DNA of 64,000 bases from Methanofollis aquaemaris (lineage in GTDB: Archaea > Halobacteriota > Methanomicrobia > Methanomicrobiales > Methanofollaceae), in assembly GCF_017357525.1 (NCBI RefSeq), contig NZ_CP036172.1, forward strand, positions 1,710,561 to 1,774,560. The letters are read 5' to 3'. Positions 1 through 64,000 of this stretch are shown piece by piece (position 1 is the stretch's first letter; every line of letters begins with the position of its first letter). The position numbers and the translations under genes are program-made. Under the pieces are notes generated by a model. It was not told the origin of the DNA. It ran no database searches and saw only the letters and a program-made list of their open reading frames with translations.

Positions 1-118
1 TTTTTTTGATGTTCCGGTTTTTTGCCCTGCGCGTTTTCTGCAATACTCCCAATTTTTCTGCTTTTATTTGAACGCTTCCCCGAATCTTTCGGTGGCTATG
101 GGGGTTCAAAAACGGTTT

Positions 119-180
119 GCCCGGGTATTCCGGTTAAAAGGATCTGTTTCAAAAAAGGCCCGGGTAAAAGTATAAATTTA
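119..180 (+). promoter_or_regulatory. Possible frh promoter with repeated operator-like sites
   Basis: Two exact copies of the 9-mer GCCCGGGTA lie at 119-127 and 158-166, followed at 171-180 by TATAAATTTA, a good archaeal TATA box. A second weaker TATA-like stretch, GTATAATTAA, lies at 326-335. The hydrogenase start codon is at 451, so use of the first box implies a leader of about 250 nt and use of the second one of about 95 nt. The repeats next to the first box could be a regulator site; this is inference. No gene is seen in positions 1-450. Confidence 0.4.
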
Positions 181-450
181 ATTATCGTGCTGCTTTGAAG
201 CGTGGGGGTGTGCATGTCGGGATAAAATATTTTTCAGTTCTCATGCCCCTGGTGCGCGAGATTGTTCAGATGAAGTCCACTTGTTTTGCGCGGTGATTTG
301 TGGTAATCGGGTGTTAAATCGAAAGGTATAATTAAACCTGGGGGATAAGTGCTTCTAACGTACTTCTGTGGTACGTGTCACACCTATTGCACAGGTTCGA
401 AATCATAGTATCGCTGTTTGAACAGTTCGAATCGAAATGAGGCGATATAT

Positions 451-1818
451 TTGTCGAAAGTTGTAGAGATTTCCCCAACCACGAGGCACGAGGGACACTC
501 CAAGCTTGTCCTGAAGGTAAATGACGAGGGCATCGTCGAGCGTGGTGACTGGCTTTCCATCACTCCGGTGAGGGGTGTTGAGAAGTTGGCCGTCGGCAAG
601 TCGATGCACCAGGTGCCCAAGATTGCCTCCCGCGTGTGCGGTATCTGTCCGATTGCCCACACGCTCGCAGCAACAGAGGCCATGGAAGCGTCGGTCGGCT
701 GTTACGTTCCTGAAGATGCAATGCTCCTGCGTTACATCCTCCAGTGTGCGAACAGGCTGCACAGCCACGCCCTGCACAACATCCTCTCCCTGCCTGATAT
801 GTACCTGCCGGGTACCGACACCAAGATCAACCCGTTCACTCCCGAAGAGCCGGTCCGTTCGGTTGCCCTGCGGATCCAGCGGCTCCGTGAGATCGCTCAG
901 ACCGTCGGTGAGATCGTTGGTGGCGAGGCCATCCACCCGTCCAACCCCCGTGTCGGCGGTATGTACAAGAACATCACCCCGCGGGCCCAGCAGAAGATCT
1001 ATGACCTCGCAAAAGAGGGCAGGATCCTTGCTCACGAACAGTCCGAGTTCATGATCGCGGTCTTCAAGAATTTCCAGAACCGCGACTGGGCAGAAGTGGC
1101 CGGCCGCCAGGTCCCGATCCCCGACGACCTCGGCTACCACAACCAGGGTTACATGGCCGCGGCTCCGATCTACGGCAGCAGCAGCCTTGACGACAACCCC
1201 ACCTGGTTCCCCGAGCGCTGGACCGAGGTCCGCCCCTGGGACTGGTACATGGGTGAGGAAGAGATCACCCTCGAAGACAAGGACTATCCCGTAGGCGGCA
1301 CCACCCCGGCAGGCGAGAAGGCCTGGCCGCAGATGCAGGCCTGCACCGGCGTGCCCCTGTACGACGGTCAGCCGGTCGAAGTCGGTCCGCGTGCCCGTAT
1401 GGTCCAGTTCAAGAACTACGACCTGAAGGGTGCCATGGGTCTCCAGATCGCCCGGCAGATGGAGTACGAGGCATGTGCCTACGGCATGATCGAGGCCGTC
1501 GACGCCCTCAACACCTCCGGCAAGGTCGTTGCCGACGAGATCCCGCAGGGCGACGGCACCCTCGGCTGGGCCGCCAACGAGGCCCCGCGTGGCTGTGACG
1601 TCCACCTGGCAAAGGTCAAGGACGGCAAGGTCGGCTGGTTCTCGATGCTTGTCCCGACCACCTGGAACTTCCCGACCTGCAGCCGCGCCCTCACCGGCGC
1701 CCCGTGGGAACTTGCAGAGGTCATCGTCCGGGCCTATGACCCGTGCGTCTCCTGCGCCACCCACATGCTGGTCGTCGACGAGAACAAGAAGATAGTGGCC
1801 CAGAAACTCCTCGAGTGA
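451..1818 (+). CDS. frhA: Coenzyme F420-reducing [NiFe] hydrogenase, large subunit
   Basis: Catalytic subunit of the cytoplasmic F420-reducing hydrogenase, which oxidises H2 and passes electrons through FrhG and FrhB to F420. Seen: 455 aa with both nickel-binding motifs, RVCGICPIAH near residues 61-70 and DPCVSCATH near the C-terminus. The 17 residues after that His are the tail that the maturation protease removes in this family. I place the start at TTG 451, because the protein then begins SKVVEISPTTRHEGH as is usual for FrhA, and GAGGCGAT lies 8 nt upstream. An in-frame TTG at 418 is possible but lacks a ribosome site. First gene of frhADGB; frhD follows after 8 nt. Confidence 0.97.
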   Translation: MSKVVEISPTTRHEGHSKLVLKVNDEGIVERGDWLSITPVRGVEKLAVGKSMHQVPKIASRVCGICPIAHTLAATEAMEASVGCYVPEDAMLLRYILQCANRLHSHALHNILSLPDMYLPGTDTKINPFTPEEPVRSVALRIQRLREIAQTVGEIVGGEAIHPSNPRVGGMYKNITPRAQQKIYDLAKEGRILAHEQSEFMIAVFKNFQNRDWAEVAGRQVPIPDDLGYHNQGYMAAAPIYGSSSLDDNPTWFPERWTEVRPWDWYMGEEEITLEDKDYPVGGTTPAGEKAWPQMQACTGVPLYDGQPVEVGPRARMVQFKNYDLKGAMGLQIARQMEYEACAYGMIEAVDALNTSGKVVADEIPQGDGTLGWAANEAPRGCDVHLAKVKDGKVGWFSMLVPTTWNFPTCSRALTGAPWELAEVIVRAYDPCVSCATHMLVVDENKKIVAQKLLE

Positions 1819-1826
1819 GAGTGTTC

Positions 1827-2372
1827 ATGTTATACCCGGAAATCGTGATTGTAGGATGCGGAAACCCCCTCTTCGCCGACGACGGCCTCGGCCCCGCGGT
1901 GATCGAGGAACTGGACCGCCTGCAGCTTCCCGACAACGTCAAAGTCATAGACGGAGGGCTTGGAGCCCCGCACTTTATTTTTACGCTGATCGATCCGGCG
2001 GTCACCAAAAAGATCGTCGTCATCGATATCGCGGAATTTGGTGCGGAACCCGGCTCGCTTGCAAAGTTCTCGGTCGAAGACCTGCCGCCGGGAAGTTACC
2101 GCGACGCGCATTCCTGGGATCTCACCGAGCCGCTCGGCCGGCTGAAGGACCAGGTCGAGATCACGATCTTCGGCGTCCAGCCGAAGCGGGTATCGTCGCC
2201 CGATATGGAAATCGGGCTCTCTGAAGAGGTTCAGAAGGCCATACCCAAGGTAGTACGGTACGTACTGGCTGAAATTGGGGTGGATTATGGGGCTACTATC
2301 AAAGCTGAAAGGGATCATCTTTGGAAGGAAGGAGCCGCCCAGGTCCGAGGAGACCCTGAGGGCAGCACCTGA
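1827..2372 (+). CDS. frhD: F420-reducing hydrogenase maturation endopeptidase
   Basis: Predicted HycI/HoxM-type protease that trims the FrhA C-terminus after nickel insertion. Seen: an N-terminal beta strand and glycine-rich motif IVGCGNPLFADDGLGP (residues about 7-22), then the alternating hydrophobic strands of the family. The length is 181 aa against roughly 155-165 aa usual for the family. The extra C-terminal residues are encoded where this gene overlaps the first 86 nt of frhG in another frame, so the tail may be unselected. Start ATG 1827 was chosen because the conserved core begins at once. It lies between frhA and frhG, the usual order. Confidence 0.92.
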   Translation: MLYPEIVIVGCGNPLFADDGLGPAVIEELDRLQLPDNVKVIDGGLGAPHFIFTLIDPAVTKKIVVIDIAEFGAEPGSLAKFSVEDLPPGSYRDAHSWDLTEPLGRLKDQVEITIFGVQPKRVSSPDMEIGLSEEVQKAIPKVVRYVLAEIGVDYGATIKAERDHLWKEGAAQVRGDPEGST

Positions 2373-3393
2373 GCCGGTAACGGCGAAGGTTCGGCCTGAG
2401 GGTGCGCCGTCCGAGGACAAGGGGGCAGTAAAGTGGGTGAAAAAACCTGCGCCAGCTCCGGCAATGAGGCCTGCACCCGTGAAAGAGGCCCGGCAGACAT
2501 CTGCTGCCGGAGAGCCCGCCAAAGCGGTTGAAGTCACACGAGAGGCTGAACAACCGACACCCAGACCTGTAGCGAAACCTTCTGAGATAGAAGTGGAAAA
2601 ACCGTCTGAGAAAGTTAAGGAGGAAAAGCCTGTGGTAGAGAAGATTACCGTTGGGCATGTGCACATGAGCGGCTGTACCGGATGCCTTGTGTCCTTTGCA
2701 GATAACTACGAAGGACTCTTCAAGATTCTGGACAACTACGCCGACCTCGTCTATGCACTGACCCTTGTTGATGTCAGGCATATCCCTGAGATGGACGTCG
2801 CCCTTGTCGAGGGTTCCGTCTGTCTCCAGGACAAGTGCTCAGTTGAAGAGATCAAAGAAGCCAGGGAGAAGGCGAAGATCGTCGTCGCCCTCGGTGGCTG
2901 TGCGGCATACGGGAACATTACCCGGTTCTGCCGCGGTGGCCAGTGGAACCAGCCGCAGATGGAGTCGTACGTCCCGATCGCCGATCTGATCGACGTCGAC
3001 CTCTACATCCCCGGCTGTGCGCCGACCCCGCAGCAGATCAGGAACGTCTGTATCATGGCCTACCTGCTCCTGAAGGGAACCGACGAGCAGAAGGAACTCG
3101 CGGGTGCCTACCTCAAGCCGCTCATGGACCTTGCCCAGCGCGGCGACGAGGCCTGTGGCTGCGACCTGATGTACGACGTGATCAACCAGGGTCTGTGCAT
3201 GGGCTGTGGTTCCTGTGCAGCGGCCTGCCCGGTCCGTGCGGTCACCATTGAATATGGCAAACCGAATATCGACCGTGACATGTGCATCAAGTGCGGCGCC
3301 TGCTATGCCCAGTGCCCGAGGAGCTTCTTCAACTTTGATGTGATGAATGAGTTCGAAGGGATTTCCGAACTCATCAAAGGAGTCATGGAGTGA
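2287..3393 (+). CDS. frhG: F420-reducing hydrogenase, small FeS subunit with long N-terminal extension
   Basis: Electron-transfer subunit linking the NiFe site of FrhA to flavin in FrhB. Seen: the conserved core starts only near residue 118, with [12 protein letters not shown] (Cys130, Cys133) for the proximal cluster, and ends in a two-cluster ferredoxin domain ([12 protein letters not shown] and [12 protein letters not shown]). Before the core lie about 117 extra residues: a short amphipathic, basic start ([15 protein letters not shown]), then a Pro/Lys/Glu/Ala-rich linker. FrhG of other methanogens is commonly about 230-280 aa; this one is 368. Start ATG 2287 is preceded by GGGGTGG at 2277-2283; TTG 2275 is an alternative. 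The start overlaps frhD. The extension may tether the enzyme to membrane or a partner (inference). Confidence 0.95.
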
Positions 3394-3403
3394 GGTGAGA
3401 AAC

Positions 3404-4267
3404 ATGGTACTCGGTAATTACAAGTCTGTTGTTGCAGCACGCAGCGCTGACAATGAGATCCTGAAAGGTGCCCAGGACGGCGGCATCGTCACCCAGCTCT
3501 TCGCGTACGCACTCGAAGAGGGGATTATCGACGGCGCCATCGTAGCAGGGCCTTCCGAAGAACCGTGGAAGCCTGAGCCGGTCATTGCGACCACCAAGGC
3601 AGAGCTTCTCGCGGCCCGCGGAACCAAATACACCCTCTCCCCGAACATCTCCCTCCTCAAGGAGGCGACCCGCAGCTACGGTCTTGACAAGATCGGCATC
3701 GTCGGCACCCCGTGCCAGATGCAGGCGGTCCGCAAGGCCCAGCTCTACCCGGTCGGGATGCGGGACGTCCCTGACAAGATCGCCCTCGCGGTCGGGATCT
3801 TCTGCATGGAGAACTTCCCGTACCAGAGCCTTGAGGCGATCGTCGAGGACCACTGCAACGTGAAACTCGAGTCGGTCAAGAAGCTCGACATCGGGAAGGG
3901 CAAGTTCTGGGCCTACACCGAGCGCGGTGCGGTCACCCAGATCCCGCTCAAGGTCACGCACAAGTACGAGCAGCCCGGCTGCCACGTCTGTCTGGACTAT
4001 GTCTCCAACCTCGCCGACATCTCGACCGGATCGGTCGGTGCCCCTGATGGCTGGAGCACGGTCTTTGTCAGGACAAAGAACGGTGAGGACACCTGGGGCA
4101 AGGCCATCGCCGCCGGGTGCTTCGAGACCAAGCCGATTGAGGAGGTTAAGCCAGGTCTCGACCTTGTCAAGAAGCTTGCGACCGACAAGATCACCAAGAA
4201 CCAGAAGACACTTGAGGCACGTGCCACCTTCGGGGTGGGTAAGGGTCTGCGTAACCCCTACATCTAA
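3404..4267 (+). CDS. frhB: F420-reducing hydrogenase, beta subunit (FAD, F420 site)
   Basis: Subunit that carries FAD and one [4Fe-4S] cluster and reduces F420. Seen: 287 aa of the FrhB/FdhB type with [11 protein letters not shown] and [14 protein letters not shown] in the middle and the Cys-containing segment [16 protein letters not shown], all typical of the family. A strong ribosome site GAGGTGA (3392-3398) sits 5 nt before ATG 3404 and overlaps the frhG stop. It is the last gene of the hydrogenase operon; a T-run follows at 4273. FrhB paralogues serve formate dehydrogenase and Fpo, but the position directly after frhG fixes the assignment. Confidence 0.96.
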
Positions 4268-4285
4268 TCTCATTTTTTGCACGTT
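4268..4285 (+). terminator. T-run terminator after frhB
   Basis: Six consecutive T residues at 4273-4278 right after the frhB stop codon match the oligo-T type of archaeal intrinsic terminator. A second T-rich stretch follows near 4330. Confidence 0.45.
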
Positions 4286-4386
4286 CTTCAATGGTCCGGA
4301 AGGGTGCGGGTCTGCTGCAGTCTTCCGTCTTCTTTTTATTTGACTGATTTTATCAGTGCGAAACGATTATATGTGATCCCCCGAGT

Positions 4387-4611
4387 ATGTCTCCAGTGGG
4401 GGGGACGGTTCTGTATAAAAAACAGATATCTTTTGAGGATCTCGTAGACATGCCTTTTTTCGAGGGGCTTGCGGCGCTCGCCCTGGCACGAAGGGGCGAC
4501 CTCACGGTCATGATCTGGGGGAGACCTGCAGGGGCGGATCAGGTCGAAAAAATGGTGGATGAGATCGTCAGGACACTGAAGCCGGAGGAGACGGTCCAGG
4601 TTCCTGCCTGA
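4387..4611 (+). CDS. Small hypothetical protein
   Basis: Unrecognised 74-residue protein. It has a mixed hydrophobic/charged sequence, with FFEGLAALALARRGDLTVMIWG in the middle (split here as a hydrophobic helix then a beta strand) and an acidic amphipathic C-terminal helix. No signal peptide, no membrane segment and no cysteine motif. ATG 4387 is preceded by GTGATC at 4373-4378, which is a reasonable ribosome site. GC content and codon use match neighbouring genes. It ends at the same point as the convergent DUF2124-like gene, with no intergenic space. No function can be suggested. Confidence 0.6.
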   Translation: MSPVGGTVLYKKQISFEDLVDMPFFEGLAALALARRGDLTVMIWGRPAGADQVEKMVDEIVRTLKPEETVQVPA

Positions 4612-5097
4612 TCAGGCCCGGTAGATGGTCACCGGGTCGAGGGTTGCATCGATAAGGAGGTCGAAGGCGATCCTCCCGGTCCATCCGGCCTTCTCGAACA
4701 TGCTCATGAAACAGACCCCGGCCGGTCTGGCTTCAGGGTACTTCGCGACGAGGGCGGCGGCCTCTTCTGCGGTCACCTCGACATTCGGCATCGCAAGCCC
4801 GCCCATGATCACGACCACCTTCGGATCGATCGTTTCGGGCCGATCACCGATCTGCATCCCGATCCCTGGTGCGGGGGAGATCACCCTCGCCTTCTCTTCG
4901 TTCAGGTACGGGACAAAGACCTGTTCGAGAGGGAGGTCTCTGGTGGCGAAGGCCAGGAGTTCGATGAAGGGGGTGCAGGTGCCCGGACAGCCATAGTAGA
5001 TCACCTGAGCGCCTTCAGGGAGTCCTGACCTGACAAGGTACTCTTTGAACGGCCTGAGCATTCCAGGCACTCCTGTGAGTTTTTCTTTCGCTTCCAT
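4612..5097 (-). CDS. DUF2124-like conserved archaeal protein
   Basis: 161-residue soluble protein of a type I associate with the methanogen family DUF2124 (recalled from the start KLTGVPGMLRPFKEYL; not checked by search). Seen: a Rossmann-like alternation of strands and helices, a YYGCPGTCTPF motif with two cysteines near residues 36-44, and VVVIMGGLAMPNV near residue 95. The third cysteine lies in GVCFMSMF. The clustered cysteines could bind metal or be redox active, which is inference. It is convergent with the small gene ending at 4611. Confidence 0.6.
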   Translation of the reverse strand: MEAKEKLTGVPGMLRPFKEYLVRSGLPEGAQVIYYGCPGTCTPFIELLAFATRDLPLEQVFVPYLNEEKARVISPAPGIGMQIGDRPETIDPKVVVIMGGLAMPNVEVTAEEAAALVAKYPEARPAGVCFMSMFEKAGWTGRIAFDLLIDATLDPVTIYRA

Positions 5098-5140
5098 ATA
5101 CTGAGATCCGTCAGGAGGTATATATACCGTGGCGCTTCTC

Positions 5141-5263
5141 TTATGCGGTTATCATCTGGCCCAGAAAGATGACCATGATGATGATCATGGCAATAAAGAT
5201 CGTGCCACCGACAAGAAGGAGTGCACGGTCGAATTTCCCCTTTTCGGATCTCTTTTCATCCAT
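5141..5263 (-). CDS. Small single-pass membrane protein (40 aa)
   Basis: A 40-residue reading frame: a charged N-terminus (MDEKRSEKGKFDR) followed by one strongly hydrophobic helix (LLLVGGTIFIAMIIIMVIFLG) and a short polar end. This layout, positive charge then one helix, is that of real small membrane proteins and is unlikely by chance in GC-rich DNA. No clear ribosome site is visible upstream of ATG 5263. It lies between the DUF2124-like gene and the divergent PspC gene. Function unknown; a membrane-stress or complex-subunit role is only a guess from the neighbouring PspC. Confidence 0.45.
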   Translation of the reverse strand: MDEKRSEKGKFDRALLLVGGTIFIAMIIIMVIFLGQMITA

Positions 5264-5355
5264 TGGTCCATCATTTGGTCGGAGGGATAATGAAGGTGTT
5301 GGGTTGTTCCTGTCTTCCAAAAGGGCTAATTGTGGAAGAGATCAATAATCGAAAG

Positions 5356-5598
5356 ATGGCAGAAAAAAAACTTTTCCGTCCGAAGGAGGGGCGGATGATT
5401 GCGGGGGTGTGTGCAGGTATCGGGAAGTACTTCAATGTCGACCCGACGTGGGTCAGGATCGTCTGGGCGATCGTGAGTCTCCTTGGCTATATCATCCCGG
5501 GAGTGCTCATCTATATCATCGCCGCGATCATCATCCCTGAAGAGGAGGAAGGTGTCCTCGATGCAGAATATGTGGTGAGGGAGGAGCGGGAGGCCTGA
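5356..5598 (+). CDS. PspC-domain small membrane protein
   Basis: 80-residue protein with the PspC domain: KLFRPKEGRMIAGVCAGIGKYFNVDPTWVRI (given as position 4-34) followed by a single transmembrane helix (about residues 34-60) and an acidic tail. PspC proteins act in membrane-stress response in bacteria; in archaea the role is unknown. Start ATG 5356 was chosen because the domain starts four residues later; the open frame extends upstream to 5221 without conserved features. Stand-alone PspC domains are common in methanogens. Confidence 0.8.
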   Translation: MAEKKLFRPKEGRMIAGVCAGIGKYFNVDPTWVRIVWAIVSLLGYIIPGVLIYIIAAIIIPEEEEGVLDAEYVVREEREA

Positions 5599-5642
5599 TC
5601 CATCCCAAAAATTATTTCTGAGACGAACCGTATGGTTCCGTG

Positions 5643-6460
5643 ATGACATACCGGTACGCCGCCAGAATGGGGAAGACGCCCCGGTCCTTTATCCGGGAGA
5701 TCCTGAGGGTCACTGAAAGCCCCGAGATCATCTCTTTTGCCGGAGGCCTCCCGAACCCGGCGCTTATCCGGGTTGAGGAGATTGCAATGGCGGCTCGATC
5801 GGTCTTCGAATCCGGGGGTGCCGCTGCCCTCCAGTACGCCACCACCGGGGGCTATCTCCCTCTCAGGGAGTTCATCGCCGACCGGTACCAGTAGTTCACG
5901 AAAATTATGATCTGACCCAGATCCAATGGAACCCCTCATATGAGGAAAGGGTTATGTTGGGCTCTGTAAAATTCCTCTTCTGGAATGAACATCGGGGGCT
6001 GACCACACCCTTGCCCCTCCGTGATGGACCGGCAGAGGAAGGGAACACCCTCAGAACGCTCACCACCAGCCTTCCCGTCCCTATCGCAATCCCGGGGGTC
6101 CGGGGGCAGCGCCCCCGATGAGAGCATGGAGGAAGGCGGGCGATCGATCAGACGTGCCGCCCCCCCAGAAGGACGGGAAATTCTCATCTGCTCTCGCACG
6201 CCGGGGGGAGACCCCCCGGACTCCCCCACGGCGAAGATAGTCAGGGGGCGGCGAAGTGCGCTCGGTTCCCGTCACCCTCCCGGTCTCTCCTCGACGACCC
6301 TCTTCGAGCGTGCCCTTGTCGAGCAGGTCGCCGTCTCCCCGGCCTCCCCTTTTATGTGGGCGGCGGCGGGGAGACCACGGTCCGCCTGAACTTCTCGAAC
6401 GCCGATGAGGGGAGGATCACCGATGGGATGCACCGCCTCGCGCGGGATCTCGACGTTTAG
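5643..6460 (+). pseudogene. Remnant of a PLP-dependent aminotransferase, middle replaced by a repeat
   Basis: Positions 5643-5894 encode the start of a class I/II aminotransferase (2-aminoadipate/MocR type): TPRSFIREILRVTESPEIIS, FAGGLPNPALI and ATTGGYLPLREFIADRYQ, then a stop. Positions about 6290-6460 encode the end of the same family: LFERALVEQVAVSP, then after a frame change near 6350 FYVGGGGETTVRLNFS and a natural stop at 6458-6460. About 250 residues in between, including the PLP lysine, are absent, and the space is filled by a GC-rich dispersed repeat. The gene is therefore dead. Its end meets the stop codon of the convergent antiporter gene. Confidence 0.8.
5960..6250 (+). repeat. Dispersed GC-rich repeat, copy A
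   Basis: Begins with GGGCTCTGTAAAATTCC (5959-5975), resembling the terminal motif of other copies in this window. The core (about 6083-6245) has the palindrome GGGGGCAGCGCCCCC, then GATCAGACGTGCCGCCCC, then GGGGGGAGACCCCCC with a flanking CCCCCACGG. The same modules occur in the same order in copy B at 14.1 kb. It occupies the place of the missing aminotransferase middle. No coding potential is seen. Confidence 0.75.
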
Positions 6461-6461
6461 A

Positions 6462-7646
6462 TCAGGCCGCGTCGGCTGTCTTCCTGTACAGCCAGTTCCG
6501 GTAGACGATGGGCGTGATCACCGTCGTCAGCAGACTCATCAGCACGATGGCCACATAGACGCCCTGGTCGATGAGTCCCTGGTTGAGACCGATGAGGGCG
6601 ACGATCATCGCCACCTCGCCTCGCGGCACCATCCCAAAGCCGATGATCAGCGAGTTCCTGGTGTTCACGCCCTGGAGACGCGCCGGGATCCCGCAGCCGA
6701 TCAGTTTGGTGACGACGGCCATGACGGTCAGGGCGAGGAGGAAGAGCATGATATCGGGGGTGAGGGCGTTGATGTCGACGAGGATCCCGAGCGAGACAAA
6801 GAAGATCGAGGCGAAGATGATATGCAGGTACTCGGCCCCCTCCTTGAGGTCGCGGGAGTGGACGAGGTCGACGCCCTTGAACGAGATCCCGGCGATGAAG
6901 GCCCCGATGATCGCCGAGATCCCGATGAACTCGGCTCCCATCGCGAAGAAGAAGGCGGCGGCCATCGCGGTGATGAAGACGAACTCGGGGTAGTGTTGTG
7001 CAAACGGCGTCCTGTCAATCCGTTCAAGGAGAGGGGCGACCAGTTTGATCCCGACCGCTCCAGCGACGACGATGAAGGCGAGGTCTTTGAAGACCGTCGT
7101 CGCGACTCCAAGGGGGGTGAAGGTGCCTGAGACCACATCGACAGAGACCGAGAGGGCGATGAGGGAGAGGACGTCGTCGATGACCGCGGTCCCGATCACT
7201 GCTCTGGCTGCGGCGCTGCTCAACTGCCCCATCTCCTTGAGGACATTGGCGGTGATCGCGATGCTCGTGGCGGTCATCGCCGTCCCGACAAAGACGGCGC
7301 TCCCGAAGGGGTACCCCATCGCCTCTGCAAGCCAGAACCCGCCGAGCCAGGGTACGGCCACGCCGAAGAGGCCGATGATCACGTACCGCCGGTCCAGGAG
7401 GTCTTTGAGGTCGAACTCCAGACCGATGACAAAGAGGAGGATCACGGCCCCGAGGGCGGCGAGGCTCCTGACAAAATCGGTATAGGTGATAAGGGCGAGA
7501 AAACTCGGTCCCACGACGAGGCCGACCAGGATCTCGCCGACGACGGCGGACTGGTTGATCCTGGATGCCACCAGGTATCCGGTGAGCGCCACAAAGAGGA
7601 GCAGGCTCATCTGAAACTCGATGGTCGTCTCGATCCCGGTGCTCAT
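6462..7646 (-). CDS. CPA2-family Na+/H+ antiporter
   Basis: 394-residue integral membrane protein with about 12-13 predicted helices. Seen: NQSAVVGEILVGLVVGPSFL near residue 31, typical of the Kef/NapA fold, and the ion-binding motif AVIGTAVIDDVLSL near residues 168-181. The Asp-Asp pair is the signature of electrogenic Na+/H+ exchangers such as NapA, whereas KefB/C have Gln-Asp. There is no TrkA-N domain at the C-terminus, so regulation by nucleotides is unlikely. Role: Na+ extrusion or pH homeostasis, relevant because methanogenesis is Na+-coupled. ATG at 7646. Confidence 0.9.
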   Translation of the reverse strand: MSTGIETTIEFQMSLLLFVALTGYLVASRINQSAVVGEILVGLVVGPSFLALITYTDFVRSLAALGAVILLFVIGLEFDLKDLLDRRYVIIGLFGVAVPWLGGFWLAEAMGYPFGSAVFVGTAMTATSIAITANVLKEMGQLSSAAARAVIGTAVIDDVLSLIALSVSVDVVSGTFTPLGVATTVFKDLAFIVVAGAVGIKLVAPLLERIDRTPFAQHYPEFVFITAMAAAFFFAMGAEFIGISAIIGAFIAGISFKGVDLVHSRDLKEGAEYLHIIFASIFFVSLGILVDINALTPDIMLFLLALTVMAVVTKLIGCGIPARLQGVNTRNSLIIGFGMVPRGEVAMIVALIGLNQGLIDQGVYVAIVLMSLLTTVITPIVYRNWLYRKTADAA

Positions 7647-7726
7647 GTTCAGGGGTGTGTCTCGTGGATATTAAAGGAGTATGGCCTGAGAGAGGATGTT
7701 CTCCTCCTCTCAGGTTTTCGGTTGGG

Positions 7727-8383
7727 TCAGGGGAGGGGGGCCAGGGCCTGCCGTCCTCCGAACTCCCTGAGCACCGCCCGGCAGGTTCCGCCGTTGCCCA
7801 GGTGGCAGACCGCGACGGTCTCCGCGGTGAAACGGTAGGGGAGCAGGAGTCTGGTGTCCGGGTCGGTCGCCTCACCGACTCCGAGGGTGATGTGGGGCGA
7901 GTAGCGGTCGCCGGCATGGGCGGCCCCGAACTCCCTGACATACTTGAGGATCGCGGGGTCGTCCCCCTCGCCCTTTCGAACCGCGAGCATCGAGGGTGCG
8001 GTCTCGGTAAGGGCGAACGGTGCGAGGCCGCGGACGACCTCGTCGTGGAGTGCCCGCAGCGCGGGTTCCGGAGCGATGTCGAAGCCGGAGACCGGGTGGC
8101 CCGGAGCGGTCATGACGCTGGAGACCCCGGTGAGGGTGAGGTCGAGGGGCCGGTGCCGCTCCCAGACCCCGGTGAGAAGTTCGCAGACGGCGGAGAGATC
8201 GGAAGCCCGGATCGGGGCCATGGCAAGGGTGATATGGGCGATCCCTCCGCCCGGGCCGAGGAGAACCCCGCGGTCCTTGCTGCGTCTGATCAATGTCCGG
8301 TTGATCCGGCCGACCTCGCTACGGACTTCGGCCGGTGGAATGAGGGCAATATCGACGGCGATTGCCTCTTCCTCCTGATGCAT
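7727..8383 (-). CDS. 2H phosphoesterase / LigT-like RNA ligase-family protein
   Basis: 218-residue soluble protein with two HxT motifs, AHITLAM (about residue 68) and SPHITLGVG (about residue 170). These are the paired catalytic histidines of the 2H superfamily (2'-5' RNA ligase LigT, ThpR, cyclic phosphodiesterases). The exact substrate cannot be read from sequence. Known activity in the family is hydrolysis or formation of 2'-5' or 2',3'-cyclic phosphates on RNA. Start ATG 8383 was chosen because the domain begins immediately; the frame stays open to 8440. It is divergent from the FKBP gene. Confidence 0.75.
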   Translation of the reverse strand: MHQEEEAIAVDIALIPPAEVRSEVGRINRTLIRRSKDRGVLLGPGGGIAHITLAMAPIRASDLSAVCELLTGVWERHRPLDLTLTGVSSVMTAPGHPVSGFDIAPEPALRALHDEVVRGLAPFALTETAPSMLAVRKGEGDDPAILKYVREFGAAHAGDRYSPHITLGVGEATDPDTRLLLPYRFTAETVAVCHLGNGGTCRAVLREFGGRQALAPLP

Positions 8384-8471
8384 GGATGTAGAGATATCCT
8401 CTGAGATGATATGCTTTTCCTGCCCGACCCCCGCCCACAAACTACTTCACCTCCTGCTCCGCAGGTGGGGT

Positions 8472-8903
8472 ATGTCCGATCAGGCAGCACACGGAAGCAC
8501 CGTCACACTCTACTACACCGGCACATTGGAGGATGGCCGCGTCTTCGGGACCACCGCCGAGAGTGACCCGCTGGTCCTGACCATTGGAGGGGGCGAGTAC
8601 CTCAGGGCCTTCGAGGAGGCGCTTGTCGGGATGGTCGCCGGCGAGAAAAAGTCGTTCACGATCGATCCCGAGGAGGCCTACGGCGAGTGGCGGGAAGGGC
8701 TCGTGGCCGAGGTGCCCCGCTCGGTCTTCGGGGAGGGCCCGGCGCCCGAACCGGGGACCAGTTTCCTGGCCGAACTTACCGAGGGACAGACGGTGCCGGT
8801 GAGGGTGGCGGCGGTCACCGAGGAGACGGTTGTCATCGATGCCAACCACCCGCTTGCAGGGGAGATCCTCTGTTTCGAGGTTGAGATCGTCTCGATATCC
8901 TGA
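8472..8903 (+). CDS. FKBP-type peptidyl-prolyl isomerase (SlyD-like)
   Basis: 143-residue cytoplasmic isomerase/chaperone. Seen: the FKBP half-site STVTLYYTGTLEDGRVFG, GEYLRAFEEALVGMVAGEKK, then an insert-in-flap region (about residues 70-115) as in SlyD, and the return strand GEILCFEVEIVSI. The histidine-rich metal tail of bacterial SlyD is absent. Start ATG 8472 follows AGGTGGGG at 8463-8470, an excellent ribosome site. It is convergent with the P-type ATPase gene, 5 nt apart. Confidence 0.93.
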   Translation: MSDQAAHGSTVTLYYTGTLEDGRVFGTTAESDPLVLTIGGGEYLRAFEEALVGMVAGEKKSFTIDPEEAYGEWREGLVAEVPRSVFGEGPAPEPGTSFLAELTEGQTVPVRVAAVTEETVVIDANHPLAGEILCFEVEIVSIS

Positions 8904-8908
8904 GGGTC

Positions 8909-11584
8909 TCATCTCCGTTCTTTCTTTTTTTCTCCGTGTCCGACCGCCCGTTTGTAACTCTCGCCTGCAAGGAGGAGGGGGAGGCCGACGAGCAGGAGGA
9001 GGAGCCAGTCGGCCCCTCCGAGCGGGACGGTTCTGAAGGCCGCCTGGAGGGGTGGGGCATAGACCGCGGCCACCTGGAGGAGGAGACTGATCGCGGCCGC
9101 AGCGATGAGGAAGGGGTTTGAGAAGACTCCGGTCTCCAGGATGCCGGCGTGCAGAGATCGGAAATTGAAGAGGTTGACCAGTTCGAAGACGACGAGCCCG
9201 GTGAAGGCGAGGGTCCGTGCCCGTTCTTCGCCGGCGCCGAGAGCGAGGGCGAAGACCATGAGGACCAGCGCCCCGATCGCCGCCCCGATGAGCACGACCC
9301 CGGCCGCCGCTCTGCGGGGAAGCACCCCTGCCGCCGGACTGGCCGGGCGGCGATGCATCACTCCTTTCTCCGCGGGTTCGACCCCGAGGGCCAGGGCGGT
9401 CACCCCGTCGGTCACCAGGTTCACCCAGAGCACCTGGGCCGGGAGGAGGACGAGGGGAAGACCGGCGAGGAGTCCGCCGGTGATGGCCACCACCTCGCCG
9501 ATGTTGGAGGAGAGAAGATATCTGGTGAACTTTGCGATGTTGTCGGTCTCCCGCCGCCCCTCGGCGACCCCGGCGACGATGCTCGCGAAGTTGTCGTCGA
9601 CCAGGACGATGTCGCTCGCCTCTTTTGCGGCGTCGGTCCCCTTCACGCCCATCGCGATCCCGACATGCGCCTTCTTCAGGGCCGGGGCGTCGTTCACCCC
9701 GTCGCCGGTCATCGCCACCACCGCCCCCTCCCGTGTGAAGAGATCGATCACCCGGAGTTTGTGCTCGGCCGAGACCCTGGCCAGGATCTTTGTCTCCCGC
9801 AGTTTTTCGAGGAGGGCGCCATCGTCCATGGCATCCATCTCGGCGCCCCGCAACACCCCGGTGCTCGAAAGCCCCACCGATCGGGCGACCGCCTCCGCCG
9901 TCGCCGGGGCGTCGCCGGTGATCACCACCACGTCGATCCCGGCCCGCCGGCAGAGGGCGAGGGCGTCTCTCGCCTCCTCGCGGGGCGGGTCGAGGATCCC
10001 GGCATAGCCCAGGAAGATGAAGTCAGGTTCTTCCAGGTCGTCACCCGCCTTCATGCTCCGGCGGGCGGTTGCGATCAATCGCAGCCCACCTCCTGCCGCC
10101 TCATCGAGGTCTCCCTGCAGCATCCTCCTCCATCTCTCGTCCAGGGGCAGCACCCGCCCGCCGGCGAGCACCAGGGTGCAGTGCCCGAGCACCACCTCGG
10201 GCGCCCCTTTCATGTAGGCGACCTGCCCTCCCCCCTCGGTGACTGCGACGGTCATTCGCTTTCTCGCCGAGGAGAAGGAGACCTCCTCCTCGATCGCCGG
10301 GAGTTCTTCCCGCCTGATCCCGGCCCTGGCCGCGGCCACGACCAGCGCCCCCTCGGTCGGGCTCCCGAGGATCCCCGGCTTCCCGTCCTCGTCGACCGAG
10401 AGCGAGGCATGGTTGCAGGCGGCGCCGGCCCGCAGGAAGGCCGGCAGTCCCGGTACCGCATCCGGACCGACGACCTCCCCGTCGACGAGGAAGGTGGCCG
10501 TCGGATCGTAGCCTCTTCCTTCCATCTCCACGCGCTCCCCGCCGGGGAGGGCGATCATGCTCACCGCCATCTCGTTTCTGGTGAGGGTGCCGGTCTTGTC
10601 GGTGCAGATCACCGTGACCGAGCCCAGGGTCTCGGAGGCGGCGAGGTGGCGGACCAGACAGTGCCGACGCATCAGCGCCTTCACCCCGACAGCCAGGCTG
10701 AGGGTCACCACCGCAGGCAGGCCCTCCGGGATCACCGCAACGGCCAGGGAGACTCCGGTGAGAAAGAGCTCGTAGACTTCCCGGCCCTGCAGGAGACCGA
10801 TGAGCACTACCAGGACGGCGACGGCGAGGGTCATCTCCCCGATCCGCCGTGAAAGGAGATCGAGCCGCCTGGTGAGCGGGGTCTTCACCTCCTCGACCCG
10901 CCTGGAGAGTCCGGCGATCCGTCCGAACTCGGTCTCCATCCCGGTGGCCACGACCGCCCCGGTCCCCCGGCCGTTCACGACGGTCGTGCCCATAAAGACG
11001 ATGTTCTCCCGTTCGGCCAGCGGGGTCTCCTCGGGAAGCGCCCCTTCGACCTTCGTGACCGGTTCTGACTCGCCGGTGAGCGGGGCCTCGTCGACCTGGA
11101 GGGTGGTCGAGGAGAGGAGGGCGAGGTCGGCCGGGACTTTGCGCCCGCTCTCCAGGAGCACGATATCGCCGGGGACCAGCACGCCGGCGTCGACCTCGCT
11201 CTCTCTCCCGTCCCGCACCACGACGGCCCGCAGCCCGAGCATCCGCCTGAGGGCCTCCATCCCCTGCTCGGCCTGCCACTCCTGGGCCGTACCCAGGATC
11301 GCGTTGAGGGCGACGATGAGCAGGATGGCAAGGGCGTCGACGCGCTCGCCGACCGCCAGGGAGATGGCCGCGGCGACGAGGAGGACGAGGACCAGAGAAC
11401 TCCGGAACTGCCGCAGCATGATCGTCGGGACCGACGGCTTTTCTCCGTCCGAGAGTCGGTTCTCGCCATATCGCTCCAGGCGTGCCGCGGCCTCGGTCCC
11501 GGACAGCCCGCTCTCCCGCGTGGAGAGTGCATCCGGCACCTCGACCGGTGCGAGGGTGTGCCAGCGAGGGTCCGGGGCCGCCAT
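8909..11584 (-). CDS. P-type Ca2+-transporting ATPase (type IIA/PMR1-like)
   Basis: 891-residue membrane ATPase. Seen in order: cation-ATPase N domain, TGES actuator loop (170-173), M4 motif VIPEGLP (284-290), phosphorylation site ICTDKTGTLT with Asp329, nucleotide-site KGAPE (459-463), TGDGVNDAPA hinge (626-635) and the C-terminal helices. PEGL in M4 together with a full set of ten helices points to Ca2+ (SERCA/PMR1) transport rather than heavy metals. There is no N-terminal heavy-metal domain. Length is normal for the family. Probably exports Ca2+ from the cytoplasm. A closely related Mn2+ or Na+ specificity cannot be excluded. Confidence 0.9.
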   Translation of the reverse strand: MAAPDPRWHTLAPVEVPDALSTRESGLSGTEAAARLERYGENRLSDGEKPSVPTIMLRQFRSSLVLVLLVAAAISLAVGERVDALAILLIVALNAILGTAQEWQAEQGMEALRRMLGLRAVVVRDGRESEVDAGVLVPGDIVLLESGRKVPADLALLSSTTLQVDEAPLTGESEPVTKVEGALPEETPLAERENIVFMGTTVVNGRGTGAVVATGMETEFGRIAGLSRRVEEVKTPLTRRLDLLSRRIGEMTLAVAVLVVLIGLLQGREVYELFLTGVSLAVAVIPEGLPAVVTLSLAVGVKALMRRHCLVRHLAASETLGSVTVICTDKTGTLTRNEMAVSMIALPGGERVEMEGRGYDPTATFLVDGEVVGPDAVPGLPAFLRAGAACNHASLSVDEDGKPGILGSPTEGALVVAAARAGIRREELPAIEEEVSFSSARKRMTVAVTEGGGQVAYMKGAPEVVLGHCTLVLAGGRVLPLDERWRRMLQGDLDEAAGGGLRLIATARRSMKAGDDLEEPDFIFLGYAGILDPPREEARDALALCRRAGIDVVVITGDAPATAEAVARSVGLSSTGVLRGAEMDAMDDGALLEKLRETKILARVSAEHKLRVIDLFTREGAVVAMTGDGVNDAPALKKAHVGIAMGVKGTDAAKEASDIVLVDDNFASIVAGVAEGRRETDNIAKFTRYLLSSNIGEVVAITGGLLAGLPLVLLPAQVLWVNLVTDGVTALALGVEPAEKGVMHRRPASPAAGVLPRRAAAGVVLIGAAIGALVLMVFALALGAGEERARTLAFTGLVVFELVNLFNFRSLHAGILETGVFSNPFLIAAAAISLLLQVAAVYAPPLQAAFRTVPLGGADWLLLLLVGLPLLLAGESYKRAVGHGEKKKERR

Positions 11585-11672
11585 CAGACCGGGATGGGTG
11601 CCCCGCTATAAAGAGCGTTCGGCCCCTGCCGCCTGAGATACCTTAAAGAACCCGCCCTTTGAAACTCAATGC

Positions 11673-12380
11673 GTGTACGGCACCCACGACCTCCCCTTCC
11701 ACTATGAAACAGAGGATTTCTCTCTCAGTTTCGAGCATGAGGAGGGAAGATATCTCTACCACCGGGAATTATGCGGTGAGAAAAAAGAGCATATCCTCCT
11801 CTCTTCAGGTGGCCGGGTGATCATTAATCCTGTAGAACCGCTCAACCTCCCCAAGAGCATCTGCCATGCCCTCCTCGTCGAGTTCGACCCCCTCTCCATC
11901 GAACCGGGTGCCAGGGCGACGGTCTACCTCACCTTCCCCATCGAGATCGGGGTCTTTGTCGCAGGTCGCGGGAACCTCGAAGTCCTTGATATCTTCTCAT
12001 GGAACGCGCCGAAGTACACCCTCTACGGCTCGTCGGACGCGGGAACGATCGCGAGGTACTGGAAGAGTGCGACCTGTGCCGCACCCCCCGACCTCGACCC
12101 CTTCAGGGAGGGGCTGCTCTCCCTGACCATCAGCAACACCACCCGTGACTGGATCGAACTCTCCAGGACGGTCCTCGAGAGCACGGGCATGAAGATCTAC
12201 TACGACGATACGCAGGTCTCGATGCAGGCCAGGATGCGGCTGGTCAGTACGATGGTGGCCGAGACCTCGTTTCGCGACCGTCCGTTTGCCGAAGGACAGA
12301 AGAAGGCGCTTGAACTCTGCCAGGGACGGGCGATCCCCGGTGTGGAACGCTTGCGGTTCCTGATGGACCAGGGGTTATAA
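11673..12380 (+). CDS. DUF432 family archaeal protein
   Basis: 235-residue soluble protein that I associate with DUF432, a family found mainly in methanogens (recalled, not searched). Seen: many short beta strands in the first 120 residues (LPKSICHALLVEFDPL, FPIEIGVFVAG) and helices in the last 90. Start GTG 11673; an ATG at 11669 is out of frame. The stop codon overlaps the mscS start by one base (TAATG), so the two are translationally coupled. A role tied to the channel, for example sensing or gating partner, is inference from this linkage. Confidence 0.7.
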   Translation: MYGTHDLPFHYETEDFSLSFEHEEGRYLYHRELCGEKKEHILLSSGGRVIINPVEPLNLPKSICHALLVEFDPLSIEPGARATVYLTFPIEIGVFVAGRGNLEVLDIFSWNAPKYTLYGSSDAGTIARYWKSATCAAPPDLDPFREGLLSLTISNTTRDWIELSRTVLESTGMKIYYDDTQVSMQARMRLVSTMVAETSFRDRPFAEGQKKALELCQGRAIPGVERLRFLMDQGL

Positions 12381-13309
12381 TGGCGGAATCCAATCTTGAC
12401 CTCTCGTTTCTGGGGGACTTCGACTGGTGGCATCTTGCCACCATCCTCATCCTGATCGTCGGGGCGGCCTTCGTCGCCAAACTCCTGACCATCTACCTCA
12501 AGAAATCTCTCACCGACAAGATCAAACGCAGCCAGCTCGACCTCCTCCTCAAGGTCGTCAACTACTCGGTCCTGGTCCTGGCCGCTCTCATGCTCCTCCC
12601 GGTCTTCGAGGTCGAACTGGGCGGCCTGCTGGTGGCCGGCGGGTTCCTCTCGATCGTCATCGGTATCGCCAGCCAGAGCGTGCTCGGCAACCTGATCTCA
12701 GGGGTCTTCCTCATCGTCGAGCGACCGATCACCATCGGGGACAACATCAATATCGGGGATGTGGCCGGCGATGTCGCCGACCTCAACATCTTCTCGACGA
12801 TCGTCAAGACCTACGACGGGGTCTATGTGCGGATCCCGAATGAAACGGTTTTCACATCTGCGATCACAAACTATGTCGCCCACGTGGCGAGGCGGTTCAG
12901 TTATGTCGTCGGCATCCCGTACGACGCCGATGCCGGGCGTGCGATCGAGATCATCAGAGGGGTAATCCTGGAGCACCCCTTCGCTCTCAAGAATCCGGAA
13001 CCGACGATCTATGTCGACGAACTCGCCGACAATTCGGTGAATATCAAGGTGATGATCTGGGCGCCCGCGAGCGAGTGGTGGGGAGTGTACACCGATCTCC
13101 TCTGGAAGATCAAGGCCGAACTCGAACAGAACGGGATCGAGATACCCTTCCCGCAGCGGGTGGTCTGGTTCCAGAACGAACTCGCTCTCGGGAGGGGGGT
13201 GCGGAGTGGAGAAATGTCCGATTCCCACCCTGATTACTCGTTCCCCCGGACCGGTGCCGACAATGCGGCGCCTCCGGGCCCTGACGTCGACGACGATGAA
13301 GGAAGGTAG
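12380..13309 (+). CDS. mscS: MscS-family mechanosensitive channel
   Basis: 309-residue small-conductance mechanosensitive channel that opens under membrane tension to release solutes. Seen: three N-terminal helices, the pore helix segment GGFLSIVIGIASQSVLGNLISG (positions about 92-113), the beta domain ERPITIGDNINIGDVAGDV and NETVFTSAITNY, and a C-terminal alpha/beta domain. An additional polar, disordered tail of about 40 residues follows the conserved end. Start overlaps the DUF432 stop. A HEAT-repeat gene follows after 5 nt, so the three form an operon. Confidence 0.93.
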   Translation: MAESNLDLSFLGDFDWWHLATILILIVGAAFVAKLLTIYLKKSLTDKIKRSQLDLLLKVVNYSVLVLAALMLLPVFEVELGGLLVAGGFLSIVIGIASQSVLGNLISGVFLIVERPITIGDNINIGDVAGDVADLNIFSTIVKTYDGVYVRIPNETVFTSAITNYVAHVARRFSYVVGIPYDADAGRAIEIIRGVILEHPFALKNPEPTIYVDELADNSVNIKVMIWAPASEWWGVYTDLLWKIKAELEQNGIEIPFPQRVVWFQNELALGRGVRSGEMSDSHPDYSFPRTGADNAAPPGPDVDDDEGR

Positions 13310-13314
13310 ATATC

Positions 13315-13824
13315 ATGGATGCAGAGATCACCAGTCAGATAAAGGCACTTTCAAGCCAGAATATCGACGAACGCCATGCGGCGGAGGAGCGGCTGACGGC
13401 GATGGGGGAGGCGGCGATCCTCCCGCTCATCGAGGTGCTGACCGAGGCCGAGGAGAGCACCTGCTGGTACATTGCCAGGGTTCTTGCCAGGATCGGGGAA
13501 CCGGCGATCAAGCCGCTGCTGATCACGATGATCGTCGAGGAAAATCCACAGTTCAGGCGGTACGCGGCTGCGGCCCTGGGTTCGATGGGGGAGGTGGCGA
13601 TCGAGCCCCTCATCGAGGCGTTCTCGACCGAGGACAAAGCACTCCGCGGGTTTGTTTCCCTGGCCCTCTGCCAGATCGGCACCCCGGCCCTCGCCCCGCT
13701 CAAGAAACTTCTCAAAGAGGGTGACGAGGTGCAGCGGATGTGCGCCTCCCTCACCCTCTGGAAGATGGGCGAGGAGGGGATCGGCGACCTGGTCGAAGGT
13801 CTGAGCGACGAGAAGTCGTCCTGA
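13315..13824 (+). CDS. HEAT-repeat protein (PBS-lyase type)
   Basis: 169-residue protein made of about five HEAT/PBS-lyase repeats of 30-31 residues. Each has the pattern A(I/L)xPLIE followed by RxxAAxALGxxGE, for example AILPLIEVLTEAEEST, AIKPLLITMIVEENPQ and AIEPLIEAFSTEDKA. Such short repeat proteins are binding scaffolds; no catalytic residues are visible. It sits 5 nt after mscS, so it is probably co-transcribed with DUF432 and mscS. A T7 run follows at 13833-13839. Confidence 0.85.
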   Translation: MDAEITSQIKALSSQNIDERHAAEERLTAMGEAAILPLIEVLTEAEESTCWYIARVLARIGEPAIKPLLITMIVEENPQFRRYAAAALGSMGEVAIEPLIEAFSTEDKALRGFVSLALCQIGTPALAPLKKLLKEGDEVQRMCASLTLWKMGEEGIGDLVEGLSDEKSS

Positions 13825-13832
13825 AGAAATTC

Positions 13833-13839
13833 TTTTTTT
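13833..13839 (+). terminator. T-run terminator after the mscS operon
   Basis: Seven T residues lie 8 nt past the HEAT gene stop codon, consistent with an archaeal oligo-T terminator. Confidence 0.45.
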
Positions 13840-13978
13840 CGGTTGTGGAGAACTCTCACTTTTTTGTCGATAGCATCCGAGATCTTGACTGCTTCTCAAG
13901 ACAACCAATCCATCGATCGCTCTCCTCAGAAAAATTCAGCAGACATGAAACTCCGGCCCTTGCCCCCCGGCGCGAGAC

Positions 13979-14401
13979 GGCGGTGAAAATCCTCCAGGTG
14001 GTTATCTCTGCGGGGGGCTAGCCGCCCCCCGGCCCCCCGCGTCAAGATAGAACGGGGGACGGGAACTCCCTCTTCATGTTCGCTGATTTTGCCTTCCCAG
14101 CCCTATCTTCATCCCGGGGGTCCGGGGGCAGCGCCCCCGGTGAGAGCGTAGGGGGAAGGCACGTCGATCAGGCGTGCCGCCCCGACCCCAGAATCTTCAT
14201 CGCCGTCTCGCACCGGGGGAGACCCCCGGACCCCCCACGGATGAAGATAGCCGAGGGGCGGCAATTGAACAATATCTTTCAGGTGCCCTGTTGCGAGGAG
14301 AGGAATCAAGTATCCCTCCGCACTCAGGAGAACTGCGACGAGAAATTTTCATCCCGTATGCTTGAGGCGTGATCCCGCCTCACGCCGAATTCTACAGAGC
14401 C
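13979..14401 (+). repeat. Dispersed GC-rich repeat, copy B
   Basis: The most complete copy, about 420 bp. It is bounded by GGCGGTGAAAATCC (13979-13992) and the inverted motif GAATTCTACAGAGCC (14387-14401). Inside are a GGGGGGCTAGCCGCCCCCC palindrome (about 14011), the shared AACTCCCTCTTCATGTTC stretch also found in copy D, the GGGGGCAGCGCCCCC palindrome (about 14123), GATCAGGCGTGCCGCCCC, and GGGGGAGACCCCC. A GGCGTGA/TCACGCC hairpin lies near the right end. The wider gene-free interval 13825-14914 shows no other supported feature. Confidence 0.75.
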
Positions 14402-14914
14402 GAAAATATGCCCCCCATCACCCCCCGATGGAAAAACTTCTCCACAGCTATTTTTCCAAACATTCTTCGGGAAGGGTACATCAGCCCCGAATCTCTGACT
14501 ATAGATACAGAGGCTTATGAATGCCGCAGAGATCAGATCCGGACGGGCCGTGGTGGTTACGGCACCGATGGAGTCTTTCTCTCTCCGGAGGGGGTGAGGG
14601 TCTGTGACCGCCACCGTCGGGCAGGCGTAATCTTTCTGTCCCGACCACACGGGTTTCCTGTGCACTCCAGGGAAAGACCTCTACCATATTGAATCCGAAC
14701 TTCATCGAGGGAGGATGGTGTTCGGACTTCAACTCCAGAATCGCCAGATTCCGTAACCCTCCATTGGTTTCACGCACCAATCTCGGCGAGAGAGAAGGGA
14801 GGATCCATTTTTCCACGACCGGCCCTGCCGGTCGGACACACCTTTTGTCTCTGTGCGGACAGAATCGAGTGACGAGCAGATCATTTTTTACCCCGCGGCC
14901 CGCATCCTCTCCTG

Positions 14915-16012
14915 ATGGCGGACGTGCTCAGGACGATCGTTGCCGCGGCGATTCTCATCGAGGTCGCACTGATTCTTCTGGTCCTGACCGGAGGTGCGCT
15001 TTCTCTTCCTCTTCTTTTCATCGCTGCGCTCGCCGGGGCCGCGCTCATGGTCGCCGCCTTCCTCCTCTTCCGGGGGCGACCGGGAGAAGATCCGCTCCGC
15101 GACCTCCGGAGCCGCGATCCCCGGGCGCGGTACCTGGCGGCGGTGGCCCTTGGTGAATCCGGCGACCCGTCGGCTGTCGGACCCCTGGAGGTGGCCCTCG
15201 CCGACGGAGACGAGGGCGTCAGGTGGGCGGCGCTGGAGGCCCTCGGGAAGATCGGCGTCCCTGCCCTCCCGGTGCTGACCGGCCTGCTCACCGACGAGGA
15301 CGTCGACCTCAGGTGGGGGGCGGCGGTGGCCCTCGGCGAGGTCGCCGACCCGTCGGCCATCGAACCCCTCGGTGCGGCTCTCGCCGATCCCGACCGGTAC
15401 GTGCGGACGCGGGCGGCCCTTGCCCTTGCCGAGATCGGGGCGCCGTCCTGCGAAGTCCTCGCCGGTGCAGCCGGGTCGGCCGAACCAGGCACCAGGTGGG
15501 CCGCCGCGCTCGCCCTCGGCAGGATCCCCGCGCCCGAGTGCGTCCCTGCTCTCTCCTCCCTCCTCGCCGACCCCGACCCCCGGGTGCGGTGGAAGGCGGC
15601 CGAGGCCCTCGGGGCGATCGGGAGCGAGGACGCGGTCGCCGCCCTGGTCGCCCTCCTCGCCGATCCGGACCAGGACGTGAAGGCCGGTGCCGTCGCCGCC
15701 CTTGCCGGCGTCGGTGCCGGTGCGGCGTCGGCGGTGGTCGAGGGGCTGAAGGTCCGGGACCGGTGGTTCGGTGCGGTGGACGCTCTCAGGGAGATGGGGA
15801 AGGCCGTCGCCGGTCCGGCGCTCCGTGCGGCCCTCGGCCGGAAGAACCCCTGGGTGCGTGTCGGTGCGGCGCTGGTCCTCGCCGAAGAGGGCGAGAAGGC
15901 CGGGGTCGACACCCTCTTCGACGCCCTCGACGACCCCGACCCGGACGTCCGCGACGCCGCCAGACAGACCCTCTCGGCCGGACTCAGGCGGGAGGATGCC
16001 GGGGAGGAGTGA
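14915..16012 (+). CDS. Membrane-anchored HEAT-repeat protein
   Basis: 365-residue protein: two adjacent N-terminal transmembrane helices (about residues 6-26 and 30-50), a short basic linker, then about nine HEAT/PBS-lyase repeats with the pattern RxxAAxALGExGDPSAVxPLxxALADxD. The repeats face the cytoplasm if the positive linker is inside. A scaffold role at the membrane is inferred; no enzyme motif is seen. It ends 43 nt before the DNA polymerase gene. Very GC-rich with strong alanine/aspartate codon bias, typical of such repeats. Confidence 0.85.
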
Positions 16013-16055
16013 CCGGGCACCAACCATTATTGGGGCAGGCGACGACCTGATCCCC

Positions 16056-19000
16056 ATGGTAGCGGTCTCGCCGTCGATGGCCGGGTACTTCAAACGGCTT
16101 GAGGAAAACCTCAACGCTGTCCTGAAAGTAGCGGAAGCGGCGCGGGCCAGGGGCTACGACCCGCGCACAAAAGTCGAGATCCCGCTGGCCAACGACCTCG
16201 GCGACCGGGTCGAGGCCCTCCTCGGGATCGAGGGGGTGGCCGCGCGGATCCGGGAACTCGAGAAACAGATGTCCCGCGAAGAGGTCTCTCTCAAGATCGG
16301 CGACGACTTCGTGGCAAAGATGTTCGGCGAGGAGACGCGGGAGGAGGTCGTCGACCACGCGATCAGAACCTCGATGGGTCTCCTCACCGAAGGTGTGGTG
16401 GCGGCGCCGACCGAGGGGATCGCCAAGGTCGGGTTTGGCAAGAACGACGACGGCACCGAATATCTCAAGGTCTATTATGCCGGCCCGATCCGGTCGGCCG
16501 GCGGGACGGCCCAGGCCCTCTCGGTTCTTGTCGGCGATTATGTCCGGCAGAGTCTCGGGATCGACCGATACAAACCCAGGACCGATGAGGTGGAACGATA
16601 CGTCGAGGAACTCAAGCAGTACAACAACATCCAGTCGATGCAGTACATGCCCAGCGACGACGAGATCCGCCTCATCATCAAGAACTGCCCGGTATGTATC
16701 GACGGCGAACCGACCGAGCGCGAGGAGGTCTCCGGGTACCGCAACCTGGAGCGGGTGGAGACGAACACGGTGCGGGGCGGGATGTGCCTGGTCGTCGCCG
16801 AGGGGCTGGCCCTCAAGGCCCCCAAGGTGATGAAGAATGTCAGAAAGATGAAGATGGAAGGCTGGGACTGGCTCCAGCAGATCATCGACGGGGCATCGAA
16901 TTCTGACGACGAGGAAGAGGAAGAGCCCGGCGTCCACCCGAAGGACAAATACATCCGCGACCTCATCGGCGGCCGCCCGGTCTTCTCGTACCCGATGCGC
17001 ACCGGAGGGTTTCGGCTGCGGTACGGCCGGTCCCGGAACACCGGGTTTGCTGCGGCAGGGTTCAACCCGGCCACCCTCCACATCCTCGGCGACTATCTCG
17101 CGGTCGGGACGCAGATGAAGACCGAACGCCCCGGCAAGGCGGCCGGGGTGGTGCCGGTCGACAGCATCGAAGGACCGACGGTCAGGTTGAAGTCGGGGGA
17201 GGTGCGGCGGGTCGACGACACCGAGGAGGCGAAACGGATCGTCCCGCAGCTCGATAAGATCCTCGACATCGGCGAGATCCTCATCAGTTACGGCGAGTTC
17301 CTGGAGAACAACCACCCCCTGATCCCGCCGACCTATTGCGAGGAGTGGTGGCTCCTGGAGGGCGGCCCCCGCCACCCGGAGAACGAGATCGAGGCGATCG
17401 AGTTCGCCCTCGAGGGCGCACCCCTCCATCCGGCCTACACCTGGTTCTGGGACGACCTTGACCCTGCGCAGGTGCGATGGCTTGCCGATTATGTCTCGGC
17501 CCGCGGTCGGGTCGAGGATGGGGCGCTCAGGATCGAGGACAGCCCCGAACTGAGAGATGTCCTGGACGTGCTCCTCATCCCCCGCACCGTCGAGGGGGAC
17601 GAGGTGGTGCTCAAGACTTTCCTGGCCTTCCTCGCCTGCCTGGGACTCACCCTCACCCTCGAAAAGCGGCCGGTCTGGGAGAACGCGCCCGATGCACCCG
17701 AAGGCAACGGAAACGGCCAGATCCACGGCAACACCCACACCCTCGACCTCGTCTCCCACCTATCCGGCTTCACCGTCAGGTCGCGGGGCGGGACCAGGAT
17801 CGGAGGGAGGATGGGTCGGCCCGGCAAGTCCAAGCCCCGTGAGATGAAGCCCGCACCCCACGTCCTCTTCCCGGTCGGCGAGGCCGGCGGGGCCAGGCGG
17901 TCGGTGCAGACCGCCGGTTCGTACAAGGTGCGGAGCAACCGGGACGGCGGCACGATCAACGCGGAGGTCGGCGAGCGTCGGTGTGCCGCCTGCGGGCAGG
18001 TCACCTTCAAGAACCAGTGCCCCTCCTGCGGCGGTCACACCGAACCGGTCTGGCGGTGCCCGAAATGCAACATCGAGACCGGCGGCAGGATCTGCCCGGC
18101 CTGCGAGGGGAAGGCGGTCTGCCTCCAGAAGATAGACCTGGCGATCAAGGATGAGTACGGTGAGGGCCTCAAGCGTCTTCGGATGAACCATAACGCCGTG
18201 CAACTTGTCAAGGGGGTCAAGGGCATGATCTCGGCCGAACGGACGGTGGAACCGATCGAGAAGGGGATCCTCCGGGCATGCCATGGGCTGTACGTCTTCA
18301 AGGACGGGACGGTCCGTTACGACATGATCGATCTCCCGGTCACGCACTTCAGGCCGCAGGAGGTGGGGGCGAGCGTCGAGCAGATCAGGGCGATCGGGTA
18401 CACCCACGACTACAATGGGGTGGAACTGACCAGGCCCGACCAGGTGCTCGAACTCCACTGCCAGGATATCATGGTCTCCGAGCTCTGCGGCGAGTGGCTG
18501 CTTCGGGTCTCCCGGTTCGTCGACGATCTCCTGGAGCGGTTCTACGGTCTCCCGCGCTTTTACAATGCCGAAAAGCCCGCGGACCTCATCGGGCAGATGC
18601 TCATCGGCCTCGCGCCGCACACGAGCGCCGGGGTGCTCTGCCGGCTCATCGGGTTCACGAAGGCGCAGGTAGGGTATGCCCACCCCTTCTTCCATGCGGC
18701 CAAACGGCGCAACTGCTTCCAGGGCGACACCCTCATCCGGGTGATGGAGGACGGGCGCTGGCGCGAGGTGCCGGTCAGTCAGTTCGTCCTGGAAAACTTC
18801 GACCTCGCCCGCCCCGGCCTGGACGAGGCCGGGACTCACTGGTCCGAACCGAGACGGCAGGCCACGGTGCTCGCCGTCGACTCGCAGGGCAATGTCCGTC
18901 CCCGCCGGGTGACGGCGGTCTCGGTCCACCGCGCCCCCGACCATCTCATCAGGTTCGAGACGGCGCGGGGCCGGAGCCTGGAGGTGACGCCCGACCATAC

Positions 19001-19961
19001 GATGCTGGTCTGGGATCTCTGTTATCTCAGGAAGATCATGGCGATGGAGGTGAAGGTCGGCGACCGCGTCCCGGTGATGGAAGGCGGGGGCGTGGTCTCC
19101 GACACCGTGACCGGGGTGGACTATCTCAGGTGCCCTGACGAGGCGGTCTACTGCCTGACGGTCGCCGAGGACCACACTCTCGCGGCGAACGGGATCTTCT
19201 GCGGGCAGTGCGATGGCGACGAGGACTGCGTGATGCTCCTCCTCGACGGGCTGATCAACTTTTCCCGATCGTTCCTGCCCGAGACGCGGGGCGGGTCGAT
19301 GGACGCCCCGCTCGTGCTCACCTCCCGCCTCGATCCCAAAGAGGTGGACAAGGAGAGTCTCAACGTCGATGTCGTCGACCACTACCCGCTCGCGCTCTAC
19401 GAGGCGGCGCTCAACTATGCCCCGCCCAAAGATCTGGAGAAGGTGATCGATCATGTCGACCTCCGCGTCGGCACGCCCGCACAGTACGAGGGCTTCCGTT
19501 TCACCCACGACACCGCCGACATCTCGGCCGGCCCCCTGGAGTCCACCTACACCCTGCTCGGCTCGATGCTCGATAAGATGCAGGCCGAACTCGAACTCGC
19601 CGAGATGATCCGGGCGGTGGACGCGGACGACGTGGCCGAGCGGGTGCTGAACACCCACTTCATCCGCGACCTGATGGGCAATCTCCGCGCCTTTGCCTCA
19701 CAGTCGGTGCGCTGCACGAAGTGCGGCCAGAAGTACCGCCGCATGCCTCTCTCAGGCAAGTGCACGAAGTGCGGCGGCAAGATCCTCCAGACGGTCCACG
19801 AGGCCTCGGTGAAGAAGTATCTCACGATGAGTCGGAATCTCTCCAAGAATTATGATATCTCGCAGTACACCAAGCAGCGGATCGAGGTGCTGGACATGGC
19901 GATCTTCTCGACGTTCGGGGAAGAGAAGGAGAAGCAGCTGGGCCTCGCGGACTTTATGTGA
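16056..19961 (+). CDS. polC: DNA polymerase D large subunit DP2, with mini-intein
   Basis: Catalytic subunit of the euryarchaeal replicative polymerase PolD. The precursor is 1301 aa; the mature enzyme is 1136 aa after removal of a 165-residue intein (residues 887-1051). Seen: N-terminal [20 protein letters not shown], zinc ribbon [18 protein letters not shown] (about 640), [13 protein letters not shown], active-site region [12 protein letters not shown] interrupted by the intein and continuing [19 protein letters not shown], and a C-terminal zinc site [15 protein letters not shown]. The catalytic aspartates lie in DGDED just after the intein. Start ATG 16056 gives a normal N-terminus ([11 protein letters not shown]); ATG 16077 is possible. 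Confidence 0.97.
18714..19208 (+). other. Mini-intein inside DP2 (165 aa, no homing endonuclease)
   Basis: In-frame protein-splicing element at the DP2 active site. It begins at Cys1 ([10 protein letters not shown]), has the block B histidine in [10 protein letters not shown], and ends with block [17 protein letters not shown] and the terminal residues CGQ before a +1 Cys (CDGDED). The usual penultimate His and terminal Asn are replaced by Gly and Gln. Gln-ending inteins at this same DP2 site are known to splice in Pyrococcus. At 165 residues there is room only for the splicing domain, so the endonuclease has been lost. Splicing is required for polymerase activity, so it is presumably active. 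Confidence 0.92.
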
Positions 19962-20095
19962 GCAGGCAGGGGAGGCGGGGCGGCGCCCCTGTTCATGGCC
20001 CGGCGATAGGGCGGTGGGGGGTACGATAGAGTGAGAGGTCTGGTCAGCACCGGATTCACACTTCAGAAGAGGTTTTCAACAGATCCAGAAAATCT

Positions 20096-20626
20096 CTAAT
20101 CCCTCTGAATCCGCTCGAAAAATTCCTCGTCCATCTCGCGCCGCTCGTCGACGGCCGAGAGGAGTTCGTTGTGCGCCGCCTTTTTTGAGTAGTACAGGGT
20201 GACGATCACCCCGGCGTCCTTCGCCGCGTCGACGGCCGGGACAAAATCGCTGTCTCCGGTGACGACGGTCGCATACCTGATCTGCCCGGTCCAGCTGAGT
20301 TTCACCAGGTCGACGGCAAGGAGGATGTCCACCCGCTTCTGCTCGAAGGTCTCGCCGATCCCTTTCTGCAACCGTCCGAACCGCATCTGGAACCTGGGCA
20401 GGCCTTCCATGATGTCCCTGAACTTGCAGTACTGGGCGTAGCGCCGCCTCTCCTCCTCGGTGGGCGGGTCGCTCTGGTAGGGCATGCAGTCGTAGAAATA
20501 GGTGCGCAGCCGCTCTCTCCCTTCGCAGGCCTCGTCGGAGAACTTTTCAAAGTCGATCTTGGTGCCTTCCGGCGAGACCTTGGAGAGGTATCCGTTGTCG
20601 ATGAATACGGCCGCCCTCCCGGTCAT
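20096..20626 (-). CDS. NYN-domain (LabA/DUF88-type) putative nuclease
   Basis: 176-residue protein with the NYN fold of PIN-like RNases. Seen: strand 1 aspartate AAVFIDNGYL (Asp10), KRVDILLAVDLVKL (about 98) and VVTGDSDFVPAVDAAKDAG (about 124), which together give the conserved acidic metal site. Substrate is probably RNA; LabA-type proteins also serve signalling. Start ATG 20626 directly precedes the domain. It is followed upstream by an AT-richer leader with a hairpin at 20658-20681. It is a single gene, convergent with polC. Confidence 0.85.
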   Translation of the reverse strand: MTGRAAVFIDNGYLSKVSPEGTKIDFEKFSDEACEGRERLRTYFYDCMPYQSDPPTEEERRRYAQYCKFRDIMEGLPRFQMRFGRLQKGIGETFEQKRVDILLAVDLVKLSWTGQIRYATVVTGDSDFVPAVDAAKDAGVIVTLYYSKKAAHNELLSAVDERREMDEEFFERIQRD

Positions 20627-20657
20627 GGAGGATGAAAAGGATCAATACAAGAAGAAA

Positions 20658-20681
20658 CTATCGTCCCGGGGGGAACGATAG
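20658..20681. other. Hairpin upstream of the NYN gene
   Basis: CTATCGT (20658-20664) pairs perfectly with ACGATAG (20675-20681), extended by CCC/GGG, with a tiny loop. It lies about 30 nt before the NYN start codon. A second small hairpin, CTCAT/ATGAG, lies near 20733. In the rest of 20627-21008 I see only a tRNA promoter region. Confidence 0.4.
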
Positions 20682-21008
20682 CGGGTATGATAGTATAATT
20701 GTCTCCTCGCGTGGATATAAATTTTCTGAACCTCATGATGAATGAGGTCGATTATGGGTTTGAATCTTGAAAAGTCTCGTATTTTGTGCGTATTGTAATT
20801 TGCAGAATTGCTCATGGAACGGAGCGGCCGGGGGTACGATCGCTCCTGATACCAGGGTTCCTGCTATCGGTATCGATCAATCTGTCACCCATTGATGGAT
20901 CATGATGCCTGCCGCGTGGCCCCCCGTTCTCCCCCTCGCCCCACCCCCCGCCGGGCCGTACTTTAGAAGCCCTCAAATACCCTGACCACCCAACTTATAA
21001 TGCACTCT

Positions 21009-21083
21009 GGGGTCGTGGGGTAGCCTGGTCCATCCTATGGCGTTCGGGACGCTGTAACCTGAGTTCGAATCTCAGCGACCCCA
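21009..21083 (+). tRNA. tRNA-Pro (CGG anticodon)
   Basis: 75 nt. Acceptor GGGGTCG (21009-21015) pairs with CGACCCC (21076-21082), discriminator A. The D-arm GGGGTAGCCTGGTCC is the typical archaeal tRNA-Pro form. The anticodon loop TTCGGGA has CGG at positions 34-36, reading CCG. The T-arm is CTGAG-TTCGAAT-CTCAG. No intron and no encoded CCA. Confidence 0.95.
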
Positions 21084-21240
21084 TTTCACTTATTCTTCTG
21101 ATTTCCTTCATCAAGAGCCGCAGGTTTCGGCACCGTCCAATCCATGCGGAGATCCTTTTGCACGGCCGCTCCGTCTTCCCCCTCTCCGAAAGGTATATCT
21201 CTCCACCTCCCTCTATCCGTCCAGAAAGGGGGGAAACGTG

Positions 21241-21909
21241 ATGATGCCAATAGAAGAAGAAGGACCGAGGGGGGCGATCCTCCAGCGGGATCTGGAGACC
21301 TATGCGATCGTGCCGCGCACACCTGCGGGCCTGATCTCTCCTGAAGATCTGGAGAACATCGTGAAAGTGGCGCGCCGGTACAGGGTGCCGGTTCTCAAGA
21401 TCACCTCAGGCCAGCGGATGGCCCTGGTCGGGATCAAGAAGGAAGAGGTCGAGAAGATCTGGGAAGAACTCGGGATGACCGTCGGCGAGGCGACGGCGCC
21501 CTGCCTCCACTATGTCCAGGCCTGTCCCGGCACCGCCGTCTGCAAGTACGGGGTCCAGGACTCCCTGGGCCTGGGCACCGAGGTGGAGGAGGTCTACCGC
21601 GACCTCAACCTCCCGGCCAAACTGAAGGCCGGGGTCTCGGGGTGCCCGCGCTGCTGCGGCGAGAGTTATGTGCGGGACGTCGGGATCCTCGGGACGACGA
21701 AGGGGTGGACCGTGATCTTTGGCGGGAACTCGGGGGGGCGGCCGCGGATCGGCGACGTCATCGCGAAAGACCTCAACCACGACGAGGCCCTCGACCTGGT
21801 GCGGCGGCTGCTCGAATATTATCAGGTCCACGGCAAACCCGGCGAACGCTCGCACCGGATGGTGGAGCGGGTCGGGATCGAGGCGGTGAAGGACGCCGTC
21901 CTCGGTTAA
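21241..21909 (+). CDS. Small sirohaem/[4Fe-4S] protein of the sulfite/nitrite reductase family
   Basis: 222-residue minimal member of the sulfite/nitrite reductase family (the dissimilatory-sulfite-reductase-like group of methanogens). Seen: a ferrodoxin-like half-domain (residues 1-70), then the cluster/sirohaem ligands CPGTAVCKYG (C-x5-C) and GCPRCCGE (C-x3-C), and FGGNSGGRPRIGDVIA. Methanogens use larger relatives (Fsr) for sulfite detoxification; the role of this short type is not established. Start ATG 21241 lies 6 nt after a GGGGGG run; GTG 21238 is possible. Its stop overlaps the stop of the convergent permease gene by 4 nt. Confidence 0.85.
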   Translation: MMPIEEEGPRGAILQRDLETYAIVPRTPAGLISPEDLENIVKVARRYRVPVLKITSGQRMALVGIKKEEVEKIWEELGMTVGEATAPCLHYVQACPGTAVCKYGVQDSLGLGTEVEEVYRDLNLPAKLKAGVSGCPRCCGESYVRDVGILGTTKGWTVIFGGNSGGRPRIGDVIAKDLNHDEALDLVRRLLEYYQVHGKPGERSHRMVERVGIEAVKDAVLG

Positions 21910-22433
21910 TCCTCTTTTTTTCCGCCCCACTCCTCGACCTGCTCGGTGGCAAGCCCGACGACGACCGAGAACCCGAGCATGAAGACGGTCAGGACGGCGG
22001 TGTAGAGCCAGCCGAAATAATAGACCATCAGCGGGACGAGGGGCAGTTTCACCGACCGGCAGTATAGAAACGCGGCGGCCAGGGCCGGGCGCATCCCGTG
22101 CTCCCGCAGATCGGCGAGGAGCGGGAACCAGAGATAGACCGGGCCGGTCGAGACGACGCCGGCGGCGGTGGCGATCAGCCAGCCCCGTGCGCCCGCCTCC
22201 ATGCCCAGCGCCCCGGCCACCCGTTTGGGCGTGAGAAAAAGGTCGACGGTGAAGAGGAGGAGGAAGACCAGGCCAAGCGCCGGGATGACCTGGCGGACGA
22301 GGGCGGCGAACCGCGCACACGAACGGACGGCGAGGTCGGGGTCGAGGACGAAGACGAGGGCGTACACCAGGAGCACGACGCCGAGGAAGAGGAAGGGGTA
22401 CGGCGAGAACTCTCCTTTCTTCTCCGGCTTCAT
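21906..22433 (-). CDS. Permease, C-terminal half (split permease)
   Basis: 175-residue membrane protein with about five helices. VDLFLTPKRVAGALG and FLYCRSVKLPLVPLMVYYFGWLY resemble the second half of the DUF318/ArsP-type permease group. ATG 22433 overlaps the stop of the upstream gene (ATGA), so the two halves are translated together and probably form one transporter. Substrate unknown; candidates are arsenicals, metals or nucleosides, none supported directly. The stop codon overlaps the end of the sirohaem gene on the other strand. Confidence 0.7.
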   Translation of the reverse strand: MKPEKKGEFSPYPFLFLGVVLLVYALVFVLDPDLAVRSCARFAALVRQVIPALGLVFLLLFTVDLFLTPKRVAGALGMEAGARGWLIATAAGVVSTGPVYLWFPLLADLREHGMRPALAAAFLYCRSVKLPLVPLMVYYFGWLYTAVLTVFMLGFSVVVGLATEQVEEWGGKKED

Positions 22434-22858
22434 GGGGTTCCTCCCGGCACCGCGAGGACCAGGACGACGAGCGCGGCCATCAGCACGGCGCAGAGAAAAC
22501 TGATCCCGTTGCGGGCCAGGGCGAAGCGCCGGCCCATCACCTCCATCTCGGCCGGGAGACTGACCAGCCCGACGCTCACCCAGGCGATGATGAAGGCCGT
22601 CACCGCCGTCAGACTCACCCCCACCCTGAGGAGTTCGCCGCCGATCACGTAACTGGTGACCGGGTTGCCCGCGGCCACGCTCCCCGCCGCCGCCCCGACG
22701 AGGGGGTCGAGGACCGGGTGGCCGGTGAAGAGGGCGGCGTAGGCCTCCTGGGGAACGGCGGTGGTGATGAGGCTGACCAGGAGGAGCACCCCGGCGATCA
22801 TCGGGATGATCTGGAGGAAGGCCTTCGCCGTCTTCGTCGCACTTCTCCGGATCTCCAT
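22430..22858 (-). CDS. Permease, N-terminal half (split permease)
   Basis: 142-residue membrane protein with three to four helices. The motif AAAGSVAAGNPVTSYVIGGELL near residue 55 (given as start AAAGSVAAGNPV) is the conserved first-half signature of gate-type permeases in the DUF318 group. It is coupled to the C-terminal half by an ATGA overlap. It is divergent from a MerR-type regulator 135 nt away, which suggests that the regulator controls it. Start ATG 22858 directly precedes the basic MEIRRSATKTAK segment. Confidence 0.7.
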   Translation of the reverse strand: MEIRRSATKTAKAFLQIIPMIAGVLLLVSLITTAVPQEAYAALFTGHPVLDPLVGAAAGSVAAGNPVTSYVIGGELLRVGVSLTAVTAFIIAWVSVGLVSLPAEMEVMGRRFALARNGISFLCAVLMAALVVLVLAVPGGTP

Positions 22859-22993
22859 GGCTCGATCTGGGGGCGTGGAGGACTTGAGGTGTTCGGTTGG
22901 CAAAAAGTTCATGCACGGGCATGCCCCCACCTTTCCCCGGGGCAGACTACGGCATATGATGACCGGCGCCCGCCCACATCTCAGGTGAACACC

Positions 22994-23818
22994 ATGACCG
23001 TCGACCAGATTCCCATCGGGAGATTTTCCAGGATCGTGCACCTCACCCAGAAGGCCCTCCGTCTCTATGACCGCAAGGGCCTGCTGGTGCCCGAGGCGAA
23101 GGATCCGATCACCGGCTACCGCAACTACACCCTCGGCCAACTCGAGGCGGCGGTGCGGGTCAGAACCCTGGCGAACCTCGGCTTCTCGCTCGAAGAGATG
23201 AAGGTCGTCCTGGATGGGGAGGCCGACGACGGGATGGTGGAGAGGCGCCTGGCCGCAGTGCGGCAGGAGATGGCGCATCTCAAAACGATTGAAGGAGTCC
23301 TCTGTGCCAGGTCATCTTTCGAGGAGTTGTTTGCTATGTCGCTGTCAGAACCAGTTGTCAAGGAGATCCCCGAGATCCGGGTGATCAGCATGAGAGAGAA
23401 AGGAACCTACGAGGACGTCTGCCACCGGCTCATCGAAGGCCTCATGGCCGCGGTGTACAGTCCGGAAAACCAGCGCAACGGCGTGCGGATCGTCGGGCCG
23501 GTGATGATGCTCTGCTATGACGAGGAGTACCGGGAGACCGACGCCGACGTCGAACTCGCGGTCCCGGTCGCCGGGCGGGTGAGCGTCGGCGAAGGGATGG
23601 AGGTGAAGGTTCTCCCGGCAGTCGAGGTCGTCTCGGTCCTCTACACCGGGCCGTATTACCACCTCACCTCTGCCTACGGGAAGATCCAGGAATACGCCGC
23701 AGCGCACGACCTCGCCCTCCGGGGACCGGACCGGGAGATCTATTACAACAGTCCGCACGAGGTCTCGCCCGATGAACTGAGGACCGAAGTGCAGTATCCT
23801 GTCGTGCGGACCGCATGA
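22994..23818 (+). CDS. MerR-family regulator with GyrI-like ligand domain
   Basis: 274-residue regulator of BmrR type. Seen: winged-helix MerR domain (residues 1-75; KALRLYDRKGLLVP, ITGYRNYTLGQLEAAVRV), a coiled-coil linker (about 78-110), and a GyrI-like effector domain (about 125-274; VEVVSVLYTGPYYHLTSAY). These proteins activate multidrug or metabolite transport after binding small cations. A perfect ribosome site AGGTGA (22983-22988) precedes ATG 22994. It is divergent from the split permease, its likely target. Confidence 0.88.
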   Translation: MTVDQIPIGRFSRIVHLTQKALRLYDRKGLLVPEAKDPITGYRNYTLGQLEAAVRVRTLANLGFSLEEMKVVLDGEADDGMVERRLAAVRQEMAHLKTIEGVLCARSSFEELFAMSLSEPVVKEIPEIRVISMREKGTYEDVCHRLIEGLMAAVYSPENQRNGVRIVGPVMMLCYDEEYRETDADVELAVPVAGRVSVGEGMEVKVLPAVEVVSVLYTGPYYHLTSAYGKIQEYAAAHDLALRGPDREIYYNSPHEVSPDELRTEVQYPVVRTA

Positions 23819-23864
23819 CCGTCCCGCCGAAGAGTTCATATGCCGGGGCGGTGTCTGGGGGAGC

Positions 23865-24086
23865 ATGGAGGAGATCACCGGGGTAAAGAAACTGGCCAAC
23901 GGAGTATTGGTCGAGTACCGCCAGAAGGGGGGGCGGAGGACTGCCGGATTCACCTACCAGGAACTCATCGACATGCGGGTCAACGCCTTCGACCTTGTCG
24001 AGAACCCGGACGACTACCTCATCGAACCTATGAGCCGGCAGATCGAGGCGAGGCCGGACAAGTGCGAGCGTCATATTGTCAGGTAG
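23865..24086 (+). CDS. Small hypothetical protein
   Basis: 73-residue soluble protein with no recognised domain. N-terminal beta-hairpin-like sequence (VKKLANGVLVEYRQKGG), then an acidic helix, and a basic C-terminus. One cysteine near the end (KCERHIVR). Codon use matches the neighbours. GGGGAG directly before ATG 23865 is a weak ribosome site. It lies between the MerR gene and an acetyltransferase on the same strand. Confidence 0.6.
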   Translation: MEEITGVKKLANGVLVEYRQKGGRRTAGFTYQELIDMRVNAFDLVENPDDYLIEPMSRQIEARPDKCERHIVR

Positions 24087-24124
24087 GGGAAAACGTCTTC
24101 CCTTCTTTTTTCCAGGATCTACGA

Positions 24125-24592
24125 ATGCACGACGAACAGGTGAGCCTTCGCCGGGGGACCGCGGCCGACGCCCCGGTGATCGCGGACTATAATATCGCCA
24201 TGGCGCTGGAGACCGAGGGGAAAGTTCTCGACCCGGAGACCGTCCGAAAAGGTGTCGAGGCGGTGCTCGCCGACCCGGCGAAGGGGTTCTATCTCATCGC
24301 CGAGTCGGACGGGCGCGTCGTCGGGCAGGGGATGGTCACCTTCGAGTGGAGCGACTGGCGGGACGGGGTCTTCTGGTGGCTCCAGAGTGTCTATGTCCAC
24401 CCGGACGCCCGGCGGCAGGGGGTCTTCGCCCGCCTCTTCCGCGCCCTCGAGGCCGAGGCCAGGCGCCGGCCGGAGGTGGCGGGACTGCGGCTGTACGTCG
24501 ACCAGGAGAACCTGACCGCCCAGGAGACCTACCGCCGGTTGGGGATGGCCGCATCGAACTACGCCCTCTTTGAACTGGAGTTCGAGGACTGA
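24125..24592 (+). CDS. GNAT-family N-acetyltransferase
   Basis: 155-residue acetyltransferase. Seen: SLRRGTAADAPVIADYN at the start, WWLQSVYVHPDARRQGVFARLF containing the acetyl-CoA loop motif (R-R-Q-G-V-F), and LRLYVDQENLTAQETYRRLGM near the end. All four GNAT motifs are present. The acceptor cannot be inferred. Start ATG 24125 is chosen since the domain begins at once; the frame is open upstream from 23840 but overlaps the preceding gene. Confidence 0.88.
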   Translation: MHDEQVSLRRGTAADAPVIADYNIAMALETEGKVLDPETVRKGVEAVLADPAKGFYLIAESDGRVVGQGMVTFEWSDWRDGVFWWLQSVYVHPDARRQGVFARLFRALEAEARRRPEVAGLRLYVDQENLTAQETYRRLGMAASNYALFELEFED

Positions 24593-24668
24593 TCCTCCTG
24601 TTCTGGTGCACTGAACGCCATTCTTTTATCCGGTGCCGGCGATGCTCTCCTGAACGAGGAACGAGATC

Positions 24669-25004
24669 ATGAGCGACGAGGTACGTGCTGAACTGAAGGG
24701 GACGGTGCTCCGCCTGAAAGATCTGGTCGAGTATCAGGAGGGGACGGTGGCGAGCAGGACGATCGTCAACCGGCCGGCGGGGACGATCACCCTCTTCTCC
24801 TTCGACGAGGACGAGGGGCTTTCCGAGCACACGGCGCCGTACGACGCGGTGGTGACGATTCTCGACGGGGAGTGCGAGGTCTGGCTCGCGGGCGAGACGC
24901 ATCAGATGAAGGAGGGCGAGACGATCATCTTCCCGGCAAACGCCCCGCACGCTCTCTCGGCGGTGACGCGCTTTAAGATGATGCTGACGATGATCCGGGA
25001 GTGA
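24669..25004 (+). CDS. Single-domain cupin protein
   Basis: 111-residue cupin with a double-stranded beta-helix. Seen: SEHTAPYDAVVTILDGECEV (motif 1 with the His and Glu/Asp positions) and KEGETIIFPANAPHALSA (motif 2 with His). Probably a metal-binding small-molecule binding protein. Its stop overlaps the GTG of the next gene (GTGA), making it the first gene of a four-gene operon to 26013. Confidence 0.88.
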   Translation: MSDEVRAELKGTVLRLKDLVEYQEGTVASRTIVNRPAGTITLFSFDEDEGLSEHTAPYDAVVTILDGECEVWLAGETHQMKEGETIIFPANAPHALSAVTRFKMMLTMIRE

Positions 25005-25288
25005 GCGAGGTGACCGACGAAGGAAAATACTGCACCATCTGCGGCGGCGCCGTGCCGGCGGGCCCGGAGATCAGGAAGGTGCTGGTCGACGGGAAGGCGA
25101 CGGGGATCGATCGTCTCGATCGGATCATCGAGGACGTGATCGCCCTGGACCTTGAGCGCGAGGACGAGATCAGGGCGGCGCTCCTGGAGCGGGTGAAGGC
25201 CTTCAACTATGTTCCCACGAAGAAGACCGACGCCTACGCGGAGGCGCTGATGGCCGAGTACCGCACCGCGTCGGGCGGCCGGAGGTGA
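25001..25288 (+). CDS. Small CxxC protein, function unknown
   Basis: 95-residue protein. A CTICGG motif lies near residue 11, followed by KVLVDGKATGIDRLDRIIEDV and a helical C-terminus ending NYVPTKKTDAYAEALMAEY. I recall similar proteins beside C_GCAxxG_C_C redox genes in methanogens, but can assign no function. A single CxxC suggests thiol redox chemistry or half a zinc site. GTG 25001 overlaps the cupin stop by 4 nt; GTG 25011 is an alternative. Confidence 0.7.
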   Translation: MSEVTDEGKYCTICGGAVPAGPEIRKVLVDGKATGIDRLDRIIEDVIALDLEREDEIRAALLERVKAFNYVPTKKTDAYAEALMAEYRTASGGRR

Positions 25289-25294
25289 TCGTCG

Positions 25295-25741
25295 ATGTCG
25301 AAGCGATCCGAACGGGCCGCGGCGTCGTTCACCGGCGGGGTGAACTGTGCCCAGGCGGTCGCGGGGGCGTTTGCCGACGAGTGCGGTCTTGACGAGGCAA
25401 CGCTTCGAAAGATGGCGTGCGGGTTTGGCGGCGGGCTCGCCCACACGGGCCGGACCTGCGGGGCGGTGAGCGGCGCCGTCCTGGTCCTGGGCCTGACCCG
25501 CGGCACCGCCATCCCCGGCGATGCGGAGGGGAAGGAGGCATGTTACGTGCTGGTGCGGGAGTTCCTCCGCCGGTTCGCCGACTGCCATGGTTCGACGGAG
25601 TGCACCGCCCTCGTCGGCTACGATCTCTCTGACCCGCAGGCCCTCGCGGCGGCGAAGGCGGCCGGGGCGTTTGCGGCGCGGTGCACCGGGTATGTGCGGG
25701 ACGCGGTGGAGATCGTCGAAGAGGTGCTGCGGGAGCCATGA
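25295..25741 (+). CDS. C_GCAxxG_C_C family putative redox protein
   Basis: 148-residue protein of the family named after its cysteine pattern. Seen: NCAQAVAGAFADECG, then MACGFGGGLAHTGRTCGAVSGAVLVLG with three of the conserved cysteines, and CHGSTECTALVGYDL. Members are thought to bind an iron-sulfur cluster or act as electron carriers; activity is unproven. It is 6 nt after the preceding gene and overlaps acylphosphatase (ATGA), so belongs to the same operon. Confidence 0.85.
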   Translation: MSKRSERAAASFTGGVNCAQAVAGAFADECGLDEATLRKMACGFGGGLAHTGRTCGAVSGAVLVLGLTRGTAIPGDAEGKEACYVLVREFLRRFADCHGSTECTALVGYDLSDPQALAAAKAAGAFAARCTGYVRDAVEIVEEVLREP

Positions 25742-26013
25742 AGGCGCGGGTGCATGTCTTCGTCAGCGGTCGGGTGCAGGGGGTCTTTTTCCGGGACGCG
25801 ACGAGCGAGGAAGCGGCGCGGCACGGGGTGACCGGATGGGTGCGAAACCTCGCCGACGGCAGGGTGGAGGCGGTCTTCGAGGGCGAGGCGGAGGGTGTCG
25901 AGGCGGTGCTCGGCTTCTGCCGCCGCGGTCCTCCGGCGGCGCGGGTGACCGGGGTCGAAGCAGTGGGAGAAGAGTATACCGGAGCGTTCGCGGGGTTCGC
26001 GGTGCGGCGCTGA
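25738..26013 (+). CDS. acyP: Acylphosphatase
   Basis: 91-residue enzyme that hydrolyses acyl phosphates. Seen: the signature VFVSGRVQGVFFRDATSEEA with the catalytic Arg of GRVQGVFFR, and GVTGWVRNLADGRVEAVFEG with the catalytic Asn. Length is exactly that of the family. ATG 25738 overlaps the preceding stop. It is last in the cupin operon and is followed by a GC-rich repeat. Confidence 0.95.
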   Translation: MKARVHVFVSGRVQGVFFRDATSEEAARHGVTGWVRNLADGRVEAVFEGEAEGVEAVLGFCRRGPPAARVTGVEAVGEEYTGAFAGFAVRR

Positions 26014-26019
26014 GCGGCC

Positions 26020-26106
26020 CGTCTGATCGGCGTGCCTTCCCCCATGCTCGTGCCGGGGGCGCTGCCCCCGGACCCCCGGAATTGCGATAGGGCGGGAAGG
26101 CAGAAG
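26020..26106 (-). repeat. Dispersed GC-rich repeat, copy C (short)
   Basis: Short copy in reverse orientation: GATCGGCGTGCC, GCTCGTGCCGGGGGCGCTG and CCCCCGGACCCCCGG, then ATTGCGATAGGGCGGGAAGG. It matches copy A read on the other strand. It lies between acylphosphatase and an acetyltransferase gene. The terminal motifs of longer copies are not seen. Confidence 0.65.
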
Positions 26107-26251
26107 GGAGGTCGTGAAGAGGATGGTGGCGTGCCGGATGCGGTCCGGTGCGTGGAGGCCTCCGCCCCCCGACGCTCTCCGATTTTTTTCTTAAGATTTT
26201 TCATAATACAGACCCAAATAAAGAGGTAACTACGATAGAGGTCTGATCTGA

Positions 26252-26767
26252 TTGATTCGTCGCTCGAAACTCGAAGATGCCGATGCCATCTATGGATTAT
26301 ATGTTGAGACCGCCGCCGTGCCGGGCGGGCTTGCCCGCTGCAGGGACGAGATCACCCCCACCTATATCCATACGTTTCTGAGAAGATGCATCGGCGATGG
26401 CCTCTCCCTCGTCGCCGTGGACGACGGGGGCCGGGTTGTCGGGGAGGTGCACGCCTCCCGCTGCGGGTTGAAGGTCTTTGGGCATGTGCTCACCGACCTC
26501 ACCATCTCGGTGCATCCGGCGTGCCAGTCGCACGGGTGGGGGCGGCAACTCTTCGAGCGGTTCATCGAGGTGGTGACCGAGGAGATGCCCGAGATCCGTC
26601 GGATCGAACTGAGCGCGAGGGAGAGCAACACGCGGGCGATCCGGTTCTACGAGTCGCTCGGGTTCGTCGCCGAGGGGCGGCTCCGGGGCCGCGTCTATGG
26701 TGTGGGCGGACGCTACGAGGACGACATCCAGATGGGGTGGCTCCGCTCTCCTGCCTCCGAGTCGTGA
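26252..26767 (+). CDS. GNAT-family N-acetyltransferase
   Basis: 171-residue acetyltransferase. Seen: LTISVHPACQSHGWGRQLFERF with the Q-x-x-G-x-G/A acetyl-CoA loop in variant form, and IELSARESNTRAIRFYESLGFVAEG, the classic motif B. VYGVGGRYEDDIQMGWLR near the end resembles PhnO/RimL-like amine acetyltransferases. Start TTG 26252 is preceded by GAGGTCTGATC (26238-26248), a good archaeal ribosome site; no ATG is available. Substrate unknown. Confidence 0.85.
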   Translation: MIRRSKLEDADAIYGLYVETAAVPGGLARCRDEITPTYIHTFLRRCIGDGLSLVAVDDGGRVVGEVHASRCGLKVFGHVLTDLTISVHPACQSHGWGRQLFERFIEVVTEEMPEIRRIELSARESNTRAIRFYESLGFVAEGRLRGRVYGVGGRYEDDIQMGWLRSPASES

Positions 26768-26987
26768 GCGGTTCGGGGCGATCTTTTCTTTTTCCCGTGA
26801 TGGTTCCGGGCAAATTTGACGATCTATCCTGCATCACGCTTTGAATGTCTGTTTTTCATCTGAATATTGGTAATATCCAAAGCTATATCATAACTATTTG
26901 ATAATACGAAAATTACACCTTGTGTGAATTTTGCCGCGTCCGCTCGGTCTTTTCAGCGGCCGGAACGGTGCGGAGCAGGTGATTGTT

Positions 26988-28091
26988 GTGACGAAGATGC
27001 GATATGGTATGGTTATACTCCTCCTTCTGCTGGCGGTGCCGGGGATCGTCCTTGCCGACGATGCGACGATGGAGGCGATCGGTGCGAAGGCGGCGACGGT
27101 GGCGATGGATCAACTCGGATCGGCGGAGGGCGATGTCAATCTGCTGGCGATGACCGATGCGGGTTGTGCGATGATCGGGAAAGAAACAACTGAGAAGTGT
27201 CTGAACGGGGTGACCGATGTGAGCGGGTGCACCATCGGCGATGCGAATCTCCTCATCCCCCAGAGGAGCAAGTTTTCGCCGCTGTGGTTCTTCTTCTACA
27301 AGAAAGACTCCGGTGAGGCGGTCTTCCTCCAGGTGAACGGCACGGCGACGGCACGTTCGGCCGCAGAGATCACGAAGATGCCGGCCGATGAGGTTTTTGC
27401 CGTCATGGCAAAGAAGCAGATCGATGCGGCGTACATCCTGAAGAACCAGAGTGTGTGGACCGAATATCTTGAGAAGAAGGTCTTTGCCGGGAACGAGTTC
27501 AGTCTCATCACGATCGCCAATGTGTGGGCTGATCCGGCGACGACATACGATTTCCTCAGGGCCTCCGCCTTCCACAACCACCTCTGTCCGGGTGTGACGA
27601 GCGGGTACCTCATCTCTCACTACGTGGAGGAGAACCTCCCCATCGAGAGCCCCACCCAGAGTTACAAGGTCATCGCCTGCCCGGTCTGGTGCAAGGACGA
27701 TCTCTTCCCGATCGTGTGGGACGCGACGCCGGGGAAGCGGGGTCTTTTCGTGAAGGATCTCAGCGCGGTCGAGAAGGCGGCGCTGAAGGAGAGTCTCGGG
27801 ACCGATGTCGCGGGGATCTATGTGAGGTGGGACGCAGCCACGAAGAGCGGCGACGGACTGGTCGTGGGATACAACTGGACGCGGAGCAATGAGGTGACCG
27901 GCACCGCCGACTGGAAAGGAAACCCGTCGCTCGCAAAACTGGTGATGGACCTCGAACTGATCGATTACACCGACCGGCCGGAGGAAGTGGTCTCGACGGT
28001 CAAGGTGTTCAGGTGCGAGAGCCCGGAGGAGTTTTCCATGCTCACCTATGCCGGGGTCAACCCGCTGAAGGTGCTGGGCGTGGAGGCGTGA
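26988..28091 (+). CDS. Exported FmdE-like protein
   Basis: 367-residue protein with an N-terminal signal peptide (MRYGMVILLLLLAVPGIVLA) and, in its second half, the FmdE domain: SAFHNHLCPGVTSGYLISHYV near residue 200 (start SAFHNHLCPGV). FmdE was first found with tungsten formylmethanofuran dehydrogenase, but its role is unproven. The cysteines of CPVWCKDD and GCTIGDANLL may hold metal. An exported form cannot serve the cytoplasmic dehydrogenase, so a surface metal- or cofactor-binding role is more likely (inference). Start GTG 26988 follows AGGTGA by 5 nt; ATG 26997 is possible. Confidence 0.8.
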   Translation: MTKMRYGMVILLLLLAVPGIVLADDATMEAIGAKAATVAMDQLGSAEGDVNLLAMTDAGCAMIGKETTEKCLNGVTDVSGCTIGDANLLIPQRSKFSPLWFFFYKKDSGEAVFLQVNGTATARSAAEITKMPADEVFAVMAKKQIDAAYILKNQSVWTEYLEKKVFAGNEFSLITIANVWADPATTYDFLRASAFHNHLCPGVTSGYLISHYVEENLPIESPTQSYKVIACPVWCKDDLFPIVWDATPGKRGLFVKDLSAVEKAALKESLGTDVAGIYVRWDAATKSGDGLVVGYNWTRSNEVTGTADWKGNPSLAKLVMDLELIDYTDRPEEVVSTVKVFRCESPEEFSMLTYAGVNPLKVLGVEA

Positions 28092-28250
28092 AGATCCTTT
28101 GAGCGAGGCGTGGGATCACTCTCCTCTTTCTTTTCAACATTTTTTTTCTTTTTCTCCTCTGATCATCGGGGGCAGTCTTCTCTTCTCTCGTTGTGCCGGC
28201 GGTGGGCGATAGATATTAGAGGAAGGGTGGCGAAAACCATAGGTGCAGGC

Positions 28251-28333
28251 GCGAGAGTAGTGAAGCGGCCAAACACGGGGGACTCAAGATCCTCTCCTGT
28301 AGGGGTTCGTCGGTTCGAATCCGGCCTCTCGCA
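28251..28333 (+). tRNA. tRNA-Leu (CAA anticodon)
   Basis: 83 nt. Acceptor GCGAGAG (28251-28257) pairs with CTCTCGC (28326-28332), discriminator A. A long variable arm (CCTGTAGGGG region) marks a class II tRNA. The anticodon loop CTCAAGA has CAA, reading UUG. The T-arm has GTTCGAAT. No intron and no encoded CCA. Confidence 0.93.
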
Positions 28334-28401
28334 TTTCTTTTTGGGGTTCGTTGAATTTCTTGTTGACAGGATAGAATTCTTCAAAAAAAGAATGGATCGA
28401 T

Positions 28402-29307
28402 TCAATCCTCTGAAAAGTAGTCGTGATCAATTTTTTTGATCGTATATTTTTCGTACGTGCTCACTCCCAGATCGTATTCAATCATCAGGTCGACAAGTTT
28501 CGCGCCGTCGATGAGAGCGACTTTGAAATTTGGTTTTTGAGCTACGGATTTTGCCGTGTCGGTGAACTTTGACGTGGTAATGAACACGCCTTTCCTGGCC
28601 CCTTTTACCGTTAATGATCCGATAAAGTTGCGGATTTCTCTGCTGTCTACGGAATGTGCCCGGTCCCATCGTTTCGCCTGGATATAGATCTCATCGATGC
28701 CAAGTTTGTCCATCTTAATTATTCCGTCGATACCTCCGTCGCCACTCTGCCCGACGACTTTCCCGGCATCTGATCGCGACCCGCCATATCCCATTGCCAC
28801 GAGAAGGTCGACAACCAATTTCTCGAAAAAGTCCGGACTCATCGAAAGTATTTGATCGAGCAGATCGGAAGCCAATGAATTTTTGATCTCCTGATAACTT
28901 TGTTCGAGCATTTCTTCAGGAGATATTAATTTTGGATCGACATTCTCCGGTGTTTCTGTTTTCGTTCCATTCACAAAAGTCTGGAATTCATCGAACTGCA
29001 ACAGGAATTCCGAATCCATTTTTTCCGGAGTACCCTGTAAAACCTGAACTCCTCGTTCTGTGATCTTGACCATGCCGCGTTTTGAATTGTCTACCAGTCC
29101 GGCCTTCTTCAAATATGTCTTGGCCCATCCGACCCTCGACCGGAAAACCGTCATTTTTCCACTTGGCAATAATTCTATTTTATCATCGTCTGTCAGATGG
29201 AGAATGTCTGCAAGTTCTGTTCTCACCTCCTTAATCTGGCGAATCTCTCCGTCTTCGAGGACGTGGAGCATCGGGAGCATGAACTCTTCATATGATGGAA
29301 CCGGCAT
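28402..29307 (-). CDS. mrr: Mrr-type restriction endonuclease
   Basis: 301-residue type IV restriction enzyme that would cut modified DNA. Seen: N-terminal winged-helix Mrr_N domain (about 1-95; PMLHVLEDGEIRQIKEV, RVGWAKTYLKKAGLVD), a linker, and a C-terminal PD-(D/E)xK-like nuclease domain with FFEKLVVDLLVAMGYGG, SGDGGIDGII and IYIQAKRW. The Asp of GGIDG and the Gln-x-Lys of IQAK are the catalytic set. It is more AT-rich than the core genes and lies in an accessory stretch; no methylase or other restriction gene is adjacent. Confidence 0.92.
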   Translation of the reverse strand: MPVPSYEEFMLPMLHVLEDGEIRQIKEVRTELADILHLTDDDKIELLPSGKMTVFRSRVGWAKTYLKKAGLVDNSKRGMVKITERGVQVLQGTPEKMDSEFLLQFDEFQTFVNGTKTETPENVDPKLISPEEMLEQSYQEIKNSLASDLLDQILSMSPDFFEKLVVDLLVAMGYGGSRSDAGKVVGQSGDGGIDGIIKMDKLGIDEIYIQAKRWDRAHSVDSREIRNFIGSLTVKGARKGVFITTSKFTDTAKSVAQKPNFKVALIDGAKLVDLMIEYDLGVSTYEKYTIKKIDHDYFSED

Positions 29308-29381
29308 AAAACGAATTTTGTTTTTGTCTTAAAATGTTCATCGATTTTATAAGGCCATTAGAAGGAGATTTCAATTAATTT

Positions 29382-29624
29382 GGCTGTGTAGAAACCATCC
29401 GGGCGGCTATCTTTGTGGGGGGTTGGCCACCCTCCCGTCCCCCCGCGTCAGGATAGGGACGGCAACGGCAACTCCTTCTTCATGTTCATCGATTTTGCCT
29501 CCCTGGTCCAATCTTCATCCTCGGGGTGGGGTGTGACGGAGCCCCGGCGCGAGAATGAGGGAAGGCGATGGATTCAGTTCGCATGGGGAATTAATTGATG
29601 AAAATAGAATGCTTTCTACGCGGC
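29382..29624 (+). mobile_element. MITE-like dispersed repeat, copy D
   Basis: A 243 bp non-coding element with imperfect terminal inverted repeats: GGCTGTGTAGAAACCATCC (29382-29400) and, on the other strand, GCCGCGTAGAAAGCATTC ending at 29624. The inside matches copy B for about 170 bp (CCCCCCGCGTCAGGATAG, AACTCCTTCTTCATGTTC, GATTTTGCCT). It has no transposase. It ends 2 nt from the stop codon of the next gene. Confidence 0.65.
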
Positions 29625-29626
29625 TA

Positions 29627-30265
29627 TTACAATAAATAGTACGTAATCGCAGCGCAAAGCAAACCAACAGACAGTGTAATAATAATCTGCCCTATGTGAT
29701 TGTTGCGTTTTTCTATGTTCTGTTTTTGTTCATATTCTATCATGCTGGGAATTTTTGAATCTATTACTGATATGTAGTCTTTTATTTCAGATATAAGATT
29801 AATGTAAGCATCTATTGCTTGAATGTCCGGGGATCCAATGTCTTTTGAAGCCTTGTATAATGGGATATTATTCAGGCTCTTCTCAATCTCAGGTTTTATT
29901 TGTTGGTAATATTCTGGAAAAACATCATGTATTGTAGTTATGGAAAAATCAGATAATTTATTTGAAATAATATCTTTTTGATAGATTCTGATATAATCGA
30001 GTAAATCATAAACTGCGCGATAAATATGCCTAAAAGTAGCATCTAGATTTGAATCGATATATTCGCTGTTTTCATGCTTCAGACCACATTTCACAGCGAA
30101 AATTCTCATGAAATGATCATATGCATCTTTGATCTCATTTATAGGGGGAATAAAAGACTCTGATCGTAATTCTTCTGCATATAGTGCTAGATATTTGTAT
30201 TTTTGATAAAGAACTGTTATTTCATAGAGCCGACTACTCTCGACATCGTTGAATTCTAGATCCAT
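29627..30265 (-). CDS. Orphan protein with C-terminal membrane helix
   Basis: Unrecognised 212-residue protein. About 185 mostly helical, charged residues (rich in Tyr, Ile, Asp, Lys) are followed by a basic patch and one C-terminal hydrophobic helix (IGQIIITLSVGLLCAAITYYLL, about 191-212), so it is probably a tail-anchored cytoplasmic protein. The gene is strikingly AT-rich compared with the 60+ percent GC of its neighbours, which suggests recent transfer. It follows a 62-residue gene by 11 nt on the same strand, so the two may form an operon. No family can be named. Confidence 0.6.
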   Translation of the reverse strand: MDLEFNDVESSRLYEITVLYQKYKYLALYAEELRSESFIPPINEIKDAYDHFMRIFAVKCGLKHENSEYIDSNLDATFRHIYRAVYDLLDYIRIYQKDIISNKLSDFSITTIHDVFPEYYQQIKPEIEKSLNNIPLYKASKDIGSPDIQAIDAYINLISEIKDYISVIDSKIPSMIEYEQKQNIEKRNNHIGQIIITLSVGLLCAAITYYLL

Positions 30266-30276
30266 AAATGCTCGGA

Positions 30277-30465
30277 TTAAGGTAGAGGTTTACTTAATAT
30301 CTCTTTTTTTTCGCTCAAGAATTCCTCAGAAGTCTTAACTCTCCCCAACGCTAGCCTCACACTGCCCATCCGATACCTTTTTGCTTCATTAGTCAGTAAT
30401 TCCCTGTTAATTACCATAGGACGTAAGTTGCGTTCCCAGACATCATCATGAATCACTTCACTCAC
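30277..30465 (-). CDS. Orphan small protein, 62 aa
   Basis: Unrecognised 62-residue protein, charged and without membrane segments or cysteines. Central NRELLTNEAKRYRMGSVRLALG may be an amphipathic helix pair. It is AT-rich like its downstream neighbour, 11 nt away. Size and pairing would suit a toxin-antitoxin or defence accessory protein, but no motif supports that. TGAGAGGTGAG lies just upstream of ATG 30465, a very good ribosome site, which supports that the gene is real. Confidence 0.55.
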   Translation of the reverse strand: MSEVIHDDVWERNLRPMVINRELLTNEAKRYRMGSVRLALGRVKTSEEFLSEKKEILSKPLP

Positions 30466-30582
30466 CTCTCAATCTCCCAGAATTACATGTACTAATATTA
30501 TAACATGATGGATTTGCTACTTAATGTCTGTAAGTATGTAAATGCGGTATATATTCTTTTTGAAATTAAAATGGTGTGAGAT

Positions 30583-30846
30583 TTATCTTCTCTGGCCCAT
30601 CTTTCCAGGAATATCTACTGGGCGACCTCCAGGGAGGTCTATGACACGGGGGAGAGGGGTCGTCCCGATCCTATTTGCATCGTGCATGGAATTGCACCGG
30701 CCTGCAATCCTACGTTGTCGGTGAACGTGTAGATTTTTGAATCGAAATCGATAATCACGATCAGATCGTCTGGTCTTTCTCTGTGAGTACACCCTGACGA
30801 CGGCATCCCTGATATCCTCCAGGTAGAGCAACAGGTTCCTAGGCAT
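30583..30846 (-). pseudogene. HEPN (DUF86-type) toxin gene remnant
   Basis: The frame starts MPRNLLLYLEDIRDAVVRVYS, as HEPN/DUF86 toxin partners of MNT antitoxins do. After about 25 residues it loses any resemblance, and the RxxxxH active-site region is absent. Its ATG overlaps the stop of the MNT gene, the normal arrangement of an intact pair. The rest of the frame is arginine-rich and looks non-native. The toxin appears to have been truncated and joined to unrelated DNA. Confidence 0.6.
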
Positions 30847-31144
30847 AAACGACCTCGCTGAGAACAGCGTCCTGGATCGCGGGCTTTAACGTATCGGCAA
30901 TGACAAGGTCCCCCCTCCGCCCCAGAAGATCTTCGAGGTAGAAGGTGAGGTCCATGAAGTGGTCGAAGGTCTCCTCCCCCTCCCTGAACTCCACCAGAAC
31001 ATCGATGTCGCTCGCCGGGGTGGCCTCTCCCCGCACGGCGGACCCGAAGATCCCGATACGTGCCACGCCGTAACGTTCCCGAATGGTGCCGAGGTTCCGC
31101 TGGATCCGGTTGAGGGGTTCCATCTCTCTTCTGGGATAGTGCAT
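30839..31144 (-). CDS. MNT-type nucleotidyltransferase (MntA-like antitoxin)
   Basis: 101-residue minimal nucleotidyltransferase. Seen: RIGIFGSAVRGEATPASDIDVLVEF, the GSxxRGE and DxD metal motifs. In MntA-HepT modules this type adds AMP to the HEPN toxin and neutralises it. Here the HEPN partner that overlaps its stop is broken, so it is an orphan antitoxin or has another target. Start ATG 31144; a second in-frame ATG is at residue 8. Length is normal. Confidence 0.88.
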   Translation of the reverse strand: MHYPRREMEPLNRIQRNLGTIRERYGVARIGIFGSAVRGEATPASDIDVLVEFREGEETFDHFMDLTFYLEDLLGRRGDLVIADTLKPAIQDAVLSEVVYA

Positions 31145-31229
31145 ACTCCCTCTTATAGCGTGCGGATCCGCTCCGTCCGTCCCACCCCCCGGCGGTCAAA
31201 CACACCGATGAGCGAGATCATCCCCCCCC

Positions 31230-31980
31230 ACGTTCACGTTTACCCTGGTTTTCACCGACATACACTAAGAAAGTGTCACCCGACGGACGATCATTCGGGA
31301 TGCGTTCGCCGATCCCCCCCATTTCTCCCCATCTACTCCGTCATGATCACTCAAACGCCGATCGCGCACACGGCCCCCCCGAACCCCTAAAAGATCGGAT
31401 GCGCCCCGTGCCCCCCCGTTTTAGTGTAACATAGTACTCTGAGAGAGAGAGATCTCTCTTCTCTCTATAGAATACGTATTCAAAGCCCGCTCCTCCGTCC
31501 CCTTTGTGTTCACTTTTCAGTGTAAATCCGGTGAAAACAGGGTGAAAAGATGTCACCGTCGGCCGCGGTGTGAGCGGCACCGTCCCGGACCATGCTTTCA
31601 GCAGACCCCCCTGTTTTTCAGCGATCTTCAGCAGGTTTCGGCAGGTGCTGTCATCCAACGGACGACGAAGGATGGTTTGATCTCGATGATCTCCATCACA
31701 CGGTGATATCACCGGATCGATTTCAGCATTCCGGGGTTCGCGCACACACACCCGGACAGCGGAGAACCGGTGGCGCCGTGTGGGGGTGGATTCTGCTGTA
31801 CTTTACTATGGAGAGAGAGATCTATCTCTCTCTCTGTATTAGTACCGTGAAATCCGACGCCTTTCCCGGCTCTTTGATCATGACAGCACCTGCTGAAAAT
31901 CTGCTGAAAACCTGCTGAAATGCTGAACTCGTCGTCGCCGCCCGGACCCGGATCACCGCACCGCATCTATGAGAGGATGA
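31230..31980. repeat. Gene-free region of inverted and low-complexity repeats
   Basis: No credible gene is seen in 31145-32217. Instead there are inverted pairs: ACCCTGGTTTTCACC (about 31241-31255) against GGTGAAAACAGGGT (31529-31542); the mirror sequence GGTGCTGTCAT (31643-31653) against ATGACAGCACCTGCTGAA (31879-31896); and two GA/CT microsatellites, at 31439-31465 and 31808-31836, in opposite orientation with similar flanks. CTGCTGAAA motifs repeat several times around 31890-31925. It may be the relic of a mobile replicon or a DNA-structure element. Confidence 0.6.
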
Positions 31981-32217
31981 CCCTCCGGGGATATAACATC
32001 GAGTGACGCGGGGTGAATGTGAGGCCGTGCTCCAGATCTCTCGTCATGACCGGGCGGGTGACGAGAACAGAGTACACCCCCATATCTTCGCCGCGGGGCG
32101 GCATCACGTGCGTCAAGATTTTCTTCCGGCGATCATTATGACCGTGCACCCCTGCGAGAGAACAGGAGATGAAGCGGAACCAAAAAGGTACGAAAAAAGT
32201 ATCAGACATTCGGGTGA

Positions 32218-33447
32218 TCACCGGCCGATCCGCTCGGCCAGACGCCGCATCTGCCGCTCCAGCGCCTCCATGTCCTGCTCGACCCCTTCGAGTTCTCTGG
32301 AGAGTTGCCCGAGTTCGCCGTTCAACTCTGCGACATCGATCTTCATCTCGTCGATGCTCTTCTTCATATCCTGTGCAGTCCGGTACTCGACCGAGGTCAG
32401 CGACCGCCCCACATATCGGTCGTTGTACGAGTCGACGAGGTATTCGAGATACTCCGCTTCGTTATTATATTCCTCGACCTTGCGGTTGTACCGCCTCTCG
32501 GTATCCTTATAATTCTCCGTCGCCGCGTTGTACCGGTTCGAGAGATCGATATACTCCTTGAACGCCCGCGGCGTATCGAAGGACCACCCCTCCAGGTATT
32601 GCTCGTCGTCGACGACGACAAACCCGCCGGTCGTCTCCAGTGCCGTCCAGACACCTGGCGACGTCTCGGCCAGCACCCAGGCATGGTCGGCCTCAGGAAG
32701 TTCCTCGCCGGTCCGCTCCACGTCGCCGATGGCGATCTTCGCGCCGATCCCTCTCGTCTCGATCATGTTCCAGACGTCCAGCGCCATGTCGGCGCAGACA
32801 AAGAAGTCGGCGTCGCTGTAGGTATGCGTCTCCCGGTACGTCTCGACGATCTCGCGCACGACGGCGACGTTCGCCTCCCCTTCGGTGAGCACGGTGACGG
32901 TCAGGTTCTCCGTCTCGCCGGTGCCCAGTCTGGCGGAGAGACGGTACCGCCCGCCAGGCATCGAATCGGTCGGGAGACGATACTCGAAGTTATACTCGTC
33001 GTCCACCTCGACCTGATACGACCGGGGGGCGAAAGACCCGTCCCCGTCGATCGCTTCGACCGAGAGGTTGACCTGCTTCCAGGGGGTGACGGCGTGGCCT
33101 GTGACAACGATCTCTTCACCCCTGAGATGGTCGCCCGACCCCTCGCACGCGAGGGCGACCTCGGGGACCAGGTTCTCGGCGAGGTCGGCGATGACCCCGG
33201 CCTCCTCGCCCAACTTCATCTCCACCTCGGTCTGCCAGGCAGGGTAGCGCTCGTGGCGGAGTTCGAGCATGTGGCTCCCGGCATCGAGGTCGCGCACCGT
33301 GCAGGGGGTGTTCCCGCGGTACTCGCCGTCGAGGTAGACGGCCGCGTCCGGCGGGTCGGAGTCGACCTCCAGCGTCCCTGAAAGGGCGCTGCACCCGGCG
33401 GTCAGGATGAGTCCGATGGTCAGGAGAAGGAGGGGGAGGGGTTTCAT
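32218..33447 (-). CDS. Lipoprotein with PEGA, transglutaminase-like and coiled-coil regions
   Basis: 409-residue surface lipoprotein. Seen: signal peptide and lipobox ILTAGC (Cys19); a PEGA domain (about 23-90; LEVDSDPPDAAVYLDGEYRG); a beta-sandwich (about 90-190); a segment FFVCADMALDVWNMIETRG plus ADHAWVLAETSPGVWTALE (about 215-275) that looks like the Cys/His core of transglutaminase-like cysteine peptidases; and a long C-terminal coiled coil (about 300-409). The predicted enzyme core is inference from the Cys and His-Ala-Trp spacing. It is divergent from acs. Confidence 0.78.
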   Translation of the reverse strand: MKPLPLLLLTIGLILTAGCSALSGTLEVDSDPPDAAVYLDGEYRGNTPCTVRDLDAGSHMLELRHERYPAWQTEVEMKLGEEAGVIADLAENLVPEVALACEGSGDHLRGEEIVVTGHAVTPWKQVNLSVEAIDGDGSFAPRSYQVEVDDEYNFEYRLPTDSMPGGRYRLSARLGTGETENLTVTVLTEGEANVAVVREIVETYRETHTYSDADFFVCADMALDVWNMIETRGIGAKIAIGDVERTGEELPEADHAWVLAETSPGVWTALETTGGFVVVDDEQYLEGWSFDTPRAFKEYIDLSNRYNAATENYKDTERRYNRKVEEYNNEAEYLEYLVDSYNDRYVGRSLTSVEYRTAQDMKKSIDEMKIDVAELNGELGQLSRELEGVEQDMEALERQMRRLAERIGR

Positions 33448-33549
33448 GATTTTAGATCTATAGGACGATTGATATGTATCTTCGCCCGGTCCCCGGCATA
33501 GGTTTATCTCCCCCACCCCCGAGGGAGGAGACGAAAAGAGGGACACGAA

Positions 33550-35442
33550 ATGTCAGCAGAGTTTGAGGTGAGCCTGGAGAGCAGGGCCGTCCGGCCCGAC
33601 CCCGCATACCTGGAGACCTCGGCCCTGGGGCCGTGGAAACAGGCCTACCGCCGGTACCTCGACGACCCCGACGGGTTCTGGGCGCAGTATGCCGGCGAAC
33701 TCGAATGGATCGAACCTTGGGACCGGGTGAAGGAGTGGGAGTATCCCTATGCCCGCTGGTTCGTCAACGGAAAACTGAACATCACCACCAACTGCCTGGA
33801 CCGCCACGCCGCGGGCGAACGCCGGAACAAGGTGGCGCTCATCTGGCGGGGCGAGGAGGAAGGCGTCGAGCGGGTGCTCACCTACCGGCAACTCCATCGG
33901 CAGGTGATGCGCTTTGCCGGCGCCCTGAAAAACCTCGGCGTCGGGCGCGGGGACGTCGTCTGCATCTACATGCCCCTCGTCCCCGAACAGATCGTCGCCA
34001 TCCTCGCCTGCGCCAGGATCGGCGCCGTCCACTCGGTGGTGTACGGCGGATTCGGCGCCGGCGCCCTCAACGCCAGAATCCGCGACGCCGGGGCAAAGAT
34101 CGTCGTCACCGCCGACGTGGGGTATCGACGGGGCACGCGGGTGCCGCTCAAGACCATCGTCGGCGAAGCGGTGAGAAACGCCCCGAGCATCGAGAAAGTG
34201 ATCGTGCTCAGGCGCACCGTCCCGCACGTCGCCCTCCACCCCGAGATGGAGATCGACTTCCAGGAGTGCATGGCCGCCGCCCCTTCGCACGTCGACCCCG
34301 AGGTGATGGACGCCGAAGACCCGCTCTTCATTCTCTACACGAGCGGCACCACCGGCCCGCCGAAGGGCATCGTCCACACCTGCGGCGGCTACATGGTCGG
34401 CACCTACTACACGGCGAAGTACATCTTCGACCTCAAGGAGAACGACGTCTACTGGTGCACCGCCGACCCCGGCTGGATCACCGGCCACTCGTACATCATC
34501 TACGGCCCGCTCGCCGCCGGGGCCACGGTGCTCATCACCGAGACCGTCCCCGACTACCCCGACCCCGGCATCTGGTGGCGGGTCATCGAGGACTTCGGGG
34601 TGACGGTCTTCTACACCGCACCGACGGCGGTGAGGATGTTCATGAAGTACGGCGACGAGTGGCCTGCCCGCTCCGTCCTCGACTCGCTCCGGGTCATCGG
34701 GTCGGTCGGCGAACCCCTCAACCCTGAGGCCTTCGAGTGGTATCATCAGGTCATCGGCCAGTCCCGCTGTCCGGTGCTCGACACCTGGTGGCAGACCGAG
34801 ACCGGCATGCATATGCTCGCCACACTCGTCGGCGAACCGATGAAGCCGGGGTTCGTGGGCCGCCCCATCCCCGGCGTCTCGGCCGAGGTGGTGGACCGCG
34901 AGGGCAACCCCGTGCCCCCCGGCACCGGCGGCCTCCTCGTCCTCACCGAACCCTGGCCGGCGATGATGCGCACGGTCTACAAAAACGACGAGCGCTACCG
35001 GAAGTACTGGCACACCATCGACGGCGTCTACCTGGCAGGCGATCTCGCGGTGAAAGACGAAGACGGCTACATCATGGTCCTCGGACGGGCCGACGACATC
35101 ATCATCGTCGCCGGGCACAACCTGGGCACCGCGGAGGTGGAGTCGGCCCTCGTCGCCCACGAGGCGGTGGCCGAGGCGGCGGTGATCGGGATCCCCGACC
35201 CGGTGAAGGGCCAGGCGGTGAAGGCCTTCGTCATCCTCAAGGTCGGGTACGCCCCGAGTGAGAAACTGAAGACCGACCTCATCTACCATGTGCGGATGAG
35301 CATCGGCCCCATCGCCATGCCTTCCGAGGTGGCGTTCGTCCCCTCGCTCCCAAAGACCAGGAGCGGCAAGATCATGCGCCGCGTCCTGAAGGCGCAGGAG
35401 ATGGGCGTCGACCCCGGCGACATCTCGACCCTGGAGGATTAG
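33550..35442 (+). CDS. acs: Acetyl-CoA synthetase (AMP-forming)
   Basis: 630-residue enzyme that makes acetyl-CoA from acetate, ATP and CoA. Seen: FILYTSGTTGPPKGIVHT (ATP P-loop-like motif, about 258-275), WWQTETGMHM (about 415), GRADDIIIVAGHNLGTAEVE (about 513), and the C-terminal KTRSGKIMRR with the catalytic/acetylatable lysine. Length and motif spacing are standard for Acs. Hydrogenotrophic methanogens of this order need acetate as carbon source, which fits. A propionyl-CoA preference cannot be excluded. ATG 33550 directly follows GGACACGAA. Confidence 0.95.
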   Translation: MSAEFEVSLESRAVRPDPAYLETSALGPWKQAYRRYLDDPDGFWAQYAGELEWIEPWDRVKEWEYPYARWFVNGKLNITTNCLDRHAAGERRNKVALIWRGEEEGVERVLTYRQLHRQVMRFAGALKNLGVGRGDVVCIYMPLVPEQIVAILACARIGAVHSVVYGGFGAGALNARIRDAGAKIVVTADVGYRRGTRVPLKTIVGEAVRNAPSIEKVIVLRRTVPHVALHPEMEIDFQECMAAAPSHVDPEVMDAEDPLFILYTSGTTGPPKGIVHTCGGYMVGTYYTAKYIFDLKENDVYWCTADPGWITGHSYIIYGPLAAGATVLITETVPDYPDPGIWWRVIEDFGVTVFYTAPTAVRMFMKYGDEWPARSVLDSLRVIGSVGEPLNPEAFEWYHQVIGQSRCPVLDTWWQTETGMHMLATLVGEPMKPGFVGRPIPGVSAEVVDREGNPVPPGTGGLLVLTEPWPAMMRTVYKNDERYRKYWHTIDGVYLAGDLAVKDEDGYIMVLGRADDIIIVAGHNLGTAEVESALVAHEAVAEAAVIGIPDPVKGQAVKAFVILKVGYAPSEKLKTDLIYHVRMSIGPIAMPSEVAFVPSLPKTRSGKIMRRVLKAQEMGVDPGDISTLED

Positions 35443-35506
35443 GGGACGATGGAAGCGCCCGGATAATTCCGGCACCTTCAAGGGGGCCGCTCCCCACCCT
35501 TCGGTC

Positions 35507-36037
35507 ATGGTCATATTTTCAGTGCTCTTCATCTATTTCCCGGTCTATTTTCTCTGCGGCGTCTGCGCCGCGGTCTATACCGTGCTCCTCGAAAAAATTC
35601 CGTCCAGGCGCCTCGCCGCCGCCGTCCCGGTCGCGGTCGTCGCACTCTGGGTGGTCTGGGCTGCGGCCGTCGCCGCGGACCACGCCCTCCTCCTCGCCGT
35701 CAACCTCAGCGCCTTCTTCGTCTTCGACCCGATGATCGTCGTCGCTCTCCTCCCCCTTGTCAGGCGCTACGCCCACCCGCACCGTGCCTGGGCCTGGGCA
35801 GGCGGCGTCGCGGCGGTGGTGCTCATCGTTGAACTGATCCAGGGAGCGCTCATGCCGTCGATGCCCGCGGTCCCCCCGCCGGTCCCGGGGTCTGAGGAGT
35901 TCCTGGACGAACTCACGAAGGGGTGCGTGGCCGCCCTCAAGACGGCCGGGTACGCCCTGGTCGGGTATGCGGCCCTTGCGGTTCTCGTGTACTGCCACCG
36001 GGAGGGCAAAGCGGTTGAGGAGGCGGGAGAGGAGTAA
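35507..36037 (+). CDS. Integral membrane protein, unknown
   Basis: 176-residue protein with five predicted transmembrane helices (about 1-25, 32-55, 58-80, 90-110 and 137-157) and an acidic C-terminal tail. A proline-rich loop (MPSMPAVPPPVPG) lies before the last helix. No known family is recognised. It lies 64 nt after acs on the same strand and might be cotranscribed; a role in acetate uptake is conceivable but unsupported. Confidence 0.7.
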   Translation: MVIFSVLFIYFPVYFLCGVCAAVYTVLLEKIPSRRLAAAVPVAVVALWVVWAAAVAADHALLLAVNLSAFFVFDPMIVVALLPLVRRYAHPHRAWAWAGGVAAVVLIVELIQGALMPSMPAVPPPVPGSEEFLDELTKGCVAALKTAGYALVGYAALAVLVYCHREGKAVEEAGEE

Positions 36038-36038
36038 C

Positions 36039-36215
36039 TCAGACCCGCCCCATATCCTTGAACCGCTCCGCGAGCGTCGCAAGCCTCCTTTCGGGGAGAT
36101 CTTCGCGCAGCAGCCCGAAGAACAACCACGCGCAGACGCGCTCCTTTGCAAGCATCGCGGCGACCGCCGGGAGGTCGTCTCTCGTAAGATAGGTGAAGGT
36201 GAGTCGGGACGTCAT
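36039..36215 (-). CDS. Short GNAT-like fragment, 58 aa
   Basis: A 58-residue frame: MTSRLTFTYLTRDDLPAVAA, then MLAKERVCAWLFFG, which resembles the first quarter of GNAT acetyltransferases. The acetyl-CoA binding part is missing, so it is probably a truncated gene rather than a working enzyme. It is convergent with the membrane protein gene, overlapping or abutting its stop. A real short protein cannot be excluded. Confidence 0.4.
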   Translation of the reverse strand: MTSRLTFTYLTRDDLPAVAAMLAKERVCAWLFFGLLREDLPERRLATLAERFKDMGRV

Positions 36216-36310
36216 CTGATCACGACAGTCTCGCTCGCAGGAAAGATGGGCTATCTCCTCCTGCGCCGACCCGTGCGCTTATGCCCCCTGAGATCAGACC
36301 TCTTCGGGTT

Positions 36311-36655
36311 ATGGCTCAGTACTCACCCGGCGACGTGGTGCTGGCCCCGGTCAGGTTCGGGAGCGGCGAAGGACCGAAGGTGCGGCCCGCGGTCGTCGTC
36401 GGCGAAGAGGCCGGCGGATTCATCGAAGTCTGCCCGGTCTCAAGCACCCCGCCCACCGACGCCCCCTTCGTCCCCATCGACCTCGAAGACTTTGCGCACG
36501 GCGGCCTCGACCTCTTCGATGAGAGTTATGTCCTCACTGCCCACCTCTCCACCCTCAGAGGCCGCGAGGTCTGCGGGAAGAAAGGACGACTGGACGCCGG
36601 GACCGTCGATATGATCGTCGGGGCGATCCCCGGCCGCCGGCGTGCGCGGCGGTAG
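36311..36655 (+). CDS. PemK/MazF-like protein
   Basis: 114-residue SH3-like barrel protein of the PemK/MazF type. Seen: YSPGDVVLAPVRFG and KVRPAVVVGEEAGGFIEVCPVSSTPP, the usual first strands with the conserved PGDV and RPAVVV. In bacteria these cut mRNA, but many archaeal members have no partner antitoxin and unknown function. No antitoxin gene is seen upstream. ATG 36311 was chosen because the domain starts there; an in-frame upstream ATG at 36281 adds ten residues. Confidence 0.75.
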   Translation: MAQYSPGDVVLAPVRFGSGEGPKVRPAVVVGEEAGGFIEVCPVSSTPPTDAPFVPIDLEDFAHGGLDLFDESYVLTAHLSTLRGREVCGKKGRLDAGTVDMIVGAIPGRRRARR

Positions 36656-36694
36656 CACAATACTATATTGATCCTGGCCCCATACCCGATCAGT

Positions 36695-37324
36695 GTGTCG
36701 ATAAAGGTAGAACTGCTTGCCATCACCCCTGACGCCGAACGGCTGATCGAGAGCGCCGGAAGGACCGCCTACCGCTCCTTCGACCGCCAGGCTCCGGGCA
36801 GTGAGAAGAAATTTATCAGGATGATCGTGAAAAACGGGCACGAGTCCGTGCTCGAGCACGCCTACGCCACGTTCAGGATATCGGGGATCTCCCGCGCCTG
36901 CTCCCACCAACTTGTCCGCCACCGCCTCTGCGCCATCACCCAGCAGTCGCAACGCTACGTCTCCGAAGACGACTTCCCGGCCGTCGAACCCGCGTCCGTC
37001 GCCGGGAACGAGGAGGCGCACGCCCTCTATGCCGAATATCTTGAGCGGACGCGCGAGACCTATAAAGCGCTCGCCGACCTCGGCGTAAGGCGGGAAGACG
37101 CCCGGTTCGTCCTCCCCAACGCCACCGAGACCGAGATGGTCGTCAGCGCCAACATGCGCGAGTGGCGGCATATCGTCGGCCTGCGGGGGAGCCGCGGGGC
37201 GCAGTGGGAGATCAGGGCGCTCGCCATCGCACTCCTCCGCATCTTCCGGGACCACGTTCCGACGGTCTTCTGCGACTTCGAGGTGGACGAAGAGCAGCAG
37301 GTGATCAGGCGGGTCGAGGTCTGA
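36695..37324 (+). CDS. thyX: FAD-dependent thymidylate synthase
   Basis: 209-residue enzyme making dTMP from dUMP with reduced flavin. Seen: VKNGHESVLEHAYATFRI, the ThyX motif region RHRLCAITQQSQRY (about 79-92), NATETEMVVSANMREWRH, and SRGAQWEIRALA. Length is typical. Start GTG 36695 is chosen because SIKVELLAITP is the usual N-terminal strand; no ATG is available nearby. In methanogens the folate role is taken by methanopterin-type cofactors. Confidence 0.94.
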   Translation: MSIKVELLAITPDAERLIESAGRTAYRSFDRQAPGSEKKFIRMIVKNGHESVLEHAYATFRISGISRACSHQLVRHRLCAITQQSQRYVSEDDFPAVEPASVAGNEEAHALYAEYLERTRETYKALADLGVRREDARFVLPNATETEMVVSANMREWRHIVGLRGSRGAQWEIRALAIALLRIFRDHVPTVFCDFEVDEEQQVIRRVEV

Positions 37325-37359
37325 ACCCCGGCCCCTGGATCTTTTTTGTGCGAGGCCCG

Positions 37360-38085
37360 TCACCCCGCCCTGACCAGGCTTCCCGAGCCTGAGATCTCCT
37401 GAGTCACGACGGGATCGCCGCGGTAGATGGCCGCCCCGCTGCCCGCAATCTGCACGTCGAGCGCCCCGGTCGCCAGCACTTCGGCCGCGCCCGATCCGCT
37501 GATCACAAGGTTTGTCCGTTCGGTCGTCAGGTCGAAGCCCTTGAGTGCTCCCGACCCGCTGATCCCGGCATTGTGTTCGGCCGCCGTCCCGGAGAGTCGC
37601 GCCTCCCCCGATCCCGAGATGGTGGTCTCCAGGGTGGTCACGTTCATGCCGAGGTCGAGGTTACCGGACCCGCTGATCGCCGTCTCCAGACGCCCGGCGA
37701 CGATCTCGTTCTCGCCCTGCACCGTGCCCGACCCGCTCACCGAGAGACGTTGCACCTCCTCCATCGTCACCCTGACGATGACCGGCCTGGTGTTCCGGAC
37801 GCATGCGGCGTCGAGGTCGACGACCAGCACCCCGTCGGAGACGCGGGTCTGCACCAGGGGTACGATGTTGTCCTCGGCTTCGATCACGAGCGGCCCGGAT
37901 GCGCCCTGCGTCACCATCACCGTCGCGAAGGTGTTGAGTTCCACGCTCTGAAACGCCCCGACATCCCGTGTCTCCGATACCACGTTCCCCGACCCGACCG
38001 TGCAGGGGGGCTGGACACACCCTGCCGTCAGCACGAGGACGAGCAGCACCGCCGCCGCCGCGAAAAGATATCGTATCATCGTCAT
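37360..38085 (-). CDS. DUF2807-domain lipoprotein
   Basis: 241-residue surface lipoprotein with signal peptide and lipobox VLTAGC (Cys23). The body is a right-handed beta-helix of the putative autotransporter adhesin head type (DUF2807). Seen: VELNTFATVMVTQG and at least five copies of the turn motif (I/V)SGSGxx at 16-24 residue spacing. Such proteins bind surfaces or cell-wall material; function is unproven. It is on the same strand and directly downstream of the four-Cache gene, 44 nt away, so probably cotranscribed. Confidence 0.85.
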   Translation of the reverse strand: MTMIRYLFAAAAVLLVLVLTAGCVQPPCTVGSGNVVSETRDVGAFQSVELNTFATVMVTQGASGPLVIEAEDNIVPLVQTRVSDGVLVVDLDAACVRNTRPVIVRVTMEEVQRLSVSGSGTVQGENEIVAGRLETAISGSGNLDLGMNVTTLETTISGSGEARLSGTAAEHNAGISGSGALKGFDLTTERTNLVISGSGAAEVLATGALDVQIAGSGAAIYRGDPVVTQEISGSGSLVRAG

Positions 38086-38129
38086 CACCCGCTGTCCCTC
38101 ATGACGGGGGGCGATAAAAAAAGATAGGT

Positions 38130-39908
38130 CTATAGACTCTCGTCCACGACCGTCGAGACCGGCACCCCGGCCCCGATCCACCACTCGCCGTCCACCGGGA
38201 GGATGTAGTCGAGACGTTGCCCGGAGCCTTCGGGGGTTGAGATGAGATACCCGCCGCCGTTCTCCGCGACCGCCGCGCCCTCGACGACATAATGGACGCC
38301 GTACTCCCCGACGGCGCCCGAGCAATCGGTACCTTCGGCATCGGGCCGGGCGGGATCGGCGAGGAGCACGCCGTCGCGGCTGAAGGCATAGACCGGGTGG
38401 CCGCCGACGGCGAACTCCCCGGCGGGGTCGCGGAACGCGTCGAGCGCCGCGTCCTTCCCCTCGCACAGCGCGTACTCCCTCGCCTCCTCGACCGCACCGG
38501 TCAGGTTGGCGAGGACGGAGAGGGGTTTGCCGCTCTCAGGGTCCGCGAGGTCGGCGAGGTAGACTCCCGACCCGATCCACCAGTCGTCTCCCGCCTTCTT
38601 CACGTACCCGAGTTTCGGGGTGAGCGTGAAGTTGTCGGCCGGGTCCTGGTACATGAACATGAAGTAGCCCTCGCCGATCGCCGCCGTCTCGCAGAGCCCC
38701 TTCACCAGGAGAAGACCGTGGGGATCGGTGGCGTTCATCCTGGACACCCCGACCTTCTGCGGGTGGACCGGGTGGGCAAGGGTCGTGCCGTTGAAGTCCT
38801 CGACGTACAGGTAGAGGTTCCCGTCCACGAACTCGCCGTCGCGCTTCCCGAAGTCACTGAGCGCCTGTTCCTTCCCGACCGCGTCCGCATGCTCACAGGC
38901 CTCTCTGACAAAGGTGACCACGTCGCCGAGCGTCCGCCCGTCGCACGAGGGTGCGGCCCTCTCATCGCCGGCGATGTCGCTGAGGTACAGCCCCGACCCG
39001 ACCCACCATCTGTCGTCCACCGGGAGGACATAGCCGAGTTTCAGTTCGGGCGCTCCGCCTTTTGCCGGGTTCTCCCAGCCGAAGACGACGAACCCGCCGC
39101 CGTTCCTCGCGGTCTCCGCACAGACTTCGATGACCTTGACCCCGTACGGCCCCACGTACCCGGAGAGGTCGGTGCCGATCATGCCGGGGGCGAGGTACGG
39201 GTGGGCGACGAGGGTGCCGTCGTAGTCGTAGGCGTAGAGGTAGAGGTTGCCATCCGTGAACCGGCCGTCCTGTTTGTCGATCTCTGCCAGGGCGGCGGCG
39301 GTGCCGTTCTCATGGGCGTACGCGACCGCAGAGCGGGTGAGGGCGGTCATGGTGGTGACCTCCGAGGGCAGTTCCCCGGTCGACTCGTCGACATAGTCGG
39401 AGAGGTAGACCCCCGACCCGATCCACCAGGTGTCGTCCACCTTCTCGACATATCCCAGTTTGACCTCGTAGAGGTTCTGCATCTCCTCGTCGATCTCCCG
39501 CTCTTCGCCGGGCGGGGGATACATGTAGACGACGTACCCGCTCCCGCCCCTGGCGACATCGCTTGCCGCCTGGACGAAACGGAGCCCATTTGCGGTGGTC
39601 CAGTTCGTCCGGTCGGTCCCGACCTTCTCCGGTTGGTACGGATGGGCAAGGAGCGTGTTGTTGAAGTCGTAGGCGTAGAGGTAGAGATTTCCTCTGACAA
39701 AGGTTCCGTTTTTATCGGAGAATGCTGCGAGAGCCTCGTCTTTGTCGACGCTCCGGGCGTAGGCGGCGGCGTCATGGACATATGCTTCCAGATCGTCCCC
39801 GGTGGTCCCGGTGCTCTGGTCTGTCTCTCCGGTCATACACCCGGCACAACAGAGCGCCAGGAGGAGTACGGCCGTGATGCCGATGAAGACAGCGGCGGAC
39901 CTGTTCAT
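38130..39908 (-). CDS. Lipoprotein of four tandem Cache domains
   Basis: 592-residue extracellular protein with lipobox LCCAGC (Cys24), then four Cache-type units of about 125-140 residues (about 40-171, 185-310, 325-450 and 460-590). Each has GNLYLYxxD in the middle and WW(I/V)GSGxYL at its end; the fourth unit is more diverged (GGHPVYAFSRDG, WWIGAGVPV). Cache domains bind small ligands in sensors, but there is no transmembrane signalling part here. It may be a ligand-binding lipoprotein that presents to another receptor or transporter (inference). It has no obvious partner gene besides the DUF2807 lipoprotein. Confidence 0.85.
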   Translation of the reverse strand: MNRSAAVFIGITAVLLLALCCAGCMTGETDQSTGTTGDDLEAYVHDAAAYARSVDKDEALAAFSDKNGTFVRGNLYLYAYDFNNTLLAHPYQPEKVGTDRTNWTTANGLRFVQAASDVARGGSGYVVYMYPPPGEEREIDEEMQNLYEVKLGYVEKVDDTWWIGSGVYLSDYVDESTGELPSEVTTMTALTRSAVAYAHENGTAAALAEIDKQDGRFTDGNLYLYAYDYDGTLVAHPYLAPGMIGTDLSGYVGPYGVKVIEVCAETARNGGGFVVFGWENPAKGGAPELKLGYVLPVDDRWWVGSGLYLSDIAGDERAAPSCDGRTLGDVVTFVREACEHADAVGKEQALSDFGKRDGEFVDGNLYLYVEDFNGTTLAHPVHPQKVGVSRMNATDPHGLLLVKGLCETAAIGEGYFMFMYQDPADNFTLTPKLGYVKKAGDDWWIGSGVYLADLADPESGKPLSVLANLTGAVEEAREYALCEGKDAALDAFRDPAGEFAVGGHPVYAFSRDGVLLADPARPDAEGTDCSGAVGEYGVHYVVEGAAVAENGGGYLISTPEGSGQRLDYILPVDGEWWIGAGVPVSTVVDESL

Positions 39909-40059
39909 GGGGTTTCATTGACTCCATCGTTTTTGACTCTTTTGAAATCATGCTCGATTTTTATCTCTTTACCCGTATGGAACACAGATCCGTCTTCTCC
40001 TGCCGGCCGGCCCGCCATGTATATCGGCAGCGTGGACCCATAGATAGGATACTTACGCC

Positions 40060-41145
40060 ATGGTCGACACCCGCCGTCTCTCCTACCTCTACGCCCTCGT
40101 CGCCGCCTTCCTCTTCGGGAGCGGAGCGCCTGTGGCAAAACTCTTCCTCGGCGATGTCCCGCCGGTCACCCTCGCCGCCCTCTTCTACCTGGGCAGCGGC
40201 CTTGCCCTCGCCGTCTTCCTCGCGGTCTGCCGTTTGTGCGGCCGCGACCGGCACGGTGCCGAGGCCCCGCTCGGCCGCGCCGATCTCCCCTGGCTTGCTG
40301 GCGTCGTCCTCTTCGGGGGGTTCCTCGCCCCGGTCACCCTCATGTGCTCCCTTGCCTCCACCCCGGCGGCCACCGCCGCCCTCCTCCTCAACTTCGAGGC
40401 CGTGGCCACCGCCGCCATCGCTGCGTTTCTCTTCGCCGAGGCGGTCGGGAAGCGGACTTGGGCGGCGCTCGGACTGATCACCGCATCGTGTGCGATCCTC
40501 TCCTGGGAAGGCAACGGCGCCGCCGGGTTTTCCGTGGCAGCCGTCGGCGTCCTCCTCGCCGCCACCTTCTGGGGGATGGACAACAACCTCGCCCGCAACC
40601 TCTCGGCCAGAGATCCGCTTGCCATCGTGACCGTCAAGGGCCTTTGCGCCGGGACGCTCTCCCTCCTCGTCGCCACCCTCATCGCCGAACCCCTGCCCCC
40701 CCCGACGACCTGCCTTGCGGCGATGGCGGTCGGCTGCATCAGTTACGGCGGCCTGACCAGCATCCTCTTCATCCTCTCGCTGCGGGCCGTCGGAACGGCG
40801 AGGACCGGATCGATCGTGGCCATCGCCCCTTTCTTCGGCGTCGCGGCTTCCTTCCTCCTGTACGCCGCCCCGATCGATCCCGCCTTCTATCTCGCCCTCC
40901 CGGTGATGGCCCTCGGCGCCTGGTTCCTGGTCACCGAACGGCACGCCCACCTCCACCGCCATCCTGCCGGCGTCCACGAGCACCGGCACCGGCACGACGA
41001 TCTCCACCACGACGGCCACCCCCACCCGCCCGGCACCCCGCCGCTCGACGCCGGGGGCTGCCACTCCCACCCGCATGCCCACCAGGAGATCGTCCACGAC
41101 CATCCCCATCTCCCCGACATTCACCATCGCCACCGGCACCCGTGA
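40060..41145 (+). CDS. EamA/DMT-family transporter with His-rich tail
   Basis: 361-residue transporter with ten helices in two EamA repeats (about 10-135 and 150-290). FLFGSGAPVAKLFLGD and FWGMDNNLARNLS are typical. After helix ten comes a roughly 65-residue tail with more than twenty histidines (HRHRHDDLHHDGHPHPP region), resembling metal-binding tails of Ni/Co/Zn transporters and chaperones. A metal or metal-complex substrate is a reasonable inference, though most DMT proteins carry amino acids or sugars. Start ATG 40060 fits; TATATC at 40019-40024 may be the promoter. Confidence 0.88.
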   Translation: MVDTRRLSYLYALVAAFLFGSGAPVAKLFLGDVPPVTLAALFYLGSGLALAVFLAVCRLCGRDRHGAEAPLGRADLPWLAGVVLFGGFLAPVTLMCSLASTPAATAALLLNFEAVATAAIAAFLFAEAVGKRTWAALGLITASCAILSWEGNGAAGFSVAAVGVLLAATFWGMDNNLARNLSARDPLAIVTVKGLCAGTLSLLVATLIAEPLPPPTTCLAAMAVGCISYGGLTSILFILSLRAVGTARTGSIVAIAPFFGVAASFLLYAAPIDPAFYLALPVMALGAWFLVTERHAHLHRHPAGVHEHRHRHDDLHHDGHPHPPGTPPLDAGGCHSHPHAHQEIVHDHPHLPDIHHRHRHP

Positions 41146-41287
41146 ACGGGTCTGTGGGAGAATGAAAGGGTGGCTATGTACCTTTTTTCGTCAACTTTCC
41201 GGGTTTTTTCCATGTTCTGGTCGGTTCCGTGCAGAAAATGGTCGGATCACCCGGTGAAGAAGATACCCTTATATTCTTTCAGCAGAA

Positions 41288-41641
41288 ATGGGTGCAGGAA
41301 TAGATCTGATTCGTGGAGTTGATTCCCTGAGTAATTTCAGAAACAAAAAAAAGAACGTGAGTGAGGGAGAGGTCGTACGGGTTCGCCTGCCGAACAAAAA
41401 GAACAAGGAGATGTTTGCGAGCGCAGACCTGATGCTCGGAGCGAACCACATCCGTGTCCGTTGCTTTGACGGCACCACCCGTGTCGGCAGGATCAAAGGG
41501 AAGATCAAGAAGCGCGTCTGGATCCGTGAAGGCGATACTCTGATCGTCGTGCCATGGGACTTCCAGGCTGAAAAGTGCGATATCATCTACCGATATACCC
41601 GTCCCCAGGTGGACTGGCTCCGCGGCCACGGATATCTTTGA
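41288..41641 (+). CDS. eif1A: Translation initiation factor aIF1A
   Basis: 117 aa as drawn. S1-like OB-fold initiation factor that helps place initiator tRNA in the ribosomal P site. Seen: VRVRLPNKKNKEMFASAD, HIRVRCFDGTTRVGRIKGK, KKRVWIREGDTLIVVPWDF and YTRPQVDWLRGHGYL, all conserved. The start is doubtful. ATG 41288 lies only about 13 nt after the TATA-like TTATAT (41270-41275), so a transcript would begin downstream of it. GGAGTTGAT (41315-41323) is a near-consensus ribosome site just before in-frame CTG 41327; GTG 41357 is another choice. Confidence 0.95.
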   Translation: MGAGIDLIRGVDSLSNFRNKKKNVSEGEVVRVRLPNKKNKEMFASADLMLGANHIRVRCFDGTTRVGRIKGKIKKRVWIREGDTLIVVPWDFQAEKCDIIYRYTRPQVDWLRGHGYL

Positions 41642-41649
41642 AAAAAAGA

Positions 41650-41656
41650 TTTTTTT
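41650..41656. terminator. A/T-run between convergent aIF1A and pilin-like operon
   Basis: AAAAAAAGATTTTTTT at 41641-41656 has a T-run in both strands, and may end transcription of aIF1A and of the convergent operon whose stop lies at 41666. Confidence 0.4.
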
Positions 41657-41665
41657 GTCGGGTGC

Positions 41666-42409
41666 TCAGATACCGAGCACCTCGACCTCATATTTTTTGA
41701 TGATCAGTTTGTCGACACCGTCGAGGGTGTAGGTGTTCCCGCTCTTTGTCATCTTCAGGGTGCCGTTGAGATAGTTCTCCCAGGCCTTCGAGAACTCTCC
41801 GGTGTAGGTGGCCTGCACGTTTCCGTCAGATGGGGTCAGGGACGAAACATTGGAACTACTCAGTTTCATCCGCACCGTTCCCATCCCGTTCCTGAACATC
41901 TCGGTGCTCGCGTTCAGGGCGACGAGGTTGATGACAAAGGTCTTCTTGCCGTTGTTATTATCGACATACCACCGCGGCTCGGCGATCATCGAAGATCCCC
42001 CGGTCTGCGCCCGGATAACCGCCCCATTCTCCAGGGCGATGGTGGCATCCTGGGAGTCTGCGGTGTAGATCAGCATCCCTGTGGGGAAGGACATTGTATT
42101 CCCACTTGCTGTGATGTTCAGCCACGATCCTGTCTTGGTGACATTCTCCACAGCGAGCACCCCGCCGGCCACCTGGAGGGCGGTCTCTTTGTAGGGGACG
42201 TTCTTGTAGCAGAGGCTCTTGATGTCGTTCTGGAGCACCACCATCGTCTGTTCCATGTTGCGCACGTCGGCGTTGCTCTGCTGTTGCAGGAGCATCGGAT
42301 AGCCGTACAGGGTGATCAGGGCGATCCCGGTCATCACCAGTCCGAAGATGATGATGAACCCGATCGCCTCCGAGACGCCCTCCTCATTCTTGATGTGAAA
42401 TGCTTTCAT
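41666..42409 (-). CDS. Pilin-like protein, DUF7289 type
   Basis: 247-residue extracellular protein anchored by one N-terminal helix: EEGVSEAIGFIIIFGLVMTG after a short charged start, then MEQTMVVLQNDIKSLCYKNVPYK and an all-beta ectodomain. The start resembles the haloarchaeal family I recall as DUF7289 (E-x-I-G-F helix followed by a DNxxxL motif). Such proteins act as pilin- or pseudopilin-like subunits. It is the last gene in a six-gene operon, 3 nt after the preceding stop. A class III signal peptidase site (Glu near helix start) is plausible. Confidence 0.72.
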   Translation of the reverse strand: MKAFHIKNEEGVSEAIGFIIIFGLVMTGIALITLYGYPMLLQQQSNADVRNMEQTMVVLQNDIKSLCYKNVPYKETALQVAGGVLAVENVTKTGSWLNITASGNTMSFPTGMLIYTADSQDATIALENGAVIRAQTGGSSMIAEPRWYVDNNNGKKTFVINLVALNASTEMFRNGMGTVRMKLSSSNVSSLTPSDGNVQATYTGEFSKAWENYLNGTLKMTKSGNTYTLDGVDKLIIKKYEVEVLGI

Positions 42410-42412
42410 CCG

Positions 42413-42859
42413 TTAAAACCCCGCGGAGTTGTAGGAGATCTTGTTGATCCCGGTGCCGGTGGTGTTTCCTGCAACGCCCATCGTCGCCCCGATCCCGGCG
42501 ATGGAGATCCTGCTCATGACGTCGCCCCGCGAGACCACCACCTGCTGGTTGGAATCGAGTCGGCCGACGTCGAGACTGACCTGGTATCCCTGTCCGGCGA
42601 CATCGTCGGGGATGTCGAAGGCGGTGGCGATCGATCCGTTGTCGGGGGCGAGCACATAGACGTCGACGATCCGCGTCGAGATCCCGTTGCCGATGTCGAC
42701 GAAGGAGTGGTAGGCGAGGCGGTCCGAAGGGCCTTCCATGAAGATCGCGTTCACCGCGAAGGTCATGAGGATGAGGAGGACCACCAGTACGCCGGAGATG
42801 GTCATGTACTCCACCATGTTGGAGACGCCGTCTTCGTCAGTAATATGCGGTCTCATCAT
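42413..42859 (-). CDS. Pilin-like protein (short, N-terminal helix)
   Basis: 148-residue protein: charged start MMRPHITDEDGVSN, one hydrophobic helix (MVEYMTISGVLVVLLILMTFAV, about 15-36) with Glu at helix position 2-3 as in type IV pilins, then a beta-rich ectodomain. Resembles haloarchaeal DUF7266/DUF7287-like pilin-cluster proteins (recalled, not searched). Its start overlaps the preceding gene by 23 nt, so translation is coupled. Confidence 0.68.
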   Translation of the reverse strand: MMRPHITDEDGVSNMVEYMTISGVLVVLLILMTFAVNAIFMEGPSDRLAYHSFVDIGNGISTRIVDVYVLAPDNGSIATAFDIPDDVAGQGYQVSLDVGRLDSNQQVVVSRGDVMSRISIAGIGATMGVAGNTTGTGINKISYNSAGF

Positions 42860-43223
42860 ACTCGGTCACCCCGTTGTTGAAGTGGAACACGGTTTTGTTG
42901 TACGTTTCCCCGGACAATTCTGTCTTTTCGACTGAGTAATCCACGATGGCGTTATTTCGGGCCTCTTCAAGTGCGATGATGTCGTTTCGAATGTTTTCAT
43001 TCACCGTACCGTCAGCATTATACACATCACCTGAATCGATGAGGGTGGAGACCTCGCTGGTGAAGTCCCGGATCTCCTCTTTCGGGAACTCGAGCACGCC
43101 CTCGGCGGTGGTCTGTCCGACCAGCGTGGACTGGTTGATGACGAGGGCCAGGAAGAAGAAGGCCACCGCCACCATGAAGCCCATCAGCACGATCCACTGC
43201 GCTTCGTTGTCTAACTTCTCCAT
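42837..43223 (-). CDS. Pilin-like protein (EAQWIVLMGF type)
   Basis: 128-residue protein with N-terminal NEAQWIVLMGFMVAVAFFFL (helix about 6-30), then a stalk helix (FPKEEIRDFTSEVSTL) and a small ectodomain. The G/E-Q-(L/W)-hydrophobic start is like haloarchaeal DUF7261-type proteins. Overlaps the upstream gene by 13 nt and the downstream one by 23 nt. No cysteines. Confidence 0.68.
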   Translation of the reverse strand: MEKLDNEAQWIVLMGFMVAVAFFFLALVINQSTLVGQTTAEGVLEFPKEEIRDFTSEVSTLIDSGDVYNADGTVNENIRNDIIALEEARNNAIVDYSVEKTELSGETYNKTVFHFNNGVTEYDETAYY

Positions 43224-43720
43224 AGCAGCACCTCCAGGAGCACGACCTGTTTATGGTCTTCGAGTGGACACCCATCTGGTCTGGAACTATCTTCTGGCAC
43301 TGTCACCAGCCGCGTCACTCGCACCGCCTGTTCGTAACCGGTCGGCTGTTGTGAGAAGGTGAAATTTGTGTTCTGCACGGTATTGGCGGCGGCATTACGA
43401 TACGAGATTGAAGCCTCGTACTCGAGCATGTCTGTCCCTGATGCCCGGTTGTTCAGAAGGTTCCAGAAACTGGCGTTAAAACCGGCTCTGTTCCAATTCT
43501 GGACATATCCAACAAGTTCGCTATCGGCCCCCTGTGTTGTCGGCGTGTCCATCACCGCCAGGACGTCGCTGCCGATCTGTTCGAGTTGCATGTCGGTGAT
43601 ATGCGAGTCGCCGGGGGTGTAGATGCTCGTTGTCCCGCCGACGAGGTAGGCCGTCGCCAGGATGATGAACGCGGCGGCAAATCCTTCGATGGTGTAGAGC
43701 TGCGCCGAGTCGTCTACCAT
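43211..43720 (-). CDS. Pilin-like protein, DUF7288 type
   Basis: 169-residue protein. AQLYTIEGFAAAFIILATAYLV (residues about 6-27) closely follows the pattern Q-x-Y/H-T-L/I-E-G of the haloarchaeal family I recall as DUF7288, with Glu at the helix start as in type IV pilins. The ectodomain is beta-rich with one Cys near the end. The start overlaps the preceding gene by 7 nt and the end overlaps the next by 13 nt. Confidence 0.72.
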   Translation of the reverse strand: MVDDSAQLYTIEGFAAAFIILATAYLVGGTTSIYTPGDSHITDMQLEQIGSDVLAVMDTPTTQGADSELVGYVQNWNRAGFNASFWNLLNNRASGTDMLEYEASISYRNAAANTVQNTNFTFSQQPTGYEQAVRVTRLVTVPEDSSRPDGCPLEDHKQVVLLEVLLWRS

Positions 43721-44727
43721 ACGGCCACCTCCAGCACGGCGCGGGTGAGGGGGGAGGGTGTGGAACTATAATCATAGATGTCGTTGAGATACTGCCATGA
43801 TTCGGTTGTTGTTTTGTTAAATGTGAACTTTATATCCACAGTTTCGCCTGGTTTAACGATGTCATAGGTGAAGAATCCGGGCTCAAGGGTGAGGGTGATA
43901 TTATTCTCGACATCGATTGTTGACGGTGGGGGGCTTTGAGACACGCCGTCGACCATCAGACTTGAGTATCGTGTGTCCTGGAAACGGTTGCGAATCTCGC
44001 TTGTCCCGTGGAAAAGTCCAAGACTCTCAAATTTTGCTTTAGGTGATGTAGAGTTGAGGTTTATGATTTTCACCTCGATCCTGTCCTCATAGGGGTCGAC
44101 CTGATAGGCCTGGGGTTTATTCAGGATCTCTGAGAAGTCCAGTCTGACCGCGAAGGTTTTGGGCCCGATACTATTAGAGGAATTCAGATCTGACGAGTCC
44201 AGTTCCACTGGCCCAACGTCCTTCACCATCACCACCCGCCGGATCGACCCGTAGTCGGTTGTATCCTTCGGGACCGGCGCCCCGATGATGCGGGCATTGC
44301 TCTCGTCGACTTTCTTCAATGAGATGTTGAAGGCGTACGGATAGTCTGAGAAGAAGATTTTATCTCTATAATCGCCGGGGTTGGCCTCGTACGCGGTCTG
44401 GTTGAAGAACCTGTCCACCTTCGCCATCGAGAGGACGCCCGGTGTGTCCTTCGAGACTGCAAGCCCTATCCTCCGTATTGCCTCGTCTTGCTCGCCTTGC
44501 CAGTGGGAACCAGTCCTCCCCCCGGTATCCTCGAACCACCCCGGATCCTCGACCAGGATCACGCCGGTCCGGTAGGCGACGGCGTCGTAGTCGACAGTCG
44601 AACTCTGGAGCGAGGCGAGCATCCCGGGAACCATCGAGGCCGCGATGATGAAGGCGAGGAGGAAGACGGTGAACCCCGCGAGAAAATCGATGGAGAGGAG
44701 GGCCGAGTCGTCGTTTCGCAGACTCAT
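43714..44727 (-). CDS. Large pilin-like membrane-anchored protein
   Basis: 337-residue protein anchored by an N-terminal helix (LLSIDFLAGFTVFLLAFIIAAS, about 10-32) and a large extracellular part of mixed helices and beta strands with several N-glycosylation-type Asn-x-Ser/Thr sites. Asp precedes the hydrophobic stretch at the place where pilins have Glu. It is the largest of the five pilin-like proteins and could be the adhesive or tip subunit (inference). It overlaps the lipoprotein gene by 4 nt and the next gene by 7 nt. Confidence 0.68.
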   Translation of the reverse strand: MSLRNDDSALLSIDFLAGFTVFLLAFIIAASMVPGMLASLQSSTVDYDAVAYRTGVILVEDPGWFEDTGGRTGSHWQGEQDEAIRRIGLAVSKDTPGVLSMAKVDRFFNQTAYEANPGDYRDKIFFSDYPYAFNISLKKVDESNARIIGAPVPKDTTDYGSIRRVVMVKDVGPVELDSSDLNSSNSIGPKTFAVRLDFSEILNKPQAYQVDPYEDRIEVKIINLNSTSPKAKFESLGLFHGTSEIRNRFQDTRYSSLMVDGVSQSPPPSTIDVENNITLTLEPGFFTYDIVKPGETVDIKFTFNKTTTESWQYLNDIYDYSSTPSPLTRAVLEVAVW

Positions 44728-45263
44728 GGAAGCGCCTCCCCGGTATGTGCATCAAAGGAGAGGGACTCGGTCTGCTTCTCCTCCGACCTGACCGTGTAGG
44801 TTCCGTCGATGAGGACGAGTTCGGTCACCTCGCCGAGCGATCCGATCTCGGCGGCATGTCCCGGGTAGAGATCAACGGGCATGACAACAGCGTCCAGGTC
44901 CACCGGATTTTCAGGGAGCGGGCCGTGCCAGACATAGCGCGACCACCCTCCCTGAGAGTGGACCATGAGGGAGGTGTTCCCGGCCTGCCGCACCCCGAGC
45001 GTCCAGGTGGTTGCGTTCCCGGTGCTGTCCACACCCGAACCGCTCACGGTGACGATCTCCATCCCGGTCAGATCCTCCAGGCCCTCGCCGTCGAGAACTT
45101 CGAGTTCCCTGAGTGCCTCTTCGAGCCCGATCCGCATCTCTGCGGGCTCGGTGGTAATGTCCTGGATCCCGCCCCCGCCGGCTGGCGCCGAGGTGCAACC
45201 GCAGGTCCAGGAAAGGACGAGGATGCAGAGACCCAGGAGGGGGGCGAGGTGCGCGAGTTTCAT
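44724..45263 (-). CDS. Lipoprotein, first gene of the pilin-like operon
   Basis: 179-residue surface lipoprotein: signal peptide with lipobox WTCGC (Cys23), a Gly-rich spacer, then a compact alpha/beta domain with SLMVHSQGGWSRYVWHG and ELVLIDGTYTVRSEEK. No family recognised. It starts the six-gene operon and ends with a 4-nt overlap (ATGA-like) with the next gene, so it is translated with the pilin-like proteins. It may be an assembly or anchoring factor for them (inference). Confidence 0.75.
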   Translation of the reverse strand: MKLAHLAPLLGLCILVLSWTCGCTSAPAGGGGIQDITTEPAEMRIGLEEALRELEVLDGEGLEDLTGMEIVTVSGSGVDSTGNATTWTLGVRQAGNTSLMVHSQGGWSRYVWHGPLPENPVDLDAVVMPVDLYPGHAAEIGSLGEVTELVLIDGTYTVRSEEKQTESLSFDAHTGEALP

Positions 45264-45567
45264 ATTAGAGATCCATTTTGGGGAGATTGGTATATATGTT
45301 ATTCGAATTTTAATTGCTTCACATTGGGGCTTAAATCGTTGTTTTCAGGATTATAGTGCTGGATCTCGCCTGGGCCATGATCCGCGGCATCGGGGCGTGC
45401 GGCCTGCAGTGCGGGAGAGTGACCAGTCGGGTGCTCTCTCTCTGTCGGGGCCGGGGATGGCGATGACGGAAGCTGATGCCATATTTTATTTTGGAGAATA
45501 TTGTTCTGATCAAATCCGACGCGGCGTGATCTCTATCGCAAAGCGTATCTCCGATCAGGCAGCACCC

Positions 45568-46188
45568 ATGACCATGGATTGTTCATGCCCCGACTTTGAC
45601 GACGTCGTCCGCTTCCACGGCCACCTCTGCCCCGGCGTCACCTTCGGGTACCGGGCCGCCCTCATCGGAATGGAGCGGACCGGTGCGACCCGTGCGCCTG
45701 ACGAGGAGTTTGTCGCCATCGTGGAGAACGATGCCTGCGGCGTCGACGCCGTCCAGGTGATGACCGGATGCACCGTGGGAAAAGGCAACCTCATTCTCAG
45801 GGACGTCGGCAAGAATGCCTGGACCTTCATCAACAGGACGAACGGGAAGGCCGTGCGGGTGGCAAGCAGAGCGGACGTCACGATGGACACCCTCGACCCC
45901 GAGTTCCACCCGCTCAGGGCGAAGGTCTGGTCGGGCGAGGCGACGCAGGAGGAGCGGGAGGCATATGCCCGCCACCTCCACGCCGTCTGTGAGACGATCA
46001 AGACGCGGCCCGCAGAAGAGATCTTCCTGATCCGGGACGTCGCACCCGACGTGCCGGAGCGGGCCAGGATCTTTCGGTCCTATACCTGTGCGAAGTGCGG
46101 CGAGCTGGTCTCCGAGGCGAGGGCGCGGCTCGTCGACGGTGAGGTGCTCTGTATGCCGTGTGCCGGTGAGTACACCCGCGGCTGGTAA
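45568..46188 (+). CDS. FmdE-domain protein with C-terminal zinc ribbon
   Basis: 206-residue cytoplasmic protein. Seen: FDDVVRFHGHLCPGVTFGYRAA (start FDDVVRFHGHLCPGV) and VENDACGVDAVQVMTGCTVGKGNL, the two conserved FmdE blocks with Cys and His ligands, then a C-terminal zinc ribbon CAKCGE ... CMPCAGEY. This is the classic FmdE layout linked to molybdenum or tungsten formylmethanofuran dehydrogenase; its biochemical role is unknown. Start ATG 45568 was chosen as closest to the domain; in-frame GTG 45526 and ATG 45457 are alternatives. A TATA-like ATATTTTATTTT lies at 45480-45491. Confidence 0.88.
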   Translation: MTMDCSCPDFDDVVRFHGHLCPGVTFGYRAALIGMERTGATRAPDEEFVAIVENDACGVDAVQVMTGCTVGKGNLILRDVGKNAWTFINRTNGKAVRVASRADVTMDTLDPEFHPLRAKVWSGEATQEEREAYARHLHAVCETIKTRPAEEIFLIRDVAPDVPERARIFRSYTCAKCGELVSEARARLVDGEVLCMPCAGEYTRGW

Positions 46189-46201
46189 AAAAATTTAATT
46201 T

Positions 46202-47473
46202 TTAGTTTTTCTTCCCCTCGCCCATGGTGTGGATCACAAGGCCGGAGAGGAGTTTTGGCTCGAACCAGGTCGACTTCGGGGGCATGACCATCCCGGCGTC
46301 GGCGATGTTCATCACCGTCTCCACATCGACCGGCTGCATCGAGAAGGCAAGGGCGAACTCGCCGGAGTCGACCTTTGCTTCGAGGTCGGCCAGCGGCCTG
46401 GCCCCGCCGAGGTACTGGAGCCTGGGGTCGCCGCGGGGGTCGGTGATCCCGAGCATCCCTTCGAGCACCTGCTTCTGGAGCGCCGAGACATCGAGGGAAC
46501 CGGTCAGGTCGTCGGGGTTCTCGACCGGTGCCGAGAGTTCGTACCACTGCCCGCCGAGGTACATGTGGACAACGTGCGTCCCGTCGACCTTGCGGAGAGG
46601 TGCGATCTTGAAGACCGTGTCGTCGATCTCGCCGTACGGCCGCACCTCGAACTGCTCTTTGAGCGCGTCGAGGAAGGACTCGGGAGTGTACTTGCCGAGG
46701 TCCGCGACCAGTCTGGAGTACCCGTGGATCTTCACCCTTTTGTGCGCGAAGAGGATGGCCATGAACCGCCCGTCCTCGGGCTCGTAGGTTCCGTTCTTCC
46801 TCCGCTCCTCGGCAACCGTCACCGCGGACCGCGCCCGGTGGTGACCGTCGGCGATGTAGGTGGCCGGCACCCTGGAGAAGGCGTCTTCGAGGTAACTGAG
46901 ACTGACCGGATCGCTGATCTTGAAGAGTTCGTGGACCACGCCGTTCTCGGTCTTGACCACCGCGTCGGGTTCGCCCTGCGGGAGGATCGACTCGGTGTAC
47001 CCGAAGATCTCGCCCTCGTCCGGGTACAGGATGACGATCAGACCGGTGTTGGCGTTCGTCGCCTCGATGTGCCGCGTGCGGTCGCGCTCCTTGTCGTAGC
47101 GCGTGTGTTCGTGCTTCTTGATGGCGTCGCTGAGGTAGTCGTCGACGTCCACGCAGGCGACAAGCCCGAGGTAGAGGTTGCCGCCCTGTTTCACGCGGTA
47201 CAGGTACATCGAGGGCTCTTCGTCGCGGCGGAGGATCCCCTGGTCTTCCATCTCCTGGAGGTTCTCGCGGGCGGTCTCATAGATCTTCTCGTCGTCGGCC
47301 GGGATGTCCCTGAGCAGGGCGTCGGTCCTGACGACCCGCAGGAATGAACTCGGATTTTTCTTGAGGATCTCTTCGGCCTCATCTGTCGTCACGACATCGT
47401 ACGGCACCGAGGCGATCGCTGCGGCCTGTGCGCGGTCCGGCCGCAGTCCGGAGAAACGGTATATTTTCACCAT
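46202..47473 (-). CDS. DUF1015-family protein
   Basis: 423-residue soluble protein of the widespread DUF1015 family. Seen: ASVPYDVVTTDEAEEILKKNP near the start, KHEHTRYDKERDRTRHIEATNANTG (starts KHEHTRYDKERDR), and ATYIADGHHRARSAVTVAEERR, all typical conserved blocks with His and Asp residues. The reaction is not established. Start ATG 47473 follows GTGATC by 4 nt; GTG 47482 would add three residues but leaves too little space for a ribosome site. Convergent with fmdE. Confidence 0.85.
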   Translation of the reverse strand: MVKIYRFSGLRPDRAQAAAIASVPYDVVTTDEAEEILKKNPSSFLRVVRTDALLRDIPADDEKIYETARENLQEMEDQGILRRDEEPSMYLYRVKQGGNLYLGLVACVDVDDYLSDAIKKHEHTRYDKERDRTRHIEATNANTGLIVILYPDEGEIFGYTESILPQGEPDAVVKTENGVVHELFKISDPVSLSYLEDAFSRVPATYIADGHHRARSAVTVAEERRKNGTYEPEDGRFMAILFAHKRVKIHGYSRLVADLGKYTPESFLDALKEQFEVRPYGEIDDTVFKIAPLRKVDGTHVVHMYLGGQWYELSAPVENPDDLTGSLDVSALQKQVLEGMLGITDPRGDPRLQYLGGARPLADLEAKVDSGEFALAFSMQPVDVETVMNIADAGMVMPPKSTWFEPKLLSGLVIHTMGEGKKN

Positions 47474-47551
47474 GGGGATCACAGTCTCCTGAAAGCTGGT
47501 AGTACTTTCACCTGCGTCAATATATTAGCTCGTGGGGTGTACTCTCATGTA

Positions 47552-48013
47552 ATGTCTGAGACCAGGGTATTCCTGCGGCGAGCAGTGGTCGCTGACCTCC
47601 CCGCCATCGCCGCCATCGAACGGGAGTCCTTTGTCGACCCGTGGAACGAGGAGACCTTCCTCCAGGCGCTGGAGGTCTGGGCCGACATGTTTTTTGTGGC
47701 CCAGGTGGGCGGCGAAGTCGCAGGGTTCATTGTCGGTGGCCTGGAGGATACCGGCGAGGCGGTCTACGGCCACATCTGCAACTTTGCCGTGGCGATGAGA
47801 TATCAGGGGCAAGGGATCGGCCGTACCCTCCTTCGCCGGGCCGAGCAGCAATTCGCCATCCGTCTGGCCGAAGGAGTCCAGCTTGAGGTGCGGGTTTCGA
47901 ACACCCATGCACAGTCGTTCTATCGGAAAAATGGTTATCAGCCGGTGTTTGTGGTCGCAGGTTATTATGCCAACGGCGAGGACGCCATCCTGATGATGAA
48001 GTGGTTTTTTTAG
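47552..48013 (+). CDS. rimI: RimI-type protein N-acetyltransferase
   Basis: 153-residue GNAT enzyme of the RimI/Ard1 group that acetylates N-termini, such as those of ribosomal proteins or archaeal proteins in general. Seen: FLRRAVVADLPAIAAIERESF, NFAVAMRYQGQGIGRTLLRRAE with the RGQGIG-type acetyl-CoA loop (here YQGQGIGRTL), and LEVRVSNTHAQSFYRKNGYQP. Start ATG 47552; upstream ATG 47537 region lacks conserved residues. Confidence 0.85.
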   Translation: MSETRVFLRRAVVADLPAIAAIERESFVDPWNEETFLQALEVWADMFFVAQVGGEVAGFIVGGLEDTGEAVYGHICNFAVAMRYQGQGIGRTLLRRAEQQFAIRLAEGVQLEVRVSNTHAQSFYRKNGYQPVFVVAGYYANGEDAILMMKWFF

Positions 48014-48075
48014 AGGGGTTTGTGGGGGAGCGATCCGGCCCTGACCCCCCTCCCCCGGAGCAGAACCCCCCGCTC

Positions 48076-49287
48076 TTATCCGCGCCCGAGTTCCTTATGC
48101 GCCCGCGCAAGATGATGAGCGGCCAGGGCTCCGAGGAGTGAGAGTTCTCCGGCAAGCACGCCGACGCCCACCAGTTCGGCGAAGGCCTTTGCGTTCGCTC
48201 CTTCAGGCTCGCCGCCGCCCGCCACCCCGAGGAGACGGAGGCACGCCGCCTGGGTATCGATCCCGGTCCCGCCGCCGACCGTCCCCACCTGGACGGCGGG
48301 GAGGGTGACCGAGACGTAAACGCCGCCGTCTTCGGTTGCCTCGACGGTGGTGATCGCACTGCTCCCCTCGACGACATGTGCCGGGTCCTGCCCGCAGGCG
48401 AGATACATGGCGGCGACGAGGTTGGCGGCGTGGGCGTTGAAGCCCAGCGCCCCGGCGCGGGCGGAGCCGATGAGGTTCTTGCGGTAGTTGACCTCGACCA
48501 TGGTCGCCGCGTCGGTCTTGAAGACCGTGCGGATCAGGTCGTCGGAGAGACGGACCCCTGCGACGACGGTCTTGCCCCGTCCCTCGATGAGGTTGATCGC
48601 CGCCGGTTTCTTGTCCGTGCACATGTTGCCCGAGAGGGCGATGAGCCGCGCCCCGGTCTCGGCCTCGACGAGGTCGGCGATCTCGGCGGTGGCGATGGTC
48701 GCCATGTTCATCCCCATCGCGTCCTTGGTGTCGTAGGCGCAACGGAGGAAGACGCTGGTCCCGGTGACGTAGGGAGTGACCGAGAGGAGTTTGCCCCGTG
48801 AGGTGGTCTTCTCCGCAGCCGCGGTGAGGTCGGCAAAGTGTGCAGTCGCCCAGTCGGCGACTTCTTTTGCGTGCACGATGTCGCGGGCCGCAAAGACCGG
48901 CGCTCTGGTCATCCCGTCCCTGACCACCCTGACGTCGGCCCCGCCGGCCTTCGTGATCGCCGAGGTTCCTCGGTTGGCCGAGGCGACGAGCGCCCCCTCG
49001 GTGGTGGCGAGCGGGAGGTAATACTCACCTGCGGCGTACTCGCCGTTCACCCGGACCGGCCCGGCCACCCCGACCGGGATCTGGACCGCCCCGATCATGT
49101 TCTCGATGTTTCGCCTGACCACCCGGTCGATGCCGATGGAGAAGGAACCGAGGGCCGCCAGGTCGGCCCCGCTCTCTCCCTCGACAAAGTTCCGCCGCAC
49201 CCTGACGGCCTCTTCGGGGGGGAGTTCCTTTTCCAGGGCGTAGAGTTTGAGGGTTCCTTTTTTTAGTCTTGCAAGAGCATCATCCAT
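48076..49287 (-). CDS. hmgA: 3-hydroxy-3-methylglutaryl-CoA reductase (class I)
   Basis: 403-residue NADPH enzyme forming mevalonate for archaeal lipids. Seen: IENMIGAVQIPVGVAGP (HMG-CoA site), PLATTEGALVASANRG with the catalytic Glu of TTEGAL, MGMNMATIATAEI (NADPH loop), SGNMCTDKKPAAINLIEG with Lys and the Asp of the active site, GFNAHAANLVAAMYLA, and the C-terminal catalytic His in ALAAHHLARAH. All class I features are present. The rest of the pathway to HMG-CoA is at 52-55 kb. Divergent from trm5. Confidence 0.96.
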   Translation of the reverse strand: MDDALARLKKGTLKLYALEKELPPEEAVRVRRNFVEGESGADLAALGSFSIGIDRVVRRNIENMIGAVQIPVGVAGPVRVNGEYAAGEYYLPLATTEGALVASANRGTSAITKAGGADVRVVRDGMTRAPVFAARDIVHAKEVADWATAHFADLTAAAEKTTSRGKLLSVTPYVTGTSVFLRCAYDTKDAMGMNMATIATAEIADLVEAETGARLIALSGNMCTDKKPAAINLIEGRGKTVVAGVRLSDDLIRTVFKTDAATMVEVNYRKNLIGSARAGALGFNAHAANLVAAMYLACGQDPAHVVEGSSAITTVEATEDGGVYVSVTLPAVQVGTVGGGTGIDTQAACLRLLGVAGGGEPEGANAKAFAELVGVGVLAGELSLLGALAAHHLARAHKELGRG

Positions 49288-49400
49288 GGAAGTACAGAGG
49301 GGTACGATACTTTTTGAACTTATGGAAGTCCCGGATCCGGGGTTCCCGTCAGGTTTCAGGTGGTATCGAACCCCTCCTTGCGACGGAGAATCTGGATATC

Positions 49401-50327
49401 ATGGAGGAAGAAGAGCGGGTGCGACGGTGGTGTCTGCGGGTGGAGAAACGGCGTGCTGAAGAGGAGCGGCAGGTTCTGATCGCCGGAGGTCTTCTGGACC
49501 GGAGTGTGCGGCCCTGTGCCGACGGCGACGATCTCCTTCTCCCGCTTATCGAGGAGATGGAGGGCGCTGAGGAGGCTTTGTTCAAACCCTTCCCCCGGCA
49601 CGAGGATCTGCCCAGGCACGAACTTGTCGGCGGGATCGCGATCATGCAGGAGGAGGACCGGGCCGGTGCCGCCCGCATCCTCGCCTCCCGCCCCTCGCTC
49701 CACACGGTCCTCTACCCCACCTCCGCGGTGGAAGGGGAGTTCAGGACCAGGGAGTTTCTCATCCTCGCCGGCGAGGAGACGACCCGGACGGTGGTCACCG
49801 AGCACGGCCATCACTTTGTCGTCGACCTGGCCCGCGCCTATTTCTCGGCCCGCCTCTCCACCGAGCGCCACCGCGTCTGTGCAGAGATGACGGAGGGCGA
49901 GCGGGTCGTCGATATGTTTGCGGGCGTCGGGCCCTTCGCCCTCACCCTGGCAGACCGCGCCTCCCTCGTGGTCGCCGCCGACCTCAACCCCGCGGCCGTC
50001 TCCCTCCTCTGCGAGAACATCACGAAGAACCGGAAGACCAACGTCATCCCGGTCCTCGCCGACGCCATTCATCTTCCGGGCGTCTTCGGCCGGACCTTCG
50101 ACCGGGTGATCATGAACCTCCCGATGGAGTCGGTCCAGTTCCTCAAGGCCGCCTTCGCCCTCTGCCGTCCGGGCGGAACGATCCACTTCTATGCGCTGGT
50201 GGATGAGGAAGGGAAGTACCTCGATGCGATCCGCGCCTTCCCGGTGAGAGAGGTGCGGGAGCGCCGGGTAAGGAGTTACTCGCCGGCCGAGTGGCATGCG
50301 GTGTACGAGATTGTGGTGGGGGAGTGA
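49401..50327 (+). CDS. trm5: tRNA (guanine37-N1)-methyltransferase
   Basis: 308-residue Trm5 enzyme, the archaeal/eukaryotic type that methylates G37 of tRNA with S-adenosylmethionine. Seen: an N-terminal D1/D2 region (RRWCLRVEKRRAEEER), VDLARAYFSARLSTERHR, the SAM site VVDMFAGVGPFALTLA, and the catalytic RVIMNLPMESVQFL (NLP motif). ATG 49401 is the natural start; an upstream in-frame segment to 49269 shows no conserved features and overlaps the hmgA leader. Taw2-like wyosine enzymes are related, but the motif layout favours Trm5. Confidence 0.9.
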   Translation: MEEEERVRRWCLRVEKRRAEEERQVLIAGGLLDRSVRPCADGDDLLLPLIEEMEGAEEALFKPFPRHEDLPRHELVGGIAIMQEEDRAGAARILASRPSLHTVLYPTSAVEGEFRTREFLILAGEETTRTVVTEHGHHFVVDLARAYFSARLSTERHRVCAEMTEGERVVDMFAGVGPFALTLADRASLVVAADLNPAAVSLLCENITKNRKTNVIPVLADAIHLPGVFGRTFDRVIMNLPMESVQFLKAAFALCRPGGTIHFYALVDEEGKYLDAIRAFPVREVRERRVRSYSPAEWHAVYEIVVGE

Positions 50328-50331
50328 GGGA

Positions 50332-51579
50332 TCACTCCCGGGCGTACGGGATCGATGCGATATATTCGCTGGGCGTGAGATGGCCTTCGGTCAGGCGGCT
50401 CCCCTTGAAAAAATGGATTTTTGGTTCTGAAGTTTTTGCACCTGAGACCAGGTAAAAATAATAATTCTTCAGGCGTGTGCAGGTCCTCCACTCGTTCTGA
50501 GTGAGGTAAAACGAATGGCGTGTGTTGCCACCTGAGATGGCCTTCACCTCGATATATCGCTCTTCTCCGGTTTCGTCGTATGACTTGATGTCATAACCGA
50601 GGGCTGCGTTCTTTGATACGATATTCACCTGCTCTGCAAGATCAGGGCGTCCGGCCATCTCCAGGCGGCGTATTTCTGCGCGGAACGCGATGTATTCGGC
50701 GCAACGGCCCAGGAAGATGTTTTTTCGGTGCTGCGCTTCGTAATCGATTGGGCCGTTCGGCGTGCGCCTGTTCTGGTCAGGGTCACGGTTCTTGCGGTCG
50801 GTCGGCACGGGGCCCAGGACCTTGACCTCCTCGGGTAGAGGGATCGAGATCAGATCGCCGGATGTCTCCTTGACGAGATGTTCCAGCATCCAGCAGAAAG
50901 AGTGGGCATGGATCAGCGACACGTCCACGAACCCGTCCAGTTCAAGCGCCTTCTTCACCTCCCGCAACGCCGCGAGGTACGCCTGATAGTTTTCCCATGA
51001 ACATTTTCGCGCCGTTTTGAGGGGTATGCCCATCATCGAAAAGGCCCGATCGAAGTGTGTGGTCTTGATGGGGGCGTAGCGTTCTGGCCGGTATAAAAAG
51101 AAGACATATGCGATATAGTCGTATATTTTCCCGGCATGGTCGATGAAACCCTGGAATGCTCTGTCTCGTGGGATCTTTTCTTTGAAGAGATCGTAGATGA
51201 GTTGTTCGTAGGAACGCGTCACGCCGGGATCGTGCAGCGCCTCATAGAGTGACCGATGACTGCGGGTCTGTTCCCCGTACCGTTTCCCTGACTCAATGAG
51301 ATTGTTTGTGGTGTCGGTATTGGGGATGTCGATCTCGATCGCCGCGATCAGTCTTCTGATGATCTGCCCGCTTCCGATCTCGTCCTCGGTCCATTCATCG
51401 ACAGCGAGTCGTTTCCGTCCTTCTTCGCAGACTTTCTTTTTGTAGTTCTCCCAGTCGCGGGGGAGACCTTCCTCAAAAGAAAAAAATGGCTGGCCTGACT
51501 TTTTCAGAATGGCCTCATTCAGTTGGAGACAACGCTGGTGGAAGAGCGGATAGGAGAGATTAACCTCTGGCGATGGCAT
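50332..51579 (-). CDS. DUF3883-type protein, putative defence nuclease
   Basis: 415-residue protein. The C-terminal third has the DUF3883/NERD-like nuclease pattern: SKNAALGYDIKSYDETGEER followed by YIEVKAISG and FYLTQNEWRTC. The Asp of GYDIKSY and the Glu-x-Lys of IEVKA form a PD-(D/E)xK-like site. The first 280 residues are a helical domain I do not recognise. DUF3883 usually sits in multi-gene restriction or helicase systems, but here it stands alone. Codon use is less GC-rich than trm5, suggesting acquisition. ATG 51579 was chosen over 51588. Confidence 0.75.
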   Translation of the reverse strand: MPSPEVNLSYPLFHQRCLQLNEAILKKSGQPFFSFEEGLPRDWENYKKKVCEEGRKRLAVDEWTEDEIGSGQIIRRLIAAIEIDIPNTDTTNNLIESGKRYGEQTRSHRSLYEALHDPGVTRSYEQLIYDLFKEKIPRDRAFQGFIDHAGKIYDYIAYVFFLYRPERYAPIKTTHFDRAFSMMGIPLKTARKCSWENYQAYLAALREVKKALELDGFVDVSLIHAHSFCWMLEHLVKETSGDLISIPLPEEVKVLGPVPTDRKNRDPDQNRRTPNGPIDYEAQHRKNIFLGRCAEYIAFRAEIRRLEMAGRPDLAEQVNIVSKNAALGYDIKSYDETGEERYIEVKAISGGNTRHSFYLTQNEWRTCTRLKNYYFYLVSGAKTSEPKIHFFKGSRLTEGHLTPSEYIASIPYARE

Positions 51580-51671
51580 AATTGTCAATTGGGAGATATA
51601 AATTTAATTTTGTTGATTTCATTCTTTTTTTGTGATTCTGATCTCGGAATGGTGGATCAGGAGAGGTCTTT

Positions 51672-51984
51672 GACTGACGAATGCGGCCGTTCAGACGTGC
51701 CGCCCCCATCGTAGAATCTTCCCCGCCGTCTCGCGCCGGGGGGCCGTGCCCCCCGGAACCCCCCATGGAGAGAGGATAGGTGGGGGCGGCAGGCTGCTCA
51801 GTTTCTGTCCGCTCCCCCGTCGTAAGGAGATCTCTCAAGGTTTTACCATGAAACAGCATGAGGCAAGAGCCTCATGCTGAACCAATGAAAACCTACACAT
51901 TGAATTCGATTTCTGATTTCAATGGGGTTTTCATGGAAAATTGATTCCATCCGGTATGCTTGTGGCTGCTTTCGCTTCATACCA
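51672..51984 (-). repeat. Dispersed GC-rich repeat, copy E
   Basis: Matches copies A and B: TTCAGACGTGCCGCCCCC (about 51691), then GGGGGGCCGTGCCCCCC (about 51737), ACCCCCCATGGAGAGAGGATAG. The right boundary is not sharp; CAGATTCAACAAAACCGG (51971-51988) resembles the inverted form of the family's terminal motif. No gene is seen in 51580-52053. Confidence 0.55.
51854..51932. other. Two adjacent strong hairpins
   Basis: Perfect 11-bp stem CAGCATGAGGC/GCCTCATGCTG with an AAGA loop (51854-51879), then GAAAACC plus CATTGAA pairing with TTCAATG plus GGTTTTC (51887-51932). They lie beside copy E in a gene-free stretch. They may be a small structured RNA or simply repeat ends. Confidence 0.5.
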
Positions 51985-52053
51985 GATTCAACAAAACCGG
52001 AAAAAAAGAGGAATCGGAGATAATTTGTTCACAGGAGGAATTTCGAAATTCGC

Positions 52054-52443
52054 TCACATCGGAGCGAACTTCGTCCCATAGTAGATGACCCCGCTCTCGC
52101 CCTCGGCGCCGATCTTGCGGAAGACACCTTTGACCGGCATCCCGATCGTGACCTCTTCAGGCGAACAGACGAGTTGCGCCGTCAGCCTCGGGCCTTCTTC
52201 GAGTTCGACGATGGCCAGGACATATGGTGTCAGGGCCGAGAACTGGTCGCTCGCCGTCCTGATCACCGAGTAGGTCACGACCTTGCCGACACCCTTGAAG
52301 GTGTGGTTGACGATCGTGCCCTCGCGCCGGCAGTCAGGGCAGAGGTTCCTGGGCGGATAGAAGTACCGCCCGCAGGTCTCGCAGTGGGTTCCTTCCAGGT
52401 TATAGCGCTGGGGGATCTTTCTCCAGAAACGTGGTACCGACAT
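52054..52443 (-). CDS. DUF35 zinc-ribbon/OB-fold partner of thiolase-HMGS
   Basis: 129-residue protein with an N-terminal rubredoxin-like zinc ribbon (CETCGRYFYPPRNLCPDC, about residues 21-38) and an OB-fold (GVGKVVTYSVIRTA, AIVELEEGPRLTAQLV). In archaea DUF35 proteins form a complex with acetoacetyl-CoA thiolase and HMG-CoA synthase and hold both active sites on one CoA arm, pushing the unfavourable thiolase step. It directly follows the thiolase gene, 1 nt away, which fits. Last gene of this operon. Confidence 0.93.
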   Translation of the reverse strand: MSVPRFWRKIPQRYNLEGTHCETCGRYFYPPRNLCPDCRREGTIVNHTFKGVGKVVTYSVIRTASDQFSALTPYVLAIVELEEGPRLTAQLVCSPEEVTIGMPVKGVFRKIGAEGESGVIYYGTKFAPM

Positions 52444-52444
52444 C

Positions 52445-53611
52445 TCAGCCCCTCCCGAAGATATGCGCGGCGACCGTCGCACCGGTCCCGCCGACATTGT
52501 GTGTCATACCGATCTCGGCCCCGTCGACCTGCCGCTTCCCGGCCTCGCCGCGGAGTTGGAGCACGGCCTCGCAGACCTGCTTGATACCGGTCGCACCGAC
52601 CGGGTGACCGCAGGACTTCAGCCCGCCGCTGGTGTTCACCGGGATCTGCCCGCCCAGTGCGGTGGCGCCCTCTTCGGTGAACTTCCCGGCCTCGCCCTTC
52701 TTGCAGAAGCCGAGATCCTCGATGGCGCAGATCTCCGCGATGGTGAAACAGTCGTGGACCTCGACGAAGTCGATGTCTTTTCGTTCGAGCCCGGCCATCT
52801 TAAACGCCCGGTTGCCCGCGGCCACGCTCGCGTCCATGGTCGAGATGTCCCGGCGGTCATGGAGCGCGATGGTGTCGCTGGCCTGCGCGGTGGCGAGCAC
52901 CTTGATGGGGGTGTCGGTGAACTTCTTCGCCATCTCCAGCGGTGCGACGACCACGGCCGCCGCCCCGTCGGTGATCGGCGAACAGTCGAAGAGCCGCAGC
53001 GGGTCGGCGACCATCGTCGAGTTGGTCACGGTACTCAGGGTGATCTCCTTCTGGAACTGTGCGATGGGGTTGCGTGCGCCGTTGTAGTGGTTCTTCACCG
53101 CCACCTGGGCGAGCTGCTCTCTGGTCAGCCCGTACCGGTGGATGTAGTCGTTGGCGATCATCGCATACAGTCCGGGGAACGTCGCCCCGGCAAAGCCCTC
53201 CCACTCGCGGTCGGCCGCCCCGGCCAGGGCGTCGGTGGAGAGGCTGGTGTCGACGTCGGTCATCTTCTCGACCCCGGCGGCGACGACGATGTTGGACATC
53301 CCTGAGGCGACCGAGATGACCGCCTCGCGGAAGGCCAGGCCGCCCGAGGCACAGGCCGCCTCGACACGGGTCGAGGGGATGTGTTCGGATGCGAGCCCGG
53401 CGTAGTCGGCGATGAGCGCGCCGATGTGTTCCTGCTCGATAAACCGTCCGGCGCTCATGTTGCCGACGTACATCGCGTCGATCTGTTCGCCCGCGAGGTT
53501 TGCGTCCTCGATGGCACTGACGCCTGCCTCAACAAAGAGGTTCCTGAAGGAACGGTCCCACCATTCACCAAATTTGGTGCAACCGATCCCGATTACTGCT
53601 ACATCTCTCAT
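52445..53611 (-). CDS. Acetoacetyl-CoA thiolase (archaeal SCPx-like)
   Basis: 388-residue thiolase catalysing condensation of two acetyl-CoA. Seen: [16 protein letters not shown] with nucleophile Cys87, [13 protein letters not shown], and the C-terminal [14 protein letters not shown] with the catalytic His. The archaeal mevalonate-type thiolase is of this SCPx-like form. The gene overlaps HMG-CoA synthase by 4 nt and is adjacent to DUF35, the known three-enzyme complex. Confidence 0.95.
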
Positions 53612-54663
53612 TTTTGCACCATGATCTTACCCTTGTGCTTGGCATACTGTGCATAGTCGAGATAGATCGGGTTTTCGAGGAGTTTCTCCACCGAAGGCGC
53701 CGCCGCCCGGTCGAAGACAGTGGTGTCTGCGATCAGGTCGGTGACCGTGATGTCGAAGGCGTCGCTGCCCGCACCCGACCCGAAGGAGGTGACGAAGATC
53801 CGGTCTCCCGGTTCGGCGACGTCGAGCGTCGCCGCAAGTCCGACCATCGAGGCGCCCGAGTAGGTGTTGCCGAGGCGCGGCACGACGAGGCCCGGCTTGA
53901 TCTGTTCTTTCGTAAACCCGAGCATGCCAGCGACGCGGGAGGGGAACTTCGCGTTCGGCTGGTGGAAGACGGCGTAGTCGTAGTCGGAGGGTTCTGTCCC
54001 CCTCTGTTCGAGCATCATCCTGGCTGCGCCCTGGACGTGCTTGAAGTATCCGGGGTCGCCGGTGAACCGTCCGCCGTGGCGGGGGTACGCCTGCCCTTCG
54101 CGGCGCCAGAAGTCCGGGGTGTCGGTGGTGAACGAGCAGGTGTGGTTGATCTCGGCGATCGGATCCTTCGACCCGATGACCATCGCGCACCCACCTGCTG
54201 CGGCGGTGTATTCGAGGGCGTCGCCGGGCGCGCCCTGGGCGACGTCGGCGCCGACGGCGATGCCGTACGTCACCATGTCGCTCCCGACCAGACCCATGCA
54301 GGTCTGGACTGCGGCGGTGCCGGCCTTACATGCGAACTCGTAGTCGGCCGCGGTCATGACGGGGGTTGCCCCGATGGCCGCTCCGACGGTCGCCGCCGTC
54401 GGCTTGACGGCGTACGGGTGTGACTCGGAGCCGACATAGATTGCTCCGATGCCGTCGCGGTCGACGTTTCTTCTGAGAAGTGCGTTCCTGGTCGCCTCGA
54501 CGGCGATGGTTGCGGTGTCTTCGTCGAGGTCGGGAACCGACTTCTCCTGAACGCCGAGACCGCCGGAGATGTCCTTGGGGTTGTCCCCCCAGACCCGGGC
54601 GATCTCCTCGACCTTGATCCTGAACCTGGGGATATATGCCCCATAACTGATGATGCCTACCAT
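53608..54663 (-). CDS. Hydroxymethylglutaryl-CoA synthase
   Basis: 351-residue HMG-CoA synthase. Seen: catalytic Glu80 in [13 protein letters not shown], nucleophile Cys112 in [15 protein letters not shown], and His234 in [10 protein letters not shown]. It combines acetoacetyl-CoA with acetyl-CoA as the second step to mevalonate. Start ATG 54663 overlaps the stop of the HTH gene by 7 nt (ATGGTAG), so translation is coupled to the regulator. Upstream in-frame sequence to 54888 is not conserved. Confidence 0.95.
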
Positions 54664-55370
54664 TCTTTTTCCCTCAATGTGCTTACGATTTGTTCGACGT
54701 CCATCGATGTGCAGAGAACGGTGATACGGTCGCGTTCCGCCAATTTCGGGACCAGCGGATGGACCTGCTCTAAATCGAGTCCCTGGAGGAAGATGCACCG
54801 CGGTTTGAAGGGGGTCACCCGAATCGCCACCAGCGGAGACTTCCCGGTCGAGACATTGGTAAAGATGAGCGCACGCTCGGTGCTCCATCCGTAGATGCGG
54901 TTGAACTCGTTCGAGGAGAGTTGCATGATCGCGTTGAGGCTGTTGACCACGGTGTACCCGAAGATCGAGAGGTCTTCTGATCCGCAGAGTGTCCGCGCCT
55001 CCACGGCCTTCGCAAATTCGGTCAGTGGGACCGAGGATGCGTAGTCGTGGATGTCGTAGATGACGTCGTCGTCGTCAAAGGCGTTGTAGAGGATCTTTGA
55101 GAAACGCTGGATATACTTGCCGCCGTTCTCCTCGTCGATCGAGAGGATGGTGTCGACGATCTTGCCGACCACGGCGGTCCCGGGGCTTTTGCGCCTGCCC
55201 CCCTCGTAGTCGGAGATGACCGAGGGAGAGACGCCGAGCCGCTCTGAGAGCACCCCTTGAGGGATGCCGAAACTCATGCGCCATTTTTTCAGGGCTTTTC
55301 CCGGTGAGTCCGAGAGCGTAATCTCACCTGCCATCTTCTCGGCAAGCTGCTTACGCAGTTCGGAGTTCAT
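54657..55370 (-). CDS. HTH (XRE-type) regulator of the mevalonate operon
   Basis: 237-residue protein with an N-terminal XRE helix-turn-helix (about 27-85; [37 protein letters not shown]) and a C-terminal domain of about 140 residues with [20 protein letters not shown] and [14 protein letters not shown]. Similar long HTH proteins precede mevalonate genes in other methanogens (recalled). First gene of the operon with HMGS, thiolase and DUF35. It likely autoregulates and senses an intermediate (inference). A TATA-like TTAATTATTTAAT (other strand, about 55395-55407) lies upstream. Confidence 0.85.
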
Positions 55371-55445
55371 GAAGGTAGATGTTTACCAGGCACATTAAAT
55401 AATTAACGAATCGACCATCGACAATCTACGAAGTGCGCGGGACAA

Positions 55446-55457
55446 ACCCATATATAG
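55446..55457 (+). promoter_or_regulatory. TATA box of ribK-ribB
   Basis: CCATATATAGG lies about 30 nt before the ribK ATG at 55481, so the transcript would have a very short leader. The 110-nt space 55371-55480 also holds the divergent promoter of the mevalonate operon (TTAATTATTTAAT region), so both could be under one control. Confidence 0.55.
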
Positions 55458-55480
55458 GATGCATCTCAATTTTGAAATAC

Positions 55481-56149
55481 ATGATGGATGCAGGAGATCT
55501 CCAGTGCTTGAAGGTCGTTGCCCTCATGGGCGGTCTACGGAGTTCTGCCTGGATGTCTTCGCAGTCTCTGGCCAATGCCCTGAACATCAGCCCCCAGACG
55601 GCCTCTCGTCGGCTCAAGGGCCTTGAAGCGACCGGGATGATCACGCGCACGGTCAGAACCGACGGGCAGTATGTGGCCGTCGCACCCGCCGGGGAGGAGG
55701 AACTCAGGCGCGAGTACTCGGCCTACTCGCGGATCTTCTCGCCGGAAGGCGGGTATTATGTCCTGAAAGGGGCGGTGATCAGCGGCCTCGGCGAGGGACG
55801 ATACTACATCGACCACCCCCAGTATCGGGAACAGTTCATCGAGAAACTCGGGTTCAATGCCTATCCGGGCACCCTCAATGTGAGGCTCGACCCGGAGAGT
55901 GTTCGGGTGAAGCGCCGCCTTGAGGCTCTGGTCTGGATCGGGATCGAGGGCTTCGAGGCCGACGGCCGATCGTTCGGGAACGCCCGGTGTCTCCCGTGCC
56001 GGATCGATGACTGTCCGGGTGCGATCATCGAGCCCGGACGGAGCCACTATCCTGAAGAGATCATCGAGATCATCTCGCCGGCACCCCTGCGCGAGACCTT
56101 TGGACTGCATGACAACGATATCGTAAGTGTTGAGGTAACTCATGATTGA
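55481..56149 (+). CDS. ribK: CTP-dependent riboflavin kinase with HTH domain
   Basis: 222-residue enzyme making FMN with CTP. N-terminal winged helix-turn-helix (about 15-80; SSQSLANALNISPQTASRRLKG), then the DUF120 kinase domain: KGAVISGLGEGRYYIDHPQY, LGFNAYPGTLNVRLDPES, and CRIDDCPGAIIEPGRSHYP. The HTH may make it an autoregulator of riboflavin synthesis. Start ATG 55481 (or 55484). Its end overlaps ribB by 8 nt. Confidence 0.93.
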   Translation: MMDAGDLQCLKVVALMGGLRSSAWMSSQSLANALNISPQTASRRLKGLEATGMITRTVRTDGQYVAVAPAGEEELRREYSAYSRIFSPEGGYYVLKGAVISGLGEGRYYIDHPQYREQFIEKLGFNAYPGTLNVRLDPESVRVKRRLEALVWIGIEGFEADGRSFGNARCLPCRIDDCPGAIIEPGRSHYPEEIIEIISPAPLRETFGLHDNDIVSVEVTHD

Positions 56150-56825
56150 AGACGCGTGTTCCGCCCTCAGAGAGGGCAAGATTGTTCTGCTCTATGACTT
56201 CGACGACCGCGAGAAAGAGACCGACCTGATCATCAGGGCCGACGCCGTCACGCCCAAAGACGTGCTGACGATGCGCCGCGACGGCGGCGGACTCATCTGC
56301 ACCGCGATCCACCCCGAGGCGGCAAAAAGGCTCGGCCTTCCCTTTGCCTCCGACCTCCTGCAGGGTTTCGGGGCGGTCGAACACCTCGGCGACATCCCGT
56401 ACGACCGGAAGAACCATTCGTCGTTCTCGATCTGGGTGAATCACCGGAGCACCTACACCGGGATCCCCGACCGCGATCGGGCGACGACCATCAACGCCAT
56501 CGCGGACCAGGTGAAGTCCTCCCTCAACGGCGGGGGCCAGAACTTCGCTGCCGAGTTCAGAACGCCCGGCCATGTGGCGATCCTCAGGGCGGCCGAGGGT
56601 CTCCTCGACGACCGCCGCGGGCAGACCGAACTCTCGATCGCCCTTGCCGAGCAGGCCGGGGTGACGCCGGCGGTCGTGGTCTGCGAGATGCTCGACGACG
56701 AGACAGGTCTTGCGCTCTCGAAAGAGGACGCGATAGAATATGCGGAGAAGCACGGCCTTGTCTTCATCGAAGGGAAAGAGGTTCTTGACCACTGGGAAGA
56801 AGTGAAAGCCGCTAAGAATGCCTGA
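56142..56825 (+). CDS. ribB: 3,4-dihydroxy-2-butanone 4-phosphate synthase
   Basis: 227-residue enzyme of riboflavin synthesis converting ribulose 5-phosphate to the four-carbon precursor and formate. Seen: GKIVLLYDFDDREKETDLII with acidic metal ligands, MRRDGGGLICTAIHPEAA, FSIWVNHRSTYTGIPDRDRA, TPGHVAILRAAEGLLDDRRG and HGLVFIEGKEVLDH. The GAGGTAACTC ribosome site lies in the ribK end. Its stop codon lies at the left edge of a MITE-like element. Confidence 0.95.
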   Translation: MIEDACSALREGKIVLLYDFDDREKETDLIIRADAVTPKDVLTMRRDGGGLICTAIHPEAAKRLGLPFASDLLQGFGAVEHLGDIPYDRKNHSSFSIWVNHRSTYTGIPDRDRATTINAIADQVKSSLNGGGQNFAAEFRTPGHVAILRAAEGLLDDRRGQTELSIALAEQAGVTPAVVVCEMLDDETGLALSKEDAIEYAEKHGLVFIEGKEVLDHWEEVKAAKNA

Positions 56826-57149
56826 ATGTTGGCTGTGTTGAAAATCTCATACTTTTTTCGTAACCCTCCGATCCCCTGCCTTTCCACATTCTCGCGCCAG
56901 AACACCGCGACTCCCAACCCCCCACGCGAAGAGTGGGGCGGGAAGACAGAGGGCCGATCGTTTTGAGTTTGATCTGATCCTTGATCCTATCGGTCGTGTA
57001 CGGGTCCGAAGAATTCTCTCCTGGCCATTTTCCCTCTCCTTTTCTTGCATGAACATGCATCACCCGCCTTCCCTCTCCTGCTTTGCCGGGGCGCGGCCAA
57101 CCCTCCGCCATTCGCACTCTGGAATCAGATTTCAACAAAGCCTGAATGT
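56820..57149 (+). mobile_element. MITE-like element with TIRs and target duplication, copy H
   Basis: About 312 bp (56831-57142) bounded by terminal inverted repeats GGCTGTGTTGAAAATCT and, on the other strand from 57142, GGCTTTGTTGAAATCTG. The flanks carry the same 10-mer GCCTGAATGT (56820-56829 and 57140-57149), as expected of a target-site duplication, with ribB's stop in the left copy. No transposase is encoded. The left end, CTCATACTTTTTTCGTAACCC, recurs in copy F. Confidence 0.7.
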
Positions 57150-57271
57150 CTCCATTTATTTCCTTGAATCGATATTTCTTCATTTTTTTATTCTTTTTCT
57201 TTATGCTCCTTTTTTTATAGCAGTTGTCGGGGATCGCAACAGATAAATGGTCATGAATTTTAATATTTTTT

Positions 57272-57919
57272 ATGAAGAAAGATGCCGTGGCCTACTTTTC
57301 TACCCGGAAAAGGGGCGATATGGAGCATCATCGGGCAATTGTTGAAGAATTTTGCAAATATAAGTTTAGCATCAATAGAGTCTTCACCGATCATCGGGTG
57401 AACAGCGCACCGCCCAGAAAACGGGAAGGCTATGTTGAAATGCTCACTTATTGTCAGAAGCATGGGATCAAACACGTTCTGTTTTTAAATCTCCCTTCTG
57501 TCTCCAGAAATCTCGACATCGGACTCGAAGAACTGAAACTCCTCCTCAGCGAAGAAATCATTCCATACTTTGCCGAAGATGATTTTATTGCGAATACGGA
57601 CGATTCTTCGGCAAGGGTCAGGGACTTCAAAAACTTCCTTGCATACATGAATGCCTACCGCGAGTTCGCCCGCAAGAACCTGCCGAACCATGCGCGCCCG
57701 GCCTCCCAGCCGAAAGGTACCATCGGCCGTCCGCGGGCTCTGAACGACGGTCAGATCGAGGCCTTGATCACGGTCAGGCGTTCGGGGATCAGCATCTCTC
57801 AGATCTGTCGGATGTTCAATGTGAGCAGGAGCACGGTCTCCAAGATCCTTGCCGACTATCCTGAGTTGAAGGGCGAGTGGAAAGGGGCGCAGTCGTCTTC
57901 CGTGGCGAAGAGCGAATAA
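57272..57919 (+). CDS. Small serine recombinase-like (resolvase) protein
   Basis: 215-residue protein with a resolvase/invertase fold. Seen: VAYFSTRKRGDMEHHRAIVE near the start, where Ser10 is the likely nucleophile; HVLFLNLPSVSRNLDIGLEEL, corresponding to the conserved R-containing segment; and a C-terminal GRPRALNDGQIEALITVRRSG/ISQICRMFNVSRSTVSKIL helix-turn-helix. Known serine recombinases have three more active-site Arg residues, and here at least one (LDRxxR) is changed to LPSVSR, so activity is uncertain. The first half is AT-richer than the second. An AGATAAATG TATA-like motif lies about 25 nt upstream, so the message may be leaderless. Confidence 0.7.
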   Translation: MKKDAVAYFSTRKRGDMEHHRAIVEEFCKYKFSINRVFTDHRVNSAPPRKREGYVEMLTYCQKHGIKHVLFLNLPSVSRNLDIGLEELKLLLSEEIIPYFAEDDFIANTDDSSARVRDFKNFLAYMNAYREFARKNLPNHARPASQPKGTIGRPRALNDGQIEALITVRRSGISISQICRMFNVSRSTVSKILADYPELKGEWKGAQSSSVAKSE

Positions 57920-57922
57920 TCA

Positions 57923-58120
57923 GCTCTTTTGAAACCCTCATACTTTTTTCGTAACCCTCTGATCCCGCGCTATCCCTGATACTTCCCTCATTTTCAACTC
58001 TATTATATTCCTCTTCTGGAGTCTGAATCAGGGGCTGACCACACCCCGGTGGACCTGATAGGCAGAGGACGGGATCACCTCCCGCCTTCCCGCCCAACCG
58101 CTGCGCGGAGAAAGGCGTGA
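57923..58120 (+). mobile_element. MITE-like repeat, copy F
   Basis: Starts with GCTCTTTTGAAACCCTCATAC and shares 36 of 40 bases with the left end of copy H (57927-57966 against 56836-56875) in the same orientation. Further in is the module ATTCCTCTTCTGGA ... GGGGCTGACCACACCC, also found in copy A. The right boundary is not clear. It starts 3 nt after the recombinase stop. Confidence 0.6.
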
Positions 58121-58177
58121 GATCAGATGGACGCCGCGACAGAAGGACGAAGAATGCTATCCGGGGAAAAAAAGATT

Positions 58178-58765
58178 TCAGAGATTGATCTGCCGGAGGG
58201 CCTCATAGGCCATCTGCCGGTAGACCTTCAGATCAAGTGCCGGATAGTGTTCTTGCGTGAGTGCTGCATCCTTGCTCTGGTCGAAGCCCTCGATCCGTTT
58301 CAGCGTGTTCTCGGCAGCGTCAAGGACCCAGCAGTCCCGCATCTCCTTGTCGACGACCGTCACCGACTCGGCCCGCACCGAGACGAAGATCCTGCCGTCA
58401 GGAGTCTCATAGACACTTGGCTTCCCCACGACCGCCACGAATGCCGGCGGCTCGATCCTGGAGACCTGCTGCATCGCCTCCTGCTGGAAGGAGGAGGCAC
58501 TGACAAAGAAGATCCCGGTCGGGTCGGCGACGCGGAACTGATAGAAGAGATTCTGCTCGCCGCGCTTCTCTTTCTGGGTCATCGACCCGATGATAAAGAT
58601 CCGATTGCACCGCTCGCCGGTGGGCAGGAGTACATAGGCCGGGCTCTTCTCGTCCTCGCCGTCCTTGAAGTGGTAGGTGGCCTCCCGCAGTTCGGTCGCA
58701 AAGACCCGCCGGGCAGGCTCGCGTTCGTACGTCTGCTGTTGTTTGAACCGTACTTCATTCGACAT
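58178..58765 (-). CDS. RPA-associated protein (COG3390 type)
   Basis: 195-residue OB-fold protein known to accompany archaeal RPA41. Seen: RRVFATELREATYHFKDGED, RIFIIGSMTQKEKRG and FYQFRVADPTGIFFVSASSF, the pattern of the OB-fold partner (Rpa3/rpap type). It probably binds or stabilises the RPA complex on single-stranded DNA. Its ATG (58765) overlaps the end of the RPA41 gene by 11 nt, so the two are translationally coupled. Confidence 0.9.
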   Translation of the reverse strand: MSNEVRFKQQQTYEREPARRVFATELREATYHFKDGEDEKSPAYVLLPTGERCNRIFIIGSMTQKEKRGEQNLFYQFRVADPTGIFFVSASSFQQEAMQQVSRIEPPAFVAVVGKPSVYETPDGRIFVSVRAESVTVVDKEMRDCWVLDAAENTLKRIEGFDQSKDAALTQEHYPALDLKVYRQMAYEALRQINL

Positions 58766-59990
58766 TGTCTTCACCTCCAAGGCGGTTGAGCAGTTCGGCA
58801 TGTCGGTCTCGATCATAGGTGATCGGCGAACACTCCTTGACAAGGATCGTGTCGCCGAGGTCGTTGCCTGCGCAGATGAAATATCGCCCCACCATGGTGT
58901 CTCTGAGGCGGTAGAAGACATCGTCCATGCCCATAGGGCTGTTCTGGGCGATCTCGATCGCATCGTCGAGAGAAAGCCCGGTCACCGCCTCAACGACCTC
59001 GCGCTGCATCAGGATGTTGTGCGCCTTCTCGCCGTCGTCGAGGACGCCCTTGATCCGCAGGTCGTACCTGAAGTCGCTCTGCATCTCGTGCACCGGGCAG
59101 TAGTTCATCCGTGAGAGGACGCGGTTGCACCCCTCCACCGGACAGCGCTTGATCACGCCGGAACCTGGGCCGATGCTGACAATTGCGCCCCTATATTGTG
59201 CGCCGCCCACGCCGACCTCGATATCGCCCTCTTCGTCGGGGAAACACCGGGCCCCATTGAGGGTGATGTCCAGACGTCCCTGGAATTCGCTGACCGACGC
59301 ATAGAAGATATTGTAGACCTTTCCGACCTCGAGTTCGGTGGCATCGTCGTCCTTCCAGATGGTGAACTTGACCGTCCCCGACTCGTCGCCGACAAGTCCG
59401 GTCTGGAGGATCCGTTCGTGGCGGGCCTCCCACTCCTGGACCATCTTCACCCGCATGCTTGCAACGCCGGGCCGCAGATCGCTGACTTTGACCACCTGCG
59501 GGAGTGCCGCGACATTCTCCTCAAGAAGGGTGATCGTTGTTCCAGCGTGGAAGTTCAACTTCGGCACACCCCGGTAATCGTCCACGACCGCGGACTCGAT
59601 CCGGTAGGACTGACCTTCCTCAACGAGGGGGGCGTTTGCCCGCGCCCAGGCCGTGAACTGGATCGCCCCGGTGGCGTCGGCGATGATTCCGGTCTGGCTG
59701 ATGGAGGGCGAGAAGGGTTTTGCAAGCCCGACGATTTTTCCCTCGACCGTTGCCCACTCGCCGGGGAGGAGCGAACCGATCTCGCGCTGTTCCGAGGTCT
59801 GGCGAGGGACACTCTCCAGACCGTGCTCCTTTGCGATGTTCTCGGTCACCGTCTTCTCGGCCTCCGCGAGGTTGACCCCGAACTCCTCGACAAGAGTCCT
59901 GAGTTTCTTCTCAATGAAGGCCGGATCGACCTCGACAGACTGTGATGCGAACTTCTGGGAGATTCTTTTTGATGCTTCGGATAGGTCCAT
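58755..59990 (-). CDS. Single-stranded DNA-binding protein RPA41
   Basis: 411-residue replication protein A. A helical N-terminus is followed by three OB-folds (about 65-165, 175-270 and 290-380; GEWATVEGKIVGLAKPF, GDESGTVKFTIWKDDDAT) and a zinc finger CPVEGCNRVLSRMNYCPVH. It protects single-stranded DNA in replication and repair. ATG 59990 chosen; 60002 would add four residues. Its stop is within the next gene's start. First of the two-gene operon. Confidence 0.93.
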   Translation of the reverse strand: MDLSEASKRISQKFASQSVEVDPAFIEKKLRTLVEEFGVNLAEAEKTVTENIAKEHGLESVPRQTSEQREIGSLLPGEWATVEGKIVGLAKPFSPSISQTGIIADATGAIQFTAWARANAPLVEEGQSYRIESAVVDDYRGVPKLNFHAGTTITLLEENVAALPQVVKVSDLRPGVASMRVKMVQEWEARHERILQTGLVGDESGTVKFTIWKDDDATELEVGKVYNIFYASVSEFQGRLDITLNGARCFPDEEGDIEVGVGGAQYRGAIVSIGPGSGVIKRCPVEGCNRVLSRMNYCPVHEMQSDFRYDLRIKGVLDDGEKAHNILMQREVVEAVTGLSLDDAIEIAQNSPMGMDDVFYRLRDTMVGRYFICAGNDLGDTILVKECSPITYDRDRHAELLNRLGGEDNVE

Positions 59991-60109
59991 ACACATCTCC
60001 ACAGGAGCATCGGTGTCATGGGTATAAAGCAGATCGGGCGAGGTGTGAAAGTGAATGCCCTCCCTTCCCTGGTTGTATCTTTAAGTACTCCTGAGTCCAA
60101 ACCCTGAAT

Positions 60110-60301
60110 ATGGCGATCACCGCTGATAGTACGATCCTGGAACTTCTCCAGGAGAAGCCAGAATCCGCAGATGTCCTGATGCGCTTTGGTATGGGCTGCC
60201 TTGGCTGTGCCATCGGTAGGGGCGAGAGCATTCGTCAGGCCGCGGCCGCTCACGGCATTCCGCTCGAAGAGCTCGTTGCCGCGCTGGGTATTCAGGAGTA
60301 A
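60110..60301 (+). CDS. DUF1858 small disulfide-type protein
   Basis: 63-residue DUF1858 protein. Seen: ITADSTILELLQEKPESADVLMRFGMGCLGCAIGRGESI (starts ITADSTILELLQEKPESA) with a Cys-x-x-Cys near residue 30 and an AAHGIPLEELVAALGI helix. This short domain often stands beside hybrid-cluster or redox proteins; its function is unknown. It is convergent with cbiZ, with only 3 nt between stops. Confidence 0.88.
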   Translation: MAITADSTILELLQEKPESADVLMRFGMGCLGCAIGRGESIRQAAAAHGIPLEELVAALGIQE

Positions 60302-60304
60302 AAT

Positions 60305-61213
60305 CTATTTTTTTGGGTTATCCGTGATGGATGCCCGGTATTTTTTGAGTTCTTTGAGTGCCGCCTCAGGGTTGCGTCTGAAGTAGGCCGCCACTTCCGG
60401 TTCATGGAGGAGGGTGCACCGGCTGCAACTCCAGATCCGGCCCCCGTTTGAACTCTCGACCCAGTCGCCGAGGCCTTCGTCCCGGCATGGATAGAAGGGA
60501 CAGTAACAGAAGTCGCAGGCCTGCCCCTCGAAGTGGCAGGGATAATACGGACACCCCTCCGGCTGCCACTCCACCCAGTGGTCGCCGCCGTACCTGCTGA
60601 AGATAAAATAGGACGGGCGTTCTCTGACGACACGCTCTTCCTGCCGGTCGAGCGCTGCCTGCACGCCATGGAGCACGGCGGCATACACCCGGCGGCCGAC
60701 CTCGGTGAGGGTGCCCGCATAGGTGTGACCGACCTCCTCCCCTTCGGAGGCCACGACCACGGCGTCGGTCGTCGTCCCGGTGAAGGGCCGCCCCGCCTCC
60801 CGCAGGGCCATCGCCTTCGCCTCGGTGGCGGTAATGATCGTCTCGAGGAGCGCCCCGTCGCCAAGTCCCTCCCTGGAGGTGACGATGATGTTGATGGTAT
60901 GGGGGCGAGCGGGGTCAGGGTCGGGGTTCGGGTTCGTGACCCCGGCGGTCACGAAAACGGTGATGAAGTCGTACTGCAGGACGCAGAGGTGGCGCATCGG
61001 AACCGCGGTGAGAAGGCCGAAGTAGTCCGGCCCATAGCCCCAGGAGGCCGCACGTTCCTGGAGGTACCGTGACGGTTCGGTGTGGTCGAAATCGGTCGGG
61101 ACCGAGTGGTTGAAGATGGTCGTGACCCTCCCGACTCCTCCGGCGATCCCGGTGCTCGCCGCTCTGAAGTCTCCCCTGACAAAGAGGGTGTCAGAGGTGT
61201 AGTAATACCTCAT
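60305..61213 (-). CDS. cbiZ: Adenosylcobinamide amidohydrolase with Cys-rich C-terminus
   Basis: 302-residue enzyme that opens adenosylcobinamide to adenosylcobyric acid for cobamide remodelling and salvage. Seen: FRAASTGIAGGVGRVTTIFNHSV, VFVTAGVTNPN, INIIVTSREGLGDGALLETI and EAKAMALREAGRPFTGTTTDAVVVA. After the amidohydrolase part (about 1-205) there is an extra Cys-rich region (CPYYPCHFEGQACDFCYCPFYPC and CSRCTLLHEP, described by ends), which could bind zinc or a cluster. Its ATG overlaps the stop of the NrdD-like gene by 4 nt. Confidence 0.9.
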   Translation of the reverse strand: MRYYYTSDTLFVRGDFRAASTGIAGGVGRVTTIFNHSVPTDFDHTEPSRYLQERAASWGYGPDYFGLLTAVPMRHLCVLQYDFITVFVTAGVTNPNPDPDPARPHTINIIVTSREGLGDGALLETIITATEAKAMALREAGRPFTGTTTDAVVVASEGEEVGHTYAGTLTEVGRRVYAAVLHGVQAALDRQEERVVRERPSYFIFSRYGGDHWVEWQPEGCPYYPCHFEGQACDFCYCPFYPCRDEGLGDWVESSNGGRIWSCSRCTLLHEPEVAAYFRRNPEAALKELKKYRASITDNPKK

Positions 61214-61572
61214 GCGACAGTGTATCTGACCCTGTCCTTAAGTTCCTGCTGTTTCCCCGCGTTCCACCCGGAGACGTCCTGGAGGTAACCGGTGACCCTG
61301 CTGATCTGGGTGACGTCGTGGGAACCGCACTCCGGACAGACCGGTGCGCCGCAGAGGGGACAGTAGTCGATGCCGGAGATGATCTCGTGGGAACAATGGG
61401 TGTGGTCGAGGGGACACATGATCTCGAGTTCGGTCTCGCCGCAGACCGGGCATGGTGTGCTCTCGACGACATGGTTGCAGGTGTGGCACTTGTACCGCCG
61501 CTCTTCAACCGGAATATCCGTAAGTTTCTGATATTTCTTCGCCAGCGCCAGGTGCTCGTCGCTCCACTGCAT
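61210..61572 (-). CDS. Stand-alone NrdD-type zinc domain protein
   Basis: 120-residue protein. The C-terminus, CPECGSHDVTQISRVTGYLQ plus VSGWNAGKQQELKDRVRY, matches the C-terminal zinc/glycyl-radical region of anaerobic ribonucleotide reductase NrdD. However, the radical glycine motif and the catalytic barrel are absent. Before it lie additional CxxC pairs (CHTCNHVV, CPVCGE, CPLCGAPV) for one or two zinc sites. It cannot be a reductase on its own. It overlaps cbiZ, so it may help or regulate a B12- or radical-dependent process (inference). Confidence 0.8.
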   Translation of the reverse strand: MQWSDEHLALAKKYQKLTDIPVEERRYKCHTCNHVVESTPCPVCGETELEIMCPLDHTHCSHEIISGIDYCPLCGAPVCPECGSHDVTQISRVTGYLQDVSGWNAGKQQELKDRVRYTVA

Positions 61573-61702
61573 GCATAATCCTTCCTGTTGAAATTATATA
61601 GAGATTCGGACCTGACCAAAAGGTCTGCTTCATCAGGGAAAGGGGGACCCTGTCTGAAGGGAAACCCAAGATATATCATCCCTATTGGCCTATGGATCAC
61701 TG

Positions 61703-63259
61703 ATGCTGTACCCTTCGGAACGTCTCTTTCTTCTGACGTTTTTGTTGTTTATCAGTCTCGGAATGCCATGTATGGCCGGGAACGGCACATTGATGCCGGA
61801 TTTACCGATGGTAAACCAGAGTCTCGCCGCCCTCGACACCCTCTCCGACGACGAAGTGAGTTATGTCCCTCCCGACTCGGAGGACTATGCGGCCACTGCC
61901 GAGTATCGGGTCTTCGGGGCATGTGCCGACTGTACGGGGCCTGCCGCCTCGGCGAAGAAGGTCCGGGTCATTACCTATCCGATGATCACCGATCCCGACC
62001 TGGCCGACCCGGTACACCTGGGACGCGCCCACGGGGTGAAGGTCGACGTCTTCCCTGAGGGCGATCTCGATCCCCTCCAGGGTTCGCTCGGCGGGTATGA
62101 AGCCGATGCGACCGGGATCGCGGGGACGCTTTTCACCGGCGACCTCGGGACGAGAACCGCCTTCGTCGCCATCTTCTTCAGGGACGGGGCGTCGGAGAAA
62201 TCATATGCCACGTTCATGCTCACCGCTGCGGACGCCGTGAGGTTTGGCGATCTGTGGGAGAACGGATCGTACATCAGGCTCCGCGACTGGTCGGAGGCGT
62301 CGGTCTCGCCGGAGAAGAAACTCGTCGGGTATGAGGAACCGGGTGCCGCGCTGGAACCAACCGGTCCCGCCATGGCGGTGAAGGCGGTTCAGATCCCTGA
62401 ATCCTGTGACGATGAAGGGCTCCGGGAGAGGATGCGCGAGACCGCCGACGACCTGGCAACTACGGTGAGCGAACTTTCCATCACGGCAGGACGCGGGGAC
62501 CACGCGAAAGCGGCCACCCTTGCCATGGGCTTGGCCTGCTCGGCCAGGTCGTACGCCGCCGACTTCGGAGACCTGGAGATCCCGGCAGGTTCGGAGGGGG
62601 CCAGGGCCGATTTTATCAGGGGACTGGATGCCTATGTCGGGGCGGGTTCGGCGCTCTGGTATGGGGCCAACTTCGAGAACTCAACGATGTATGACGAGGG
62701 GGCCACCTCCCTCGCCGAGGCGCGGGACACGCTGAACGGGGTGCTCGGGGCCCTTAACCTCAAGACTCTGGACGACCCGACCCTCGAACTCAAGTCGACC
62801 GAACTCTATCCCGATGCGCTCGCCCTCGGGAAGGGATATATCTATGCCGATGCCAGGGGGGAGCATAAACTCTCGGTGAAACCCGGGTCGTACAAGTTCT
62901 GGAAGTCGTATTCTGCGGGTGAAGAGGAGGTGACGGCACCGTACGGGAAGACGTTTTTCATGCTCGTGATGGACGTCAACTATGTCGCCTACTACGGTGG
63001 CGGGAGTTCGAAGGTCGGAACCCCGGCACCCCAGGTCTTCACCCTGCTTGCCGACGGGGAATCTTATACGCCGGTGAAGGTTTCGGCCTCCTACCTCAGG
63101 AACATCGGGTCGGTCTACCGGAGCGTCAACCTCGATCGGGACGATCGTCGTTCTGTCGGCTACCTGGTCTTCGAGGTGCCGGAATCTTTCGACCCCACAG
63201 GTGCCCATCTCAAAGCCAATCTTGGTGCGGGCGGTTCGCCGGTCTGGAAGATCGGCTGA
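61703..63259 (+). CDS. Secreted protein with DUF4352-like C-terminal domain
   Basis: 518-residue protein with a signal peptide (LFLLTFLLFISLGMPCMAG). The middle (about 50-370) is a helical/beta region with two close cysteines (ACADCTG) and no known family. The C-terminal 140 residues look like an Ig-like DUF4352-type sandwich: YGKTFFMLVMDVNYVAYYGG, PQVFTLLADGESYTPVKVS and GYLVFEVPESFDP. It is probably surface bound, though no lipobox or C-terminal anchor is seen. ATG 61703 chosen over upstream 61685. The following secreted gene at 63721 may be related. Confidence 0.8.
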   Translation: MLYPSERLFLLTFLLFISLGMPCMAGNGTLMPDLPMVNQSLAALDTLSDDEVSYVPPDSEDYAATAEYRVFGACADCTGPAASAKKVRVITYPMITDPDLADPVHLGRAHGVKVDVFPEGDLDPLQGSLGGYEADATGIAGTLFTGDLGTRTAFVAIFFRDGASEKSYATFMLTAADAVRFGDLWENGSYIRLRDWSEASVSPEKKLVGYEEPGAALEPTGPAMAVKAVQIPESCDDEGLRERMRETADDLATTVSELSITAGRGDHAKAATLAMGLACSARSYAADFGDLEIPAGSEGARADFIRGLDAYVGAGSALWYGANFENSTMYDEGATSLAEARDTLNGVLGALNLKTLDDPTLELKSTELYPDALALGKGYIYADARGEHKLSVKPGSYKFWKSYSAGEEEVTAPYGKTFFMLVMDVNYVAYYGGGSSKVGTPAPQVFTLLADGESYTPVKVSASYLRNIGSVYRSVNLDRDDRRSVGYLVFEVPESFDPTGAHLKANLGAGGSPVWKIG

Positions 63260-63263
63260 GGAC

Positions 63264-63508
63264 TCTGTTGAATCCCTTCGGGTTGATCGTTGCGCGGAGG
63301 GCCGGGGGAGATTCTGCGATAGGGGCGGTCCATCTGATCGACGTGCCTTCCTGCACGCTCGCGCCGGGGGCGCTGCCCCCGGAACCCCCGGGATCAAGAT
63401 AAGGGCGGGAAGGCAGAGATATGAATGTTTTGAGGTTCGTGCTGTCCTCCACCGATCAAGTCCATCTGTGTGGGGGTGGTCAACCCTCATTTGCCCTCGA
63501 AGAGATAT
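63264..63508 (+). mobile_element. MITE-like dispersed repeat, copy G
   Basis: Ends GGACTCTGTTGAATCCC (about 63261-63277) and, inverted, GATATTCTACAGATCC (63493-63508). Core in reverse orientation to copies A and B: GATCGACGTGCCTTCC, GCGCCGGGGGCGCTGCCCCC, AACCCCCGGGATCAAGATAAGG. About 245 bp, non-coding. It separates two genes for secreted proteins. Confidence 0.6.
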
Positions 63509-63720
63509 TCTACAGATCCGTTTTCTCTCTCCATTTTTTGTGTCGTCTATCTCTCCCGGCGCTCCCGTACAGGAGGATAAATTATATTATTTGATTCTTA
63601 AGTAGCACAAATAGAGAATGACAATATATATATATTCACACTGCAGAAAAAAATCGCCATATGCATGGTCATTACGGTCCCGCGGAGGCCGCAGGGAAGG
63701 GAACATGATCTGGTGCGGGA

Positions 63721-64000
63721 ATGCGTCTGATGCTGGCGGCATCACTCCTTCTTTGTATCTGTTGTGTGGCCCCGGCCGCCGCCGGGCTCATGGACAACTC
63801 CGGGGAGGGTCAGGGCCTCGCCCGCCTTGTCTCTCTCTCCGAGCAGATCGGTGAACCGGATGCCGACACGCCGGGGCAGGCGAACCTGACCGGTTCAGGT
63901 GAGAATATGTTTGTCTCCTCGGGATCGTCTCAGGAGGACGCGGTTGCAGGGGTGTCCGTCTCCCTCTCGGGAGCTATGGTCAAAGATGTCGCGGTCTATT
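63721..64000 (+). CDS. Secreted protein, N-terminal part (cut by window end)
   Basis: The frame from ATG 63721 runs open to the window end (93 residues). It starts with a signal peptide, MRLMLAASLLLCICCVAPA, then a Ser/Gly/Asp-rich extracellular sequence (GEGQGLARLVSLSEQIGEPD, SGSSQEDAVAGVSVSLS). GGTGCGGGA lies directly before the start. No domain can be recognised in this part. Its type is similar to the preceding secreted protein at 61703 in having a signal peptide and no lipobox. Confidence 0.7.
   Translation, partial: MRLMLAASLLLCICCVAPAAAGLMDNSGEGQGLARLVSLSEQIGEPDADTPGQANLTGSGENMFVSSGSSQEDAVAGVSVSLSGAMVKDVAVY

Follow-up and report, generated by a model that had tools for sequence, protein, structure and literature searches.

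A conserved operon of five pilin-like proteins and a lipoprotein in Methanofollis aquaemaris, with a likely type IV pilus motor encoded elsewhere on the chromosome

The closest described relative of the locus reported here is the PilB4-type euryarchaeal type IV pilus, which was described by computation as having its own pilin set beside an ATPase and TadC (Makarova, Koonin and Albers 2016, Figure 4B, PMC4858521). The same study treated motors and pilin sets as exchangeable and separable, and it proposed that the set contains its own major pilin (arCOG03926) and is independent of PilA (PMC4858521). A second comparison is the PilA/PilB3 adhesion pilus of Haloferax volcanii, where, as in the arrangement that we propose below, the motor and the pilins are encoded apart and the PilA-type pilins stand alone. 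Among bacterial systems, minor-pilin and pseudopilin tip complexes consist of several low-copy pilin-like proteins, and the T2SS has five pseudopilins.

The locus lies in the window, the 64,000-nucleotide stretch of DNA that was analysed, which covers positions 1,710,561-1,774,560 of the closed 2.75-Mb chromosome of M. aquaemaris. Six genes on the minus strand occupy positions 41666-45263 of the window (Table 1). Reading of the ORFs confirmed the operon as it had been described in an earlier note on this DNA: the overlaps measure 4, 7, 13 and 23 nt, and a 3-nt gap falls between the last two genes, 5 and 6. A TATA-like stretch ahead of gene 1, the T-run that follows gene 6 and a convergent eIF1A gene beyond that T-run fit a single transcription unit.

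Table 1. Features of the six-gene operon (positions are those of the window).
Feature	Position	Strand	Description	Basis
TATA-like candidate promoter element	45290..45316	-	catatata, upstream of gene 1, ~30 nt before first ATG	read from sequence
Gene 1	44724..45263	-	lipoprotein, 179 aa; signal peptide and lipobox TCGC	ORF; alignment of relatives
Gene 2	43714..44727	-	DUF7287 pilin-like, 337 aa; ends LEVAVW	PF23958, 1.7e-10, above cut-off; alignment
Gene 3	43211..43720	-	DUF7288 pilin-like, 169 aa; Glu of QLYTIEG invariant	PF23959, 8.6e-15, above cut-off; alignment
Gene 4	42837..43223	-	DUF7261-like pilin-like, 128 aa	PF23922, 0.0071, below cut-off
Gene 5	42413..42859	-	DUF7266-like pilin-like, 148 aa	PF23928, 26.8 bits against cut-off 27.6
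Gene 6	41666..42409	-	DUF7289 pilin-like, 247 aa; start EEG-VSEAIGF	PF23960, 2.7e-27, above cut-off
T-run, terminator-like	41640..41662	-	3' of gene 6 stop	read from sequence

The likeness of four of the proteins to the DUF7261, DUF7266, DUF7288 and DUF7289 families, which had been suggested from the sequence, held up to different degrees. DUF7288 and DUF7289 scored above the Pfam cut-off, DUF7266 just below it, and DUF7261 only weakly. When aligned relatives were searched, DUF7266 was matched by all 15 relatives of gene 5 (best 3.6e-29) and DUF7261 by 9 of 15 relatives of gene 4 (best 4.3e-12). A DUF7261 search of the organism's own genome returned nothing at E 0.001 because gene 4 itself matches this family weakly. 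Gene 2 belongs to a fifth family, DUF7287, which the earlier note did not name. The literature searched held no paper naming the DUF72xx families, and a comparison with virus protein families gave no match for any of the six proteins.

Alignments of relatives showed pilin-like N termini in all five proteins. The earlier note gave every one of them an acidic residue where the hydrophobic helix begins; such a residue is present in gene 2 (LLSIDF), gene 3 (QLYTIEG), gene 5 (VSNMVEY) and gene 6 (VSEAIGF), but in gene 4 (NEAQWIVLMGF) the acidic residues lie solely ahead of the helix and none falls inside its start. A type IV pilin is marked by an N-terminal signal that a prepilin peptidase cuts off, then a hydrophobic helix, then a beta-rich part; here the helix and the beta-rich part are predicted by the gene 2 model and the five alignments, and the genome has a prepilin peptidase gene that may provide the cut. 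In the AlphaFold2 model of gene 2 (pLDDT 80), one long N-terminal helix (residues 7-43) precedes the beta-rich part; this model, of middling confidence, found nothing significant in a fold search, the best scores being Foldseek E 9e-3 and Z 5.8. The profile of gene 6 matched the solved type IV pilins 8qqj, 8fj5 and 8gi2 weakly (E 0.13-0.68).

Related loci were sought with hidden Markov models that had been built on the proteins of the window. These recovered the pilin set, its order unchanged, at 20 loci in six families of Methanomicrobiales; one of the loci is cut by a contig end, and two have no recognised lipoprotein even under a wider model. A genome scan yielded 80 named loci; the order of the five pilin-like genes was intact in every one of the 64 Methanomicrobiales loci with enough sequence to judge it, so the operon is not a chance arrangement. 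The gene set is thus kept together in relatives, a point on which the earlier note had staked its reading. DUF7288 is present in 97 of 148 genomes across the phylum. Since genes for eIF1A, DUF1015, RimI and HMG-CoA reductase recur beside the operon in relatives, the locus is inherited rather than mobile. Neither an ATPase nor a TadC was found in the fetched stretch of any of the 80 loci. Adjacency of motor and pilins is common in the rest of the phylum, but its lack here was not counted against a PilB4-type class, since the literature treats motors and pilin sets as separable.

In other loci of the phylum, L073, L074 and L079-L082 (families f13, f21 and f23) and L086-L088 (family f9), these DUF families lie next to an ATPase and a TadC, for the most part in this order; DUF7261 was not recognised in some of these loci. 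As the 2016 description uses arCOG numbers, we infer from gene order and arrangement that the DUF set of the operon corresponds to the PilB4-type set (PMC4858521). The five pilin-like proteins and the lipoprotein are very probably parts of a type IV pilus. Like a PilB4-type locus, the operon has its own set of DUF7287, DUF7288, DUF7261, DUF7266 and DUF7289 in the order seen beside ATPase and TadC genes in other lineages (L073, L079, L081 and others), and secretion ATPases with TadC are encoded in the same genome (three non-archaellum sets plus that of the archaellum). Unlike such a locus, its proposed motor is ~860 kb away, TadC is split into two genes, a lipoprotein gene has been added in front, and the likely shaft is a stand-alone PilA. 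To call the operon a separate, scarcely studied surface appendage system, as had been done, is too strong, since its gene set matches the PilB4-type pilus (PMC4858521). Rather than a new assembly route, the evidence favours minor pilins that serve a PilA-type pilus of the ordinary sort. The operon is real, conserved and of a known pilus kind; the system was already known from computation, and what is new and useful is the likely assignment of its motor.

We consider it probable that the six genes code for five minor pilins plus an accessory lipoprotein, all belonging to a type IV pilus that is built by the motor at 886-892 kb and has PilA as its shaft. What the sequence itself shows are the gene families, their order and conservation, and the presence of motor, peptidase and PilA genes. 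Each of the five pilin-like proteins would be synthesised as a prepilin, processed by a PibD/FlaK-type prepilin peptidase, and inserted by a 783-aa ATPase with two TadC membrane proteins, which are encoded together with a MinD-type ATPase. They would then form a complex that most likely starts the fibre and possibly stays at its tip as a cap. PilA subunits would be added beneath this complex to form the shaft, and the lipoprotein, on the outer side of the membrane, may serve as anchor or helper.

A tip position for the cassette may be indicated by its distant relatives, where vWA, PKD or Ig domains occur on members of the DUF7266 (L088) and DUF7261 (L091, L085) families; the cassette proteins of the window genome have neither vWA nor PKD domains. 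The proposed complex resembles bacterial minor-pilin and pseudopilin tip complexes in being a fixed set of several pilin-like proteins with adhesin domains on some members in relatives. The likeness is in the make-up of the set, and the tip position here is putative. A broader proposal, which we put forward tentatively and hold to be somewhat doubtful, is that this is an ancestral, order-wide pilus of Methanomicrobiales in which five minor pilins form a tip or priming complex, together with a dedicated lipoprotein and a stand-alone PilA shaft. If this were true, the Methanomicrobiales would have in this complex an archaeal equivalent of the minor-pilin tip complex of bacteria, and the 2016 model of a PilA-independent set with its own major pilin would need revision.

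Genes for the remaining parts of such a pilus are present in the genome. A prepilin peptidase is encoded at 897 kb in the locus of the proposed machine (PF06847, 1.5e-24), and peptidase, HisI and PIN-KH genes lay near the machine in all nine relatives' loci examined. A stand-alone PilA-family Pilin_N protein of ~130-160 aa is encoded at 840,348-840,749. Pilin_N matches were obtained in all eight genomes tested, namely the window genome and the seven genomes with a single pilus motor that are listed below, and the Pilin_N proteins recovered from them as ORFs were mostly alike. Among relatives, 40 of 41 had a PilA-like match, and in five of the seven single-motor genomes the PilA-like protein was the only match at E 1e-6. 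PilA is accordingly placed here as the likely shaft, against the dedicated major pilin proposed in 2016. What ties PilA to the cassette is the presence of its gene.

The PilA data also bear on a reading in which the operon specifies a short, T2SS-like pseudopilus without a long fibre, which would push or hold exported proteins and in which the lipoprotein would be part of the export path. Five pilin-like subunits in a fixed order, with gene 4 devoid of a helix-start acidic residue, would suit a pseudopilus, as would the order-wide distribution and vertical inheritance that a housekeeping machine would have. However, every one of the single-motor genomes encodes a PilA-type pilin, as the window genome does, and the PilA of the window genome resembles the solved archaeal type IV pilins 8fj5 (7.2e-10) and 9myg (9.3e-10), pilins from long pili. 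In addition, a link to cargo is absent, and the domains on the relatives' cassette proteins are of adhesin type. We regard a pseudopilus as unlikely.

The earlier note held that the assembly machine must lie elsewhere or that assembly differs, and the first of these was borne out. The genome holds four secretion ATPases of the pilus/archaellum kind; a PIN-KH ATPase and another, weak match were also found. One of the four secretion ATPases is that of the archaellum, and another, at 0.247 Mb, belongs to a PilA-type/S-layer locus with its own pilins. The other two motors have no pilins alongside. One is a TadA/TadC pair at 1.896 Mb; the other, at 886-892 kb, combines an ATPase with two TadC genes and is the candidate machine (886,375-892,197). 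This machine also includes genes for a 216-aa protein and MinD.

The pairing of this machine with the operon is strongly suggested by three tests taken together: a phylogenetic profile, a census of ATPases and a tree. In the profile, which covered 41 genomes, the cassette, as marked by DUF7287, was found in 37, and all 37 show the split-TadC machine, an assignment that was read from the match pattern and confirmed by best matches in the loci examined. Two genomes without the split-TadC machine (G031 and G036) are also without the cassette; they count as one event because they are of the same genus. In two draft genomes (G015 and G038), the machine is present and no cassette was found. The orthologue of the TadC at 1.896 Mb, by comparison, is missing from 11 cassette-bearing genomes. 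In seven of these (G018, G024, G027, G028, G029, G034 and G039), the census found no secretion ATPases other than those of the archaellum type, the PIN-KH type and the proposed one, with types assigned by length and score; the cassette is retained in every one of the seven.

Phylogenetic analysis of the ATPases pointed the same way. The ATPases that adjoin the cassette in other lineages grouped with the ATPase at 886-892 kb and apart from the two other pilus motors (support 91/96), and the same grouping was obtained with two long branches left out (93/88). When haloarchaeal PilB3 was added, PilB3 and the two other motors of this genome grouped together (86/90), while the branching of the cassette-adjacent ATPases and the proposed machine relative to each other was without resolution. 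The proposed ATPase thus falls outside the PilB3 group, unlike the motor of the H. volcanii adhesion pilus, and it is the motor at 1.896 Mb that groups with PilB3. An earlier 13-row tree of ATPase and TadC was mostly without resolution and was set aside. The evidence for the motor pairing is co-occurrence together with a tree of moderate support.

These results weigh on the reading that a different motor, be it the TadA/TadC pair at 1.896 Mb or the one in the PilA/S-layer locus at 0.247 Mb, serves the cassette, or that the motors do so in turn. Both of these other motors are present in this genome and could do so. Motors and pilin sets are exchangeable according to Makarova et al. (PMC4858521), and the TadC proteins adjacent to the cassette elsewhere are fused, as is the TadC at 1.896 Mb, which gives them their best score. 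Yet this score is biased, since the TadC of the proposed machine is split in two; the seven genomes above retain the cassette with no motor but the proposed one, and the trees set both other motors apart from the cassette-adjacent ATPases. Service by another motor is thus quite unlikely. The pair at 1.896 Mb had at first been favoured for its best TadC scores, and it was given up after the phylogenetic profile, the ATPase census and the trees. The Pfam domains PilB3_N and PilB3_C were also considered as a marker of cassette-linked ATPases and were dropped as non-discriminating because they are stronger in true PilB3; PilB3_C was found weakly in one relative of the motor at 1.896 Mb. A reading in which the five proteins stay singly anchored in the membrane, as parts of the envelope, and do not polymerise at all is highly improbable: their outside parts are long (gene 2, 337 aa), but their N termini are like those of type IV pilins and they are co-inherited in a fixed manner with a pilus motor and directly adjoin one in other lineages.

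Taken as minor pilins of a PilA-type pilus, the cassette proteins complete a parts list, predicted from sequence, for one pilus: shaft, five minor pilins, motor, peptidase and lipoprotein. The Methanomicrobiales are common methane makers of digesters, wetlands and sediments, and their attachment to partners or surfaces is poorly known. The pilus system becomes testable in species such as G024 that have no second pilus motor, and this would show directly whether a tip complex of minor pilins is used by archaeal pili.

The lipoprotein had been reported as the first gene of the operon, and its signal peptide and lipobox agree with this. It had no match in Pfam or NCBIfam. Its AlphaFold2 model (pLDDT 88.8) is closest among solved folds to 4exr, the putative lipoprotein CD1622 of Clostridioides difficile (Z 10.4, rmsd 3.2, 123 residues aligned); the two proteins share 15% identity and no common context, and the profile match is weak (E 0.17). 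As the title of 4exr names no function, the likeness says nothing on the role of gene 1. The next fold matches were DUF2874 proteins and the YpeB domain at Z 4.0-4.3, in the range of chance matches, so that in the comparison with the PepSY-like fold the clear likeness is to 4exr alone. The lipoprotein was recognised in 65 of 77 loci. Among the loci studied it is confined to the Methanomicrobiales, where some loci lack it, and it is a lineage-specific addition to the pilin set.

The gene for an MJ1533-like PIN-KH ATPase adjoins that for the prepilin peptidase, close to the pilus machine, the ATPase, TadC and MinD genes proposed as the motor of the cassette, and the same arrangement was seen in all nine relatives examined. 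This is at odds with the statement that genes for PIN-KH ATPases have never been observed in secretion contexts (PMC4858521).

The two relatives without the cassette, G031 and G036, possess another pilus locus (L106 and L107, respectively), which holds an ATPase of the type encoded at 1.896 Mb in M. aquaemaris, together with a TadC. Several DUF7289-like proteins are encoded close to this locus in G036. DUF7288 is present in two or three copies per genome in G048, G094, G104, G122, G150, G154 and G161, and L075 holds two tandem copies of the entire cassette. Among the cassette proteins of other lineages are very long pilins of 758–795 residues with vWA, PKD or Ig domains.

A further lipoprotein and a protein with a lipobox are also encoded in the window. 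The 592-residue lipoprotein is built of four similar segments that, judged from its sequence, may be repeated Cache-type sensor domains. The other carries repeated SGSG motifs downstream of its lipobox and appears to resemble DUF2807/GIN-domain surface proteins; its true start is probably later than the one called. The G+C content at window positions 28001–32000 is 45–50% as compared with about 60% in the surroundings, and this stretch is perhaps an acquired segment.

Coordinates of the features described
Feature	Position	Strand	Remark
PIN-KH ATPase gene	L041:2466-4397 (G000:C1:898466-900397, M. aquaemaris chromosome)		also in L193-L201 (relatives)
Very long cassette pilin	L088:6387-8759		
Very long cassette pilin	L091:7037-9313		
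Very long cassette pilin	L085:6683-9070		
Lipoprotein, 592 aa	window 38130-39908	minus	read from translation
SGSG-repeat protein with lipobox	window 37360-38466	minus	read from translation
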